DNA of 58,055 nucleotides from the NCBI GenBank assembly GCA_003140595.1, contig PLKG01000138.1:1-58055 (forward strand). The letters run 5' to 3'. The DNA is from Acidimicrobiaceae bacterium. GTDB lineage: Bacteria; Actinomycetota; Acidimicrobiia; Acidimicrobiales; Bog-793. Position numbers and translations under genes: made by a program. Positions 1 through 58,055 of this stretch are shown here, piece by piece. Position 1 is the first letter of the stretch, and each line of letters begins with the position of its first letter. A model generated the notes under the pieces. That model worked only from the letters and a program-made list of their open reading frames with translations. It was not told the origin of the DNA and made no database searches.

Positions 1-581
1 CTTGGATCGTCGCGGCCATCGCTTTGCCTTCTTGTCGCTGTCGCTGTTGTCAGGCTCGGTGCCAGAGTCAAACATGGAATATCTGATCGGCCTTTCGCTT
101 CCTAATCCTGAGCGATTTCTTTCCCAATGTTGAGCACAGAGAGCTTTTGGCCATCCGTGCGCCATTAGTCAACCGATGCCGTCCTATTGCTGAGCGACGG
201 GAACGAGATCACGAGCCTCGAGGTCATGCGGGAACTTTCGCCAGCCATTTAGCGACCTCTTCTACCCAGAGTCACCGGACCGGCAGCGCCCTGATCCGCG
301 AAAGACGGGGTTTCGAGGATGTCGGCCGCTCGGGCTAGAGCTTGGGATCTGTCGCGGCAGCTGTCCGCGTCAAGGAACGGCGATTGCTTGCGGTGAGCCG
401 ATGGCCCTCCTCCAACTAGCTGACCAGGATGGCCTTACGCCACAAGCTCGTGCGACGGAGCTCGTAGTCGCTGGGCCGGACGCGGTCACTGGCACAGGGC
501 ACGACAGGTCGGGCAGCAGTTGTCGGACGGCTCTGGGTCCGCGAGGTACTCGCCGAGCTGTTGAGAAGTCAGAGGGCGCGC
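1..581. other. No recognisable gene at the left edge
   Basis: Short ORFs exist on both strands, but none has a convincing protein composition, a ribosome-binding site or a family motif. The plus strand around 190-290 reads like a short piece of protein before a stop, which could be a decayed gene, but it could not be identified. Confidence 0.5.
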
Positions 582-1499
582 TCAGCCGCGCTCGACACGG
601 TCCAGCCATTCGGAAACGAGGGCCGAACAGACAGCGGGCTGCTCTCCCCACATCATGTGGCCAGCGCCGTCCAAGACAGCAAACGTAGCTCTCGCGAAAT
701 GCTCGAGAAGTTCCCAGGCGCCGCCGTAGCCGCAGACACTGTCCTGCCTGCCGGTAAGGATCAACGTGGGAGCGGGAAACGGTTCCGGCAGGGCACCCGC
801 ATCAAAACTGAACTTCCGCCGTGGGTACAGCCGCTCCAAGTACTGCGCATCAGCGGAGGCGGTCACGTGCAGGACCCGGGCGTACTCCAGCAAAGAGGCG
901 TTCTGGCTCACGGCCATCCCCTCCAGCCAGCTCATGCCCTCGGAGCGTGCCGTCTCCATGATTTCCCGGTTCTCCAAGGTCTTCACGAACTCCGGCAGCT
1001 CCTCGTCTTGGAGTAGGCCTGGCACGCTCATCAGCACACCTTCGATGCGCCCTGCCCGCCGGTGCACCAGGCCCAGAGCGAGGTAAGCGCCGTATGACGT
1101 TCCGGCGACCACAAAGCGATCGCCGCCAATGACGCTGTCGATGAACTCCTCGAGAAGGTCCAGGACCTGGTCCTCGCACGTGACCCACTCCGGTCCCGGC
1201 GTCTTGCCCATGCCAGGCAGATCCAGGTAGATGCGCTTCCACCCGCTGCGCTGCACGAAGTGGCGCTCCATCTCGAAAACCGGCTGTGTGTGATCGAGCG
1301 GCCAGCCGTGCAGCATCAGGATCGGCCGCCCCTCGCCGAAGGTCTCATAGCTGAAGGTGATACCGGCGAGATCGCACTCCACGACAGGCTGATGATAGTC
1401 AGTCGCTTCTCGATGCAAGAAGACGCTCTCACAGAGGCTGCGACCGAAAGCAGCTGCATGTCGTATCAAAAGCGGCAACAAGGGCCTCCGTTCTTCCAT
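582..1499 (-). CDS. Alpha/beta hydrolase
   Basis: Predicted cytoplasmic alpha/beta-fold hydrolase of about 305 residues; the substrate is unknown. The family pattern is complete: an oxyanion-hole region (LMLHGWPLD), a nucleophile elbow (GTSYG), an acid loop (TGRQDSV) and the catalytic histidine (GAGHMMWGEQP) near the C-terminus. The ORF track starts 23 codons earlier. The ATG at 1499 is preferred because GAGGGG sits 6 bases upstream. The first 35 or so residues before VVECDLAGITF are not typical of the fold, so an even later start, such as the GTG at 1382, is possible. It is monocistronic with no informative neighbour. Confidence 0.8.
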   Translation of the reverse strand: MEERRPLLPLLIRHAAAFGRSLCESVFLHREATDYHQPVVECDLAGITFSYETFGEGRPILMLHGWPLDHTQPVFEMERHFVQRSGWKRIYLDLPGMGKTPGPEWVTCEDQVLDLLEEFIDSVIGGDRFVVAGTSYGAYLALGLVHRRAGRIEGVLMSVPGLLQDEELPEFVKTLENREIMETARSEGMSWLEGMAVSQNASLLEYARVLHVTASADAQYLERLYPRRKFSFDAGALPEPFPAPTLILTGRQDSVCGYGGAWELLEHFARATFAVLDGAGHMMWGEQPAVCSALVSEWLDRVERG

Positions 1500-1652
1500 C
1501 GATGGCCCCTCACCCCGCGGGCGGCCACGCTTCCAGGGAGGTCGCCCTCTGACGATTGCTCTGGTCACTGGTCAGGACCTAGGTCCCACCTGCCAGTAGA
1601 GCCCACAGGATGAGAACAGCTGGTCAGACGTCGCGGCAGTGCTCTTAAGTCC

Positions 1653-1928
1653 TCAGATGACCTGAGCGAACGTCCAGGCCGCGAAGTCCGAGGCCAGCAG
1701 GATCCAGAGACGGCGCACCGCACCCTGCCGGCGCGACGCATTAGGTAAGCACATCGTCCACACCGTCAGTGCCGCGTGTGCGATGACAATGTCGTCGTAG
1801 CCGCTGACGGCCCAGGTGGCGCCAACTTGAAGGACCAGACACAGAGCGAACACCAAGCTGACCAACAGGGCGACCACCGCGTCACGAACTCCACGCGCCC
1901 CGTATCGATCAGTCGAGTCAAAAGCGAC
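1653..1928 (-). CDS. Possible small membrane protein
   Basis: The last 91 codons of a longer ORF that is otherwise a shadow of the adjacent MFS gene. The unique part is hydrophobic (AVVALLVSLVFALCLVLQVG, then a second helix near IVIAHAALTVW and a third near the C-terminus), with a basic loop (NASRRQGAVRR) between helices. It has the look of a three-helix inner membrane protein. A GTG at 1928 or 1889 could start it, but no good ribosome-binding site was seen. It lies just downstream of the MFS gene on the same strand and may be cotranscribed. The function is unknown. Confidence 0.4.
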   Translation of the reverse strand, partial: VAFDSTDRYGARGVRDAVVALLVSLVFALCLVLQVGATWAVSGYDDIVIAHAALTVWTMCLPNASRRQGAVRRLWILLASDFAAWTFAQVI

Positions 1929-1996
1929 CAGGAGCTTCGAGAGACAAGCAGTTGCAGTCGGGCCGGTGCCATCCGATGTAGGGGCGTTACCTTCTG

Positions 1997-3238
1997 TCAG
2001 ACGGTCGTCACTACCTGAGCGCCTGGTTCGTAGGTCGACGCCGGGAGCACCGTCGGCCAGAAGCCTCCGACGACGGCGCACGACGCGGCGACGAGGAGCG
2101 TCAACGGTACCGAGTGGGTGAGCAACGCACCGGCTACGGCTGCGCCAATCGGGCTCCCAACAAAATTGAGGTTCATCGAGACTGCGAACGCGCGGCCGAA
2201 CCACGAAGGGTCGGTGGCGCGTTGGCGAAGCGAGAACATCGCAACGCTGAGTGGCCCGTTCGCGATGCCGATGACGGCGATCAACAGGATGAGGACCACC
2301 TCGTGGCGATCGAAAGCGAGGAGCACGAACGCCACCGCCGTCGTCATGCACGAGATCGCCAGCAGGCTCTTCTCCCGATTCTCAGTCCCGAAACGGCCGG
2401 TCAGTAGACCCGCTAGGAAGCCACCAGCACCCATGATCGCGAACAGCAAGCCGACAGTGGTCGACCCACCGTGCAGCCCACGGAGCACGATGAAGGGCAC
2501 CGCGACAGTCAAGATCCCACTGCAGGCGTTGAAAACCGTCATCGTGCCGGCGAGCATCCTGAGAATCCGGTTCCGCCACACGTAGCTCATCGCGGCTCGT
2601 GCATCGGTCAGCACTGGGACGGTCGTGGCAGGGAAGGCGTCGGGGACCACGAACCCGATGAGCAGCAGTGCTGCGAGCAGCATGACAATCGCCGGGAGGA
2701 GGAGCGCCACGCGGGGACCGACAAGCGCGACGGCGACGCCCGCCACGCCGGGACCTAGCACGGTGGCTATGACGTTCGTGCCCGAGTCAGCCGCATTCGA
2801 GCGATCCCAAAGCGGGCGCGGCACGAGGACTGGATAGAGGGACCGCCCGCCAACTCGACTGAGAGGAGCCGTGACCGATGCCGCCGCCACGACGACGAGT
2901 AGCACCCAGGTCGGCAGGCTGTGGAGCAACGACAGCACACCGATCATGGTGATGAAGGTCGAAGCGACAAGATAGTCAAATAACATCAGGGCGACGCGGG
3001 ACCCGCGATCCAACAGCGCGCCGGCGATCGGGCTCACGATGATCCCGGGCACCTGGCTGCAGACGACCACGATGCCTGACAGGCTGGCCGAATGATGGGT
3101 CTCGAGGACGAAGAGCACCAGCAGCACCGAGAACATCTGGGTCGCGATACGAGCCGCGAGCGTCGAAGTGACCAGCTGGGTGAAGCCGTGTACCCGGAAC
3201 AGAGCGCGGTAGCTCGTGTCCTCTGTTTCTCGCGCCAA
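1997..3238 (-). CDS. MFS transporter, DHA3-type exporter
   Basis: A 413-residue inner membrane permease with about 12 hydrophobic segments. The loop between helices 2 and 3 has a cytoplasmic MFS motif (GALLDRGSRVALMLFD), and the N-terminus (FRVHGFTQLVTSTLAARIATQMFSVLL) matches the drug/siderophore exporter group of the major facilitator superfamily (EntS/MefA-like). It probably exports a small hydrophobic compound by proton antiport; the substrate cannot be inferred. The start is a TTG with only a weak GACGGAA-like site upstream, so it is uncertain. No regulator gene lies next to it. Confidence 0.8.
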   Translation of the reverse strand: MARETEDTSYRALFRVHGFTQLVTSTLAARIATQMFSVLLVLFVLETHHSASLSGIVVVCSQVPGIIVSPIAGALLDRGSRVALMLFDYLVASTFITMIGVLSLLHSLPTWVLLVVVAAASVTAPLSRVGGRSLYPVLVPRPLWDRSNAADSGTNVIATVLGPGVAGVAVALVGPRVALLLPAIVMLLAALLLIGFVVPDAFPATTVPVLTDARAAMSYVWRNRILRMLAGTMTVFNACSGILTVAVPFIVLRGLHGGSTTVGLLFAIMGAGGFLAGLLTGRFGTENREKSLLAISCMTTAVAFVLLAFDRHEVVLILLIAVIGIANGPLSVAMFSLRQRATDPSWFGRAFAVSMNLNFVGSPIGAAVAGALLTHSVPLTLLVAASCAVVGGFWPTVLPASTYEPGAQVVTTV

Positions 3239-3432
3239 TTCCGTCGTTGTGATCGAACGAGACTAACAAGTCGGTCGTCCGGCGCCCCCTCTTCGGTGTT
3301 CTGAGCTGGGCTTGTTTGGCCAGTTTCGAGGCTTGGGGTTCAACGCGCGGCCGGACCCAAAGGCGCCGTTGGCGTTTACCGTTTTGAAGCCGGAGGGGCA
3401 CTAGCCCTTGGCGGAGGGCGAGCCTCGAGTTG

Positions 3433-4086
3433 TCACATAGCGCTTACTGGCGGCGGAAGGTTGGCGATGCGGCTGGCTAGGTTCACGGCATGGTCGCCCA
3501 AGCGCTCGTAGAACCGGGCAAGAAGGGTGACCTGTGCGGCTACCACGGTCGGCATCTCCCCACGAGCTACTTCTGCGGTGAGTCGCTCGTGAAGGATGTC
3601 GATCTCCTCGTCCTCCTCGTCTAGTTTGATCACTTGGGGCACGACGGCGCTGAACGCGTCTGCGGCCGCCTTCCACATCTCGAGGGCGACCTCTGTCATG
3701 CGCTGAACAATTCCGCGACTGAGGGGGCTCATCTCCGCGCCGAGGTTGAACACCGCGCGCTGGGCTACGTGCTCGGCGAGATCGGCGCTGCGCTCCAGTT
3801 CCGGCAGGATCAGCAGAATGCCGATCAGCCTGCGAAGCCGGTCACCGGTCGGCAACTCGGTCTCGATCTGATCCCAGACGGTCTGTTCGACCTCGGACGT
3901 GAGCGCGTCGATCAACTGGTCCCCCTCGATCACAGCGATGCCGACTGCGATCTCCCCGCGAAGCAAAGCCTGCGTCGCGCCGGCGAGGGCTTCGGTCACG
4001 AGAGCGAACAGCTGACCGACGCGGCGGTCGACCGGAGACCCTTCAAACGGCACTTGCATCATGAAGGAACCATAACCAAGTAGCAC
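3433..4086 (-). CDS. phoU: PhoU-like phosphate signalling protein
   Basis: A 217-residue all-helical cytoplasmic protein of the PhoU family, made of two three-helix repeats. Each repeat carries the metal-binding ExxxD pattern: ERSAD in the first and ERLGD in the second. PhoU proteins link phosphate uptake to the histidine kinase that controls the Pho regulon. The GTG start at 4086 is supported by AAGGTGG nine bases upstream; the internal ATGs lack a site. The gene is divergent from a phosphate symporter with a PHO box between them, and no pstSCAB genes are nearby, so it probably partners the symporter rather than a Pst system. Confidence 0.85.
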   Translation of the reverse strand: MLLGYGSFMMQVPFEGSPVDRRVGQLFALVTEALAGATQALLRGEIAVGIAVIEGDQLIDALTSEVEQTVWDQIETELPTGDRLRRLIGILLILPELERSADLAEHVAQRAVFNLGAEMSPLSRGIVQRMTEVALEMWKAAADAFSAVVPQVIKLDEEDEEIDILHERLTAEVARGEMPTVVAAQVTLLARFYERLGDHAVNLASRIANLPPPVSAM

Positions 4087-4102
4087 CTGGAATTACCACC
4101 TT

Positions 4103-4124
4103 GTTCATCTTGTGTTCATTCACA
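4103..4124 (+). promoter_or_regulatory. PHO box (PhoP-binding direct repeat)
   Basis: Two contiguous 11-bp units, GTTCATCTTGT and GTTCATTCACA, match the actinobacterial PHO box pattern of tandem GTTCA-led 11-mers. The site lies in the divergent region between the PhoU-like gene (start 4086) and the phosphate symporter, so PhoP probably controls both. A possible -10 for the symporter (TATGCC) lies about 20 bases downstream. Confidence 0.75.
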
Positions 4125-4166
4125 TGTCGGTTGGAAGTCATCTATGCCGGCAAGAGTGTCTTAGAC

Positions 4167-5708
4167 ATGAATTTTCCGCGCGCGCGGAACCAGAGTTCCG
4201 CCGGATCGAGAGTCGACGTGTTGTTTGGCCAGGCTGAGAGCGTGAAGCAAGAGCCCACCGTCGTCACGGTAAGCGACCTCCTCAATGAGGCGCCGAGAAG
4301 CAAGTTCCACCGCCGGGCTGTACTCATCTCGGGCGTGGGCTTCTTCACTGATGCGTATGACCTGTTCGTCATCGGCACGGTTGCCGCCATCGTGACTACC
4401 CAGTGGCACCTGAGCACCACCAAAACCAGCTGGGTGACCGGCGCCGCCCTTCTGGGCGCTGTCATCGGAGCCTTCGTATTCGGACGGATTGCGGACGTTC
4501 TTGGCCGCAAGAGCGTCTACGTCCTAGTGGCGGCCATCATGATCGTCGGTGCGCTGGCCTCCGCGTTTTCCCCGAGTTTCGTATGGCTCGTCATGTCACG
4601 TTTCGTGCTGGGACTTGGCATCGGCGGCGACTATCCGGTCTCCGCCGTTCTCATGAGCGAGTACTCCAATCGGCGCGACCGAGGGAGGCTCGTCGGCATG
4701 GTCTTCTCGATGCAAGCACTCGGGCTCATCGTTGGTCCACTTGTCGGATTGGCGCTGCTGTCATCAGGAATTGGGCAAGCTCTCAGCTGGAGGCTGCTGC
4801 TCGGTCTCGGCGCGGTTCCGGCGGCCGGAGTCGTGTACCTCCGCTCAAAGGTGCCTGAATCGCCGAGATTCCAAGCGCGCGTGCAAGGGGAGGGTAAACG
4901 CGCCGCCCGTGAAGCGGCCGTGTTCTCCGAAGGTGTTCTCGACACCTCTGAGGTGTCCGCCGAAGACACGAGGCGGATGGGCCTCCGTGAGTTCCTGACA
5001 AATCCCCGGATGCTGCTCCTCCTCGTAGCCACCGCTGGAAGCTGGTTCCTGTTCGACTACGCCTACTACGGGAACACGTTGTCACTGCCGGCCATCCTGA
5101 AAGGTGTCGATGCCCACGCGACGCTCGAGGCGAAGCTGGCATGGACCCTTGCGATCTTCGCGGTATTCGCAGTACCCGGTTACGCCCTGGCCGTCCTGCG
5201 CATGGACAGGATCGGCCACAAGAGGCTGCAACTCATCGGGTTCTCCGTCATGGCTGTTGCCTTCATAGCCCTCGGCGCGATTCCCCGGCTGACTTCGACT
5301 GTCGTGCCCTTTCTGCTGGTCTTCGGGCTGAGCTACTTCTTTGTGGAGTTCGGGCCGAACACCACGACATTCGTCCTGCCGTCGGAAGTGTTCCCGGTGA
5401 GCATGCGAACAACCGGGCACGGTATCGCCGCTGGTGTCGGCAAGTTCGGTGCATTCATTGGGGTCTTCCTGGTTCCACAGCTGCAGCGGCACATCGGGCT
5501 GCGCGGCATGCTTCTCGTGGCGGCCTGCGCGTCCGTACTCGGGTTCTCGTTGAGCCTGGTGCTACCCGAGCCCGCACGCCGAACCCTCGAGGACGTTTCC
5601 GGCGAGGACGACGAGGCACGGCTGAGGATGGTCAGCAGCGTTGCGCTACTGCCTTCGGTTACTCTCCCGTCTTCAGAGGACATCCTCCTCGAGGCAGATA
5701 TCGGCTAG
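4167..5708 (+). CDS. Pho84-like phosphate:H+ symporter (MFS)
   Basis: Inner membrane phosphate permease of the PHS branch of the major facilitator superfamily, about 513 residues. Diagnostic motifs are GRIADVLGRKSVYV after helix 2, GLGIGGDYPVSAVLMSEYS in helix 4 (the Pho84 GGDYPLSA signature), and the acidic residue pair in the first helix region (GFFTDAYDLF). The central loop and C-terminal tail are hydrophilic. The ORF track start at 4101 overlaps the PHO box and is unlikely. The ATG at 4167 is chosen, but a GTG at 4242, close to the start of the fold, is also possible. Neighbours and the PHO box suggest induction by phosphate starvation. Confidence 0.85.
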   Translation: MNFPRARNQSSAGSRVDVLFGQAESVKQEPTVVTVSDLLNEAPRSKFHRRAVLISGVGFFTDAYDLFVIGTVAAIVTTQWHLSTTKTSWVTGAALLGAVIGAFVFGRIADVLGRKSVYVLVAAIMIVGALASAFSPSFVWLVMSRFVLGLGIGGDYPVSAVLMSEYSNRRDRGRLVGMVFSMQALGLIVGPLVGLALLSSGIGQALSWRLLLGLGAVPAAGVVYLRSKVPESPRFQARVQGEGKRAAREAAVFSEGVLDTSEVSAEDTRRMGLREFLTNPRMLLLLVATAGSWFLFDYAYYGNTLSLPAILKGVDAHATLEAKLAWTLAIFAVFAVPGYALAVLRMDRIGHKRLQLIGFSVMAVAFIALGAIPRLTSTVVPFLLVFGLSYFFVEFGPNTTTFVLPSEVFPVSMRTTGHGIAAGVGKFGAFIGVFLVPQLQRHIGLRGMLLVAACASVLGFSLSLVLPEPARRTLEDVSGEDDEARLRMVSSVALLPSVTLPSSEDILLEADIG

Positions 5709-6397
5709 CGCTGCGAGAGCGAAGAGCCAGACGAGCACGTGGTCGAGGCCGTTTGGCTGCCGGAGTCCTCCGAGGACGGGCACGAACAGGGTCAACGGTT
5801 TGGTCGCATTCCGACGTGTTTCCTAGCTTCCCTCGCCGAACAGTCAAGATCAGCGGTTGTCCTGCGCCGGCGCACCGTTGCTTTTCTCGATCGCTATAGG
5901 TTGCCTTTCCAAGGCCCGTGCCTCGCGCAAAGAGGTCGCACAATCTCGCGAGACTGCGCCACTCCCAGCTGCGACGACGACAGACCGTGATCAAGCACCG
6001 ACACAAAAGGATGTGACCGCGAACACCCGCGCGCTCAGGGAATGGCCACACTTGCTGAACGGCTGTCTCGATCCGCGGTACGACGCCTTCGACGGCCATG
6101 ACATGCCCGCAGCTCTTGCGGATCGCGGCGAGCCGCACCGCCGGATGCGTGCCGAAAGACCCCATTGCTAGACCGACTTCAGTCGCTGGTTGACTCACCG
6201 CCTCTCCCCCGCATGAGGGCGTAGATCAGTTGCCCGCAGCTCCCATGTGTCACGGGAGTTGTCACCGTCTCGCTTTGGCACACAGCCGCGGCGCCGACCG
6301 AATTCCATCGTTCTGCTGGTCGGCTTCCAGTTGGCAGGACTCTGTGAGTACCTGCTGGGATCAGCCTTCCCGGGGAGCTTGGTTTCAGAGGGCTCAT
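5709..6397. other. Gene-poor stretch
   Basis: Roughly 690 bases between the phosphate symporter and the next credible gene. ORFs on both strands, including 5659..6198 minus, have arginine- and proline-rich shadow-type composition and no motif. Nothing functional was recognised apart from the palindrome at its right end. Confidence 0.5.
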
Positions 6398-6414
6398 ATG
6401 GCACGTCGTGCCAT
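6398..6414. repeat. Perfect inverted repeat before a membrane protein gene
   Basis: ATGGCACG and CGTGCCAT form a perfect 8-bp inverted repeat around a single T. It ends 9 bases before the GTG at 6424. It may be an operator, or an mRNA hairpin close to the start codon. No regulator gene is adjacent. Confidence 0.5.
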
Positions 6415-6423
6415 GATCAGGCT

Positions 6424-7032
6424 GTGCTCCCCGGCTTCACGGTCTACATCGCCGCTTTGATAGGCGTTTTCGGCGTCCTCGGCTACGTCCGTGACACCTT
6501 TCGCGGCAACTCGTTCCCCCACCGGATCACTTGGTTCCTGTGGGGGCTCATCCCGCTCGTGACCCTCGTGGTGCAGCTCCGGGCGCACGTCGGGGTCCAG
6601 GCTGTCATGACGTTCTCCTACTTCGTCACCCCGATGGCGGTCCTCGTCGTGAGCTTCGTCGCACGTCGAGGATCTTGGGCGATCACAGCGTTCGACTGGG
6701 CGTGCGGCGGAGTTTGCCTCACCGCCATCGCCGTCTACGCAGCGACCCTCAGGGGCGACCTTGCCATCGGCCTGTTGCTGACGGCGGAGTTCTTCGCCGC
6801 GCTGCCGACCGTGCGCAAGTCTTGGAAGGCACCCGAGACCGAGACCTGGACGGTCTTCTTCGCCGGGTTCGTGAGCTCGGTCCTCACGCTGTTGACGGTG
6901 ACGCACTGGACGTTCCCGACCTACGCACTGTCGTCGTGGATCACACTGCAGAGCGCTACCGAGGTCGCGCTCGTCCGGGGCCGTCTCGGTCCCCGCCTGT
7001 CACGGGTGTCGACTGCTCGAACCCAGCGCTGA
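6424..7032 (+). CDS. PQ-loop-like multipass membrane protein
   Basis: An integral membrane protein of about 202 residues with six to seven predicted helices and no cytoplasmic domain. Two similar segments, YVRDTFRGNSFPHRITWFLW in the first half and LPTVRKSWKAPETETWTVFF in the second, resemble the repeated loop of PQ-loop/SemiSWEET-type proteins and suggest an internal duplication. The ORF track start at 6247 adds a poorly conserved extension. The GTG at 6424 places the first helix at the N-terminus, although no ribosome-binding site is visible and the palindrome lies where one would be. The function is unknown; small-solute transport is only a guess. Confidence 0.65.
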   Translation: MLPGFTVYIAALIGVFGVLGYVRDTFRGNSFPHRITWFLWGLIPLVTLVVQLRAHVGVQAVMTFSYFVTPMAVLVVSFVARRGSWAITAFDWACGGVCLTAIAVYAATLRGDLAIGLLLTAEFFAALPTVRKSWKAPETETWTVFFAGFVSSVLTLLTVTHWTFPTYALSSWITLQSATEVALVRGRLGPRLSRVSTARTQR

Positions 7033-7083
7033 TCCTCGGATGTGCCCGGTGACCGAGGTGGCGCGTGGTGGGGCTGGGACGCC

Positions 7084-10000
7084 TCAGATCTCGATGGCGT
7101 CGAGGTAGGTGACTTTCGCGCCGAGGTTGCCCGCTCTGACAACGGTGTGCTCTTCGAACTCGGCGACCAGGATCCGATAGGGGACGGTGCCACGCGCCTT
7201 GGGGAGCGTCACCGTGCCCTTCCAGACGGTGGTGGCCTCGCTCGAGCTCGCAACGGAGAGGACCGTGCCATCGGGCTGGGTCGGATCGATGATCCACTGC
7301 AAGTCCGGGTCGCTCGTCTCCACGGCCTTTACCTGCAGGTAAGCCCGCATCGTGTCGGGCGTGGCCCTGTTCGCCGTCGCGAGGTAGCCGGGGCCCAGCA
7401 CTTCGACATTGACCTTGGTGCCGGAAGGATAAGTCAGGCCCATCGACCGGTTCGGGGTGAGCTGGATGAAGTCGGCCTGCACGACACGCGAGAGCTCGAT
7501 GCCTGGCAGTGAGGCGGGCTGGTAGCGAACCAGCGCCAGCTTGACGAAGGGGAAATACGACTGCCCTGCCCCGATGGAGATGTCCGCGAACCACAGGCGC
7601 CGGGTCTTGTCCCAGTTGACCTCGTGGCCGGCGACGTCGACCCAGCCGATACTGGAGGTCTGCTCCTCGAGCTGGAGCGAGATCCCCTTGTGCACCGCGA
7701 GCGGGAAGTCCGTCACCTTCGCGGTTGCGACCGAGCCGGTCGTGAACACCGGGTCCGAGCCGAAGCCGCTCACGAACGGCTGCAGGCCCGACGGCAGTGC
7801 GGCACCGATCGGCGGCTTGGCCACAACCACCCCGAGCAGCTCGCCGATCCCGGACTCGAACCACGGGCGCCCGAGATACACCCGAAGCACGTTGCCGACC
7901 CGGCTGGAGCTCGGTGTCGCCGACTTCACGGTCACCCAGTTCCATGCCGGGATCATGTAGCGCAGGTCCGGGGCAGGTGGCCGGGCAGTGCTCGGGATCG
8001 ACAAGAGGTAACCGAACTTCGTCGGTGGTTTCGCGTCCTTCTCGAGGCTCGAGCGGGTCACGGGAGGAGCCACGAACTGCACCTCCACCGAGCCGCCCTC
8101 GGGGATCGAGCCGCCCCGGATACGAGCGATCGAGCCCGCCTTGTCGTCCTCGGTGAAGTCCACGCCGGACCGGTAGATCGTCGCAGTATCGCCAGCCGCG
8201 CGGACGTCAACGGTGCCGGGCGCGAAGCCCGCCTTCGAGCAGACGACCGCCACGGTGCCAGTGAGCCTCTCGGTGACGACCTCGGTGAAGTACTCGAGAA
8301 ACCGCGTCGTCGCTACGGCGTTGTAGAAAACCTCGTGATGCTGGGTGTCGCCGAAGTCGTGACGGATCTTGTAGAACGGGAGGAGGTCACTTTGGCCGAG
8401 AGCCAAGGGGATCTCGTCAACGCGTGAGGTCTTCTCGAGCAGCACGGTGCCCTGAGGGCTCTTGCCGTCGTCGTAGGGATCCGCCCAGGCAGCGAGCACA
8501 TCGACGCGGATCGTGCTCTGAACATGAGCCAGGGCGTCGCCGATCAAGAGCGCGTAGGTCGCGCCGGGCGATCGAAGGACGGTGAGCTTCGCGATTGCGG
8601 GCGGCGTCAAAGGCTGGCGGACGGCATGGACGATCACGAGCTCGCGATAGGGCGTGAACATGTAGTGGAGCCTGTCGAGGATCAACGCCCTGAGTGCGGG
8701 TGTCGCGGTACCTGCTTCGGCGAGCCACTGCCACAACGCCATCACTTCGAGGTCGCCCGGCGCGAAGTACGAGCTCATCAGCACGGCCGTGATGGACGCC
8801 TTCGGCGCCTTCACCTCGATCGCACCATCGAGGTCTCCCGATCCGGGGAGGACGACGGGGCTCTTTCCGGCACGGACGACAAGACGGACGGCGCGGCGCT
8901 CCGGCCAGGTGCCGACCGAGTCGAACGGCACCCGCACGAAGGCGCCCTTCTTGCCGGGCAAGTTGAGCAGGGCCACGCCTTTCGCGAGCACGTCCGGCAG
9001 GTAGGGCACACCGAAGGCCGGGTGTGCGGCCGTGGGCGCCGCTACGGGCGGGTAGTAGATCCAATCGTTCTTCCCGTTGAGGGGCTGGTTGTCGATCATG
9101 CCTCCGTACAGGTCGCGAACCAACCTCGACTTGTAGGTGAGGCCATCCCGATCGGCTATCAGGGTGTAACTGGAGCGATCCGGATGACCGTCGGCACCGT
9201 CGAGGACGCCGTGGGTCTCCGCCATGTCCTCACCGGTGGACGGCGGCGCGATGTGGCGCTCGCACGCGACAATGCTCGGGTCGTCGTCGGGGATGTCGTA
9301 GTTCGAGCGGATGACCAGGTGCTCGACGTGCTCACCCGGCGTCCTGGGCGCGGTCGGGACCAACACCGGTGAGGGCACGGGCTCGAACCGGCGGTAGGTC
9401 ACCTCCGGTGTCGCCCAGGTGAATCCACCGGTCTTGGTGAACGGGATGCTGTTGCCGGCAATGTCGACCGCCCGCGCCCGGAACCGGTAGGTACCACCGA
9501 AGCGGAGCGTCGGCAGAGTGCCCGGGGTGGCCGCGTAGTCGATCTGGAGCTGAAGGTTGCTGTTGGCCGGGTTCGCGACATCGGGCTCGAGCCCGTCCGA
9601 AGGCACGTCCGACAGGTGTTTTCCGGGACGGGCGCCGACAAGGCTCCACCCTGACCAGCGCATCAGGTACTCCGGCAGGTACACCGGCGGGTTGGGGGCT
9701 CCGCCCGAACTGGCACTCTGGGTCGTCGCGGGCTCGACCCAACCCTCGTCGCCGCTCGGAACCGGCACGACCGTCGGCGGCGATCCGATCCCGTAGCCGC
9801 CAAGCCCCGGGTTCTCGGCCCCGGTCCGGGCGCAGAGCTGGAACCACCGGCCCCTAGCCTTTGACCACACATCGACCCGGTAGCCCTGTGCGATGTCCTC
9901 GAAGTAGAGCGTGACAGCTCCTGGCGGGGACGCCTCGACCGCGGCGTTGAAACCGTTGTTGTTCTGCCAGTTCTGGTACAGCGAGAGGGCGCGGCCGGTC

Positions 10001-11067
10001 TTGGCCACCGCGAGGCCCGCCGAGCGGAGCGACGGAACGCCGTAGTGGGTGGGCGTGTCCGCCGTGACCATCTCGGTGTTGGCGCGTTGGATGCCCTGGA
10101 CGAAGTTGAAGGCTTTCAGCGTCGCCCCGTCCAGGTCCATCTCGACAACGTCGTAGTCCGCGGCGGAGAGGCGAAAGAACCCCGAGGTGATCGCCGGATC
10201 CGAAGTCCTCTGGGCCGGGATCCACTCGCCCGCGTTCGTCATGGTCACCGGCTTGACGTTGATCGTCAGCGGCGGACCGCCCAACTTCGGTCTCCAGCTC
10301 GGCAGCACCGAGACCGCGACGGTGCCTTTGAGCCCGTTCGGGCGCGTGAGCTCGAGCTCGTAGACCAGCCCGAAGAGGCGGAGCAGGGCAGGGTGACGCC
10401 CGAGCAGTGAGACGGCCTGGTGGAAGTCGAACTGTGGGACCGCAGGCGGCGGAGTGGTGCTGTAGCTCTGGCCCTTCACGGGTGTCGTGAGCGGTTGCAG
10501 GAACAGGTACGCCTGAGTGAGGTCCGACCCCGGGTCCGGTCCCTTCCCTGGTGGGATCGGGCCGCCCCCCTTCGGGAACATCGCTTTCACGGTCTCGATC
10601 CGGTCGTAGAGCTCCCGGCTGTCGAGCGGCAGGGCACCGAAACCGCCCTCACTCGTGAGGAGCTGGAAACTGGGCCAGTTGCCGACGGGCGCCGTGTTCG
10701 CGAGTGCCGCATAGGTGCTCTGGAAGAAGTGGCGCACGAACCCGGCAGGGTAGCTGTAGAGCGGAGAGGCGGTCGGACTCGAGTACTCGTAGGGTTCGAC
10801 AGTGGTCGACGCGGGGAACAGGGCGTGCCAGAGCGACGACGATGGCGGCGCGCTCACGATGTCGGCGTCGAAGGTCCTGGACCCGATCTTGAGCTTGAAC
10901 CTGACGTTTGTCGCCGGCCAGTACTGCCAGTCGGAGAACTCCGCCAGCGACGACACCGCGTTGCCGTTCGGGAAGAGCTGAGGCGCGACGTGCACCGAGA
11001 CCCGTAGCCTGCCGTCCTTCGCCTTCCCGTGCGGGCAGGCCGTCCAGAGCACCCGTTGCTTTGTCAT
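7084..11067 (-). CDS. Very large uncharacterised protein, partner of the Tat-exported protein
   Basis: A 1,327-residue protein with no domain I recognise. It has no signal peptide and no membrane helix. The composition is beta-rich with many prolines, glycines and aromatic residues. A stretch near residue 560 (LRFGGTYRFRARAVDIAGNS) looks like a fibronectin type III or Ig-like strand pair, and other segments such as YRVDVWSKARGRWFQLCART are also sandwich-like. The ATG overlaps the stop of the upstream gene by 4 bases (ATGA), so the two are translationally coupled and were probably selected as a pair. It may act at the cell surface together with its partner or be cytoplasmic; the sequence does not decide. 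Confidence 0.75.
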   Translation of the reverse strand: MTKQRVLWTACPHGKAKDGRLRVSVHVAPQLFPNGNAVSSLAEFSDWQYWPATNVRFKLKIGSRTFDADIVSAPPSSSLWHALFPASTTVEPYEYSSPTASPLYSYPAGFVRHFFQSTYAALANTAPVGNWPSFQLLTSEGGFGALPLDSRELYDRIETVKAMFPKGGGPIPPGKGPDPGSDLTQAYLFLQPLTTPVKGQSYSTTPPPAVPQFDFHQAVSLLGRHPALLRLFGLVYELELTRPNGLKGTVAVSVLPSWRPKLGGPPLTINVKPVTMTNAGEWIPAQRTSDPAITSGFFRLSAADYDVVEMDLDGATLKAFNFVQGIQRANTEMVTADTPTHYGVPSLRSAGLAVAKTGRALSLYQNWQNNNGFNAAVEASPPGAVTLYFEDIAQGYRVDVWSKARGRWFQLCARTGAENPGLGGYGIGSPPTVVPVPSGDEGWVEPATTQSASSGGAPNPPVYLPEYLMRWSGWSLVGARPGKHLSDVPSDGLEPDVANPANSNLQLQIDYAATPGTLPTLRFGGTYRFRARAVDIAGNSIPFTKTGGFTWATPEVTYRRFEPVPSPVLVPTAPRTPGEHVEHLVIRSNYDIPDDDPSIVACERHIAPPSTGEDMAETHGVLDGADGHPDRSSYTLIADRDGLTYKSRLVRDLYGGMIDNQPLNGKNDWIYYPPVAAPTAAHPAFGVPYLPDVLAKGVALLNLPGKKGAFVRVPFDSVGTWPERRAVRLVVRAGKSPVVLPGSGDLDGAIEVKAPKASITAVLMSSYFAPGDLEVMALWQWLAEAGTATPALRALILDRLHYMFTPYRELVIVHAVRQPLTPPAIAKLTVLRSPGATYALLIGDALAHVQSTIRVDVLAAWADPYDDGKSPQGTVLLEKTSRVDEIPLALGQSDLLPFYKIRHDFGDTQHHEVFYNAVATTRFLEYFTEVVTERLTGTVAVVCSKAGFAPGTVDVRAAGDTATIYRSGVDFTEDDKAGSIARIRGGSIPEGGSVEVQFVAPPVTRSSLEKDAKPPTKFGYLLSIPSTARPPAPDLRYMIPAWNWVTVKSATPSSSRVGNVLRVYLGRPWFESGIGELLGVVVAKPPIGAALPSGLQPFVSGFGSDPVFTTGSVATAKVTDFPLAVHKGISLQLEEQTSSIGWVDVAGHEVNWDKTRRLWFADISIGAGQSYFPFVKLALVRYQPASLPGIELSRVVQADFIQLTPNRSMGLTYPSGTKVNVEVLGPGYLATANRATPDTMRAYLQVKAVETSDPDLQWIIDPTQPDGTVLSVASSSEATTVWKGTVTLPKARGTVPYRILVAEFEEHTVVRAGNLGAKVTYLDAIEI

Positions 11068-14000
11068 GCGAAGGCCTCGCAGTAGGTCGTCCAGTTCTTC
11101 TCGGTGAGGGCTTGCTTGAAGCTCGGGTCACCACTGCCGCCGATCGTCTTCTGCATGGTGACGCTGACCGAGACGCTGACGAACAGCACGCTCACCGAGA
11201 CCGAGACGCTCGCCGTGCCGTAGGCCTTGCCGGGGTCGAGATAAGTGAGGCCGAGGTAGAACTCCATCGAGATCGAGATGATCCCGAGCACCGAGAGGTT
11301 GCCGTCGGCGCGGAGGAAACCGGTGAGCTGGACCTGCTTGTTCGGCACGGTCTGGAGCGAGAAGTAGATGCCGGCCATTATCGAGACGCCACCGCTAGCG
11401 ACGCCGAGATCGATGGAAAGGTCGGCGCCGAATTCGAGCGAGACCTCGATCAGCTCGATGCCGTCCGCCCCTATCCCGAGTGAGAAGAAACCACCCCCAC
11501 CGAACAGGTCGATCGTGAGGATGAACGGGTTGTCCCTTGACGAGAGGCCGAAACGGACCCGCACCGGCGTCCCGTCGAAGGGGATGTTGACCCCGGCGGA
11601 AAGGGCGAGGTTCTGGAGCGTGAACACGCCGACACCGACGTCGGGGAGGGCGAGGGAGTAGCTTGCCTCGATCCCGCCGTCGGTGACCGAGATCGACGGC
11701 CCGCCGAGCGAGCTCAACAGGTCTTCGAACGCGTTGATGAACCTGAGGGGACCGAGGAACGTTACCGAGTCGATGTCCGGCTGGATCGAGGTCTTCGCCC
11801 CGGTCTTCGAGTCGAAGGTGAACGAGTTGAACTTGATCCCGATGTACTGGTCGCCTTCGCCGAAAAGGAGCAGCTCGAAATTTGTGAGGTCTCCGTGAAT
11901 CGAGTACGTCGTCTGGCTCGGGTTGGCGATCGGCGTGTAGATCTCGGCGTGGATGGTGAGGGCAGCGTCGTCGTCGGGCTGGAAGAAACCGAGCGAGTCC
12001 TTCTGCACCACCGGGAGCCAGTCGATCTTGACGTCGAGAGCGGTCGGAGGCTTGGTGTCGTCGTTGCCCGGGTAGATGAACTTGTCGGAGATCTGCGGGG
12101 CTTGCGCGTTGCTGGCCGTCTCACTCGGGTCGATCGGCTTGATGATCTCCGCCACAGGTATGGCACCGAGGAGCTTGCCGGCGTCACCCGAGAGCATGTT
12201 GAAGTACTTCGTCGGGTCGAACTTCCCACCGATCAGGTCGCCCAGGTCACCGCCTACCGGACCGAGGTCGCGGGCAATTCCGCTCACGTTGAAGTTGGGC
12301 GTGGCCATTCCGCCGACGAGGTTCGGGGGAAACGAGAGCCCGGGCGCGTTCTGCGTCACGGTCAGATAAACCTCGGTCACACCTGTCTCGAATCCCTTGT
12401 CGAGGTAGTTCGAGGAGATCGACACGCTCGGGCTCGGAAGCGGTGTCGATCCGGCGCCAACGACCTGCTCTGCCCCGGGCAGATGGACCGCAGCGGAGTC
12501 GAGCGCCGGATAGACATTGGCCCTGCCGTTGTTGGCGACAAAGGCCGCGAGGCCGTAGGTGTTGACGTGCTGGGCCGTCGCTCCCGGTGGCGCGGCGACG
12601 GTCTCGGCGAAGGCGAAGAGCGACCCGCCGAACGACGGCGATCTCCGGCTCGGGTCGGCCGCGGCGTAGGCGTCAACGACCTTCTGAAGATTGCCCGGGT
12701 CCTGCGCGAACGTGGACGACACCCAGATGACTCCGGTGCTGAAGTCCACCTTCCTTCCTTCCGCATCGGTGCCGACGAAGGAGAACGGGACGTCTTCAAG
12801 GCCGCTTCTCACCCACAAGACGTCGTCGGTTTCAGCAGTAAAGGAACCGACGCTGATGCCTGGGTCGACCGAGTTGTCGAAGTCGATCGGCGGTGTCGTC
12901 ACCGTTTTCACGAGAAGGCTCCGTATCGGGTTGCCCCTCCCGTCGTACGGCTCGTCAAGATCGCCGGCGTAGGTGATCTGCGGCTCCTTCACGGCGATGT
13001 ACTGCTTCTGCACGAGGTAGGCGACCGCCTCGCCGTTCGAGTTGACCTGGATCTCCCGGTCCGAGATCGTGATCCGGCTGGCCCGGTTGCCCCATGGGAA
13101 CAGGTAGCCGATGTTGACGACACGGACGTAGCTGTCCCGCCCGATCGATGCCCGGTGCCACCACGAGGCAGTGTCGACGGGTGTGTTGGGACCCGGGACC
13201 CACGAGCCCTGGATGTTGACCGACGCCCCCAGTGTCGAGAGCAGGAGCAGGTCGACGTCGATCGTCGCGTCGCCGGGGGATGTGCCTGTGGTCAGGGCCA
13301 CGATGTCGACGCGGTCCCCCGGCGTAAGCGACATGAGCCACGGGTCGGTAGGAGCCGGTGCGAAGGCGGCAGGGTAACCAGGGGCCCAGAAAGCCTTGAG
13401 GCGCGGAGAGACCACGGGCGGCTCGAAGGCGCCGACTCCTAGGCGGGTATGCCAGAGTTCAGTGATCTGCTTGAAGACAACTGGTCTCGTCGAGTGGTGC
13501 CAGGTGCCGTGTTCGAGGGGCGTGAGCCAGAGCTGCCAGGGGATCTCGAGCGCGGTGTGGAGCGGATCGGGCGGGGCCGGTGCACCCGAGCTGGAGGTCG
13601 CGACGGGGACGAGTGCGGGTTCGGTCCCCGACCAGTCCAGCAGCCCCGCGATCGTGTAAGGAACCTTCGCCGTCCCAGCAAGCTCGAAGGCGAGCCAACT
13701 GAAACCGGCAAGGGCGCCCCTCATCGGCTTGGTCGGCCAGGTGACCGAACCAGGCGTGTAGGCAACGCACTCCTCGCCGAGGTGCTGGGAGGGGAACAGG
13801 ACGACCATGTGCATCGGCAGCTTGGGGTCCTCGGCAATGATCTCGGTCTGTCCGGCGGTGACGACCGCCTTGGCGTTGTAGAACTCGAAGCCCAGGTAGA
13901 CCATGTCCGTCGTCCGGATGGCTTGGAACACGAGGCTCGGCTTGGCTGTTCCGCCGAGTGCGGCGCGCAACGCCTCCGGCAGCGATTGGCCATAGGAATG

Positions 14001-14144
14001 GTACGACCGCATCGAGACGAGCGGGTACTTCGAGGAGGGAGCCGACCGCGCCAGCATCCGTGGGCTCATGACAGCGCCAGCGGCAGCCCCGCCGATCAGC
14101 TTGATCGCCGAGCGCCGATCCATCTCGTTCCGGGGCCTGCTCAC
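11064..14144 (-). CDS. Large Tat-exported beta-rich protein of unknown function
   Basis: About 1,026 residues, beginning with a twin-arginine signal (MDRRSAIKLIGGAAAGAVM), so it is predicted to be exported folded. No catalytic motif is apparent. The last third is strikingly amphipathic beta, with alternating patterns such as TASVSVSVSVLFVSVSVSVT and LGIGADGIELIEVSLEFGAD, and could form a long beta-sheet or lipid-binding groove. The GTG at 14144 is chosen because GGGAGG lies 12 bases upstream; the ATG at 14123 is the alternative. The ORF track start at 14228 would bury the signal peptide. The gene is the first of a two-gene operon with the 1,327-residue protein. Confidence 0.75.
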   Translation of the reverse strand: MSRPRNEMDRRSAIKLIGGAAAGAVMSPRMLARSAPSSKYPLVSMRSYHSYGQSLPEALRAALGGTAKPSLVFQAIRTTDMVYLGFEFYNAKAVVTAGQTEIIAEDPKLPMHMVVLFPSQHLGEECVAYTPGSVTWPTKPMRGALAGFSWLAFELAGTAKVPYTIAGLLDWSGTEPALVPVATSSSGAPAPPDPLHTALEIPWQLWLTPLEHGTWHHSTRPVVFKQITELWHTRLGVGAFEPPVVSPRLKAFWAPGYPAAFAPAPTDPWLMSLTPGDRVDIVALTTGTSPGDATIDVDLLLLSTLGASVNIQGSWVPGPNTPVDTASWWHRASIGRDSYVRVVNIGYLFPWGNRASRITISDREIQVNSNGEAVAYLVQKQYIAVKEPQITYAGDLDEPYDGRGNPIRSLLVKTVTTPPIDFDNSVDPGISVGSFTAETDDVLWVRSGLEDVPFSFVGTDAEGRKVDFSTGVIWVSSTFAQDPGNLQKVVDAYAAADPSRRSPSFGGSLFAFAETVAAPPGATAQHVNTYGLAAFVANNGRANVYPALDSAAVHLPGAEQVVGAGSTPLPSPSVSISSNYLDKGFETGVTEVYLTVTQNAPGLSFPPNLVGGMATPNFNVSGIARDLGPVGGDLGDLIGGKFDPTKYFNMLSGDAGKLLGAIPVAEIIKPIDPSETASNAQAPQISDKFIYPGNDDTKPPTALDVKIDWLPVVQKDSLGFFQPDDDAALTIHAEIYTPIANPSQTTYSIHGDLTNFELLLFGEGDQYIGIKFNSFTFDSKTGAKTSIQPDIDSVTFLGPLRFINAFEDLLSSLGGPSISVTDGGIEASYSLALPDVGVGVFTLQNLALSAGVNIPFDGTPVRVRFGLSSRDNPFILTIDLFGGGGFFSLGIGADGIELIEVSLEFGADLSIDLGVASGGVSIMAGIYFSLQTVPNKQVQLTGFLRADGNLSVLGIISISMEFYLGLTYLDPGKAYGTASVSVSVSVLFVSVSVSVTMQKTIGGSGDPSFKQALTEKNWTTYCEAFA

Positions 14145-14480
14145 CGTCTCGCCGCGCCTCCCAAGGCAAGGGCTCCTTTCGAGAGCCCCCACCGAGTCGA
14201 GTTTGCCGAGAGATGCGTCCGGCGTCAAGGAACCCCGAGACCGGCTGTTCTAGTGCGCCGAAGGCTCCCCTCTGGCGACACTCTGGCGCCAGGACGACTC
14301 GGAGCTGCCGCTGGCTCAACTTTTGCGTGTGGTTTCCATGCCGCTCGATGAACCTCACCGGCTGGGCTGCTTCGCGGCCGATCCCGGGAGACACGAGCTC
14401 GTCAGGGCCCTCGCGACGATCGGGCGGGACAACGATCCGGCCGACGTGGCGCCCGTGCCCGACAATGCCCACCGGGGCGG
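14145..14480. other. Promoter region of the large gene pair and upstream part of a decayed gene
   Basis: It contains the ribosome-binding region of the minus-strand large gene and, on the plus strand, probably more of the glycosyltransferase remnant described next. A segment near 14395-14450 (LVRALATIGRDNDPADVAPV) is suggestive but not conclusive. Confidence 0.4.
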
Positions 14481-14777
14481 TTCACCTCTCAGGCGCAACC
14501 GCTCCCGCGCTGCGCGGCGGTTGTGCACCACGCCGGCGACGGCACCAAGTCGCCGTCCTGTCGCACGGACACCCGTCCGTCGTGCTGCCTCAGAGCGCCA
14601 CAACTTCACAACGCCAATCGGCTCGCCGAGGCCGGCATCGCACCGACGCTGATGTGGGGCGCGAGATGAATGCTTTCGCGGTACGACCCTCGCTTTGCTC
14701 GGTCGCCAGGTTGACAGCTACCGTCGACGGGCGCGGCGGCTCGCTGTCGAGATTGCCGCAATCCCATCGCCCGACGG
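14481..14777 (+). pseudogene. Frameshifted C-terminal fragment of an MGT/UGT-type glycosyltransferase
   Basis: Three reading frames together spell the nucleotide-sugar binding end of a macrolide-type glycosyltransferase (GT1). Frame one gives LPRCAAVVHHAGDGT, a second gives HGHPSVVLPQSA, the first again gives QLHNANRLAEAGIAP, and a third gives VDSYRRRARRLAVEIAAIPSPD. These are the family's HHGGAGT, PSVVLPQ, QxxNAxRLxxAG and terminal AxEIAAMPSPD elements, in the correct order and spacing. An in-frame stop follows the third segment. The N-terminal acceptor-binding half is not recognisable, so the gene is a dead remnant. Confidence 0.8.
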
Positions 14778-14956
14778 TCGCTGCGCGCCACAGCGAGCGG
14801 TTCGGCTTGGCCGCTGCAGGGGGCCGGGTTGCCGAGCCGCGACCCAGTTGAGCCTCAGCGCATTAGGGGTTCAGCCGCACCGGGCCGGACATGAGGCCAC
14901 TGCTCCCTCATGGCACAGCTCTTCTGGTCGCTTCCGCTTTCACCGGGAGTCAACAC

Positions 14957-14980
14957 GGCCCCGGGGCTTGGCCCGGGGCC
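14957..14980. repeat. Strong GC hairpin
   Basis: GGCCCCGGG and CCCGGGGCC form a perfect 9-bp stem with a 6-base loop. It lies about 140 bases downstream of the minus-strand gene ending at 15121, and lacks a T tract. It could serve as a terminator or processing site. Confidence 0.45.
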
Positions 14981-15120
14981 GGGGGGGAGCTTCACGGTCA
15001 CGCCGGAAGGACATGCTCTCCAAGTCCCAGTCAACAACTCTGCCATCTGTCTGTCAACAGCCCGGCGCCGAAGTCGCGAGCTGTCCTGGGTCACTGCGCG
15101 CCGGTCCTGCACCGAATATC

Positions 15121-15744
15121 TCAGCTCTTGTCCTCGATCTCCCAGGCGTGATCGAGGACATGCCAGGCGATTCGGCGGGCCGCATAGCGCGGCGGCCAGC
15201 CATTGGCCACCGGTGAGCTTCCGTCGGACGCTGCGGCGAGAACTGTGGCGATGGCGGACCGGTTCGCGTCCAAGTCTGAGCCGAGGCTGATGCCGAGCTT
15301 GCGGGCGTAGGAGAGTTCCGCCTCAGCGACGTGATCCACGATCCCGTCGCGGTCGCGCCCGCCGCCTCGAGGACCCCTCCGGAGCTCTGCGGGCGCGTGG
15401 CGAGCGACTCGCTCGAAAACCGCCCAACAGCCGACCACGAGCGACGCGGTCCGCGCAGCCTCGGCATCCTCAAGCGGCTCGCGCTCGGCTGTCGCGATGA
15501 CTGCCGGAGCACCCACGTCGGTGGTCACATTGCCCGGCGCCCTCTCGACGACGTCGAATTCGGCATCTTCGGATGTGAGGAAGAGGCCTGCACCAGTGAC
15601 CACTTGGGCGTATCGCCCGGCGTAACCGGCCAGGATCTCCAGCGCCTGGGGCTCGGTACGGCCTGAACGACACCAGCCCGGCCAGTCCAGAGCCGAGGCG
15701 AACACGCGTCGCTCACCGGTCTCGATACAAACGCGCGTCGTCAC
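15121..15744 (-). CDS. Conserved hypothetical protein, DinB-like C-terminus
   Basis: A 207-residue soluble protein. The N-terminal 60 residues (CIETGERRVFASALDWPGWCRSGRTEPQAL) look like a HicB-type fold. The C-terminal half (IVDHVAEAELSYARKLG, then PRYAARRIAWHVLDHAWEIED) has the helical pattern with spaced histidines seen in DinB/mycothiol-dependent maleylpyruvate isomerase-like bundles. I recall similar architectures in other actinobacteria but know no function. The GTG start at 15744 has only a weak upstream site. It is monocistronic. Confidence 0.65.
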   Translation of the reverse strand: MTTRVCIETGERRVFASALDWPGWCRSGRTEPQALEILAGYAGRYAQVVTGAGLFLTSEDAEFDVVERAPGNVTTDVGAPAVIATAEREPLEDAEAARTASLVVGCWAVFERVARHAPAELRRGPRGGGRDRDGIVDHVAEAELSYARKLGISLGSDLDANRSAIATVLAAASDGSSPVANGWPPRYAARRIAWHVLDHAWEIEDKS

Positions 15745-16039
15745 GGCTTCAGTTCAGCACGCGGACACCCGCTCGGACATCACAGACGGCTCTGTCCCCA
15801 AAGGCCCCATTCGGCGGCCGGCCAACCCGACGACTGAGGTCTTCTTCTCCCGCTGGGAGCGCCCTAGCTGATGCCCGACGGTGACGCGACAACAGCTCGA
15901 GCACGGGCTCGACCCGGTATCTCATGGACCGTCAAGCCATCGCGATCGCCCCGGCAAGCAGGCTCGGGAATCTCGGAGTGGTTCTCTCAGTTGAACCTTG
16001 TTCATAGGCCAGGCTAGAAGAGACACGGGGGGAGCAGCG

Positions 16040-16111
16040 ATGCCTGTGTACGCCGTCGCCGGCTCAACAACGCGCGAATCGAATCCGAAGCGGCGGAGGT
16101 GCCATGTCTGA
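16040..16111 (+). CDS. Possible 23-codon leader ORF
   Basis: An ATG preceded by GGGGGGAG five bases upstream opens a 23-codon reading frame rich in Arg and Ser. Its TGA (16109-16111) lies just inside the start of the next gene (ATG 16104), an arrangement that would couple the two. A possible promoter (TTGAAC, 18 bases, TAGAAG) lies just upstream. It is too short for its composition to be tested. Confidence 0.35.
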   Translation: MPVYAVAGSTTRESNPKRRRCHV

Positions 16112-16358
16112 CGACGTCGAGTTCCAACTCCTCACACGCTCCCTCGTTGAGAAGGACTTTGCTAGAGGCGTGGTTGCGGTCGACAGGCTGAGGCGTGGGC
16201 TGTTGGTCGCCGCAGCCTGTCTCGGCCTGCTGGCGTTGACCGTGTTCATGACGCTCACGAACACTGCATCGCTCGTGATCTCACTGACAGTCGTGGGCGT
16301 GATCGCCCTCGAGGTCGCACGCCTGTGCCTTCGCGAATTCCGAAAGGAGTCCCGATAG
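16104..16358 (+). CDS. Small two-helix membrane protein
   Basis: An 84-residue protein: a hydrophilic N-terminal segment (about 30 residues, ending VDRLRRG), two hydrophobic helices (LLVAAACLGLLALTVFMTL and SLVISLTVVGVIALEVARL) joined by a very short turn, and a basic tail. GGAGG precedes the ATG by four bases. No family was recognised. Such hairpin membrane proteins are common next to stress and envelope genes in actinobacteria, but nothing here fixes a role. Confidence 0.6.
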   Translation: MSDDVEFQLLTRSLVEKDFARGVVAVDRLRRGLLVAAACLGLLALTVFMTLTNTASLVISLTVVGVIALEVARLCLREFRKESR

Positions 16359-16565
16359 CCACGCGACTCCGGCGCCTCAGGTCACCCGCGCAGTGACCAG
16401 CCCGGCCATCCGGAAGATTCGACCGGATGTGCCGGGCTGGCTGCCCCACATGTTCACGCTCGAGAAAGGCCATCCATCCGAGACCACTCCGGTTCGCTTG
16501 GGTTACGAGCCCGGTAAGTGGACGGTGCTCGGCTCGAGGAGCGGCGGGGTGGACGCCTGCGAGCG

Positions 16566-18008
16566 TTACGACTGGATCGGCGGCGACCCCATGGGCGGAT
16601 CGTTGGGCTGGACGCCTGCTCCCATCGGCTGTGAAAGGCCGGTGTTGGCATACACCGGCGATCCTTTCTCCTTGGCACTCGGGGACGTGGCTTCGACAAT
16701 CGTCGCGAAAGCCGACGGCTGTCCGTCGTGGAAGACGCCGTAGCGGCTGAGCCACCTCATGAGCTGGAAGGCGATGATGGTGCCGAAGCAGCCCATCGCG
16801 ATGCCGTTGAACGACACGTTGCCGTGGTCGAATATGAGCGTGTAGTTCCCGGCGCCGGCGATCAGGCCGATCGCACACGGGATGAGGTTGACCGGGTTGT
16901 TGAAGTTGACCCGGTTCTCCACCCAGATACGACCGCCGAGGACCGCGATCAGCCCATACAGGATGGTTCCCGCACCACCTAGGACACCAGCGGGCAGAGT
17001 GGAGATCAAGGCCCCGAACTTCGGGATGCATCCGAACGCGATCGCCACGACGGCGGCCACGTAGTAGGCGGATGTCGAGTACACCTTGGTGGCTGCCATT
17101 ACGCCGATGTTCTCGGCATATGTGGTCGTACCGCTACCGCCACCGAGGCCCGCGATCATCGTTGCAAGGCCGTCGGCCATGTATCCACGTCCGAGCGACC
17201 GGTCTAGGTTCCGTCCGGTCATCGTCGCCACCGCCTTGATGTGGCCTGTGTTCTCAGCGATGAGAACTATTACGACCGGGACGATAAGGAATATCGGGCG
17301 CATGGAGAAATGCGGCCCGGTGAAGTGCGGCAACCCGATCCATGCCGCCGACTTGACGGCGGTGAAGCTGATCTGACCCTGTGCCCAACCGATCAGGTAA
17401 CCGAAGGCCACTCCGACCAGGATCGAGAGGCGGCCGATGAAGCCGCGGAACACGACGGTCACCAGGATGACCCCACACAGGGTCGCAAACCCGGTCCAGG
17501 GCTGCTTGTTGAAATTGGTGAAGGCGCTCGAGGCTAGGTTCAGCCCGATGAGGGCGACGACAGCGCCGGTGACAACCGGCGGCATCAGCCACTCGATGAA
17601 GGCTGAGCCCCACTTGTTGACGATCACGCCGATGACGAAGAAGACCGCTCCTGCGACCAGGATGCCGGCCAGCGCCGAGGGGATACCGCCGTGCTGCTCT
17701 GCCACCAGCACCGGGGATATGAACGCGAAGCTGCTCCCGAGGTAGCTCGGCAGGCCGAGCCGCTGCCCACGCCCGATCGTGACGAGAAGGAAGATCAGCG
17801 TGCCGATTCCGGAGAAGAAGATGGTCGTGTTCGGCGGGAAGCCGATCAACACCGGCACGATGAATGTTGCCCCGAACATCGCCAGGACGTGCTGGAAGCC
17901 CAGACCTATGGTCTGAGGCCACGCAAGTCGCTCGTCAGGCGCGACCACCTCCGTCGGGGGAATGTGTTTGCCGTCGCCATGAACGGTCCATAGGCCTAGT
18001 GAACTCAC
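16566..18008 (-). CDS. NCS2 family uracil/xanthine permease
   Basis: A 480-residue inner membrane nucleobase:H+ symporter with 14 expected helices. The substrate-site motifs are present: the helix 8 segment VPVVIVLIAENTGHIKAV with the conserved glutamate, and the helix 10 segment GGSGTTTYAENIGVMAATK. Both resemble the UraA/RutG branch, so uracil is the most likely substrate, with xanthine possible. The GTG start at 18008 has AAGGGG six bases upstream. The C-terminal tail (about 50 residues) is hydrophilic and proline-rich. A GC hairpin lies about 40 bases upstream of the start. No pyrimidine genes are adjacent. Confidence 0.88.
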   Translation of the reverse strand: MSSLGLWTVHGDGKHIPPTEVVAPDERLAWPQTIGLGFQHVLAMFGATFIVPVLIGFPPNTTIFFSGIGTLIFLLVTIGRGQRLGLPSYLGSSFAFISPVLVAEQHGGIPSALAGILVAGAVFFVIGVIVNKWGSAFIEWLMPPVVTGAVVALIGLNLASSAFTNFNKQPWTGFATLCGVILVTVVFRGFIGRLSILVGVAFGYLIGWAQGQISFTAVKSAAWIGLPHFTGPHFSMRPIFLIVPVVIVLIAENTGHIKAVATMTGRNLDRSLGRGYMADGLATMIAGLGGGSGTTTYAENIGVMAATKVYSTSAYYVAAVVAIAFGCIPKFGALISTLPAGVLGGAGTILYGLIAVLGGRIWVENRVNFNNPVNLIPCAIGLIAGAGNYTLIFDHGNVSFNGIAMGCFGTIIAFQLMRWLSRYGVFHDGQPSAFATIVEATSPSAKEKGSPVYANTGLSQPMGAGVQPNDPPMGSPPIQS

Positions 18009-18048
18009 TTGGCACCCCTTTCAATAAAGGCCTTGTCCCACAGCCAGG

Positions 18049-18072
18049 GGCCGCGCCAACCGGTACGCGGCC
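18049..18072. repeat. Hairpin in the uracil permease leader
   Basis: GGCCGCG and CGCGGCC form a 7-bp perfect stem with a 10-base loop, about 40 bases upstream of the permease GTG, in the probable 5' leader. It could act in attenuation or end transcription entering from upstream. No PyrR-binding motif was seen. Confidence 0.4.
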
Positions 18073-18227
18073 TTTCCGGCACTGGCACTCAGTTCCTCTG
18101 TCGCACGCTAACGATGCGGACGACCCTTGAACAGAGTCCAATGTCACATGAGTGCCAGGAAAAGATGACCCGATCCCGCATGATTCACTGAAGTAGCCTC
18201 GCGGCGTGAACAGTCGGCGAGGCCGCG

Positions 18228-18551
18228 TTGGCTGAGAACTCCCTGCTCAAAAAGGTCGACCCTTCAAACGACGGGGCCGGGAAGGTTTCGGGGTCCGCAA
18301 TGATGGCGGCAATGGAGCGTGACACGACCGCTCGAGGTATCCGAGCTTCCCGTCCCATGCCGCGGCCGGCCGCGCAACAAAGGGGGGCTCTCGACACCGG
18401 CACCCTCGTCGCAGGCCTCGTGACGGGATCGGTCAAGTTCCTGCCAGAATCATGGGCCCGCTCCGTCGCCTCATTGACACAATGGCCGGTCTCGCCGCGC
18501 CTGCTGACACCGTCAGGGCCCGCTGACCTAGCGGGACCTGCTCGCTCATGA
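18228..18551 (+). CDS. Questionable 107-codon ORF coupled to the next gene
   Basis: A TTG-started ORF whose TGA overlaps the ATG of the next gene (ATGA). The composition is Ala-, Ser- and Pro-rich with a short hydrophobic segment (LVAGLVTGSVKFLPESW). No motif and no clear ribosome-binding site. The overlap is the only argument for it being real. Confidence 0.25.
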   Translation: MAENSLLKKVDPSNDGAGKVSGSAMMAAMERDTTARGIRASRPMPRPAAQQRGALDTGTLVAGLVTGSVKFLPESWARSVASLTQWPVSPRLLTPSGPADLAGPARS

Positions 18552-18883
18552 CCTCATCGCTGAGCCACTGGTTCGGCCAACCCAAGTTGGACACGACAGG
18601 GCTTAGGTGGGCCCGCCCCGCCAACCATATCCAGCACGGTGTCGCACGAAATGGGCTGCTCTACATGACAGAGGACAGGCTGGGGTTCGAACCGAAGCGC
18701 ATCGATGCCCTTTTCGGCGCTAAGGCCGCGTCCTGGGACCTGTCCTCGTTGACCGACATTCAGCTCACGCCGACCCTTCGCAAGCTCCGCGTCACGGTCA
18801 CCACCGACACCGGGCGCCAGCGCTTCCTCGTCTCGGACGGGCTTGTCGTCTACCAAGACCTGCGGCCCCGGCAGTCGGGCTAG
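18548..18883 (+). CDS. Small GRAM/PH-like domain protein
   Basis: A 111-residue soluble protein with the strand pattern of GRAM/PH-like domains: GVARNGLLYMTEDRLGFEPKR, then a WDLSSLTDIQLTP strand and a final RFLVSDGLVVYQDL strand. GRAM-like domains in bacteria often bind lipids or mediate protein contacts. It is followed by a small single-helix membrane protein on the same strand. The function is unknown, and the ribosome-binding site is weak. Confidence 0.6.
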   Translation: MTSSLSHWFGQPKLDTTGLRWARPANHIQHGVARNGLLYMTEDRLGFEPKRIDALFGAKAASWDLSSLTDIQLTPTLRKLRVTVTTDTGRQRFLVSDGLVVYQDLRPRQSG

Positions 18884-18939
18884 GTTGGCGGTCACCGCTC
18901 CTGACCCGAACCACGCCGGGAGAAAGGGGAAGTGCGCCG

Positions 18940-19182
18940 ATGGACACGGTATGGATCGTTGTCGGGCTCGTTGTCGCGGCATTCGTACTGGTCGTGATCG
19001 ACGCCCGATGGGGGTCGGGCCGCTGGCGGAGGCCGACCTCGAGCGGCGCTGCGTCGGACCGAACTCCCCCGAGTCGCACTCCCGCTGGGCGCACATCTTC
19101 GGGCCGGATCACGCCAAAACGCACTCCACCAGGCCGTGGCTCACCGGCTCGCCGAGACAGCCGGGCGCGCAAGTCCCGTTAG
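18940..19182 (+). CDS. Small membrane-anchored basic protein
   Basis: An 80-residue protein with one N-terminal helix (WIVVGLVVAAFVLVVIDARW) and a disordered tail rich in Arg, Ser, Pro and Thr (net positive). AGAAAGGGGAAG lies about ten bases before the ATG. It is probably an inner membrane protein with its tail in the cytoplasm. No family was recognised. It is convergent with the ABC operon that follows. Confidence 0.45.
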   Translation: MDTVWIVVGLVVAAFVLVVIDARWGSGRWRRPTSSGAASDRTPPSRTPAGRTSSGRITPKRTPPGRGSPARRDSRARKSR

Positions 19183-19245
19183 CGCGCACTGAGGCGACTA
19201 GCGCCCGGTCGCGGACAGCCGGGACGAGGTCGGTCAACTGGAGGC

Positions 19246-20334
19246 CTACACCACGTCGGGGACACGTGGAGCAACCAGCACGTCGCGCGAAATGACCGTC
19301 GGGTGAACATGGGTGCCCAACTCGATGTCAGCGGCAACCTCGCTGCGGACGTCAACACGAACCGAGATCTCCCCCACCTGCACAACCAGTCGCGTCGTCG
19401 AGCCGAGGAAGCTCCTATGGGTCACGAACCCCTTGGCATCCGGGTCGACCTCGATGGCGACATCCTCGGGACGAAGCAGCGCATCAATGCCGCCGCCCGT
19501 TGTGCTTACGGTCTCACCGCTGCGAATCGCGCACCGCTGGCCGAAGATGACGACCTCGTTGCCAGTCCGCTCGACGGGGATCCTGCTCGAGACGCCTACG
19601 AATTCGGCGACGAAGGCCGTCGCGGGACGCGCGTAGAGCATGGCGGGCGTCGCTGTCTGCTCGATGCGGCCGGCCTGCATCACACAGACCCGGTCGGCCA
19701 ACGAGAGAGCCTCCTCCTGGTCGTGTGTGACGAACATCGTCGTGATCGCGAGGCGCAGCTGGAGGGAACGGATCTGGTCGCGCAATTCGGCGCGGACTTT
19801 CGCGTCGAGGGCCGAAAGCGGCTCGTCGAGAAGGAGGACCCGGGGTTCGACTGCGAGAGCCCTCGCAAGTGCGACGCGCTGTTGTTGTCCTCCGGACATC
19901 TGATGGGGGTACTTCGCTGCCTGGTCACCGAGGCCGACCAGCTCGAGCAGCTCGCTGGCCTTCTTTCGTCTCTGGTGGGCCCTCTGTCCGCGCATTCGCA
20001 GGCCATAGGCGACGTTGTTGACCGCGTTCATGTTCGGGAAGAGCGAATAGCTCTGGAACACCATCCCCATATCGCGCTTTTGCGCGCTGATTTGCGAAAG
20101 ATCCTTCCCGTCCACGACCACGGTGCCGCTGTCTAGCCGCTCGAAGCCTGCGAGCACTCTGAGAGCAGTCGTCTTGCCACAGCCTGACGGTCCGAGAAGA
20201 GCCACGAACTCCCCCGGCTCGATGGAGAGCGAGAACCCATCGAGGGCGCGTGTCTGACCGAAGACCCTGACCAGGCGGTCGAGCTCCACCCGCGCGCCCT
20301 TGGCGGGTGTGTCGTAGGTCAGCGGGCCGGCCAT
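19246..20334 (-). CDS. ABC importer ATPase (PotA/PhnT-type)
   Basis: A 362-residue ATPase that drives the importer encoded by the three genes upstream. Walker A is GPSGCGKTT, the signature is MSGGQQQR, Walker B is VLLLDEPLSALD and the switch is THDQEEA. The last 110 residues form a TOBE-type regulatory domain (IDALLRPEDVAIEV). This layout is typical of PotA/FbpC/PhnT proteins. The true start is the ATG at 20334, with AGGAGG eight bases upstream; the 623-residue ORF in the track merges it with a shadow of the permease. It is last in the operon, 23 bases after the permease stop. Confidence 0.9.
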   Translation of the reverse strand: MAGPLTYDTPAKGARVELDRLVRVFGQTRALDGFSLSIEPGEFVALLGPSGCGKTTALRVLAGFERLDSGTVVVDGKDLSQISAQKRDMGMVFQSYSLFPNMNAVNNVAYGLRMRGQRAHQRRKKASELLELVGLGDQAAKYPHQMSGGQQQRVALARALAVEPRVLLLDEPLSALDAKVRAELRDQIRSLQLRLAITTMFVTHDQEEALSLADRVCVMQAGRIEQTATPAMLYARPATAFVAEFVGVSSRIPVERTGNEVVIFGQRCAIRSGETVSTTGGGIDALLRPEDVAIEVDPDAKGFVTHRSFLGSTTRLVVQVGEISVRVDVRSEVAADIELGTHVHPTVISRDVLVAPRVPDVV

Positions 20335-20357
20335 CGGCAGTTCCTCCTGAGTCGTGA

Positions 20358-21215
20358 TCACAGTGTCCCAGTCCTCCTGCGAGAGCGTCGAGATTGCGAA
20401 CGGTCCACTGAGACGATCACAGTGAGAAGCACCCATGTTCCGATGAGCGAGAACATCGACACGGCGGTGGCGATATGGCCGTCGGTCTGCTGGAACTGGT
20501 AGATCCACACGGGCAGGGTCGTCCACAGGTCCAGGCTTGCCATCGTGAACTCGCCCAGGACCAGCGCGATGGTGAGCACCGTCGCCGACAGCATCGCCGC
20601 CCTGATGTTCGGAAGGATCACGTGCAACAACGTGCTTACCCATTTGCCGCCGAGCGATCGTGACGCCTCGACGAGGGTCTTGAGATCGATCGCGGACAGT
20701 CCTGCGTCGAGCGAGCGATATACGAACGGAAGAGCGAGGATGACATAGATGAGGCTCAGCAGGTAAGGCGAGGACCTGAGCCACAGCGGCGCGGCGTGGA
20801 GCACGCCGAGGATGAGCACGATCGGCGGGATGACGATCGGCAGGATGGTGACGAAGTCGAGCACCCGTCGCATCCTGGGCAGCTTGAGGTGCACATACGT
20901 CGCAGTCGGGACCATGAGCACCATGGTCAACACCGTGGTCACGGCGGCAAGCCGCAGGGACAGAAAGAAGGCGGCCGAGAAGCCGACCTGCGAGGGGATG
21001 GCGCGCACCGCGTATAGCGAGAACTGGCCGGCGTCGTTCTGGAGCGAGAACCTGAGCCCAGCGTAAATGGGGATGAGGAAATAGACGCCAGCGAAGAACA
21101 GGACTATGCCCCGCCAAAAGCGGATCCGCGGGCGTCGCCGACGCTGTGGATCCGACTCGACCCTCGGGACACCGAGGAGCTCTTCGGAGGCGATCTCGGG
21201 GATCAACGCAGCCAT
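20358..21215 (-). CDS. ABC importer permease, PotC-like
   Basis: A 285-residue inner membrane permease with six helices. The cytoplasmic coupling loop (LVEASRSLGGKWVSTLLHVILP) is the EAA motif that contacts the ATPase. It overlaps the preceding permease by 13 bases. The C-terminus ends in a basic tail. Together the two permeases form the heterodimeric channel of the importer. Confidence 0.88.
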   Translation of the reverse strand: MAALIPEIASEELLGVPRVESDPQRRRRPRIRFWRGIVLFFAGVYFLIPIYAGLRFSLQNDAGQFSLYAVRAIPSQVGFSAAFFLSLRLAAVTTVLTMVLMVPTATYVHLKLPRMRRVLDFVTILPIVIPPIVLILGVLHAAPLWLRSSPYLLSLIYVILALPFVYRSLDAGLSAIDLKTLVEASRSLGGKWVSTLLHVILPNIRAAMLSATVLTIALVLGEFTMASLDLWTTLPVWIYQFQQTDGHIATAVSMFSLIGTWVLLTVIVSVDRSQSRRSRRRTGTL

Positions 21216-22141
21216 CTCGACGCCCTTCTGCGCACGAGGCTGTAAAGGACCATGGTGATCGTCAGGACGATCAGCATGCCGAGACCGATGGCATAGCCGA
21301 TGTTCTCTTCCCCGGAAATGACGTTGCCGTTGAGTACCTCTCCGATCTGGATTGGCGCCAGAGTTACCGTCCCGGCCGTCAGTGTGTCAGCCGTGGCGTA
21401 GGCAGCGAAAGCGCTGCCGAACAGAAGCAACATTCCCCCGAGCACCGAGGGGAGAAGGACAGGAATGCCCACCGTGCGCCAGTAACGAAAGCTCGATGCT
21501 CCCAGGTTCTCCGCCGCCTCCCGCCATGCCGGACGAAGCCCGCCGAGCGCCGGGGTGATGACGAGCACCATCAGCGGGATCTGGAAGTACAGGTAGACGA
21601 ACGCGACGCCGTAGAAGGAGTAGAGGTTGAAACCGTGGTTCCACGGATTGAGGTGGGCGACGCTCAACCATGCCGTCAGCACCCCGGTCGATCCGAGCGT
21701 CGCTATGAACATGAAGGTCAGGTTGATGCCACCGAAGTTGGCGAGCACACCCGAGGCGGTCGCGACGAGGCGACGCAGCACGCCGCTGCGGGAAGTCTCG
21801 ATCGCGTAGGCGAGGAACACACCGAGTATCCCCGGCACGACAGAAGTGATCGCCGCGAGCAGGATGCTGTTCAGGAACCCGAGGCGGTAGGTGCCATGCA
21901 TGACGGTGTGCACGTTGGCAAGCGTGAGCTTGCCTGTGTCGCTCCTGAAGGCCTCTTCGATGACGGCCAGCGTCGGGATGCCAAGGCCGAGGACCGTGTA
22001 AATGACAAAAGGCGCCATCGCGAGTGCAGGCCGGACAGCACGACGCAGGCCCTTATTGCGGGCCTGCGTCGTAACGGCATGGCCTCCGGCCTCGGGCACT
22101 GAGCTGCCCGGGCCAGAGGCCAACGCTTCAGTGACGGTCAC
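21203..22141 (-). CDS. ABC importer permease, PotB-like
   Basis: A 312-residue inner membrane permease with six helices and an EAA-type loop (WREAAENLGASSFRYWRTVGIPVLLP). The first 35 residues are a hydrophilic cytoplasmic extension. The GTG start at 22141 has GAGG five bases upstream. It is the first of two permeases in the operon, 21 bases after the binding protein gene. Confidence 0.88.
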   Translation of the reverse strand: MTVTEALASGPGSSVPEAGGHAVTTQARNKGLRRAVRPALAMAPFVIYTVLGLGIPTLAVIEEAFRSDTGKLTLANVHTVMHGTYRLGFLNSILLAAITSVVPGILGVFLAYAIETSRSGVLRRLVATASGVLANFGGINLTFMFIATLGSTGVLTAWLSVAHLNPWNHGFNLYSFYGVAFVYLYFQIPLMVLVITPALGGLRPAWREAAENLGASSFRYWRTVGIPVLLPSVLGGMLLLFGSAFAAYATADTLTAGTVTLAPIQIGEVLNGNVISGEENIGYAIGLGMLIVLTITMVLYSLVRRRASRWLR

Positions 22142-22162
22142 ATCGACCTCGGGTCGGATGAC

Positions 22163-23326
22163 TTATGCGTCCGAGCCCATCTCCGTCGGCCAGTCAGCCG
22201 CGACGATCGCCTTGGCCGCCTTGGACTGCGCCTGTGTCGGGAAGTTGGTGACGCCGGCGGGAGCGGCCGGCAGAGCTGCCAGCGCCTTCGCGTTCGCCAG
22301 GTGGTTCGCCACTAGGTACGGCAACTCGATCGGACGGGCCTCACCCGCTAGCCACAGGTTCTGTCCGGCGGTCGAGTAGAGGTACTCCTCCCAGAGACGT
22401 GCGGCCGCTGGGTCCGGGGCGCCCTTGTTGATGGCCTGGTCGTAGTACTCGGCAAAGGAGGCATCGGTCGGGATAGCGACCTTCCATCTCTTGGCGTACC
22501 CGGGCAGAGCCTGGATCTCCGAGGCCTGCAGGTAGTCCCACCAGATCACGATGTTCGTCGCGCCGCTTTGCACCGTTGCGGTACCGGCGACTGTCGGCAC
22601 GAAGTTGCCCGCCTTGTTCAGCTTCTGGAACCAGTCGACGCCGGGCTTGATGTTGTTGAGCGAGCCCCCGCTTGCAAGAGCCGCCCCCCACACCGCCGCG
22701 AAAGCCGCTGCGGACTCGGTCGGGTTGTTGTTGATGCCGATCTTGTAGCCCATGCCGGGCTTGAGCATCTGCTTGAAAGAGGTCGGGCAGACTTTGACGG
22801 TCTTGGAGTCGCATCCGATCGCTACGTAGCCGCCGTAGTCGCCATACCAGTCAGCGCCGGGAGCCTTCTGTCCCGCGGGAATGGCGGCCCAGGTCGTCAC
22901 CCGGTACGGCGCCAGGTAACCCTGGTTGGCTGCCTCGATCGCGAAGCTCTGACCGACGTCAATCACGTCCGGGTCGTCTGAACGTCCAGCGTCGGACTTG
23001 ATCGCGTTGAGCTCGTCCTGGCTGGAACCATCGGGGTTCGCCGAGTTGACCGAGATGTGGTAGAGCTTCGAGAAGGACGAGATGATCGCCCCGTAGTTCG
23101 CCCAGTTGTTAGGCAGGGCGATCACGTTGAGGTGGCCCTCCTTCTTGGCAGCCGCTACGAGCGCCGCCATCGAGGTAGGTCCGCTCTTCGTCAGGGTTGT
23201 CACGGTCGACCAGTTCACGCCGCTCGCGTGCCGGACGGTCGCCGCTGAGCCGGGAATCGCTACGGCCACTAGACCGACCGTCGTAGCCCCGGCAAGCAGT
23301 ACCGCCTTGAGCTTCCTTAGCGCCAC
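22163..23326 (-). CDS. ABC importer substrate-binding protein, probably for a phosphorus-containing solute
   Basis: A 387-residue periplasmic-type binding protein (PotD/AfuA superfamily) with a Sec signal peptide (LLAGATTVGLVAVAIPGSAA). No lipobox cysteine is present, so its attachment to the cell is unclear. The mature part has family features such as AAKKEGHLNVIALPNNWANYG and DVIDVGQSFA. The GTG start has GGAGG nine bases upstream. It heads a binding protein-permease-permease-ATPase operon, the layout of the PhnSTUV 2-aminoethylphosphonate importer among others. The PHO box upstream suggests a phosphonate or organophosphate substrate; the family alone would also fit polyamines or iron. Confidence 0.8.
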   Translation of the reverse strand: MALRKLKAVLLAGATTVGLVAVAIPGSAATVRHASGVNWSTVTTLTKSGPTSMAALVAAAKKEGHLNVIALPNNWANYGAIISSFSKLYHISVNSANPDGSSQDELNAIKSDAGRSDDPDVIDVGQSFAIEAANQGYLAPYRVTTWAAIPAGQKAPGADWYGDYGGYVAIGCDSKTVKVCPTSFKQMLKPGMGYKIGINNNPTESAAAFAAVWGAALASGGSLNNIKPGVDWFQKLNKAGNFVPTVAGTATVQSGATNIVIWWDYLQASEIQALPGYAKRWKVAIPTDASFAEYYDQAINKGAPDPAAARLWEEYLYSTAGQNLWLAGEARPIELPYLVANHLANAKALAALPAAPAGVTNFPTQAQSKAAKAIVAADWPTEMGSDA

Positions 23327-23391
23327 TAGAAACCACCTCCGCTGGGTTTCCTTGAACCACCGAACTGGTAGCCCGGCCGCAACATAACCAA

Positions 23392-23413
23392 CGAAGGTGA
23401 AGTGAAGATGAAC
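23392..23413 (-). promoter_or_regulatory. PHO box upstream of the ABC importer operon
   Basis: On the minus strand two contiguous 11-bp units, GTTCATCTTCA and CTTCACCTTCG, fit the same tandem pattern as the box at 4103-4124. A possible -10 (TATGTT) follows after 5 bases. The binding protein start lies 66 bases further on. This predicts induction of the importer by phosphate limitation. Confidence 0.6.
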
Positions 23414-23621
23414 GGAATGCTAAATCGCGGAAACATGTCCTGGCACAATAGTTAACGGAAGGTAAATTCATCGAACGTTTCACCCCGTCCGTCGCACAGA
23501 ACATGAAGGATCTGTGACGAAGCCGGGCCGCCGAGAAGGGGTGCGGGACAGCGCGACAAGTGACGCTACGAGCAATGGGCATTGACGCAGCGACGAAGGA
23601 GAGCAAGTCGCGAAAGCGACG

Positions 23622-23960
23622 AAAAGCGCCGACAGCCTTGTGGTCGAGATGGAGGGCTTGGACAAAGTTTGGCGTTCAAGAGCCAGCTGACGATCCCGCT
23701 GACATTGGTGCACGGAGCGACTGCGGACCCCGAGATCGCCGAGAACCGGTCGGGACGGCGCGGCCCGGGGACCTGCGTGCCAGGAGTGGTCAGTGCAGGC
23801 ACTTTCCACCAACACCGAGAGCGCATCTTCTGGGACGTGCACAGCGCCAACGCGGTGGTGATCGGCCCTCGGGCACGAGAAGTCACGGAGGCTGATCATC
23901 GAGGTGCGCCACCCCAACGAAAGCGTCCAGCTCATCGAGGGCGCTATTCGACACGGAGGG
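23622..23960 (+). pseudogene. Frameshifted remnant of a small conserved actinobacterial protein
   Basis: Three frames give successive parts of one protein of about 110 residues: DSLVVEMEGLDKVW, then AFKSQLTIPLTLVHGATADP through RRGPGTCVPGVVSAGTF and ERIFWDVHSANAVVI, then LIIEVRHPNESVQLIEGAI. The order and the FWDVH and valine-rich strand pattern match a small PH-like family I recall from actinobacteria. A one-base loss near 23671 causes the first shift, and a second shift lies near 23885. No start codon follows the AAGGAGAG site at about 23596. The gene is probably inactive. Confidence 0.7.
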
Positions 23961-24016
23961 TGTCCAGCCAGTCCGGCCACCCGGGCCGTGAGGCGGCCCG
24001 GTGAGGCCCTCCGGTC

Positions 24017-24817
24017 CTACTCAGGCTTTATGACCTGGCCCCCGTCGACGGGGATGACCGCACCGGTCACGAACGAGGAGACGGGGCTGAGCAGCAGTGC
24101 CACCCAGCGGGCGACCTCGTCCGCTTCTCCGATCCGCCGGAGCGGAACCTGGGTGGCTAGCCATCGGTAGGCCTCTTCTAGGTCGTCGGCCCACGTCTTG
24201 TGTATCGGGGTGTCGATGGGCCCGGGCGCCACGGCGTTGATGCGGACTCCGCTACCTGCGAGCTCACCCGCCAGTGACTGGGTGAGGTAGTTCAGCGCGG
24301 ATTTGGTAGTCCCATATACCGACTGGCCGATGAGCCGCAAGGTGCCCGACGACGAACTCACGTTGACCACCGAGCGGATCGGCGACGCCTGCAGGAACGG
24401 CAGTGCGTCGCGCGTAAGGAAGAACGGGGCCCTCAAGTTGACGGCCACGTGCTCGTCGAAGCCTTCCACTTTCCACTCGGCCAACGGCACATGGCGGACG
24501 ATCGCGGCGTTGTTCACCAACCCGTCCACGGTCCCGAAACGGTTGACCGCCTCGGCGACGATTCGACCTGTGCTTTCGACCTTTGACAGGTCGGCCACCA
24601 CACAGTGGGACTGGCCGCCCGCGTCCTGCACCGCACGCGCGCTCAACTCGAGGGGCTCGGACCTTCGTCCCACGAGCACGACATGGGCGCCGGCAGCCCC
24701 GAGACGCAAAGCGGTAGCGGCACCGATACCGCTTCCGGCGCCCGTCACGACGATCACCGCCCCATCGAGGCCCAAGTCAGGGAATCCACCACCGCCTGCG
24801 ATCGTCGACCGGTCCAC
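24017..24817 (-). CDS. SDR family oxidoreductase
   Basis: A 266-residue classical short-chain dehydrogenase/reductase. The NAD(P)-binding motif TGAGSGIG follows the first strand, the structural NNA motif is present (VNNAAIV), and the catalytic Ser (NVSSSSG) and Tyr-x3-Lys (YGTTK) are in place, ending with the usual PVDGG. It is cytoplasmic and probably acts on a hydroxyacyl or alcohol substrate. The GTG at 24817 has GGAGG five bases upstream; an ATG 15 bases earlier has none. It lies 95 bases downstream of the decarboxylase fusion gene on the same strand, and the two may form an acyl-CoA operon. Confidence 0.85.
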   Translation of the reverse strand: MDRSTIAGGGGFPDLGLDGAVIVVTGAGSGIGAATALRLGAAGAHVVLVGRRSEPLELSARAVQDAGGQSHCVVADLSKVESTGRIVAEAVNRFGTVDGLVNNAAIVRHVPLAEWKVEGFDEHVAVNLRAPFFLTRDALPFLQASPIRSVVNVSSSSGTLRLIGQSVYGTTKSALNYLTQSLAGELAGSGVRINAVAPGPIDTPIHKTWADDLEEAYRWLATQVPLRRIGEADEVARWVALLLSPVSSFVTGAVIPVDGGQVIKPE

Positions 24818-24912
24818 TGAACCTCCAGTCATGTAGCTGTACGGACAGCCTAGAGTCGTCCCGGACAGTCCAGAGGACCGGCGACCGGCTGTCAAACACA
24901 GAGCCTCGGCGC

Positions 24913-26181
24913 TCAAGTGCCCCGGAAGACGGGCTGGCGTTTCTCCGCGAACGCGTTCAGGCCTTCGAGATAGTCACTGCTGTCGTAGGCCTCCCGCCGC
25001 AGGCCCTGGATGCGTTCATACACCTGTGCTGCGATGGGCTGGTAGTCGTTGAGGACGCGGAGCTGTTCTTTGATCACCGTGATGGCCAGCGGCGACTTCG
25101 ATGCCATGGTCGCGGCCAGGTCCAACGTGAACGCCTCGAGCTCGGCGGCCTCCACCAAATGGTTTATGACGAGCCACTCCTTGGCCTTCTGAGCGTCGAC
25201 AGGCGCGGCGCCGAAGAACAATTCCTTGATGAGATTGATCGGCAGCCTCCCGAGGAAGTGCAACAGGCCCGTGGTGTTGTAGGGAAGTCCCAGGTTCGCC
25301 GGAGTGATGGCGAACATCGCCGTCTCGTCAGCAATGACCATGTCACAGCTGAGCACCAGGTCGAACGCCCCTCCCCACACCGATCCGTGCACCATCGCGA
25401 TGATCGGGGCCGGGAAGGTTCGCACGGCACGGATCAGCTCCTCGAGAGGGTCGTTGTAGGCCAGCGGATCGCGCCGGCCCCGCGGAAGCTCGGTGATATC
25501 GCGGCCCGAGGACCACACTCGCATCCCCTCCGCCGCACGTAGCACGACCGCACGCACCTCCTGGGACCGCAGGCTCTCGAGAGCGGCGACAATGCCGTTC
25601 GCCAACTCGCCGCTCAAGGCGTTGCGCCGGTGTTGGTCGCCGAGGGTGATGACTCCAACTCTTCCGGAGATCGCGCTTGTCAGCTTGCCGCCCGCGAAGC
25701 CCCCGGTCCCGGCCGGATCAGCACCGGCCGTCTCGTCTCTGTCTCCGGAGCTCGCTGACCGCTCGTCGCGCGAGTCGCCCGCGCCACTGGCGAGTGCCAC
25801 GTAGGTCCGTGCCAACGCGTCCCTGCCCGCACCCAAGACAGCGCTCAGGAGCTCGAGCGTCTCGATCCGCTGGTCACCGCTCAAGGTGCCGGCCACATGG
25901 CGCCAGAGCACCTCCTCCAGCACGTTGAACTCTCTTTGCACCTCGCGAATGTCAAAGCCTGCAGCAAAGCGGTCCGAAGCGACTTGGTGCGACGAGGCAA
26001 TGATCGGTACGACGGCGTCGTCGTGCACGCACTTGACAACGAGCTCGAACAGGTCCCGCAAGTGCCGACGGCTCATCTCCGGAGTGGAAGCCTGGTCACT
26101 GGTGTGGCGCCGCTCGAGCTCGGCGACGGCTTCGTCAACGACTCGATCCTCGGCATCGGCGAGAACTGCTGACGTTTCCAT
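24913..26181 (-). CDS. Fusion of an RsbR-like sensory helical domain to methylmalonyl-CoA decarboxylase
   Basis: A 422-residue protein in two parts. Residues 165-422 are a crotonase-fold enzyme very similar to E. coli ScpB (methylmalonyl-CoA decarboxylase): LPRGRRDPLAYNDPL, MVHGSVWGGAFDLVLSCDM, NLGLPYNTTGLLHFL and RIQGLRREAYDSSDYLEGLNAF correspond closely. Residues 1-130 form a helical domain (FAAGFDIREVQREFNVLEEVLWRHV) resembling the N-terminal sensor bundle of RsbR/RsbRD stress proteins. The linker (130-163) is low-complexity and acidic. ScpB normally has about 260 residues and no such extension. GGAGG lies eight bases before the ATG. The sensor assignment is less certain than the enzyme. 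Confidence 0.8.
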   Translation of the reverse strand: METSAVLADAEDRVVDEAVAELERRHTSDQASTPEMSRRHLRDLFELVVKCVHDDAVVPIIASSHQVASDRFAAGFDIREVQREFNVLEEVLWRHVAGTLSGDQRIETLELLSAVLGAGRDALARTYVALASGAGDSRDERSASSGDRDETAGADPAGTGGFAGGKLTSAISGRVGVITLGDQHRRNALSGELANGIVAALESLRSQEVRAVVLRAAEGMRVWSSGRDITELPRGRRDPLAYNDPLEELIRAVRTFPAPIIAMVHGSVWGGAFDLVLSCDMVIADETAMFAITPANLGLPYNTTGLLHFLGRLPINLIKELFFGAAPVDAQKAKEWLVINHLVEAAELEAFTLDLAATMASKSPLAITVIKEQLRVLNDYQPIAAQVYERIQGLRREAYDSSDYLEGLNAFAEKRQPVFRGT

Positions 26182-26357
26182 GACTCGGACCTCCGTTCGA
26201 TTGCCGTCTCCCCGGTGACCATGTGAGGCGGCCGGGGCCTTCCGTTCCTCCTCGGAGGTGGACGGGGCCCCTGAACGCAGGCGACGAGCGAGACCGGCTT
26301 AGCGGCGAGTTTAGAACCTCGCCGTTAGGAGACCTCCGAGGCAGGGGCCCGGAGCGG

Positions 26358-26377
26358 TAAACGGGCCGAAGGCCCGC
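26358..26377 (-). terminator. Intrinsic terminator of the GH3 gene
   Basis: Directly after the TGA of the GH3 gene, the minus strand has CGGGCC, a TTC loop, GGCCCG and then TTTA. A compact GC stem followed by Ts is typical of a factor-independent terminator, although the T run is short. Confidence 0.6.
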
Positions 26378-27577
26378 TCAGCGCGCTGTACACAAACTGA
26401 TGTGCTTTGCGTCCAGGATGTGTGTGACTGCGCTGACAAGCCGTGCGAGCCCGAGCTTGCCCGCGCGAACAGCGGAGACCACCGCTGAGACGGTGTCGTC
26501 GGTGACCGAGGCCACAGTCCCTGGATCAGCATTGAACAGGACCATGTCCGCGCCGGCCTCGATCGCCGCCACCGTCGCCCTTTCGACCGAGTAGCCGATC
26601 GCGCTGAGCGAGACCACCGAGAGTGAGTCGGTTATGACCAGGCCCCCGTAGCCGAGCTGATCGCGGAGCAGCCCTGTGACGACAGCGGGAGACACGCTCG
26701 CGGGCAGCGCCGTCAGTCCGGGGATCGTGGCGTTGGAGACCATGACGGCTGGAAGTTTTGCGTCGAAAGCATTCTCGAATGGAACAAGGCCAACGCGTTT
26801 GAGCGTGCTCCAAGGCGGGGTGGCGGCGGACATCATGTCGGTGTTGCCTGTCGAACCACCGAGCCCGGGAAAGTGCTTGACGACCGGGATTACCCCGCCC
26901 GCCTCGAGGCCGGCCGCGAACGCGAGTCCGTCCGCCGACGCGATCTTCTCATTGGCACTGAACGACCTCGTGCCGTCCGGGTCCTGGTCGTCCGGTCCTT
27001 GCCCGCCGTCCACATCGAGCACCGGAGCAAGGTCCATCGTCACGCCAGTTGCCCGCATGCGCCTGGCAAGGCCTTTGGCCAAGCGGCGGATCTGGGTGGG
27101 GGTCATGGTCGCGCCCATCTGCCTCGCCGAGGGAATCGACCCGACCAGATTCGCCATCCGCTGGATCACACCCCCCTCCTCATCGGTCATCACGAACGGC
27201 ACGATGCCACCGCGGGCCGATGAAGCGACCCTGCGCAGGGCTGCTGCGAGATCCGCGGGGGCTGAGGCCCCGAGCAGGATCACTCCGCCGACGCCTGCGG
27301 CGACTTCGGGAGTCGCGGATGCCACGTCGCCCTCGTCGACGGGCACGACAACGGTCTGGGTCGCGAGGCGTCGCAGGCTCCAGGTGGAGAGAACCCTTCC
27401 TGTCGAGCAGGTGAGCATCGTCGCGGAAATCCGCGACTTCGTCGTGCTCGACGAGGCCACCGGCGCCCCCCACACCGATACGAACGAGACAACCAGAGCG
27501 ATCGCGATCGCACCGCGCGCATGGCGCCAAGACTTCAGGCGGGGTGGGACTGAACCTGAGACCCGGACGGCGCACAT
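26378..27577 (-). CDS. Secreted glycoside hydrolase family 3 (beta-N-acetylhexosaminidase-like)
   Basis: A 399-residue exported enzyme of the NagZ-like branch of GH3. A Sec signal peptide (GAIAIALVVSFVSVWGAPVASS) follows a basic N-terminus. Family motifs are TDEEGGVIQRM, LAPVLDVDGG, the KHFPGLGG loop with GNTD, and GLVITDSLSVVSL with the nucleophile Asp. It probably trims N-acetylglucosamine from cell-wall or related glycans outside the membrane. The ORF track start adds 111 residues that shadow the upstream gene; the ATG at 27577 places the signal peptide correctly. It lies 52 bases after the FbpC-like ATPase on the same strand. Confidence 0.82.
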   Translation of the reverse strand: MCAVRVSGSVPPRLKSWRHARGAIAIALVVSFVSVWGAPVASSSTTKSRISATMLTCSTGRVLSTWSLRRLATQTVVVPVDEGDVASATPEVAAGVGGVILLGASAPADLAAALRRVASSARGGIVPFVMTDEEGGVIQRMANLVGSIPSARQMGATMTPTQIRRLAKGLARRMRATGVTMDLAPVLDVDGGQGPDDQDPDGTRSFSANEKIASADGLAFAAGLEAGGVIPVVKHFPGLGGSTGNTDMMSAATPPWSTLKRVGLVPFENAFDAKLPAVMVSNATIPGLTALPASVSPAVVTGLLRDQLGYGGLVITDSLSVVSLSAIGYSVERATVAAIEAGADMVLFNADPGTVASVTDDTVSAVVSAVRAGKLGLARLVSAVTHILDAKHISLCTAR

Positions 27578-27629
27578 TACGCGTCCATCTTCTCGCGGAC
27601 CCGGCGCGGACTGGTTCACCTCCCGTTGC

Positions 27630-28715
27630 TCACTCTTGGCCACTTTCCGGATCGGCACGGCTCGACCGGCCCCCGTCGGGCCAAGCGACGACGTCGCCGC
27701 GAACCGAGACCCCAACACGTGCGCCCAGCGGAGGCACGGTCGAAGCGTCTGAGATGCGGGCGACGACGATCGCCGAATCGTCCCAGTCGGCGCGAAGGCG
27801 GACCACGGCGTCGTGACCGTAGAACTCGGCCTCAACGACACGAGCGCCGCAGTGGTCCTCACCCGGGTCGTGGGAGAGGACGATCTGCTCGGGACGGACG
27901 AGGACGACAAGCGCGGTGCCGACTGGTGCAGCTGCCGCTTTGAGACAGAGGAGCCCGAGCGGGGTCTCGACCGCGTCGCCGCGCGCCTTGCCGCGGAGGA
28001 AGTTCGTCTCGCCGAGACCGACGGCGAGCTCGGGGCTCGCCGGGCGGCCGTAGAGGGCCTGGGGCGTGTCGCATTGTCCTATCTGGCCGTCGTGAATTAT
28101 CGCGACGCGATCGGCAAGCGAGAGCGCCTCGTCCTGATCGTGTGTCACGAGAAGCGCTGTCGTGCCCGCCTTCTTCAGCACGCGACGCACGTCCTGGCGC
28201 AGGGCCGCCCGCAGGCTCGCGTCGAGGGAGGCGAACGGCTCGTCCAACAGCACGAGCGACGGTTCGATCGCGAGCGCCCTGGCGAGGGCAACGCGTTGCT
28301 GCTGGCCGCCGGAGAGCTGATGGGGATAGCGCCTTTCGAGACCGCTGAGCCCGGCCATGTCCAGCAGCTCCACGACCCGCCTGCCACGGCGCTCGCGCCG
28401 GGGCAGGCCGAAACCGACGTTCTGTTCCACCGACAGGTGCGGGAACAGGCTCCCGTCCTGCGGCACAAAGCCGATGCGTCGCCCTTCGGGAGCCACATAG
28501 CGCTCGCCGTCGTCGACGCTCTCGCCCCCGAGCCGCACAGCGCCGTGATCGGCACGCTCGAAGCCGGCGATCACCCGGAGCAGTGTCGTCTTCCCGCTGC
28601 CTGACGGCCCGAGGATGGAGGTGAACGAGCCGGCGACGACCGCGAGATCGATGCCGCGCAGCACCGGCTGGGAACCGTAGGACTTATGAAGGTCGGTAAC
28701 CTCGAGACTGATCAC
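27630..28715 (-). CDS. fbpC: Fe3+-type ABC importer ATPase
   Basis: A 361-residue ATPase of the FbpC/AfuC type: Walker A GPSGSGKTT, signature LSGGQQQR, Walker B LVLLDEPFASLD, switch THDQDEA, and a C-terminal TOBE domain (LVVLVRPEQIVLSHD). It energises the importer with the permease and lipoprotein genes upstream. The GTG at 28715 overlaps the permease stop (GTGA) and has AAAGGGAAG just before it. The longer ORF in the track continues into the permease shadow and is rejected. Confidence 0.88.
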   Translation of the reverse strand: MISLEVTDLHKSYGSQPVLRGIDLAVVAGSFTSILGPSGSGKTTLLRVIAGFERADHGAVRLGGESVDDGERYVAPEGRRIGFVPQDGSLFPHLSVEQNVGFGLPRRERRGRRVVELLDMAGLSGLERRYPHQLSGGQQQRVALARALAIEPSLVLLDEPFASLDASLRAALRQDVRRVLKKAGTTALLVTHDQDEALSLADRVAIIHDGQIGQCDTPQALYGRPASPELAVGLGETNFLRGKARGDAVETPLGLLCLKAAAAPVGTALVVLVRPEQIVLSHDPGEDHCGARVVEAEFYGHDAVVRLRADWDDSAIVVARISDASTVPPLGARVGVSVRGDVVAWPDGGRSSRADPESGQE

Positions 28716-30280
28716 ACCACTTCCCTTTGGGCCTGAGCGAGGCCGCGGCGGGGAAGCCTGTCGAAAAAACGCCCGAGAACGTAGCTCGGGACCGCTGCGA
28801 TGGCGATGATGACAAGGGCGAAGGGTGCTGCCTGGCCGTAGGAGAGATTCTGCTGATAGGCCCAGAACTGTGTCGCGAGCGTCTCCGCATTGGTCGGAAT
28901 CAGGATCAGAGTCGCCGTGAGCTCTGTCACAGCGGACAAGAACACGAGACAGAAGGCCGCTCCGATCCCTGGGGCGATAAGGGGCAAGGTCACCCGTAAG
29001 ACAGCGGGCAGGCGACGCACCCCGAGCGAGCCCGCAACCTCCTCCAACGAGACGCTTGACTGCGCGACCGAGGCCCGTACGCACACAAGGGCGAGCGGGA
29101 AGAACATGATCGAGTAGGCGAGAACGAGAAGTGGCGCTGTCTGGTAGCCGAAACTGTTCGCGTACTGCGTGGAGAAGTACGAGATCGCGAGCGCGACGAC
29201 GAGCCCGGGCATGGCGAGGACGAGGAACGTTGTTCGCTCGAGCATCGCGTGCACACGGCCGGGGTGGCGGGTCACCAAGAGCGCGACGGGCAAGGCCATC
29301 GCGGTCGCCACGAGCGCGGCGCCGAGGCTGTAGCCAGCGGTGTACAACGCTGCTGAGCCGAGCGACGCGCCGACGAGCGAGTCCGCCCCTCCTTCGAAGA
29401 TCCAGTAGACCGACGACCCGATCGGTACTCCGAGCGCCGCGACGACGAGAAGGGCGTACGCCACAAGCACGGGCAGGCGCGCGTGCCCAAGGTGCCTGCG
29501 CACGAGCGCACGCTGGACTCCGGAGCCTGTGCGGCTGACGCGACCACCGCCACGCGAGGCGCTCTCTCCCATGAGCACGAACAGACCGAGCACGACGAGT
29601 ACGAGCGAGAGGGCACAGGCAACCGAGGTGTCGACGATACGGAACTCGGTGAATATCTCGGTCGTGAAGGTCTGGAACCCCAGAATCTCAAAGGCGCCGT
29701 ACTCGGCAAGGATGACGAGGGCGACAAGGAGGCACCCGCCGAAGATTGCGCGGCGCGCCTGACCGAGGGTGACACGGAAAAAGGTCACGAGGCGGCCTAC
29801 CCCGAGGCTGCGCGCGATGTCCTCCTGGCCCGGGTCGGCGCCTCGCAGGCTCGCCGCCACAGGCAGGTAAACGAGCGGGTAGACGGCAAGGGTCATGACG
29901 AGGACCGCTCCCCTGAAGCCTTGCACCCAGCTCGACAGCGACGACCACCCGAAGCTCACGACAAAATCCGGGATCGCGAACGGAACCACGACGAGCACCG
30001 CCCAGACCCTCGCACCGGGAAGGTCGGTCCGCTCGACGCCGTAAGCGGCAAGGGTCCCGATCACCGCACAGAGAACGGTGACCACGACGGTGAGGCGGAC
30101 CGTGTTCCACAGAAGGCTCGCCGTGAGCGAACGCCAGATGAGGTGCCAGAGGTTGGAGACGCCCGCATCGAGCGCCTCGCGCAACAGGAAGGCGAGCGGG
30201 AGCGCGAGCACGGTGACCACGAGCAAGCTCGCGGCAAGAAGGCCCTTCGGCCGCGTGGTAGCTCGGGCGGCCGCAGTCAA
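28712..30280 (-). CDS. fbpB: Fe3+-type ABC importer permease (fused double domain)
   Basis: A 522-residue inner membrane permease of about 12 helices, with two homologous halves fused in one chain as in FbpB/AfuB. Each half carries an EAA-type coupling loop: EDIARSLGVGRLVTFFRVTLGQARR in the first and LEEVAGSLGVRRLPAVLRVTLP in the second. The start is a TTG whose bases overlap the stop of the lipoprotein gene (TTGA), with no clear ribosome-binding site, so it probably relies on translational coupling. Confidence 0.88.
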   Translation of the reverse strand: MTAAARATTRPKGLLAASLLVVTVLALPLAFLLREALDAGVSNLWHLIWRSLTASLLWNTVRLTVVVTVLCAVIGTLAAYGVERTDLPGARVWAVLVVVPFAIPDFVVSFGWSSLSSWVQGFRGAVLVMTLAVYPLVYLPVAASLRGADPGQEDIARSLGVGRLVTFFRVTLGQARRAIFGGCLLVALVILAEYGAFEILGFQTFTTEIFTEFRIVDTSVACALSLVLVVLGLFVLMGESASRGGGRVSRTGSGVQRALVRRHLGHARLPVLVAYALLVVAALGVPIGSSVYWIFEGGADSLVGASLGSAALYTAGYSLGAALVATAMALPVALLVTRHPGRVHAMLERTTFLVLAMPGLVVALAISYFSTQYANSFGYQTAPLLVLAYSIMFFPLALVCVRASVAQSSVSLEEVAGSLGVRRLPAVLRVTLPLIAPGIGAAFCLVFLSAVTELTATLILIPTNAETLATQFWAYQQNLSYGQAAPFALVIIAIAAVPSYVLGRFFDRLPRRGLAQAQREVV

Positions 30281-31359
30281 AGGAGCTGCACGTCGCGTAG
30301 GAGGTCGACCGCTTGTGCCCCGGTGCCGAGCTCTGCAACGTCGATCGGGTTCGGTTCGAGCTCGTCGAAGGGCGTCTCGCTCTGCGCGCTCTTGACCCCG
30401 GAGACGATCGGGTACTCGAAACTGATCGAGTGGGCGATGATCTCCTGAGCCTTTGCAGAGACCAAGAAGCCGAGCAGCCGCTGCGCCGCCGCCTCATGGC
30501 GGGAGGACTTCATGACCGCGGCACCCGAGATGTCGAGCACGTAACCGGGGTCCCGCGGTGAGAAGTAGGCGATACGCGAATGGACGTTCGCGGCGCCGAT
30601 CTCCGCGCGCATCCGGTACCAGTAGTACTGATTGACGACCCCGAACGCGACGATCCCGCGGTTCACCGCTGCTGAGATCGCCTCGTTGTCCGGGTAGATG
30701 TGGCTCTCCGCGTTGGTCTTGATACCGTCCAACCAAGTGAGCGCCTCGGCCTTCCCGTAAGTGCGCAGTACCGATGTGATCACAGGCTGGAAGTCTGTCT
30801 CGCCTGGGGCGAACGCGAGCTTGCCCCGGTAGCGCGGATCGGCGACCTCAAGGACATGGGTCGGGAGCGCGCTCTTGTCGATGAGGCTCGGGTTGTAGAT
30901 GAGCACGCTGACCCGCGCCGAGATCCCGACCCAGTTCCCCCGTGGCGAGTTGAACTTGGCCGGGGTGCGCGCGAGCGTCGAGCGGTCGACCGGCGCCAGG
31001 AGACCTCTTGCCTGCAGGTACTCGAGAGCCGGGGAGTTCTCCGAGAAGACAACGTCGGCTGGCGAACGGGACCCCTCCGCGACGATCTCAGCGTCGAGAA
31101 CGTCCTCGTCGTCGCTTCGGACCGCGACGTCTATCCCGGTCGCCTTCTCGAATGCGGCGACGAGGGCCTCTGTCGTCTGCACGTGCTGGCCGTTGTAGAG
31201 CGTGAGCGTCACCTTGCCGGACGAAGCCGACGGTGAGCCGCCCGTGCAGGCCGCGACCGACAGCGGAACCAGGGCGATCGCTGTGATGCTGACGAGGCCC
31301 CTGACTACGAGACGCGCGCTGTAACGGGCGCGGACGCGAGTGCGGGCCGGCGAGGACAC
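30277..31359 (-). CDS. fbpA: Fe3+-type ABC importer substrate-binding lipoprotein
   Basis: A 360-residue binding protein of the FbpA/AfuA family. The signal peptide ends in the lipobox LSVAACTGG, so the mature protein is a membrane-anchored lipoprotein. The mature domain begins with VTLTLYNGQHVQTTEALVAAFEKATGIDV and contains a tyrosine cluster (VNQYYWYRM) that in this family binds Fe3+. The start is uncertain: a GTG at 31359 has no good ribosome-binding site, while AAGGGGAG sits eight bases before an ATT codon at 31389, a rare but known start. The ORF track start is far too early. First gene of the operon. Confidence 0.82.
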   Translation of the reverse strand: MSSPARTRVRARYSARLVVRGLVSITAIALVPLSVAACTGGSPSASSGKVTLTLYNGQHVQTTEALVAAFEKATGIDVAVRSDDEDVLDAEIVAEGSRSPADVVFSENSPALEYLQARGLLAPVDRSTLARTPAKFNSPRGNWVGISARVSVLIYNPSLIDKSALPTHVLEVADPRYRGKLAFAPGETDFQPVITSVLRTYGKAEALTWLDGIKTNAESHIYPDNEAISAAVNRGIVAFGVVNQYYWYRMRAEIGAANVHSRIAYFSPRDPGYVLDISGAAVMKSSRHEAAAQRLLGFLVSAKAQEIIAHSISFEYPIVSGVKSAQSETPFDELEPNPIDVAELGTGAQAVDLLRDVQLL

Positions 31360-31490
31360 AGGGCCGCGCGCTCGGACGGAGAATGGAATCGCGGACGCTC
31401 CCCTTCGATCTGTGGTCCCCCCACGCGTCAGGCCGACTGATGAATCATACCGAGCACCTGGACCCAAAAGCGCGCTCGGACGCCAGAGAC

Positions 31491-32837
31491 CTAGTCGCAG
31501 TAGGCGTCCGCGGCCGAGAGGGCCTCGTCGAGGATCTCGATCCCCTCGCGGGCTTCTGCCTCGGTCACGTTGCAAGGTGGCACCGCGTGCAGACGGTTGA
31601 AGTTCGTGAAGGGCAGAAGGCCACGTTGCTTGCAGGCCTTGACGAGTTCGGTCATCGCCGCGCTCGTGCCACCGTAAGGCGCTATCGGCTCGCGAGTCTC
31701 TTTGTTCTTGACGAGGTCGAGCGCCCAGAACACGCCGAGGCCTCGAACCTCGCCGACGCACCGATGGCGGCCCGCAAGCGCGGCGAGACCCGGACCGAGC
31801 ACGTTCTCGCCGATCCAGGCGGCGTTCTCGACGATCCCTTCCTCGGCCATGGTGTTGATCGTCGCGACGGCGGCCGCGCACGCGAGCGGATGGCCCGAAT
31901 ACGTGTGGCCACCCGCGTAGACGCGCTCGTCGAATGTCGCCGCGATCGGGTCGGAGATGATGACACCACCAAGGGGCACATAGCCCGAGTTCACGCCCTT
32001 CGCGAACGTCACGAGGTCGGGGATGACGTCATAGTTCTCGAACGCGAACCACTTTCCTGTCCTGCCGAAGCCGGCCATGACCTCGTCCGCGATCAGGACG
32101 ATTCCATGACGGTCGCAGATCTCGCGCACCCCGGCGAGATAGCCGGGAGGCGGGAGCATGATGCCGGCGGTGCCGGGGATCGTCTCGAGGATGATCCCTG
32201 CGATCGTCGAAGGTCCCTCCAGAGCCACGGCCTGCTCGAGGTGCTCGAGCGCCCTCTTCGACTCCTCTTCCTGGCTGGAAGAATGGAATGGCGAGCGGTA
32301 GAGGAACGGACCGAAGAAGTGCACGACGCCGGCGCTCCCGTAATCGTTGGGCCAACGCCTCGGCTCGCCGGTCAGGTTGGTAGCCGTCGTCGTGCTCCCG
32401 TGGTAAGAGCGGTACCGGGCCATCAGCTTGATCCGCCCGGTGTGGAGCCTCGCCATTCGGGACGCGTGCTCGACGGCCTCCGAGCCGTCGCAAGTGAAGA
32501 AGACCTTGTTCATGCCGGCCGGGGCGAGCTCGCAGATCAGGCGCGCCGCCTCGTTTCGCATGTCATTGGAGTGCAAAGGACTCACCGTGCACAGCCGGTC
32601 CGCCTGTGCCTTGATGGCGGCGACAACCTTGGGATGCTGGTGGCCGATGTTGGTGTTGACGAGCTGGCAGGAGAAGTCCAGATAGCGCTTGCCGCTGTCA
32701 TCGAAGACGTAGGAACCCTCCGCGCCTGCTATGACCATCGGCCTGATCTGGGCCTGGGCAGACCAGGAGTAGAACACGTGACCCGACTCTGCGGCGTTGG
32801 CGACTACGCCCTGTTCGGCGGAGACAACCTGGGTCAT
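31491..32837 (-). CDS. Class III aminotransferase at the end of the hopanoid operon (HpnO-like role possible)
   Basis: A 448-residue PLP-dependent aminotransferase of fold type I, class III. The PLP lysine is in TFAKGVNSGYVPLGG, preceded by the Asp of IADEVMAGFGRTG, and the SYHGST and HTYSGHPLACAAA motifs are intact. By sequence it is close to omega-amino acid/taurine:pyruvate transaminases. It sits directly after dxs, the place of the aminotransferase gene in the Streptomyces hopanoid cluster, where HpnO-type enzymes make aminobacteriohopanetriol. That role is inferred from position. GAGGAA lies 5 bases before the ATG. Confidence 0.85.
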   Translation of the reverse strand: MTQVVSAEQGVVANAAESGHVFYSWSAQAQIRPMVIAGAEGSYVFDDSGKRYLDFSCQLVNTNIGHQHPKVVAAIKAQADRLCTVSPLHSNDMRNEAARLICELAPAGMNKVFFTCDGSEAVEHASRMARLHTGRIKLMARYRSYHGSTTTATNLTGEPRRWPNDYGSAGVVHFFGPFLYRSPFHSSSQEEESKRALEHLEQAVALEGPSTIAGIILETIPGTAGIMLPPPGYLAGVREICDRHGIVLIADEVMAGFGRTGKWFAFENYDVIPDLVTFAKGVNSGYVPLGGVIISDPIAATFDERVYAGGHTYSGHPLACAAAVATINTMAEEGIVENAAWIGENVLGPGLAALAGRHRCVGEVRGLGVFWALDLVKNKETREPIAPYGGTSAAMTELVKACKQRGLLPFTNFNRLHAVPPCNVTEAEAREGIEILDEALSAADAYCD

Positions 32838-32963
32838 GTCGTTCCTCGTTTCTCTGACGGGCCCTTGGCTCGCTCGCGGTCACGTTGGGGGATCAGGAGA
32901 AAGGTTACGCGAGCGACATGTCCGGCGCGGAGGCCTTTGCGTGTCGAACGCCCGGCTAGCTGG

Positions 32964-34763
32964 TCAAAGGTGGTCGAGCACCGCCCGGCTGATGCCCGCA
33001 GCGTCGAGGCCGAGATAGGCCAGGATGTCGGACGCCTCGCCGTGGGGAAGGTAGGCAGTCGGCACACCACAGTTCACGATCACTGGCCCGGCGCCTGGTG
33101 GGCCGCTACGGCGAATAGCCGCGTTGACCAGTGTGCCCACGCCGCCCTCTACGATCCCGTCTTCGGCCGACACGACAAGTTCGTGGTCCGCGGCGTCGTC
33201 GATCATGGCGGGGTCGAGCGGCGAGGCGACGCGCGCGTCCCACACCGTGGCGTCGATGCCCCTCTCGGCGAGGATGTGGGCGGCCTGCTCGCAGGCCCCG
33301 ACTAGCTTGCCGACACCGACGAGGCAGACGCGGGACCCCGCTCGGACCTTGCGTGCCCGCAGGCCGCTGCCGATCTGGCGAGTCGGGCAGGCTTCGCTCT
33401 TGGGCCACCGGATGGCGACCGGGCCCGAGGTGATCGTCAGGGCCTCGTGGAGCATATTGGCGACTTCCCCATACGAAGAGGGCGCGAAAACCGTCATCCC
33501 GGGAACCTTGGTGAGCAGCATCAGGTCGAGCACGCCGTGATGACTGGGCCCATCGTCGCCGGTGATGCCCGCCCGGTCCAGGCAGAAGACCACGGGAAGG
33601 CGGTGGAGACCGACGTCGTAATAGACCTGGTCCCACGCCCTGTTGAGGAACGTGGAGTAGATCGCAACGACCGGTCGCAGGCCGCCCATGGCCATGCCGG
33701 CGGCTGCGTTCACGGCATGCTGCTCCGCGATCCCGACGTCGAAGAAGCGGTCCGGGTAGCGGTCACGGAACTCGATCAGACCCGTCGGTCCCGGCATGGC
33801 GGCGGTGATCGCGACGATCTCGGGACGTACCGCCGCCTCGCGCACCATGGCCGATGAGAACGCCTCGGTGTAGCTGAGCCGCCCTCCAGCCGCGGCGAGC
33901 GCGCGGCCCGTCTCCGGATCGAAAGGACCGACGTCGTGAAGGCGCTTCTCCTCATCGAGCTCCGCAGGCTTGTAGCCGCGACCCTTTGTCGTGTGCACGT
34001 GCAGCACGACCGGCCCGGTGAGCTCGGCCGCAGCACGCAGCGCCGTCTCGAGGGCGGCGAGGTCGTGGCCGTCCACCGGCCCGAGATAGCGGACTCCGAG
34101 GGCCTCGAAGAAGTCGCCCGTAGAACAACGGTCCGGTGCAGGGCCTGTGCCGCGGCCCGGTGCCGCCGACCGGCCTGCAGTCGAGATCCTCGACACCGTA
34201 GGGGCGTAGGAACGCCCGTTGTCGTTAAGGACTATGACGACGTTTGCTCCCGAGACCCCGATGTTATTGAGCGCCTCGTACGCGACGCCGCCGGTCAGTG
34301 CCCCATCGCCGACCACGGCCACGACGCGGCGCTTGTCCCGGTGGAGCCGGCGCGCCGAGGCGAGCCCGTAGGCGTACGACAGAGCCGTCGAAGCGTGGCT
34401 GTTCTCGACCAGGTCGTGCTCGGACTCGGATCGGTTCGGGTAGCCCGACATGCCGCCGGCTTGTCGTAGACCTGCGAACCGGTCCTGGCGACCGGTGACG
34501 AGCTTGTGGACATAGGCCTGGTGGCCGGTGTCCCAGACGATGGCGTCCTCGGGAGACGAGAACACGCGGTGCAACGCGACGGTGAGCTCCACGACTCCGA
34601 GGTTCGAGCCGAGATGACCGCCCGTCGTCGAGACGCTCGAGACGAGGAACCGCCTGATCTCGGTCACGAGCGAGCGGAGCTCGAGGGGGCTCATGTCACG
34701 CAGGCACTCCGGCGTGATGGTGCTGGTGAGCACGGACTCGGCGGGGACGGTGATGACGCTCAT
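32964..34763 (-). CDS. dxs: 1-deoxy-D-xylulose-5-phosphate synthase
   Basis: Condenses pyruvate and glyceraldehyde 3-phosphate to DXP, the first step of the MEP isoprenoid pathway, using thiamine diphosphate. Motifs: GGHLGSNLGVVELTVAL near the N-terminus, the ThDP motif GDGALTGGVAYEALNN, VDGHD, the catalytic FDVGIAEQHAVNAAAG, and DRAGITGDDGPSHHG. At 599 residues it is slightly shorter than usual (620-640); the loop around residues 190-210 (SAAPGRGTGPAPDR) is a low-complexity replacement. It starts 5 bases after the hpnH stop. Its place in the operon suggests a supply of precursor dedicated to hopanoids. Confidence 0.93.
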   Translation of the reverse strand: MSVITVPAESVLTSTITPECLRDMSPLELRSLVTEIRRFLVSSVSTTGGHLGSNLGVVELTVALHRVFSSPEDAIVWDTGHQAYVHKLVTGRQDRFAGLRQAGGMSGYPNRSESEHDLVENSHASTALSYAYGLASARRLHRDKRRVVAVVGDGALTGGVAYEALNNIGVSGANVVIVLNDNGRSYAPTVSRISTAGRSAAPGRGTGPAPDRCSTGDFFEALGVRYLGPVDGHDLAALETALRAAAELTGPVVLHVHTTKGRGYKPAELDEEKRLHDVGPFDPETGRALAAAGGRLSYTEAFSSAMVREAAVRPEIVAITAAMPGPTGLIEFRDRYPDRFFDVGIAEQHAVNAAAGMAMGGLRPVVAIYSTFLNRAWDQVYYDVGLHRLPVVFCLDRAGITGDDGPSHHGVLDLMLLTKVPGMTVFAPSSYGEVANMLHEALTITSGPVAIRWPKSEACPTRQIGSGLRARKVRAGSRVCLVGVGKLVGACEQAAHILAERGIDATVWDARVASPLDPAMIDDAADHELVVSAEDGIVEGGVGTLVNAAIRRSGPPGAGPVIVNCGVPTAYLPHGEASDILAYLGLDAAGISRAVLDHL

Positions 34764-34768
34764 GTCGA

Positions 34769-35779
34769 TCAGTGCGTGTTCATGAGCGCGCGAAGTGACT
34801 GGCGAAGCGAGCCGAGGCTGGCTATGACGGCCGAGGGCTCATAGCCGCAGTGCGCCATGCAGTTCTCACACCGGGGATCCTTCCCTCTTCCATAGGCGTT
34901 CCAGTCGGTGGTTTCCACCAATTCTTGGTAGGTGGTGGCATATCCGTCCGCCATGAGGTAGCACGGTCGCTGCCAGCCGAAGACCGAATAGCTGGGGACG
35001 CCCCAGGCCGTGCACTGGAAGTCCACCTTGCCCTCGAGAAAGTCGAGGAAGAGCGGGGAGTGGTTGAGGCGCCACTTCTTCCTCTGCTTGTCACCGAAAG
35101 CCTTCCTGAATAGCTCGCGGGTCTGCTCGACCCCGAGGAAGTGCTCCTGATCCGGCGCCTTCTCATAGGCGTAGGCGGGCGAGATCATCATCGCGTCCAC
35201 GCCGAGGTCGTCATTCAGGAAGTTGAGGACGTCGCGAACCGTCTTCGGCGAATCGGTGTTGAAAAAGGTCGAGTTCGTCGTCACGCGAAAGCCCTTCGCC
35301 TTGGCTTCACGAATCGCCGCCACTGCGGTGTCGAAGACACCGGCCCTGTCGACCGCGGCGTCGTGGCGCTCGCGGGTGCCGTCCAAGTGGACGACCCAGG
35401 AGAAGTAGTGGGACGGGCTGAATCGGTCGAGGCGCCGGCTCAGGAGCACCGCATTGGTACAGAGGTAGACGTAGACCTTTCGACGCACGAGCTCGCGGAC
35501 CATGCGCTCGATGTCCGGGTGGAGCAGTGGCTCGCCACCGGCGATCGACACCATAGGTGTGCCGCTCTCGGCTACGGCACCCAACACGTCCTCCACCGAC
35601 AGTCGTTGGCGCAGGACCTCGGTCGGGTGCTGGATCTTCCCGCAGCCCGGACATGCCAGGTTGCAGGCGAAGAGCGGCTCGATCTCGACGATGAAGGGGT
35701 AGTACTTGGTCTTCTTCAGGCGGTGCCGAACGAGATGGGCACCGATACGGACGTTCTGACGGAGAGGAATCGGCATCAT
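34769..35779 (-). CDS. hpnH: Adenosyl hopene transferase (radical SAM)
   Basis: Couples the 5'-deoxyadenosyl radical to hopene to give adenosylhopane, the first step of the extended hopanoid side chain. The N-terminal radical SAM motif CNLACPGC binds the [4Fe-4S] cluster, followed by SIAGGEPLLHPDI and VVHLDGTRERHD. The C-terminal region has the family's CTAWGVPSYSVFGWQRPCYL and the cysteine cluster CENCMAHCGYEPSA. The 336 residues match the family length. The ATG overlaps the stop of the hpnG-ispH gene by 4 bases. A second ATG follows at once. Confidence 0.95.
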   Translation of the reverse strand: MMPIPLRQNVRIGAHLVRHRLKKTKYYPFIVEIEPLFACNLACPGCGKIQHPTEVLRQRLSVEDVLGAVAESGTPMVSIAGGEPLLHPDIERMVRELVRRKVYVYLCTNAVLLSRRLDRFSPSHYFSWVVHLDGTRERHDAAVDRAGVFDTAVAAIREAKAKGFRVTTNSTFFNTDSPKTVRDVLNFLNDDLGVDAMMISPAYAYEKAPDQEHFLGVEQTRELFRKAFGDKQRKKWRLNHSPLFLDFLEGKVDFQCTAWGVPSYSVFGWQRPCYLMADGYATTYQELVETTDWNAYGRGKDPRCENCMAHCGYEPSAVIASLGSLRQSLRALMNTH

Positions 35780-37260
35780 CGCACCTGAGTCGGGAGGGAA
35801 AAACGGACGGTTTCTTCTGCGGTCCTCTCCTCACTCAGGCTCACGGGCCCGAGCAGACGGAGAGTGTCGAGCACTTCTTCGACAAGGAGATCGGGGGCCG
35901 AAGCGCCGGCGGTGAGCCCCAGGGTTGTGACGCCAGCGAGCCAGCCAAGCTCCAGCTGCGAGACGTCCTCGATGAGCTCCGCGCGGCAGCCCTCCCGCTG
36001 GGCGACCTCCACGAGGCGGGCGGTGTTGGACGAGTTCGCCGAGCCCACCACAAGCATCAGGTCGCATCGATGGGCGATCTGGCGGACAGCGTCCTGGCGG
36101 TTCTGGGTGGCATAGCAGATGTCGTCCGCCGGGGGCGCGGTGATCTCGGGGAACCGCTCACGCAGTTCCGCGACTATCTCGGCCGTCTCGTCTGTGGCGA
36201 GCGTCGTCTGTGTCAGGTACGCGACCGGGCGCCTCGGCTCGAGCGCGAGCTCCAGCCGGGCGACGTCTTCCGCGCGTTCCACGACGTGGAAACGGTCCGG
36301 TGCCTCACCGAAGGTCCCGATGACCTCCTCGTGGTCGGCATGGCCGATCAGGACGAGGTTGTAATCCTGGCTCGCGTAGCGACGCGCCTCGGTGTGCACC
36401 TTGGCCACGAGCGGGCAGGTCGCGTCGATGACCTTCAGATCGTTGCGATCGGCGGCCTGGCGGCGAACGGCCGGGGAGACACCGTGCGCGGCGAGCACAA
36501 CGACCGCGCCGTGTGGCACCTCGTCGATCTCCTCGACGAAGACCGCGCCCTTGGACTCGAGGTCGCGGACGACGTGCAGGTTGTGGACGATCTGGCGGCG
36601 GACGTACACGGGCGCCCCGTTGAGCAAGATCGCCCGCTCGACGATCTCGATCGCACGATCCACCCCGGCGCAGAACGACCGGGGGGCGGCCAACAACACC
36701 TCGTGCTCACCACAAGCGCGTGCCCAGCGTTCGAGGGGCCGGCGGACCGCCAGCAAGGACCCGAGCGCGCGGGCACCACCGAGCACCGGCCCGCGCTCGC
36801 TTGTGTCGGATATAGAGCGGACGACCGCCAGCGGGTTGTTGGGCAGATATCCCATGACCCAGGCCGACTCCATGTCGACTGCTACAGCGCCCGAGGCGGC
36901 GAGCGCGTCGCGTTCACGGGCGCGCACATAGCGCGGCGAGGACACGAGCGGTCCTGTGTGGACACCGAGGCCGGCACGGCGGAATTCGGCGGCCAGGAAC
37001 GAGACCCCGGGGAGGTTGAGCGACGCCGTCGACTCTGTGTTGCGCAGCTCGCTGGCAATGACAAGGTCCCCCGGGTGCAGCTCGGGCGAAAGTCCGCCCG
37101 CCACGCCCACAAGCGCTACGGCCGTCCTCTCATCGAGATTCGCCGCAAGCTCGGCGCCCGCACGCCGGGCCCGATCGCGACCGGCGCCGATGATGACATC
37201 GGCGCCGCCTACTGCGAAGGCTTCGACCCGCAGTGCGGTGAGGACCTTGAGATCAGCCGT
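35776..37260 (-). CDS. hpnG-ispH: HpnG-IspH fusion: adenosylhopane nucleosidase plus HMBPP reductase
   Basis: Two enzymes in one chain. The N-terminal part is HpnG (MTA/SAH nucleosidase family), which removes adenine from adenosylhopane: GVAGGLSPELHPGDLVIASE and AVDMESAWVMG. The C-terminal part is IspH, the [4Fe-4S] enzyme making IPP and DMAPP: PRSFCAGVDRAIEIVERAI, AAHGVSPAVRR, DATCPLVAKVH and ICYATQNRQDAV contain the three cluster cysteines. The ORF track begins at 37110 (GTG), which would remove the conserved LKVLTALRVEAFAVGGADVI start; in frame these residues extend to about 37260, but no ATG, GTG or TTG is available. An ACG at 37260 is the first candidate. Overlaps shc and hpnH. Confidence 0.88.
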   Translation of the reverse strand, partial: TADLKVLTALRVEAFAVGGADVIIGAGRDRARRAGAELAANLDERTAVALVGVAGGLSPELHPGDLVIASELRNTESTASLNLPGVSFLAAEFRRAGLGVHTGPLVSSPRYVRARERDALAASGAVAVDMESAWVMGYLPNNPLAVVRSISDTSERGPVLGGARALGSLLAVRRPLERWARACGEHEVLLAAPRSFCAGVDRAIEIVERAILLNGAPVYVRRQIVHNLHVVRDLESKGAVFVEEIDEVPHGAVVVLAAHGVSPAVRRQAADRNDLKVIDATCPLVAKVHTEARRYASQDYNLVLIGHADHEEVIGTFGEAPDRFHVVERAEDVARLELALEPRRPVAYLTQTTLATDETAEIVAELRERFPEITAPPADDICYATQNRQDAVRQIAHRCDLMLVVGSANSSNTARLVEVAQREGCRAELIEDVSQLELGWLAGVTTLGLTAGASAPDLLVEEVLDTLRLLGPVSLSEERTAEETVRFSLPTQVR

Positions 37261-39172
37261 GGGCCTCTCCGTTCACGAAACGCCCCAGGGCCGTGACCGG
37301 GAACACAAGACGGTAAAGGTGGTAGTTGATGTAGAAGTCGCCGGGAAAACCGGTCCCCGTGAAGAAAGGCTCGTCCCACGAGCCGTCCTCGCGCTGGGTG
37401 GCGATGAGGTACGCCACACCGTTGTGAGTAGCTTCGGAGCGCTCACCTGCGGCGAGCAGCGCCAGTAGGGCCCAAGCCGTCTGGGACGCCGTGGACGGCC
37501 CGCAGCCCCGCTGCGAGTAGTCCCGATATGAGCGCAGGTCCTCGCCCCAGCCGCCGTCGGAATTCTGGTGGCCTTCCAGCCAGGAAACGGCCTGGCGCAC
37601 AGCAGGGTCATCGATCTCGAGCCCTGCGGCAATGAGCGCCGGGACCACGGCTCCTGTGCCGTACACGTGGTTCGCGCCCCAACGCCCGAACCAGGAGCCG
37701 TCCTCCTCCTGCGAGCGCAGCAGCCACTGAACGCCGCGATCGACGGCATCCTCGGAGCGCCCGAGCTTGGCCAGCATCTCGACGACGTGTGCGGTCACGT
37801 CCGCGCTCGGAGGGTCGATCAGCTCACCGAAGTCACAAAAGGGGAGCTCCCGGCACAAAGTTCGCGTGTTGTCGACGTCGAAGGCCCCCCAGCCCCCGTC
37901 CCTGCACTGCATGCCCTCGATCCAGATGACCGCGCGATCCACGGCGGCACCTGCCGGCTCATCGGTCCGCCCGAGCGCGATCACGACTTCCGCCGAGTCG
38001 TCGATATCCGGGTAGTAGTCGTTGGCGAACTCGAAAGCCCAACCGGCCGGCCGAAGATCCGGGCGGCGGACGGACCAGTCGCCCTTGACCGAGATCTCCT
38101 CTGCAAGCAGATAGCGGGCCGCGGACCGAAGCACCGGGTCGCCCGGCGCGAACCCGCCGTCGGCAAGCGCCGTGACCGCGAGCGCAGTGTCCCAAACCGG
38201 GGACTGGCAGGCTTCGATGCGCCTGCCGGCGTCGTCTTCGATCGTGAAGCCGTCGAGACCCTCGATCCCCGCCCTCATCACCGGGTGCTCGAGCGCGTAG
38301 CCCTGCAGGCTCAGGGCGATCAACGAGTAGACCCAGGGCGGCTGGATTCCACCCCAGGAACCGTCCGCTTCCTGGCGCCGCACTATCCAGCGCTCAGCCC
38401 GGCTGAGCGCCGCCCGACGCACGAACTTGACCTGGTGACGCTCGTAGGCCTTGAGGACGCGGTCCAGCGCCTGGAACCGGCCCGCCCACGAGCTGAGCGG
38501 TTCGGGCGCAGCCGCGGCGAGGCCGCTTCGGAGCTCGTCGATGCCGAATCCGATGGTGTGAGCCGGCCGGTGCGCGCTCACCACCGTGAGGGCGACCACG
38601 GTCTGGCGCGCCCAGCAGCCGAAGTCGTAGATGTTGAGCGGGACGAAACTCGGCAGGAAGATCAGCTCCGGCGGCAACGTCGGCAACTCGTCCCAGGACC
38701 ACAAGTCGAACAGCGCTAACCAGATCCGGGTGAAGACCCGAGTGCGCTCCACGCCACCGCAGCTGTGGATGAACCGCGCCGCGCTTCGCATGTGCGCAGC
38801 ATCCACCGGGTCACCGGCCAGCCGGAGGGCGACATAGGCCTCGACGGTGGTCGAGAGGTCGGGAGGGCCTCCGTGGAAGTTCGCCCACGTCCCATCCTCA
38901 CGCTGGCGCGACCTGATCCAGCGCGCCGACGAAGCAGTCTGCTCGGCGGTGCGGATGCCCAGGAACTCGCGCAGCAGAAGATCCTCCGCGTCGATGGTGA
39001 CGTTGGTCTCGAGCTCGCCCTTCCACCAGCCCTGCGGATGCTGGAGCGCGACAAGGGCATCTACGGCTCGCCCGAGGCACCCCCGGGCCGCATCCTCCGT
39101 TTGCCAAGCCCGCGGCGGCGAGCCTGCGCCAGCCTCGGAACCTGCCGCCTGAGGACGGGAGAGCACGTTCAT
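37253..39172 (-). CDS. shc: Squalene-hopene cyclase
   Basis: A monotopic membrane enzyme that cyclises squalene to hopene. The catalytic DxDD motif is present as YPDIDDSAEV, and several QW repeats stabilise the barrel (DGSWGGIQPPWVYS, DGGWGAFDVDNTR, DGSWFGRWGANHVYGTG, DGGWGEDLRSY). The N-terminal region (ALVALQHPQGWWKGELETN) is typical. The 639 residues match the usual length. Its ATG overlaps the polyprenyl synthase stop (ATGA). It is the sixth-last gene of the operon and the diagnostic enzyme of the cluster. Confidence 0.96.
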   Translation of the reverse strand: MNVLSRPQAAGSEAGAGSPPRAWQTEDAARGCLGRAVDALVALQHPQGWWKGELETNVTIDAEDLLLREFLGIRTAEQTASSARWIRSRQREDGTWANFHGGPPDLSTTVEAYVALRLAGDPVDAAHMRSAARFIHSCGGVERTRVFTRIWLALFDLWSWDELPTLPPELIFLPSFVPLNIYDFGCWARQTVVALTVVSAHRPAHTIGFGIDELRSGLAAAAPEPLSSWAGRFQALDRVLKAYERHQVKFVRRAALSRAERWIVRRQEADGSWGGIQPPWVYSLIALSLQGYALEHPVMRAGIEGLDGFTIEDDAGRRIEACQSPVWDTALAVTALADGGFAPGDPVLRSAARYLLAEEISVKGDWSVRRPDLRPAGWAFEFANDYYPDIDDSAEVVIALGRTDEPAGAAVDRAVIWIEGMQCRDGGWGAFDVDNTRTLCRELPFCDFGELIDPPSADVTAHVVEMLAKLGRSEDAVDRGVQWLLRSQEEDGSWFGRWGANHVYGTGAVVPALIAAGLEIDDPAVRQAVSWLEGHQNSDGGWGEDLRSYRDYSQRGCGPSTASQTAWALLALLAAGERSEATHNGVAYLIATQREDGSWDEPFFTGTGFPGDFYINYHLYRLVFPVTALGRFVNGEAHG

Positions 39173-40179
39173 CGGTCCCGTTCGGTCACGAACCGGGCGA
39201 TCGCAGCCAGCTCCGTACGGGGTCCGATTGCGAGAGGCACCCGCCCGAGGGACTCAAGGGCGGCTTGAAGCTGCACCTCTCCGATCGCCAGCGTCTCCTG
39301 GCGCGCGCCGCACTGCTCCAAGGCCAGCGTCGCCTTGGCGACCTCGGCCTCGCTGAGCTCACGCTCGTGCAGGCATCCGAGCCCTGCTGGCAGGTCGGTG
39401 CCGCGGGCAAGCGCTATCGCGACCGGCAGCGACTTCTTGTGCTGGCGCAGGTCGTTGCCGACCGGCTTGCCGGTGACGCTCGGCTCGCCCCAGATACCAA
39501 GCACGTCGTCGACGGCCTGGAAGGCGATCCCGAGGTGGCGGCCGAAGTCCGCCAGCGCGTCAACGGTCGGCGCCGGTGCGCCGGCGAGGAGTGCGCCCAT
39601 CGAGGCAGCACACGACAGCAGAGCGCCCGTCTTGCCGGCTTCCATGTGAAGGCACTCCTCCACCGACAGCGAATCCAGGAGCTCAGAGGCCATGTCCTCG
39701 GCCTGCCCCGCGATCATCGCCTGAGTCGCCTCGGCGAGCCGCGCGGCAGCCCTCACCCGCTCGGCGGTCGGCTCCTCCAGCAGAATCTGGAACGCGAGCG
39801 TGACGAGCGCATCGCCGGCGATGATGGCATGGCCGACACCGTGCTCGGCCCAAAGAGTCGGGCGGTGCCTCCGTTCGAGGTCGCCGTCGATGATGTCGTC
39901 GTGGACGAGCGAGAAATTGTGGACCATCTCGATGGCGACGGCACCGACCACTCCCGCACCGGCGTCGGCGCCGACCGCAGCCGCCGAGACGAGCGTGATA
40001 CCCGCGCGCACGAACTTTCCTCCACCGGCAAGATGCTCACGCACCGCAGGCCTCAAGGCCGGGCAGAGGCGGAGCACGGCCGCCTCCATAGCCGGCGTCA
40101 CCACCGATCTCGCCCGCGCCAGTGACTCGGCTGCAAGCAGCGCGCTGTCGCCTCTCGCCGGCGATGAGATCGCCGTCAT
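39169..40179 (-). CDS. Polyprenyl diphosphate synthase of the hopanoid cluster
   Basis: A 336-residue trans-isoprenyl diphosphate synthase. Both aspartate-rich Mg2+ motifs are present: DDIID in the first (LVHDDIIDGDLERRHRPT) and DDVLG in the second (QAVDDVLGIWGEPS), with GKPVGNDLRQHKKSLPVA after it. The first GGGKFVRAG motif has Ala where Pro is usual. It probably makes farnesyl diphosphate for HpnC/HpnD, although GGPP synthesis cannot be excluded. The true start is the ATG at 40179, overlapping the hpnE stop, with AGGGGCCGGGAC just upstream. The track start adds 44 shadow residues. Confidence 0.9.
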   Translation of the reverse strand: MTAISSPARGDSALLAAESLARARSVVTPAMEAAVLRLCPALRPAVREHLAGGGKFVRAGITLVSAAAVGADAGAGVVGAVAIEMVHNFSLVHDDIIDGDLERRHRPTLWAEHGVGHAIIAGDALVTLAFQILLEEPTAERVRAAARLAEATQAMIAGQAEDMASELLDSLSVEECLHMEAGKTGALLSCAASMGALLAGAPAPTVDALADFGRHLGIAFQAVDDVLGIWGEPSVTGKPVGNDLRQHKKSLPVAIALARGTDLPAGLGCLHERELSEAEVAKATLALEQCGARQETLAIGEVQLQAALESLGRVPLAIGPRTELAAIARFVTERDR

Positions 40180-41546
40180 GTCCCGGCCCCTTCCAGCTGT
40201 CGTCGGTCCCCCAAGCCTGTGCCCGCAAGGAGGGCCACTGCTTGCGAAGCAGCCTGACGGCCGCTGCGGACCGCGCCCTCCATCGTCGCCGGCCACCCGG
40301 TGTCGCACCACGCGCCAGCGAGAAACAAGCCCGGCACCTCGGTCGTCGTCGGAGGGCGGAACGCCCTGGTGCCCGGGGCCGCCCGGAACGTCGCGGCCTT
40401 CTCGCGGGTGACGACCGCGTCGACGAGGCGCGCCTGACCCGCAGCAGGAAACAGCGCGCGCAACGCCTCCAAGAACATTCTCACGAGCTCAGCCGAGCCC
40501 GTTGAGATGTAGCTGTCCGCAGCCGAGAGCGAGATGGCCAGACACTGGCCCGACTTGGCTCCGCTCGCGACCGTGCGGTCGAAGACGAATTGGACCGGCG
40601 AGTCGACACATGCCGCGAACGGCAGGTCCGTCACCTTCCGGTCGAGGACCAGATGGACATTCACGATGGGAGAGATACCGAGACGCTCCGCGTCGGCTCC
40701 GGCGGTCGATCCGACTTGGGATGCGAGGCTCGACGACACGCGCAGCGGTGTGGCGAGGATCACCGCGTCGACGACCACGCTTCTCGCAGCCGCGCTAACT
40801 GTGAATGCACCGAGGGGCGAGCGGCCGATGGAGACGACCGGACCGCCCAGCACGGTCTCGACTCCCGCAGACTCCAACGCGCGTGCCGCGATGGCACCGT
40901 GAAGCTCGCCCAGCGGGACCCGTGACCACCCGATGTCACCGGCGTCAGATCGATCTAGGAGACCGACGCGGAAGACCTTCGTAGCCAGAGCGAGGGATGC
41001 TTCGCCGGCCGCGACATTGAGCGTCGGCAATGCGATCAGGTTCCAAAGTCGGTCGATAGCCCGCGCGCCCTGGCCCCGCGCTGCGAGCCAGTCGCCGAAG
41101 GAGATGCCGTCGAGTGAGGCGTCGTCGGGATCGAGCCGGCGAAGCGTCATCGCAGGACGCAGCAGGCGCGCCCGCTCGCCGAGCGAGAGATGGCGGTACC
41201 TCGCGAGCGACCGGGCCATGTGCAGCGGGGCGGGCAAGGCCGACCTCTTGATCGACGAGCGCGAACGATCCGGCGCGAGCACGGGCACGTCGAGCCGGTC
41301 CTGGAGGAACACCTGCCCCGTTGCCCCGATCCGGTCGACGAAATCCCGATAGGCGGTACAACAGCGGAGGAACACGTGCTGACCGTTGTCGAAACTGAGC
41401 CCGTTGTGGCGAATCGAGGCCGTGAGACCACCGAGGACCGGGCGCCGCTCGAAGATCACGACCTCCGCACCGGCATCCGCGGCCTCAAGTGCTGCGGCCA
41501 TCCCGGCCAGGCCGCCACCGACAACAGCGATGATGGGCGCGCTCAT
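40176..41546 (-). CDS. hpnE: Hydroxysqualene dehydroxylase
   Basis: FAD-dependent amine oxidase-like enzyme that reduces hydroxysqualene to squalene, the last step of the HpnCDE route. The N-terminal dinucleotide fold is clear (VVGGGLAGMAAALEAADAGAEVVIFERR), followed by GGLTAS, and the C-terminal FAD motif is GLFLAGAWCDTGWPATMEGAVRSG. The 456 residues match the family. ATG overlaps the hpnD stop by 4 bases. Confidence 0.93.
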   Translation of the reverse strand: MSAPIIAVVGGGLAGMAAALEAADAGAEVVIFERRPVLGGLTASIRHNGLSFDNGQHVFLRCCTAYRDFVDRIGATGQVFLQDRLDVPVLAPDRSRSSIKRSALPAPLHMARSLARYRHLSLGERARLLRPAMTLRRLDPDDASLDGISFGDWLAARGQGARAIDRLWNLIALPTLNVAAGEASLALATKVFRVGLLDRSDAGDIGWSRVPLGELHGAIAARALESAGVETVLGGPVVSIGRSPLGAFTVSAAARSVVVDAVILATPLRVSSSLASQVGSTAGADAERLGISPIVNVHLVLDRKVTDLPFAACVDSPVQFVFDRTVASGAKSGQCLAISLSAADSYISTGSAELVRMFLEALRALFPAAGQARLVDAVVTREKAATFRAAPGTRAFRPPTTTEVPGLFLAGAWCDTGWPATMEGAVRSGRQAASQAVALLAGTGLGDRRQLEGAGT

Positions 41547-42382
41547 GGCCGCGCCCCGGCGAGGCTGCGGGCTGCGACCAGTGCCTTCTCCCAGGTGGGC
41601 AAGGACATGCGGCCCCGGGTGACAGCGATCGGCTCACCCTTGATCCGGACCAGCAAGCGCCTGTAGATCCCGGCCATGGCTCCGACACAGGCCCGGCTCC
41701 GGCTGTCGAGCAACGTCAGGAGCTGCAGCCCCTCGGCAAACCACTGGTCCGCACGACCGCATTCGAGCGCGACGAGCCTCGCCACGTCCGCTGCCGGGCC
41801 CTTGAGGTCTGCGGCGCAGCCGACCGACTCGGCGTCGACGCTCGGCAGGTACACGCGCCCGGAAGAGCGGTCCTCGACGACGTCGCGGAGGATGTTCGTG
41901 AGCTGGAGCGCGACGCCAAGCGAGTCTGCGAGAGAGACCGCCCTGTCGGGGTCGTTCGACCCGAACACCGCGAGCGAGAGCCGGCCCACCGAGCCTGCCA
42001 CCTTGCGGCAGTAGCCGACAAGATCGTCGATCGTCTCGTAGGAGGTACCGAGGACATCCATTTCGCAACCGTCGATGATCTCGCCGAAGCACGACATCGG
42101 CAGCCCGTAACGGCGACCTGCGTCGGCTACCGCCACCAGCACCGGGTCCGCCGATTGCGCGTCGATCGCGTCGATGCTCTTTCGGACCGCCTGCAACCCA
42201 CTGAGCTTCTCGCCCGGGGCTGCCTGTCCGTCGCCGATGTCGTCTATGCGCCTTGCAAGTGCATAGACGGCAGACAGTGCCCGGCGTTCGGGCTTACGGA
42301 GCAACCTGATGCCATATGCGAAGTTCTTCGCCTCATGGCGCGTCACCGACTCGCAGAAGTCGTAGGCGAACTCGGTGTTCAC
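41543..42382 (-). CDS. hpnD: Presqualene diphosphate synthase
   Basis: A 279-residue head-to-head prenyl synthase that condenses two farnesyl diphosphates to presqualene diphosphate. The first aspartate motif is RRIDDIGDG and the second is RDVVEDRSSGRVYLP, both conserved in squalene/phytoene synthases. The GTG start overlaps the hpnC stop (GTGA). Confidence 0.92.
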   Translation of the reverse strand: MNTEFAYDFCESVTRHEAKNFAYGIRLLRKPERRALSAVYALARRIDDIGDGQAAPGEKLSGLQAVRKSIDAIDAQSADPVLVAVADAGRRYGLPMSCFGEIIDGCEMDVLGTSYETIDDLVGYCRKVAGSVGRLSLAVFGSNDPDRAVSLADSLGVALQLTNILRDVVEDRSSGRVYLPSVDAESVGCAADLKGPAADVARLVALECGRADQWFAEGLQLLTLLDSRSRACVGAMAGIYRRLLVRIKGEPIAVTRGRMSLPTWEKALVAARSLAGARP

Positions 42383-43260
42383 GATGCGCCTCGCCTCGCG
42401 CTCGCGACCACAAAGCCGTAGACGGCTCGCCTCGCGAAATCGAGCTTATGGGGGCCGCAGTGGGACTTGAGCACGTCGCCACCGGCCCGCTCGATGGAGT
42501 CGAGGGCGGCCATCCCCCCTACAGCAAAGCCCACGACGGCCGCCCGGGGACCGAGCCGCAACGACGCTGCGAGCGGCGCGCCCGCGGCGAGCAGAGCGCG
42601 CGCTCGACCCACCTCCATCGCCACGACCCGGCGCAGGGCGGGAGACGCCTCGGTCGCTAGCAGCTCGGCCTCGGTGCACGAGAAACGCTCCATGTCATCA
42701 GCCGGCATGTAGATGCGACCCCGCCGGGCATCCTCTCCAATGTCTTGCAGGTGCTCGACGACCTGCAACCCGATACAGACCTCGTCCGAGAGCGCTATCC
42801 GCTCGGCCGTCGATACGCCGAAGACCGCCAGCACGAGCCGACCCACCGGGGCGGCTGAGAACATGCAGTACTCGACGAGGTCGCCGAAACTGCGATAGCG
42901 CGTTGTGCGCTGGTCCATCCGGTTGGCTTCGATGAGGTTGCGAAACGGGTCCAGATCCAGGTCGAGTTCCCGGATCACGGGCGTGAGCTGCTGGAGGGCA
43001 GGGTGGGTGGCGTTCCCCGAGGCCGCACGATCGAGCTCGGAGTCGAGCCAGTCCAGCAGTGCCAGACGGTCACCCTCTGCCTCGTCGCCGAGGTCGTCGG
43101 CCAGTCGTGCGAATCCGTATATGGCCATCAGCTTCACACGCACGTCGCGCGCCAGCAGATGCGAGGCAACAGGAAAGTTCTCGTTTCGTGCCTTCGCGGC
43201 GAGCAGAGCGGGCGCGTCGAAGTCTCCTCCAATGGAGCGCCCTGACTCAGTTGACACCAT
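42379..43260 (-). CDS. hpnC: Hydroxysqualene synthase
   Basis: A 293-residue homologue of HpnD that converts presqualene diphosphate to hydroxysqualene. The aspartate motifs are LADDLGDEAEGDR and LQDIGEDARRGRIYMP. The gene-specific segment ENFPVASHLLARDVR near the N-terminus separates HpnC from HpnD. It is the first gene of the hopanoid operon. AAGGAG lies six bases before the ATG. The promoter and inverted repeat are just upstream. Confidence 0.92.
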   Translation of the reverse strand: MVSTESGRSIGGDFDAPALLAAKARNENFPVASHLLARDVRVKLMAIYGFARLADDLGDEAEGDRLALLDWLDSELDRAASGNATHPALQQLTPVIRELDLDLDPFRNLIEANRMDQRTTRYRSFGDLVEYCMFSAAPVGRLVLAVFGVSTAERIALSDEVCIGLQVVEHLQDIGEDARRGRIYMPADDMERFSCTEAELLATEASPALRRVVAMEVGRARALLAAGAPLAASLRLGPRAAVVGFAVGGMAALDSIERAGGDVLKSHCGPHKLDFARRAVYGFVVASARRGAS

Positions 43261-43305
43261 CGGCTACTCCTTCGCGTAGTGCCGATGACTACCAGTTCCA
43301 CCTTT

Positions 43306-43333
43306 GTTATACGTGCAAGGACGCCTGCGTCAA
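43306..43333 (-). promoter_or_regulatory. Promoter of the hopanoid operon
   Basis: On the minus strand TTGACG is followed after 16 bases by TATAAC, a near-consensus vegetative promoter. Transcription would begin about 40 bases before the hpnC ATG. The -35 overlaps an inverted repeat. Confidence 0.65.
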
Positions 43334-43345
43334 GGGACGCAGGCG
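43322..43345. promoter_or_regulatory. Inverted repeat, probable operator for the MerR-TetR regulator
   Basis: CGCCTGCGTC and GACGCAGGCG form perfect 10-bp arms separated by 4 bases. The left arm covers the -35 element of the hopanoid promoter, so a bound dimer would block RNA polymerase. The regulator gene lies about 100 bases away on the same strand. Confidence 0.65.
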
Positions 43346-43449
43346 CGTCAGTTGGCCCTCAAGGCATGCCCACCAGAGGCCGGAGAGGAGAAATCCTGGT
43401 CGTGACCTGCGGGTTCCTAGCGTCCCGGACTCAGGTGCCGGGAGAAGAA

Positions 43450-44376
43450 TCAAGAAGACGAAGTTTGCGAGGAAGTGGTCGACCCGAGCGTCGGCCTCAA
43501 CAGCCCCACGAGGGCCGCGTCGACGACCCGCCGGGCCGCCGTCCTGGCGGACTTACCTCTCGTGCGTAGCCTGGGCACGACACGACTGGCGAGGCCGGCG
43601 GTGATGACACCGACGACGCCTATGAGATTCGGTTGGTGCCGGAGCTCTCCGGTCGCCACCTCGAGCAGCAGCGGGGCCATGGGAGCAAGCAAGAGCTTCA
43701 GCTTCTCGATCGCCTGGGGCTCGCTCATGGGCGCCGGGAGCTCGTCGAGCTGCTCTCCGACGGCCTCGACTGTGGAACGGGCGGCGGCGAGGAAGATCGC
43801 CTCTTTCGAGTCGAAGTAGCGATAGAAGGTCCCCTTGGCTACATCAGCCGCGTTGCAGATATCCGCGACATTGACTCCCGCGTAGCCGTGCCGGGCGAAC
43901 GCCTCTCGGGCGGCCACGACAAGCCGGGCGGAGACGACCGCAGGACCGGACCGTTCCAGGTACGCGTCGATGACCTCGTCCCAGGTGTCTGGGCTGAACT
44001 CGCTCTCACGGTTGAAAGCGAGCAGCTCGGGCAACAAATCGCGGATCGTCTCGAGCGGCATGTTCCGTCGCTCACGGAGCAGGCGGATGACATTGAGCAC
44101 CTCGACATGTCGCTCGTCATAGAGGAACCGATTCGAGGCGAGCTCGGTGGCTTCGGGCAGAAGTCCTAGGTGACGGTAGTGGTGGATGGTGGGCACAGGA
44201 GTGCCCGACTTCTCGGCAAGCACCGAGATCGTAAAACCGGCCGGCGCTGCAACAAGGGGAGTCTCCGCGCGAAGCGACGACGCCGGAGGCTCGTGGCTCC
44301 GTAGCGTTCCTGCCTGACTCCAGCCGCTGCCTTCCACCGGCCCTCTTCTATCACTCCATCGCCCGCTTGCTGCCAA
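43450..44376 (-). CDS. MerR-TetR fusion transcriptional regulator
   Basis: A 308-residue protein with two DNA-binding domains in tandem. Residues about 48-120 are a MerR winged helix (FTISVLAEKSGTPVPTIHHYRHLGLLP, then NRFLYDERHVEVLNVIRLLRER). Residues about 157-210 are a TetR helix-turn-helix (AAREAFARHGYAGVNVADICNAADVAKGTFYRYFDSKEAIFLAA), and the rest is a TetR-type helical ligand domain. The MerR dimerisation coiled coil is short or missing. The TTG start has AGGA six bases upstream; a GTG at 44337 is the alternative. It lies upstream of hpnC on the same strand and probably controls the hopanoid operon. Confidence 0.85.
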   Translation of the reverse strand: MAASGRWSDRRGPVEGSGWSQAGTLRSHEPPASSLRAETPLVAAPAGFTISVLAEKSGTPVPTIHHYRHLGLLPEATELASNRFLYDERHVEVLNVIRLLRERRNMPLETIRDLLPELLAFNRESEFSPDTWDEVIDAYLERSGPAVVSARLVVAAREAFARHGYAGVNVADICNAADVAKGTFYRYFDSKEAIFLAAARSTVEAVGEQLDELPAPMSEPQAIEKLKLLLAPMAPLLLEVATGELRHQPNLIGVVGVITAGLASRVVPRLRTRGKSARTAARRVVDAALVGLLRPTLGSTTSSQTSSS

Positions 44377-44463
44377 TCAAGATCCTATTTCCAGATTGTC
44401 ACCCGAAAGAAACGCCGACGGCAATAGCAGGGTCGATCCGAGGTCCGGGCGGGGACCGGGCTC

Positions 44464-45387
44464 CTAATCGGAGACGGCTTCGGGACGACCGAAAAGATAG
44501 CCCTGACCGGCCTGAACGCCGACTCCCCTGAGAAGGTTGAGCTCCTCCTCGGTCTCGATGCCTTCGGCGAGGCTCATCGCGCCCAAACGATCCGCGAGCG
44601 CCTTCAGGGCGGCGGCCATCGCCTCTTTCATCGGGTCCGACTCGATCCCGCGCGTGACGTCGATGTCGATCTTGATTATGTCGGCATGAACATCGAACAG
44701 GCTGTTAAAACTGACCGACCCCGACCCGGTGTCGTCCAGGGCGATCCGCACACCTGTAGCACGAAGCGCGCCTACGGCTTCGCTCACTTCGTCGAAGTCT
44801 CCGGCGGCGGCATTCTCGGTGATCTCCAGAACCACACGCTTCGGATCAACCTCGCCGAGAACATCCCGGAGCTCTTCGGACCCGGCCGTCGTCGGGGAAA
44901 CGTTGAGAGAGATGAACGCTTCGTGTGGCAGACGTTCCAGGTGTGCGAGGGCCGTACGGATCGCTGTCATTTCGATCTCGAGCAACAGCCCGACCTCGGC
45001 GGCCTCCGCGAACCATGTACGTGGCGAGACGGCCGAGTCCCCGGGGAAACGGGCGAGTGCCTCGTAGCCGATCACCTTGGTCGTAGCCAGATCGACGATG
45101 GGCTGGAACACGACTCGAATCGAGCCGTCCGATGGGAGGTCCTCGACGCGGCGACGGACTTCGGTCAACCGCTCGTCCTCTGGCGATAAGTCGACTTGCT
45201 CGGACACGACACTTTCGGGGGACTGCTCGGCAACAACGTCCTCGACAAGTCCGGGGCCGTCGACTGGCTGCTCGTCCGCTGGCGGAGAGTCGACCTGCTC
45301 AAACACGACACTTTCGGGGGACTGCTCGGCAGGATCTGACGCACGCGGCTTGGCCGCAGGCTTGACGGCCTCGCGCGAACGGCTCAC
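44464..45387 (-). CDS. EAL-domain cyclic di-GMP phosphodiesterase with a repeated acidic tail
   Basis: A 307-residue cytoplasmic protein. Residues about 85-305 form an EAL domain with the catalytic set intact: GYEALARF, SLNVSP (Asn), VLEITEN (Glu), ALDDTGSG (Asp-Asp), IIKIDID (Lys) and SLAEGIETEEEL (Glu). It should hydrolyse c-di-GMP to pGpG. The first 80 residues are disordered and acidic and contain two copies of AEQSPESVV spaced 33 residues apart. No sensory domain is present. It sits downstream of the MerR-TetR gene on the same strand, 76 bases apart, with no clear functional link. Confidence 0.85.
   Translation of the reverse strand: MSRSREAVKPAAKPRASDPAEQSPESVVFEQVDSPPADEQPVDGPGLVEDVVAEQSPESVVSEQVDLSPEDERLTEVRRRVEDLPSDGSIRVVFQPIVDLATTKVIGYEALARFPGDSAVSPRTWFAEAAEVGLLLEIEMTAIRTALAHLERLPHEAFISLNVSPTTAGSEELRDVLGEVDPKRVVLEITENAAAGDFDEVSEAVGALRATGVRIALDDTGSGSVSFNSLFDVHADIIKIDIDVTRGIESDPMKEAMAAALKALADRLGAMSLAEGIETEEELNLLRGVGVQAGQGYLFGRPEAVSD
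45190..45331. repeat. Internal direct repeat in the EAL gene
   Basis: Two 43-bp copies (45190-45232 and 45289-45331) differ at three positions and start 99 bp apart, that is 33 codons, so the frame is kept. They encode the AEQSPESVV repeats in the disordered N-terminus. The arrangement suggests a recent in-frame tandem duplication. Confidence 0.7.
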
Positions 45388-45645
45388 CCTGCTCCCTTTC
45401 CTGGCCAGTGTCCCGCCTCCTTGCGCGTTCGCTCACCTATTTCATCGTCCATCGGACGAAGCGACTTAAGAATGCCACTTGTCGCAGTGCGAGCACGGGA
45501 CTTCCTCTGACTCCGGCGGCAGGACGACGGCGCCCGACAGCTTGCGGCCTGACCTGACCGGCGACTAGGCGACTCGACCAAGAAACGAGCGGTACGCTCC
45601 AGGCGCCGTCGTAAGAAGTGCACGATGTTTCGAGGTGGCAGCCGA

Positions 45646-47103
45646 TTGAACCTGCTCTTGGTGACACTGGATCAATTCCGGGGCGAGTGCCTGTCGGCTG
45701 GCGGTCATCGGGTGGTCCGCACCCCGAATCTCGACCGTCTCGCCGCGTCGGGTGTTCGCTTCGATCGCCACTACAGCCAGGCCGCGCCTTGCTCGCCGGG
45801 GCGCGCCTGTCTTTACACCGGCACCTATCAGATGAACAATCGGGTCGTCACGAACGGCACACCGCTCGATGACCGGCTGGACAACCTGGCGCGAGCCGGT
45901 CGTCGGGCCGGGTTCGATCCCACATTGTTCGGGTACACCGACCAGGGAGTCGACCCGCGTGTCGTCCGGAGCCCTGACGACCCGCGCCTTTCCAGCTATG
46001 AGGGGGTGCTGCCAGGCTTCACAGTGGGTCTCGATCTCACCGGCGAGCACGCGAGATGGACCGAGTGGCTCCGGGACCTCGGCTTCGACGTGGGCTCGGG
46101 AGGTCACGAGACACTGGCGACCGAGCCAAGACGGCCTGAGGACGTCGGCGTGTCCGCTTTCCTCACGACCTGTTACCTGGACTGGCTCGAGCGACAGGAC
46201 CGCCCGTGGTTCGCCCACCTGAGCTACTTGAGACCGCATCCTCCTTACGCCGCCGCGGGCCGCTGGGCAGTCGCCTTCGACCCCGATGAGGTCGACATGC
46301 CCATCGCCCCATCGCCGCATCGCCATCGGCTTCATGAGGCGGCGCTCGGCTTGGCGGAAACGGCGGCTCCGACCGACGAGGGCGCGCTCCGCTCGATGCG
46401 CGCCCAGTACTACGGGATGATCGGAGACGTGGATGCCCAACTGGGCCGGGTCTGGGACGCCCTCGAGCGGCTCGGCCAGTGGGAGGACACTTTCGTGCTT
46501 GTCACCTCGGATCATGGCGATCAGCTCGGAGACCACGGACTCACGAACAAGCTCGGCTTCTTCGAGGAGAGCTACAGAGTGCCGGGCATCGTGCGCGCCC
46601 CCGGGCCTGGCGCGGCTCGCGGGAGGGTTGTCGACGCCTTCACCGAGAACATCGACTTCTTCCCGACTGTTTGCGAGGCTCTCGGTCTCGAGGTCCCCTC
46701 TCAGTGCGACGGGCTGGCACTGACTGCTTTCCTCGAAGGACGCGATCCCCCATGGTGGCGCTCCGCGGCGGCCTGGGAGTTCGACTGGCGGTATCTGGGC
46801 CTTCCCGGAGGCGCCTTCGACTGGCCTTGGGACCGGCATCTCGAGCGGGACAACCTCGCCGTACGGCGTTTCGACGACGGTGCCTACGTCCAATTCGGCG
46901 ACGGCTCCTGGCGCTGCTACGACCTCGGCGCGGACCCGACCTGGCGCACAGAAGTCGAGGACACGTCCCGGATCCTCCGCTACGCACAATCGATGCTCGC
47001 CTGGCGGGCAGAGCACGCGGATCGGCAAGTCACGAGCTTCCTTCTGGAAAGCGGCGGGGTCGGCCGCTGGCCGACCGGGTCGATCGTGGCGCCGGCAGAG
47101 TGA
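45646..47103 (+). CDS. Sulfatase/phosphonate monoester hydrolase-like enzyme
   Basis: An approximately 485-residue alkaline phosphatase-superfamily hydrolase. The metal site begins at LNLLLVTLDQFRGE, the formylglycine motif CxPxR is present (APCSPGRACLYTGTY), and the second metal motif is TSDHGDQLGDHG. The pattern is close to phosphonate monoester hydrolases and arylsulfatases, which cleave phosphate or sulfate esters after Cys is converted to formylglycine. No formylglycine-generating enzyme is in the window. The TTG at 45646 is preferred: AGGTGG lies seven bases before it and the family usually begins here. The ATG at 45625 is the alternative. There is no signal peptide, so it is cytoplasmic. 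Confidence 0.82.
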   Translation: MNLLLVTLDQFRGECLSAGGHRVVRTPNLDRLAASGVRFDRHYSQAAPCSPGRACLYTGTYQMNNRVVTNGTPLDDRLDNLARAGRRAGFDPTLFGYTDQGVDPRVVRSPDDPRLSSYEGVLPGFTVGLDLTGEHARWTEWLRDLGFDVGSGGHETLATEPRRPEDVGVSAFLTTCYLDWLERQDRPWFAHLSYLRPHPPYAAAGRWAVAFDPDEVDMPIAPSPHRHRLHEAALGLAETAAPTDEGALRSMRAQYYGMIGDVDAQLGRVWDALERLGQWEDTFVLVTSDHGDQLGDHGLTNKLGFFEESYRVPGIVRAPGPGAARGRVVDAFTENIDFFPTVCEALGLEVPSQCDGLALTAFLEGRDPPWWRSAAAWEFDWRYLGLPGGAFDWPWDRHLERDNLAVRRFDDGAYVQFGDGSWRCYDLGADPTWRTEVEDTSRILRYAQSMLAWRAEHADRQVTSFLLESGGVGRWPTGSIVAPAE

Positions 47104-47352
47104 CCACGCGAGGGCTGTGATTGCCGATCGACGACGACCGTGATGTTCGGACCGCCGATCAAGGCGATGGTGGCGACGAGACTGACGCAATCAGAGGCTT
47201 TTGCTCGTTGTAGGTGTCAAGTTCGCGAACTTGGCGTCGACAATTCTCTTGATGAACGTCCATGCGATCTTTCGCTCGTCGGTGTCCTCGCCACCCCGTC
47301 GACCGGCTGCACTCTCCGACCGGAGGCTCGTGGGGAAACCGCGAGCGATCCG

Positions 47353-49197
47353 ATGACCGTCTTCAACCGAGTCGTCCCGACCGAGGAACACCCACCAGCA
47401 CCCGCCGCCAAGGCGGAGGAGCGCGGCACCGAGGATCAGTTCAGGTCTCTCGTCGCGAACATCCCTGGCGCCGTCTACCGCCGCGAGTGCGTCGAACCTT
47501 GGAGGATGCGATTCATCAGTGATCATGTCGAAATGCTCACCGGCTACCCGGCGAGCGAGTTCGTGCAGGAGAACCTACGACCCTTCGAGTCGGTCATTTG
47601 TCCTGCCGATCTCGATCACGTGCGCGGCGTAGTCCGCGAGGCACTTAGCCGAGGGGACGCCTTCTCGCTCGAGTACCGCGTGATCCACGCGAACGGCTCT
47701 TCCCGGTGGGTCGCCGAACACGGTCGAGGTACGGCCGATTCCGGCGGGAGGCCGCTGTGGATAGACGGCGTGATCCTCGATCTTTCCGCCCAGAGGGAGA
47801 CCGAACGGCTGAGTGAGCGTGGCGAGGTGCATCGTCGTCATCAGACGGGACATGACTTTCTGACATGTCTCCCGGATCGGACTCTCATCCGAGACCGTCT
47901 CCAGCAGATGCTGCTGCGATCTCAACGGGATCACTTCCTCATCGCCGCCTTCCTCGTCGATCTGGACAACTTCCGGACCGTCAATGAGAGGCTGGGACAA
48001 CAGGCCGGGGACGAGCTGTTGAAGGCGGTGGCCGCGCGCCTCACGAGTGTGCTCCGGGCGAGCGACACCGTCGGGCGACCCGGGGGCGACGAGTTCGCGA
48101 TCCTGGCCGAAGGACTGTCGCTTGCTGCCGGTCCGGAACTGCTCGCCGAGAGACTGCTCGACTCCATGAAGGAGCCTTTCCGAGTCGAAGGTTTCGTCGA
48201 CATTCCGCTTTCGATCACGGCAAGCATCGGGATCGCGACCAACGACGGTGATGAGCCGGACGATCTCCTACGCGACGCAGCCATCGCGCTGTGCCAGGCG
48301 AAGGCCCAGGGGCGGAACTGTCACGTCTGGTTCAAGCCCGAGATGAAGACCGCCGCGATGGAGCGGCTCGAGATCGAGGCCGATCTCCGGGAGGCCCTGC
48401 AGGAGAACCAGTTCTTCATCCTCTACCAACCGATATTCGAACTTGACCACGTCGGGGTGTGCGGCGCCGAAGCACAGCTGCGCTGGCGGCATCCCGTCCG
48501 GGGCATCGTCGACCCGGAGTCATTCATGCCTGTGCTGGAGGAGACGGGGATGGTCGCACCGGTCGGGTCGTGGCTGCTGAGGCAGGCCTGCCGACGGGCC
48601 GCCACATGGCATCGGCTCGGCCACCACCTGACGATGTCGATCAACGTCTCGACGCTTCAGCTCGAGACCGACGACATCGTCGAGCAGGTGCGGGGTGCTC
48701 TCTCGGCCACGGCGCTTGAACCCAGATCACTGATCATCAATGTCGCCGAGCAGAGCTTGACAAAGGACATGGAGACGATGCTCGGCAGGCTTCGCGCGCT
48801 CAAGGAGCTTGGCGTGCTCGTCTCGGTCGACGACACGGGCGCCGGCTATTCCGCCCTGTCCCGTCTTCGCCACGTCCCGATCGACGCCATCAAGATCGAC
48901 CGGTCGTTCGTCGCCGCGATGGGCGACTCGCCCGAAGCCGTCAGCTCCGTCCACAACCTTGTCCAGTTGGGCCGGACGCTCGGCATCGAGACGCTCGCCG
49001 AGGGCATCGAGCAGAGCTGGCAGCTCGCAAGCCTCCAGGATGAGCACTGCAGGTTCGGCCAGGGGTCATTGTTCTCCCAACCGATCGCTCCCGAAGCCCT
49101 GGAGGCCATCCTCGGCCTCGAACCCGTTGTCCCGATAAGAGGCCACCTTCCGCGTCAGAGCCGCCCGGCGTCCACTATCCGGCGAAGGAACTGCTGA
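47353..49197 (+). CDS. PAS-GGDEF-EAL cyclic di-GMP signalling protein
   Basis: About 614 residues. A PAS domain (residues about 30-150: FRSLVANIPGAVYRRECVEP, RFISDHVEMLTGYPASEF) is followed by a GGDEF domain (LPDRTLIRDRLQQML, RPGGDEFAIL) and an EAL domain. The GGDEF loop is intact, with an RASD inhibitory site five residues before it, so synthase activity with product inhibition is expected. The EAL domain has EAQ instead of EAL (GAEAQLRWRHP) but keeps VDDTGAGYS, IDAIKIDRS and LAEGIEQ. The ATG at 47353 has no good ribosome-binding site, and the earlier ATG at 47140 adds no domain. The 3' end overlaps the next, convergent gene by 43 bases. Confidence 0.82.
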   Translation: MTVFNRVVPTEEHPPAPAAKAEERGTEDQFRSLVANIPGAVYRRECVEPWRMRFISDHVEMLTGYPASEFVQENLRPFESVICPADLDHVRGVVREALSRGDAFSLEYRVIHANGSSRWVAEHGRGTADSGGRPLWIDGVILDLSAQRETERLSERGEVHRRHQTGHDFLTCLPDRTLIRDRLQQMLLRSQRDHFLIAAFLVDLDNFRTVNERLGQQAGDELLKAVAARLTSVLRASDTVGRPGGDEFAILAEGLSLAAGPELLAERLLDSMKEPFRVEGFVDIPLSITASIGIATNDGDEPDDLLRDAAIALCQAKAQGRNCHVWFKPEMKTAAMERLEIEADLREALQENQFFILYQPIFELDHVGVCGAEAQLRWRHPVRGIVDPESFMPVLEETGMVAPVGSWLLRQACRRAATWHRLGHHLTMSINVSTLQLETDDIVEQVRGALSATALEPRSLIINVAEQSLTKDMETMLGRLRALKELGVLVSVDDTGAGYSALSRLRHVPIDAIKIDRSFVAAMGDSPEAVSSVHNLVQLGRTLGIETLAEGIEQSWQLASLQDEHCRFGQGSLFSQPIAPEALEAILGLEPVVPIRGHLPRQSRPASTIRRRNC

Positions 49198-49982
49198 GTA
49201 CGACTGTTGACGGGGGCGGTGAACACCTGTCTTGGCGGGCCCTGTTCGAGTATCACGCCTTCGTCCAAGAAGCAGACCCGGTCGGCGATGTCCCTGGCGA
49301 AGCCCATCTCATGAGTGGCTATCAACATGGTCATGCCGGCATCGGCCAGCTCCCGGATAACGCCGAGCACCTCTGACACGAGCTCGGGATCAAGTGCGCT
49401 CGTCACCTCGTCCAACAACATGATCCCCGGCCGCATCGCGAGAGCCCGGACGATCGCGACCCGCTGTTGCTGACCGCCGGAGAGCCGGTCGGGATAGTCG
49501 TCCCGTTTGTCGGAGAGGCCGAAGCGGACAAGCAGCGCCCGTCCCGCCTCCTCGGCTTGGTCGCGTGGGACCCCGAGAACTCGAATCGGCCCGAGGGTGA
49601 TGTTGCGGAGCACCGTCATGTGCGGGAACAGGTTGAAGGACTGGAAGACAATGCCGATGTGGCGTCGCACCGCGTTCTCGTCGACTCCAGGCGCCGTGAC
49701 ATCTTGGCCCCAGAGCAAGATACGTCCGCGATTGACCGGCTCCAGAAGGTTCACGCACCGAAGCAGCGTGGACTTGCCCGATCCCGATGCTCCGATGAGA
49801 CAGATGACCTCATGGGGCGCCACGGACAGGTCTATCCCGCGCAGGATCTCGAGGACGCCGAACGACTTGTGGACGCCTTCCAGCCGGACCGCCTCCTGGC
49901 CGACGAGAGCCGGGTTCCCGCTCAGCGACGCGTCGCCGCGCGCGGCCCCGCCGAACCCTCCGGTGGCGTCCGCCTCGCTCAT
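49155..49982 (-). CDS. glnQ: Polar amino acid ABC importer ATPase
   Basis: A 275-residue ATPase of the GlnQ/HisP type: Walker A GASGSGKST, LLRCVNLLEPVNRG, signature LSGGQQQR, Walker B IMLLDEVTSALDPE, switch THEMGFARD. The N-terminal 28 residues are a Gly/Ala-rich extension. The ATG overlaps the permease stop (ATGA); the ORF track start adds 97 shadow residues. It completes a three-gene operon with the binding protein and permease. Its 3' end overlaps the convergent PAS-GGDEF-EAL gene by 43 bases. Confidence 0.92.
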   Translation of the reverse strand: MSEADATGGFGGAARGDASLSGNPALVGQEAVRLEGVHKSFGVLEILRGIDLSVAPHEVICLIGASGSGKSTLLRCVNLLEPVNRGRILLWGQDVTAPGVDENAVRRHIGIVFQSFNLFPHMTVLRNITLGPIRVLGVPRDQAEEAGRALLVRFGLSDKRDDYPDRLSGGQQQRVAIVRALAMRPGIMLLDEVTSALDPELVSEVLGVIRELADAGMTMLIATHEMGFARDIADRVCFLDEGVILEQGPPRQVFTAPVNSRTQQFLRRIVDAGRL

Positions 49983-50923
49983 CTGACCGTTGCGCCCCCG
50001 GCCATCCGGCGACTTACGTCGCGGGCTATGAGGCGGTCGGTGAAGCGAGCTAGCGGGATGGTCAAGCACAGGAACAAGAGCGCGGCAACCGTGTAGGACG
50101 AGTACACGAACAACGTCGAGCTGTCGATCTGCGCTGCCCGGTTCGCCTCGATCACCGCACCGAGCGTCGACACGAGCGCGGTGTCCTTCTGCAGGCTTAT
50201 GAAGTCGTTCAACAGCGGCGGGATCACGGTGCGAACAGCCTGCGGGAGCACCACGAAACGCAGGGACTTCCACTGCGACAACCCGAGCGATCGAGCTGCT
50301 GCCACCTGGCTCTGGTGCACCGAGTTGATGCCGGCCCGGTAAACCTCGGCCACATAGGCCGAGTACGACAGCACGAGTGCGACGATGCCGTACACGAAGT
50401 CCGACTGCGTGGAGACTCCGCGTATGTAAAGGGCCGGGGCGCCGAACCCGATGCCGTAGATCACGATAATGAGCGGCACTCCCCTGAAGACATCGGTATA
50501 CACCACAGCCAGCATGCGGAACGGGAACAGGACCGGATTGCGCAGTTGGCGCAGCACCGCGATCACGAGAGCGAAGAACAGGATCAGCACCTCGGCGATG
50601 AGGAACATCTCGATGTTCAAGATGAGCCCCTTGCCCACCGAGTAGAGCCCCTTGCTCGGATCGCCGAGGAAGGCCTGTTTCATCTGCTGCGGATTGAAAA
50701 AGGTGTGCCGCACCGCGGCGGCGCCCGGTGCGAACACGAACAGAGCTATCACACCTCCGATGAACACCACGGTGCTCACCGTTGAGACCGCGGCAGCGCG
50801 TTGGCCGCCGAGCAGGTGTGACCCCCTGCCATTGCCCTCGAAGCTGCCCGGTGCGGGGGCACCGGCGGCGACCAGGGTCTGCTGGTCTAAGTAGGTGCCC
50901 CCGCGACTCCCCCTGACGGGCAA
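49979..50923 (-). CDS. Polar amino acid ABC importer permease
   Basis: A 314-residue HisM/GlnP-type permease. The transmembrane core starts near residue 45 and includes the family segment VYTDVFRGVPLIIVIYGIGF and the EAA loop VAAARSLGLSQWKSLRFVVLPQAVRTVIPPLLNDFISLQKDTAL. The N-terminal 45 residues are hydrophilic, and a long periplasmic loop (TFFNPQQMKQAFLGDPSKGL) follows helix 1. A homodimer probably forms the channel, since there is only one permease gene. The TTG start has AAGGAAG about ten bases upstream. It begins 25 bases after the binding protein gene. Confidence 0.88.
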   Translation of the reverse strand: MPVRGSRGGTYLDQQTLVAAGAPAPGSFEGNGRGSHLLGGQRAAAVSTVSTVVFIGGVIALFVFAPGAAAVRHTFFNPQQMKQAFLGDPSKGLYSVGKGLILNIEMFLIAEVLILFFALVIAVLRQLRNPVLFPFRMLAVVYTDVFRGVPLIIVIYGIGFGAPALYIRGVSTQSDFVYGIVALVLSYSAYVAEVYRAGINSVHQSQVAAARSLGLSQWKSLRFVVLPQAVRTVIPPLLNDFISLQKDTALVSTLGAVIEANRAAQIDSSTLFVYSSYTVAALLFLCLTIPLARFTDRLIARDVSRRMAGGATVR

Positions 50924-50948
50924 CCGGTCCGCTTCCTTCCCGCCCTGG

Positions 50949-51827
50949 CTACGGCTTGATCGTCGGGACGGAGGTGTAGATGCCGAGGTACTCCTTTTGG
51001 AACTTGGCGAGTGACCCGTTTGCCTTCAGGGTGGCTATCGCCTTGTTCACACACGCGACGAGTGGATCGTTCTTGGCGAACAGCAGTCCGTAGTGCTCCC
51101 CCGTGCTCGGGAACTGGCCTACCAATACCGACTTCGGTATCTCCGAGGAACTGATGTACTGCGCCGTCGGCGTGTCGGCCACCAGTGCCTGGATCCTGCC
51201 GTCCTGAAGGGCCGACTTGGCGTCGTTGAGAGTGTTGAACACCGAAGGCTGCTGGGTCGGCCGCAGCTCGGTGTTGATGAACGCCAGGCTCGTGGAGCCG
51301 ATCTGGTCGCCGAAGACGTAGGTGCGGAGATCGGCCGGAGTGTGGTGCTTGACGATACGACTGTTCCTCATTGCGATCAGTGCCTGCTGCACGTCGTAGT
51401 AGCTGGCGCTGAAAGACACGACCGTCGCGCGCTCTTCGGTGTAGGAGATCTCGTTGATGTCGAAGTCGAACTTCTTCGGGCCAGGTGCGAAGGAGGCGTC
51501 AAAAGGCTCGACTGTCCATTTCACCTGCGACTTCGAGAAACCGAGCTGCTTGGCGATCGCGTACGCGACCGCACTCTCGTAGCCCTTGCCGTTTGAAGGC
51601 GTGTTGTTGGAGAACCACGGCTCGTACGCCGGGCTGTCGGTCGCGACCGTCAGCGAACCGATCTTGTATACGTCGCGCGCGATCGACGCGTGCGAACACG
51701 AAGAGGCCTTGGCCGTCAAGACAGCCGACGCCGCCTTCGACGAAGACGCTGGCGAGGCCGACGACGCGACCGCAGTCAGACCGAGACCGATCAGGGCAAA
51801 TATCACGAGAACAAAGGTCTTACGCAT
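50949..51827 (-). CDS. Polar amino acid ABC importer binding protein
   Basis: A 292-residue exported protein of binding-protein family 3. A Sec signal peptide (TFVLVIFALIGLGLTAVASSAS) precedes LTVATDSPAYEPWFSNNTPS, the typical first strand of the ligand site, and FDFDINEISYTEERATVVSFS forms the second half of the site. No lipobox cysteine is found. It probably binds a polar amino acid; specificity is not evident. AGGTGAG lies five bases before the ATG. It is the first gene of its operon. Confidence 0.88.
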   Translation of the reverse strand: MRKTFVLVIFALIGLGLTAVASSASPASSSKAASAVLTAKASSCSHASIARDVYKIGSLTVATDSPAYEPWFSNNTPSNGKGYESAVAYAIAKQLGFSKSQVKWTVEPFDASFAPGPKKFDFDINEISYTEERATVVSFSASYYDVQQALIAMRNSRIVKHHTPADLRTYVFGDQIGSTSLAFINTELRPTQQPSVFNTLNDAKSALQDGRIQALVADTPTAQYISSSEIPKSVLVGQFPSTGEHYGLLFAKNDPLVACVNKAIATLKANGSLAKFQKEYLGIYTSVPTIKP

Positions 51828-52162
51828 TTCAGCTCACCTAACTCTTCGCGAAACGGTTTCCTGGTCGCCGCGTCCGGGCGCGCCGCGGTCGCAAGGAAGC
51901 GTATCGCCGGTCCAGGCTCGTCGGCATCGATTGGCTCCAGCGCCAGAATTTGGCTCTCGACCTGTTGACGGCCCGCCTCGGCGCGCATACGGTATCGACA
52001 CTTCGTGCCTGGCGCGACCGGGGGGTTGAGCGCCGGGTACCGCGGTGGAGGGGGTGCCGGCGAGCGACCTCGTTGGCGCCGGCGCCCTCACCACCCACCT
52101 TTGGCCCGACCGACGGATCGTCACCTCCGGTGGCCCTGGCGTCGTGGTTGACTCGAGACTCG
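51828..52162. other. Promoter region of the amino acid importer
   Basis: It contains the importer promoter on the minus strand. GAAACGGTTTC at 51850-51860 is a small perfect inverted repeat 22 bases before the start and could be an operator. No gene was recognised in the rest. Confidence 0.4.
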
Positions 52163-52690
52163 ATGGCCAGAATTGTCGTCACCTCGCGGCTGTCCGACGA
52201 CAAGCTCGAACCGATCGCTGGCCACGAGCCCCTGATGCACAATCGCGGCGGCCAGCTGACAGCCGAAGAGATCGCCAGCCTCCTGCGACCTCGGTACGAT
52301 CGTCTGCCATCTCGAGGATCGGATAGACGAGGCTCTGTTCGCCTTGGCACCGCGTACTGTGGTCGTCACAACGATCTCTGTCGGCTACGACAACGCCGGC
52401 ATAGCCGTTGCGTCAAAGGCCCGTATCGCTCCCGGGGGCCCGCGCCGGACGAAAATGGGTTCTGTGGCGCGCTCGAGTCGGAGCGGCTGTGCGCTGTCGG
52501 CCCCGATGTCTACGAGGACGAGCCGAACCTCAACCCCCGCTTGTCGCCGCGCCTCGGACCGTCCTGCTCCCACGAGTCGATAGCGCGACTCTCGAGACCG
52601 CGCGGCGATGGCACGGCTCGCGACGACCACAGGCGCCGGGCTCCTCGCCGGCGGCCATCCTCCTAACTCCGTCAATTATGAGGTCTACGC
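52163..52690 (+). pseudogene. Decayed D-2-hydroxyacid dehydrogenase (glyoxylate reductase-like)
   Basis: Pieces of one protein occur in order in different frames: MARIVVTSRLSDDKLEPIAG, then DRIDEALFALAPRTVVVTTISVGYDNAG, then LCAVGPDVYEDEPNLNPRL, then VAAPRTVLLPRVDSATLETA, then ARLATTTGAGLLAGGHPPNS. These match the N-terminal catalytic part, the SVGYDNID element, the DVFEDEP-NPRL element and the PHIGSAT element with the C-terminal helix of the family. The whole NAD-binding Rossmann domain (GxGxxG and the catalytic Arg and Glu) is missing, and at least four frame changes occur. The enzyme cannot be functional. Confidence 0.85.
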
Positions 52691-52749
52691 CAAGTGGCCA
52701 TGCCCAGCACCGGGCTTGTGCGCGGTCGATATCCTGCTGAAGCTGCCGT

Positions 52750-53304
52750 CTAGATCCGCACCTCGGCTGCCGGCAGCACCTCGATCGTCCGCCCGGGAAG
52801 TCGCAGCGTCTCCACATGGCTCTTGACCAGCGCGACAACTACCTCGGCGTCGAGCTCGGCGCCGGGCAGCGTGGCCGAGGACGTCGTGTGCGCGTCGCTG
52901 ACCAAAGTGATGTCATATCCGTGAAAAAGGGCGGACAACGCCGTCGTATGTACACAGAAGTCCGACTGCGCACCGGTCAGCACGAGCCGTTGGGCTCCCG
53001 AGGCGGCGAGCACTGCTGTGAGATCGGTATCTGCGAAGCTGTCTCGGTAGGTCTTTTCCACGACTATGTCCGAGTCGAGCCGATCGAGAGCGCCCACGAG
53101 CTGCCATCCGGGGCATCCCGCGGTTAGCTCCGAGCCGTCGGCTTCCGAGTGCTGGATGAACACAACCGCTGCACCGGACTCGTGGGCGCGCTGGAGCAGG
53201 TAATTGATCCGATCGATAACGCCCGCGACGTCCGCGCAGCCGACGACCACCGCCTTCTGCATGTCGATCACGAGCAGCGCCGTCCGAGCCTCGGTGCTTG
53301 GCAC
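52750..53304 (-). CDS. Isochorismatase-family cysteine hydrolase
   Basis: A 184-residue cytoplasmic hydrolase with a complete Asp-Lys-Cys triad: ALLVIDMQ (Asp), VVEKTYRDSF (Lys) and GAQSDFCVHTT (Cys). The family hydrolyses amides and ureas such as nicotinamide, N-carbamoyl compounds and isochorismate; the substrate here is unknown. The GTG start has GAGG eight bases upstream. It is divergent from a nitrilase-family amidase across about 150 bases, suggesting a shared nitrogen role. Confidence 0.85.
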   Translation of the reverse strand: MPSTEARTALLVIDMQKAVVVGCADVAGVIDRINYLLQRAHESGAAVVFIQHSEADGSELTAGCPGWQLVGALDRLDSDIVVEKTYRDSFADTDLTAVLAASGAQRLVLTGAQSDFCVHTTALSALFHGYDITLVSDAHTTSSATLPGAELDAEVVVALVKSHVETLRLPGRTIEVLPAAEVRI

Positions 53305-53455
53305 GGCAACATCCTCGCGTACGCCGTTGCTGACCTGTGAGACGACGGCTAGACAGTCCGTTCACTCACTAGGTTGGATGCGTGTGCCAGATGGTCGGTA
53401 ATGGACAGCGCCAGAAAGTGTGCAACACGGGCCCGCACGTAGCGGAGGTCTGATG

Positions 53456-54256
53456 ATGAGAGTCGCCGTCGCTCAGTTCGCATCCAAACCCGACGCCGCC
53501 GTCAATCGCGCGCGGGCACTCGAGCTCCTCAGGAACGCCGCTGAGGGCGGTGCCGAGCTCGTCGTGCTGCCCGAGGCTGCGATGTACCCGCTCGATAGGC
53601 CGGCGTCAGAGATCGCCCGTGCGGCCGAGGCCCTAGATGGGCCATTCGCCACTTCCCTGGCCGAGGCGGCCGGTGCACTCGGCGTGACCGTGATCGCCGG
53701 GATGTTCGAGAAGGTGCCAGGCCAACGAAAAGTGCACAACACGGTCGTCGCAGTCAGTGCGCAAGGGCTCGTTGGCCGGTACCGCAAGCTCCACCTCTTC
53801 GACGCACTGGGTCACAAGGAGTCGGACTCCCTCTTGCCAGGCCCGATCGACGGTGGCGAGCTGTTGGTCCTGTCCATCGCCGAGTTCTTGGTCGGTGTCC
53901 TTACTTGCTACGACTTGCGTTTTCCCGAACCGTTCCGAGCGCTGGTCGATCAGGGTGTCACCGTCTTCGCCGTGCCTGCCGCATGGGTGGCGGGGCCGCT
54001 GAAGCCGGAGCACTGGACGACGATGTGCCGCGCACGCGCGATTGAGAACACCTCTTACCTGCTGGCCGCGGCGCAGCCGCCGCCCGTCTACTGCGGACAC
54101 AGCCTCGTGCTCGACCCCATGGGGGTCGAGATCGCCGGACTCGGCGACACAGACGGTGTCGTGACCGCCGAGATCTCGCCTGAACGGGTCAGCTCAGTGC
54201 GCGAGACCCTGCCGGTGCTGTTTCAGAGGCGCTACGAGGTGAGGACGAAATCCTGA
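53456..54256 (+). CDS. Nitrilase-family carbon-nitrogen hydrolase
   Basis: A 266-residue amidase with the Glu-Lys-Cys triad: VVLPEAAMYPL (Glu), YRKLHLFDALGHKES (Lys) and GVLTCYDLRFPEPF (Cys). It resembles omega-amidase/Nit1-type or N-carbamoyl amidohydrolase proteins. GGAGG lies seven bases before the ATG at 53456; an adjacent ATG at 53453 is also possible, and the ORF track start is too early. It ends 16 bases from the convergent ribokinase gene. Confidence 0.88.
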   Translation: MRVAVAQFASKPDAAVNRARALELLRNAAEGGAELVVLPEAAMYPLDRPASEIARAAEALDGPFATSLAEAAGALGVTVIAGMFEKVPGQRKVHNTVVAVSAQGLVGRYRKLHLFDALGHKESDSLLPGPIDGGELLVLSIAEFLVGVLTCYDLRFPEPFRALVDQGVTVFAVPAAWVAGPLKPEHWTTMCRARAIENTSYLLAAAQPPPVYCGHSLVLDPMGVEIAGLGDTDGVVTAEISPERVSSVRETLPVLFQRRYEVRTKS

Positions 54257-54272
54257 TACTCGAGGTGAGCCG

Positions 54273-55214
54273 TCAATGCTTGGTGATGGCGAGCGGCCCG
54301 AGACGGCGGAGCAGCTCATCAACCGTGCCCGCCCTGGGCAACGACGTCGTCGCACCCGCCACTCCCACCGCCAAGGCCCCCGCCGCGGTCGCCCGGACGA
54401 GGCACGCACCCACCTCGGAACCGCGGGCCATCGTGCTCGCGAACGTCCCACAGTAGGCGTCGCCCGCGGCGACCGTGTCGACGACCGGGACCGGTATCCC
54501 AGGCACCTCGAGCACGCTCTCGTCGTCGACGTAGACCGAGCCCTTGGCTCCGAGGGTCACCACGACCGCTCCACACCCACGGGACAGCAGTACCCGGGCG
54601 GCCCCGATCGCCCCATGGACGTCGTCGACTCTCGTATGGGTAAGCGCCGCGGCCTCGACTTCATTCGGGAAGCAGATATCGACCTTCGACAAGATCTCCT
54701 CATCCAATTCCAGCGCGGGCGCCGGGTTGAGCATCGTCGTCTTGCCGGCTTTCCTGGCCACTTCTAGCGCCTCGCGAACGACTTCGAGCCTCACCTCGAG
54801 CTGAACGAGAAGAACAGCGGCGTCTTCGATCACCCCCGCGGCCGCCCGCACGTGTTCCACCGAGAGGCCATGGTTGGCCTGGGGCACGACAATGATGAAG
54901 TTCTGTCCGGTGGCGTCGACGGTGATGTGCGCGATCCCGGTGGCATTGCCTGGGTCTGTCGTCAGATGCGAGACATCGACACCCTCGGCGACGAGCTGGG
55001 CCCGGATGGCGTCTCCGAACGCGTCGCGGCCTACGCGGCCAACCATTGCAGTGGCCACGCCCTGCCGGGCACACGTCACGGCCTGGTTATTGCCCTTGCC
55101 CCCCGGCACCATCGTGAACAAGCTCCCGATGACGGTCTCACCCGGCGACGGCAGCGTTTCGGTGCTCGCCGTGAGATCCATGGACAGACTCCCAACAACC
55201 ACGACATCAACCAT
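54273..55214 (-). CDS. rbsK: Ribokinase (PfkB family)
   Basis: A 313-residue sugar kinase. The N-terminus (VVVVGSLSMDLTAST) is typical of ribokinase, VPGGKGNNQAVTCARQG is the first PfkB signature, MLNPAPALEL and CFPNEVEAAALT are in place, and the catalytic Asp is in DTVAAGDAYCGTFA. It phosphorylates ribose or a similar sugar. The ATG at 55214 is preferred over the GTG at 55238, although GGAG is unusually close to it. It lies downstream of a LacI regulator on the same strand. Confidence 0.88.
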   Translation of the reverse strand: MVDVVVVGSLSMDLTASTETLPSPGETVIGSLFTMVPGGKGNNQAVTCARQGVATAMVGRVGRDAFGDAIRAQLVAEGVDVSHLTTDPGNATGIAHITVDATGQNFIIVVPQANHGLSVEHVRAAAGVIEDAAVLLVQLEVRLEVVREALEVARKAGKTTMLNPAPALELDEEILSKVDICFPNEVEAAALTHTRVDDVHGAIGAARVLLSRGCGAVVVTLGAKGSVYVDDESVLEVPGIPVPVVDTVAAGDAYCGTFASTMARGSEVGACLVRATAAGALAVGVAGATTSLPRAGTVDELLRRLGPLAITKH

Positions 55215-55558
55215 GCTCCTGCACCGCCTGCCGGTCACTCGGAGCGGGGTGATCCCTGGCTCCTTCGTACATTTCAGTTTCTAGCCTCGCCTCCATCCGC
55301 GCACCCTTCTCTTGAGTCTCGAGTCGGACCCGGAGGAAGTCCCCAGAAAGCGTCCCGGCAGAGCAGGTCCCGGTCGAGTCAGTGTCACGGTCCAAGACAG
55401 GTCACAGCAACAGCGTCTTCGCGTGACGTCGCGGTCAAGCGCGTCACGGCCTCGCGGATGACCGCAGGGGCGTGGACTTGAGTTGCTGAGGCGAAGGCTC
55501 GGGCCCGACGAGCCGCCGCCGGCTCTGTGCCGGCGTCGGTGTTGTGTGGGTCACCTCG
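55215..55558. other. Intergenic region between lacI and rbsK
   Basis: No credible gene. A GC hairpin at 55517-55535 (CGCCGGC, 5-base loop, GCCGGCG) lies 24 bases after the lacI stop and could end or attenuate its transcript. A short minus-strand stretch near 55450 (AVIREAVTRLTATSREDAVAV) looks protein-like and might be a remnant, but it was not identified. Confidence 0.4.
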
Positions 55559-56605
55559 TCACTGCCTACTTGCTCTCGAGAACGCGTCAGCGTTTGGAGG
55601 CAGCAGGTCGATGTGTGTCGTCGACTCGCGCACAACGAGCTCAGGCGTCATCGAAATACGCTGGTAGGGACCATCCGGACGGTCGAATCGTTCGGTCAGC
55701 AGTCTGAGTGCCTCGAACGCTATTGCGTCATGGGGCTGCCTCACAGTAGTTAACGACGGCGCCGACAACTCAGCTGAGGTTATGTCGTCGTAGCCGGTCA
55801 CCAAGACGTCGTCAGGAACGCGGACCCCCGCTAGGAGGAACTGTCGGAGCAGGCCGATGGCGATCAGGTCGTTGCCACACACGACGGCGTCGGGCAAGTG
55901 CCGCCCCGCTAGCAACACACGTGCAGCTTCAATTCCCCAGGCGGCGGTGAAGTCCCCGAGGAGCGGCTCCGATGTCTTTAAGCCGAAGCCCGAGGACTCG
56001 GAAGCAAAGGCCTCAAGGCGTAACAGTGCAGAAGAGTTCGTCGGCACCGATCCGACGAACACCGCGGTGCGCGCCCCGGCCAAGGCCACGTGCTCGACGA
56101 CAAGCCGCATCCCCACCTCGTCGTCGACGCCGATCCAGTCGGTCGCATCTCCTGTAATGCGACGGTCGATCTGCACAAGGGGCACTTGACGCGCTGTCGT
56201 GTGAACGGCATCAGCGCTGCGCAGCGCGTCACAGGGGCTGATCATGATTCCATCGACTTGTCGGTCCACGAGCGCCTGCAACCTAAGTTGCTCGACCTCC
56301 GGGTCGCCCCGAGAGTCGCAAAGCAAGAGCTGTCGGGTCGTCGATTGGAGCTGCCACTCGATCGATTCCACGAGGGTCGGGAAGAACGGGTTGCTGATCT
56401 GCGGGATCACGAGACCGATCGTGTTCGTGACCTGCCGGCGCAGCGAGGACGCTACCAGGTTCGGTCGGTAGCTGAGCTCTGCTGCCGCTCCGATCACCCG
56501 CCGAAGGTTCTCATCCGACACGCGTCGCCTGCCGCTCAGGGCCCGCGACGCGGTGGCGACTGAGACCCGCGCCCGGGCAGCGACATCACGGATAGTGGCT
56601 GGCAT
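55559..56605 (-). CDS. LacI family transcriptional regulator
   Basis: A 348-residue repressor. The N-terminal helix-turn-helix and hinge are complete (ATIRDVAARARVSVATASRALSGRRRVSDENLRRVIGAA and YRPNLVASSLRR). The periplasmic-binding-like effector domain follows (TIGLVIPQISNPFFPTLVESIE, then DAVVCGNDLIAIGLLRQ and VTGYDDITSAELSAPSLTTVRQP). The ATG at 56605 is preferred; the track start is a TTG six codons earlier. Operators lie upstream of this gene and of the divergent gene, so it probably represses both and the ribokinase. The effector is likely a sugar. Confidence 0.9.
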   Translation of the reverse strand: MPATIRDVAARARVSVATASRALSGRRRVSDENLRRVIGAAAELSYRPNLVASSLRRQVTNTIGLVIPQISNPFFPTLVESIEWQLQSTTRQLLLCDSRGDPEVEQLRLQALVDRQVDGIMISPCDALRSADAVHTTARQVPLVQIDRRITGDATDWIGVDDEVGMRLVVEHVALAGARTAVFVGSVPTNSSALLRLEAFASESSGFGLKTSEPLLGDFTAAWGIEAARVLLAGRHLPDAVVCGNDLIAIGLLRQFLLAGVRVPDDVLVTGYDDITSAELSAPSLTTVRQPHDAIAFEALRLLTERFDRPDGPYQRISMTPELVVRESTTHIDLLPPNADAFSRASRQ

Positions 56606-56617
56606 TGTCTTGTTTTG

Positions 56618-56633
56618 TGGCAATCGGTTTCCA
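56618..56633. promoter_or_regulatory. LacI-type operator upstream of lacI
   Basis: TGGCAATCGGTTTCCA is an imperfect inverted repeat around the central CG, of the kind bound by LacI/GalR proteins. It ends 12 bases before the lacI ATG and suggests autoregulation. Confidence 0.7.
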
Positions 56634-56713
56634 GGTGTGACCTTAGCGGATGGAGTCGCTGTGCTGGTGAAGTGTCAGCCTTTCATGCACATCTCCGTCT
56701 CGACACCACGCAC

Positions 56714-56741
56714 TTGACAGGGTAGCCAAGTGCCCTATCAT
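56714..56741 (+). promoter_or_regulatory. Promoter of the amidotransferase-like gene
   Basis: TTGACA, 16 bases, TATCAT: a near-consensus vegetative promoter. The predicted start point lies next to the operator at 56750-56765. Confidence 0.65.
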
Positions 56742-56749
56742 CTGGTTTA

Positions 56750-56765
56750 TGGTAACCGTTTGCCA
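56750..56765. promoter_or_regulatory. LacI-type operator at the transcription start
   Basis: TGGTAACCGTTTGCCA shares the pattern TGG-AA-CG-TT-CCA with the site at 56618. It lies 8 bases after the -10, so the repressor would block initiation or early elongation. Confidence 0.7.
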
Positions 56766-56810
56766 CGATCCGGATCACGCAAACACAGCAAACCAGAGCT
56801 GACGGCGACC

Positions 56811-57575
56811 ATGGCTCGGATTCTTGTCGCCGGAGAGTCGTGGCAGGTGTTCTCGACTCACACCAAAGGGTTCGACTCCTTCTTCACCGCGGACTACGGC
56901 GAGGGGGTCGCAGACTTCCGCGCGGCGCTCGAGTCGGCGGGACACGTCGTCGAATTCCAACCGAACCACGTAGCTGCAGCGAAGTTCCCGGACACCGACA
57001 CTGCGCTCAATGAGTTCGACGCTGTCGTCCTGAGCGACATCGGCTCGAATACGCTCCTCATACCGTCGGCCACCTTTATGCGGGCTGAGCCGCGCCCGAA
57101 CCGCCTGGTGGCGCTGCGCAACTGGGTGGCCAACGGCGGAGGCCTCGCAATGATCGGCGGCTACCTGAGCTTCCAGGGAATCGAGGGGAAGGCAAACTAC
57201 CGCGCGACCCCGCTGGCAGAAGTGCTGCCCGTCGAGCTCGAACTAGGCGACGACCGCCAGGAAGCTCCTCAGGGTGCCGTCGCGCACTTAACCGAAACCG
57301 GTCACCCTGTCACGGCCGGGATCTCGGGCGAGTGGCCTACGTTGCTCGGCTTTCAGCGACTCGTCGCCAAGCAGGACTCCCAGGTCCTGGCGACGATCGA
57401 CGGCTGGCCGCTCCTCGTCGTCGGCCGCTTCGGCAAAGGACGCGTTCTCGCGTTCGCATCCGACATGGGGCCTCATTGGGCTCCTCCCGGCTTCACCGAG
57501 TGGCCGGGCTACACCAGGTTGTGGGGGCAAGCGGCCACCTGGCTCGCCGGGGACTTCAAGATGGGGCAAGAGTGA
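56811..57575 (+). CDS. Glutamine amidotransferase-like protein of a sugar locus
   Basis: A 254-residue cytoplasmic protein of the class I amidotransferase-like (PF07090-type) group. It begins ARILVAGESWQVFSTHTKGFDSF and has the flavodoxin-like core strands VVLSDIGSNTLLI, GGGLAMIGGYLSFQG and PLLVVGRFGKGRVLAFASDMGPHW. The nucleophile position (GGYLSF) has no cysteine, so amidotransferase activity is doubtful. Such proteins occur in sugar catabolic operons with LacI regulators. The ATG at 56811 is preferred because the operator at 56750-56765 lies inside the ORF track version. Confidence 0.75.
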   Translation: MARILVAGESWQVFSTHTKGFDSFFTADYGEGVADFRAALESAGHVVEFQPNHVAAAKFPDTDTALNEFDAVVLSDIGSNTLLIPSATFMRAEPRPNRLVALRNWVANGGGLAMIGGYLSFQGIEGKANYRATPLAEVLPVELELGDDRQEAPQGAVAHLTETGHPVTAGISGEWPTLLGFQRLVAKQDSQVLATIDGWPLLVVGRFGKGRVLAFASDMGPHWAPPGFTEWPGYTRLWGQAATWLAGDFKMGQE

Positions 57576-57826
57576 TGGCAAGCCCCTGCGCTGACGCGTC
57601 CTCCCGCTGTCAGCTCGCGTGCGGAAACCGGCCGTTCCTCGATGAATTGCGCATGGCTGAGACCTGGGTCCGGCGTCGTAATACCATTGACACACTACCG
57701 CAGCCACATGTACACTTGCATACAGAATACCGAGAGCTGCTGCGTGGTTTTGTGCCAGCCCTGCACGTCCTGTATACCTTCGATAATAGTGTCATGCCAT
57801 ATCACAGTTGGAGAAGAGTGCTTTAG
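57575..57826 (+). CDS. Possible 83-codon ORF
   Basis: It opens with an ATG overlapping the stop of the previous gene (TGATG), an arrangement that favours reinitiation. The protein is rich in Cys, His and Trp, with no motif or helix. The second half lies in a locally AT-richer stretch that also looks like a promoter region for the next gene, so it may be non-coding. Confidence 0.3.
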   Translation: MASPCADASSRCQLACGNRPFLDELRMAETWVRRRNTIDTLPQPHVHLHTEYRELLRGFVPALHVLYTFDNSVMPYHSWRRVL

Positions 57827-57873
57827 GTAATAACGTCCGTGCTACTTAATGACCTGAAAGGGATGGACTCGCC

Positions 57874-58055
57874 GTGAACATTCGTGACCACAACGAAGAC
57901 AACACCGAGCCTGGGAGGCCAATCAGCCGCCGAGCACTCTTGGGCGGAATAGCAGCGGGGGGAGCAGCCGTGGCACTCGGCGCTGCCACTGGACCGGCGT
58001 CCGCGACGACTCGCCTCCAACGTGCTGTCCGCACGAGCACGGCGAGCCTCACGAA
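57874..58055 (+). CDS. Tat-exported protein, truncated by the window edge
   Basis: Only the first 60 codons are present and the gene runs off the right end. The N-terminus carries a twin-arginine signal (ISRRALLGGIAAGGAAVALGAA) ending near GPASA. AAAGGGATGG lies about seven bases before the GTG. In this position, downstream of a LacI-controlled gene, a sugar-binding protein or a secreted carbohydrate enzyme is likely, but the visible part does not decide. Confidence 0.75.
   Translation, partial: MNIRDHNEDNTEPGRPISRRALLGGIAAGGAAVALGAATGPASATTRLQRAVRTSTASLT

Follow-up and report, generated by a model that had tools for sequence, protein, structure and literature searches.

The 58,055-nucleotide stretch of Acidimicrobiaceae bacterium contig PLKG01000138.1 analysed here (the window) encodes a protein, REG, that carries a MerR winged helix and a TetR helix-turn-helix on one chain. 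REG is probably a dedicated repressor of the hopanoid operon that follows it, with its TetR heads on an inner dyad and its MerR heads on the outer half-sites of a nested palindrome at the operon promoter. This reading is drawn from sequence, namely from the fusion itself, its conserved linkage to the operon, the nested dyad, the near-uniqueness of that dyad in each genome, and its absence where the regulator is absent. The initial annotation had the right protein and the right pathway and the wrong site, and the finding gains strength from the correction. The control of hopanoid levels in bacteria is little known, and no actinobacterial hopanoid regulator was found in the literature searched, which is mainly on proteobacteria; here there are a named regulator, a mapped candidate site and one target operon.

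Domain structure of REG

43450-44376, minus strand: REG, MerR-TetR fusion regulator, 308 amino acids, TTG start (Pfam, AlphaFold2, orthologues and alignments)

The presence of MerR and TetR on one chain, proposed on the first reading of this DNA, was confirmed. Both domains score above their Pfam cut-offs, MerR_1 at amino acids 48-117 (54.1 bits, E 1.7e-14; cut-off 21.6) and TetR_N at amino acids 153-198 (66.8 bits, E 1.4e-18; cut-off 24), and both modules are present in the AlphaFold2 model. The span first assigned to the regulator, 43322-44376, covers the gene but merges it with an inverted repeat, the gene itself ending at 43450. The model, a monomer predicted from a shallow alignment of 10 natural sequences, has a mean pLDDT of 82 and contains a MerR winged helix (amino acids 48-121), a linker helix, a TetR helix-turn-helix (145-187) and a short helical C-terminal domain. 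Two short helices, 108-121 and 129-143, lie between the winged helix and the TetR module. The TetR-type helical C-terminal region extends over amino acids 145-297, of which 191-297 is the predicted ligand and dimer part; this last domain is all-helical (191-211, 219-245, 254-269 and 275-297), with pLDDT mostly above 90. Foldseek matches of the model are TetR-family chains, including GusR, FadR and KstR, and are weak (TMt 0.3-0.6). The antiparallel coiled-coil dimerisation helix and the effector domain of MerR proteins are absent from the AlphaFold2 model. Residues G, Y, G, P, Y and H of the MerR wing and helix are invariant in the alignment of 24 orthologues.

A split or broken regulator in relatives G002 and G003 was ruled out, the breaks being due to runs of N in the assemblies. 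An EAL-domain gene (44464-45387, minus strand) is located just upstream of REG, a placement seen only in the window's genus.

Conserved linkage of REG to the hopanoid operon

42379-43260, minus strand: hpnC, squalene synthase HpnC, first gene of the operon (TIGR03464, above cut-off)
41543-42382, minus strand: hpnD-like presqualene diphosphate synthase (TIGR03465, 259.6 bits, slightly below the cut-off of 278.6)
40176-41546, minus strand: hpnE, hydroxysqualene dehydroxylase (TIGR03467, 401 bits, above cut-off)
39169-40311, minus strand: polyprenyl diphosphate synthase (PF00348)
37253-39172, minus strand: squalene-hopene cyclase (TIGR01507, 746 bits, above cut-off)
35776-37110, minus strand: HpnG-like fragment fused to IspH (TIGR03468 at amino acids 2-107, TIGR00216 at amino acids 138-418)

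The hopanoid operon was recognised by the joint presence in the window of hpnC, hpnD, hpnE and the squalene-hopene cyclase gene (NCBIfam, with HpnD slightly below its cut-off). The best model for the polyprenyl synthase is that of a family-2 encapsulin cargo polyprenyl transferase (322 bits, below the cut-off of 450). The gene at 35776-37110 is apparently an HpnG-IspH fusion, with an N-terminal stretch that resembles the hopanoid-associated phosphorylase HpnG (65 bits, below cut-off) and a TIGR00216 match of 314 bits.

As a single chain, REG occurs through most of the family to which the window belongs and in a scatter of other families in the order, with identities of 36-83%. Relatives with names are Acidimicrobiaceae and other actinobacterial metagenome-assembled genomes, and several isolate names suggest peat (palsa) soil. 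The next same-strand gene after REG is dxs or hpnC in 49 of 50 orthologue loci from Acidimicrobiales-type genomes and one further family (some hpnC genes being caught through their relative hpnD). In family f106, true REG orthologues adjoining the hopanoid operon were identified by profile search. Wherever the contig of a fetched locus extends far enough, the hopanoid operon lies downstream of REG on the same strand. In about half of the relatives (for example L092, L095, L096 and L098) dxs is inserted as the first gene, giving the order REG-dxs-hpnC-hpnD-hpnE-GGPPS-SHC, which places precursor supply on the same promoter as the hopanoid genes. The sole exception among the 50 loci, L112, has an unrelated gene after REG and no dyad. 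The tie between the fusion and the hopanoid operon is thus stronger than had been stated, as the linkage is kept across many families.

The inverted repeat at the hpnC promoter

43328-43333, minus strand: -35 element TTGACG of the hpnC promoter, at the same position in same-genus and more distant relatives
43306-43311, minus strand: -10 element TATAAC of the hpnC promoter, 16-bp spacer, conserved in relatives
43322-43345, no strand: inverted repeat with 10-bp arms and a 4-nt loop, not conserved

The repeat at 43322-43345 had been taken for the operator. It does exist, its arms (43322-43331 and 43336-43345) matching at 10 of 10 positions around a 4-nt loop, and it does overlap the -35 element. 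However, the dyad is missing from two members of the window's genus, G001 and G003, and only a partial copy occurs in G002; beside orthologous fusions only the TTGACG half, that is the -35 element, is conserved. The initial annotation had named lack of conservation beside orthologous fusions as a refutation, and by this measure the repeat is very unlikely to be the operator. The perfect 10-bp arms, within a spacer of 190 bases and over a -35 element, would suit an operator and might also suggest a terminator of the REG gene, but no T run follows the stem, and comparable repeats occur elsewhere in the window; the probability of either role is very small. The window contains six distinct perfect inverted repeats whose arms are 10 bp or longer, against 0-5 counts per window in first-order Markov shuffles, and the repeat at the promoter is not exceptional. 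Further long perfect inverted repeats are located at 22041-22071 and 15129-15160; the former (CGACGCAGGCCC...GGGCCTGCGTCG) has a GACGCAGGC core in common with the repeat at the promoter.

A conserved nested dyad behind REG

43273-43313, minus strand: proposed composite operator, a diverged nested dyad (half-site model)

The idea of an operator on the hopanoid promoter survives with another element in place of the repeat, a nested dyad just downstream that is conserved across families. Side-by-side comparison of the spacers downstream of REG revealed a conserved inner dyad, TGACY-N4-RGTCA. Of 43 spacers, 23 have a best match of 10/10 and a further 10 have one of 9/10 (33 of 43 at 9-10/10), whereas shuffled spacers contain no perfect inner dyad and 2.8% reach 9/10. 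Perfect dyads number 26 in the 544,301 bases of 41 loci, and 23 of these immediately follow REG.

The inner dyad is flanked, about 7 bp further out, by mirror-symmetric outer half-sites with the consensus YTKYDCR, read outward, whose midpoints are about 17 bp from that of the dyad. Mirror identity of the outer arms at shift 0 is 0.495 (positions 6-11) and 0.433 (positions 12-18), against mostly 0.2-0.33 at other shifts, and permuting left and right partners between genomes lowers the overall identity from 0.401 to 0.317 +/- 0.019, so that the two arms of one site are alike beyond the consensus; these values are inflated by sequence relatedness and are not p-values. The outer half-sites vary by lineage and are shifted by about 1 base in some (L083 and L107), while L111, the extreme case, has a 21-bp perfect half. 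Wherever a promoter is recognised, 13-15 or 24-32 bp separate the dyad centre from the -10 centre upstream of it, which puts the dyad beyond the -10, at the start site or on the first bases to be transcribed. Judged by its conservation, the nested dyad looks like the operator of REG.

Two other roles were considered for the element or for the protein next to it. The dyad could be a hairpin in the RNA leader, since a transcript that begins far enough upstream of the site would be able to fold into a 5-bp stem closed by 4 nt; but in the window's clade, as in several more, the left arm runs into the -10 and would stay untranscribed, the 4-nt loop is not conserved, and the six bases separating each inner arm from its outer arm do not pair, and such a hairpin is extremely unlikely. 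The MerR DNA-binding domain, for its part, would fit an activator that works in MerR fashion by remodelling the hpnC promoter, or a protein that is activator or repressor by ligand state. Classical MerR activation requires an overlong promoter spacer of 19-20 bp with the dyad inside, but here the spacer to the TATAAC-type -10 is only 15-17 bp, with the dyad located beyond the -10, and an activator of either kind is very unlikely.

The window's own copy of the proposed operator consists of an outer CGTATAAC (43306-43313, overlapping the -10), an inner GGAAC-TGGT-AGTCA (43286-43299) and an outer CTACGCG (43273-43279). A half-site model trained on other families, without the window's clade, was scored on both strands of the whole 58 kb, and its top score, 16.2 bits, falls at 43292 reading down, at the hpnC promoter (inner AGTCA, outer CTACGCG). 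The promoter-side half, at -10.9, is degenerate and contains one base more than in G001, and the site is diverged throughout the window's own clade. Because one half is degenerate and has a 1-base insertion, binding in the window could be weaker or differently spaced.

Specificity of the dyad

A 40-bp nested pattern, allowing at most 2 mismatches, matches in 29 of 98 genomes, once in each, and 23 of these sites are the REG spacer; the pattern was derived from the same spacer family, so that these matches are expected and the informative part is the near absence elsewhere. The other 6 sites all have 2 mismatches, and a reversed-pattern control gave 3 sites. The window's own genus falls short of the pattern. 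With one site per genome, REG therefore seems to be single-target and to have no site before its own gene. A wider regulon was considered, and no sign of it was seen in the 98 genomes, the pattern matching at essentially one place in a genome. Among orthologues found later by profile search and unused in the motif definition, 5 of 6 have a perfect dyad and the sixth has 9/10. No perfect dyad is found in the hpnC operons of three genomes that have no REG (G068, G083 and G084); G068 is without both REG and dyad, and G683, of the same genus, has both.

Proposed mode of action

REG would dimerise through its TetR-type C-terminal domain, and the two TetR helix-turn-helix heads would read the inner dyad TGACY-N4-RGTCA. 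The two MerR winged-helix heads of the same chains would read the outer half-sites, one dimer covering about 40 bp. Established geometry is consistent with this assignment. The inner half-sites, about 10 bp apart, have the right spacing for a TetR dimer; the outer half-sites, about 34 bp apart, are too far for a MerR dimer alone, and would be reachable if the MerR heads hang from the TetR dimer. The nested geometry supports joint reading of the DNA by both predicted heads. Bound over the -10 and transcription start or just downstream, REG would block initiation or promoter clearance of the unit hpnC(dxs)-hpnD-hpnE-GGPPS-SHC; repression by blocking is suggested by the position of the dyad over the start site or first transcribed bases. 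Release of REG may depend on a small molecule, perhaps an isoprenoid or acyl lipid, that occupies its TetR domain.

An ordinary TetR dimer might instead repress from the inner dyad, with a MerR domain that reads no specific DNA and acts as an additional sensor or as a contact for another protein; the outer symmetry would then arise from the promoter sequence (the -10) and shared ancestry. Most of the information does sit in the inner dyad, the left outer arm falls on the -10 in the window's clade, and the outer sequences differ by lineage. However, the right outer arm is outside the promoter and yet mirrors the left in register, the outer arms persist where the dyad is clear of the -10, FAD-linked paralogues (see below) also have them, and the MerR wing and helix residues are invariant; the simpler dimer is accordingly judged unlikely. 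If REG does read its site with both heads, fusing two families provides a new route to operator specificity, in which a site must satisfy both, and this requirement, if true, would fit about one site per genome.

REG shares with TetR/AcrR one-component repressors (TetR, FadR and KstR) a TetR_N domain above cut-off, a helical C-terminal domain and a short promoter palindrome near the regulator gene, but has an extra N-terminal MerR head, a short C-terminal domain and a candidate operator extended by outer half-sites. It has in common with the MerR family (CueR/CadR/BmrR type) a MerR_1 winged helix above the Pfam cut-off, but a TetR module takes the place of the dimerisation helix and sensor, and the site is outside a 19-20 bp spacer. 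Most TetR-family genes are divergent from a neighbouring target (PMC3511530), whereas the REG gene is co-directional with and upstream of its proposed target. Closest among known systems are Mce3R, which carries two TetR heads on one chain, and BusR, which acts as a ruler on its bipartite site. Mce3R of Mycobacterium tuberculosis contains two TetR modules forming an intramolecular pair, with two nonidentical helix-turn-helices and a 25-bp nonpalindromic site (PMC11667970). Like REG, whose heads are predicted to bind DNA, Mce3R has two DNA-reading heads on one chain and is associated with lipid-related genes; REG differs in joining two different families and in the nested palindrome of its site. 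In BusR, of the GntR family, a tetramer of one head type spans two motifs 22 bp apart (PMC8517857), and a long bipartite operator with fixed spacing is likewise predicted for REG. No publication on MerR-TetR fusions was found in the open-access literature, which is weak evidence of absence because only open-access papers were covered, and no solved structure with MerR and TetR domains in one chain was found.

Other MerR-TetR fusions

More distant MerR-TetR fusions were identified by profile search in other families of the phylum (L191-L244), with up to six per genome; where examined, they are not beside hpn genes. One paralogous group precedes an FAD oxidoreductase of phytoene-desaturase type (PF01593). 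The promoters of this group (TTTACA/TATAAT) possess a related inner dyad, NNACY-N4-RGTCA, with outer AGTAT/ACTATC arms, and arm symmetry occurs at a half-base shift (0.61 versus 0.12-0.38), in a nested layout like that behind REG. It is quite plausible that Actinomycetota contain a general class of one-component regulators with two unrelated DNA-binding families per chain that read concentric palindromes at once, as a four-headed clamp of about 40 bp, its members placed directly before their own targets and the hopanoid member being dedicated and single-site. A generic nested dyad behind every MerR-TetR fusion was also considered and rejected, as it is not seen in most paralogues, only in the FAD-oxidoreductase-linked group. 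The recognition helices differ from group to group of these fusions.
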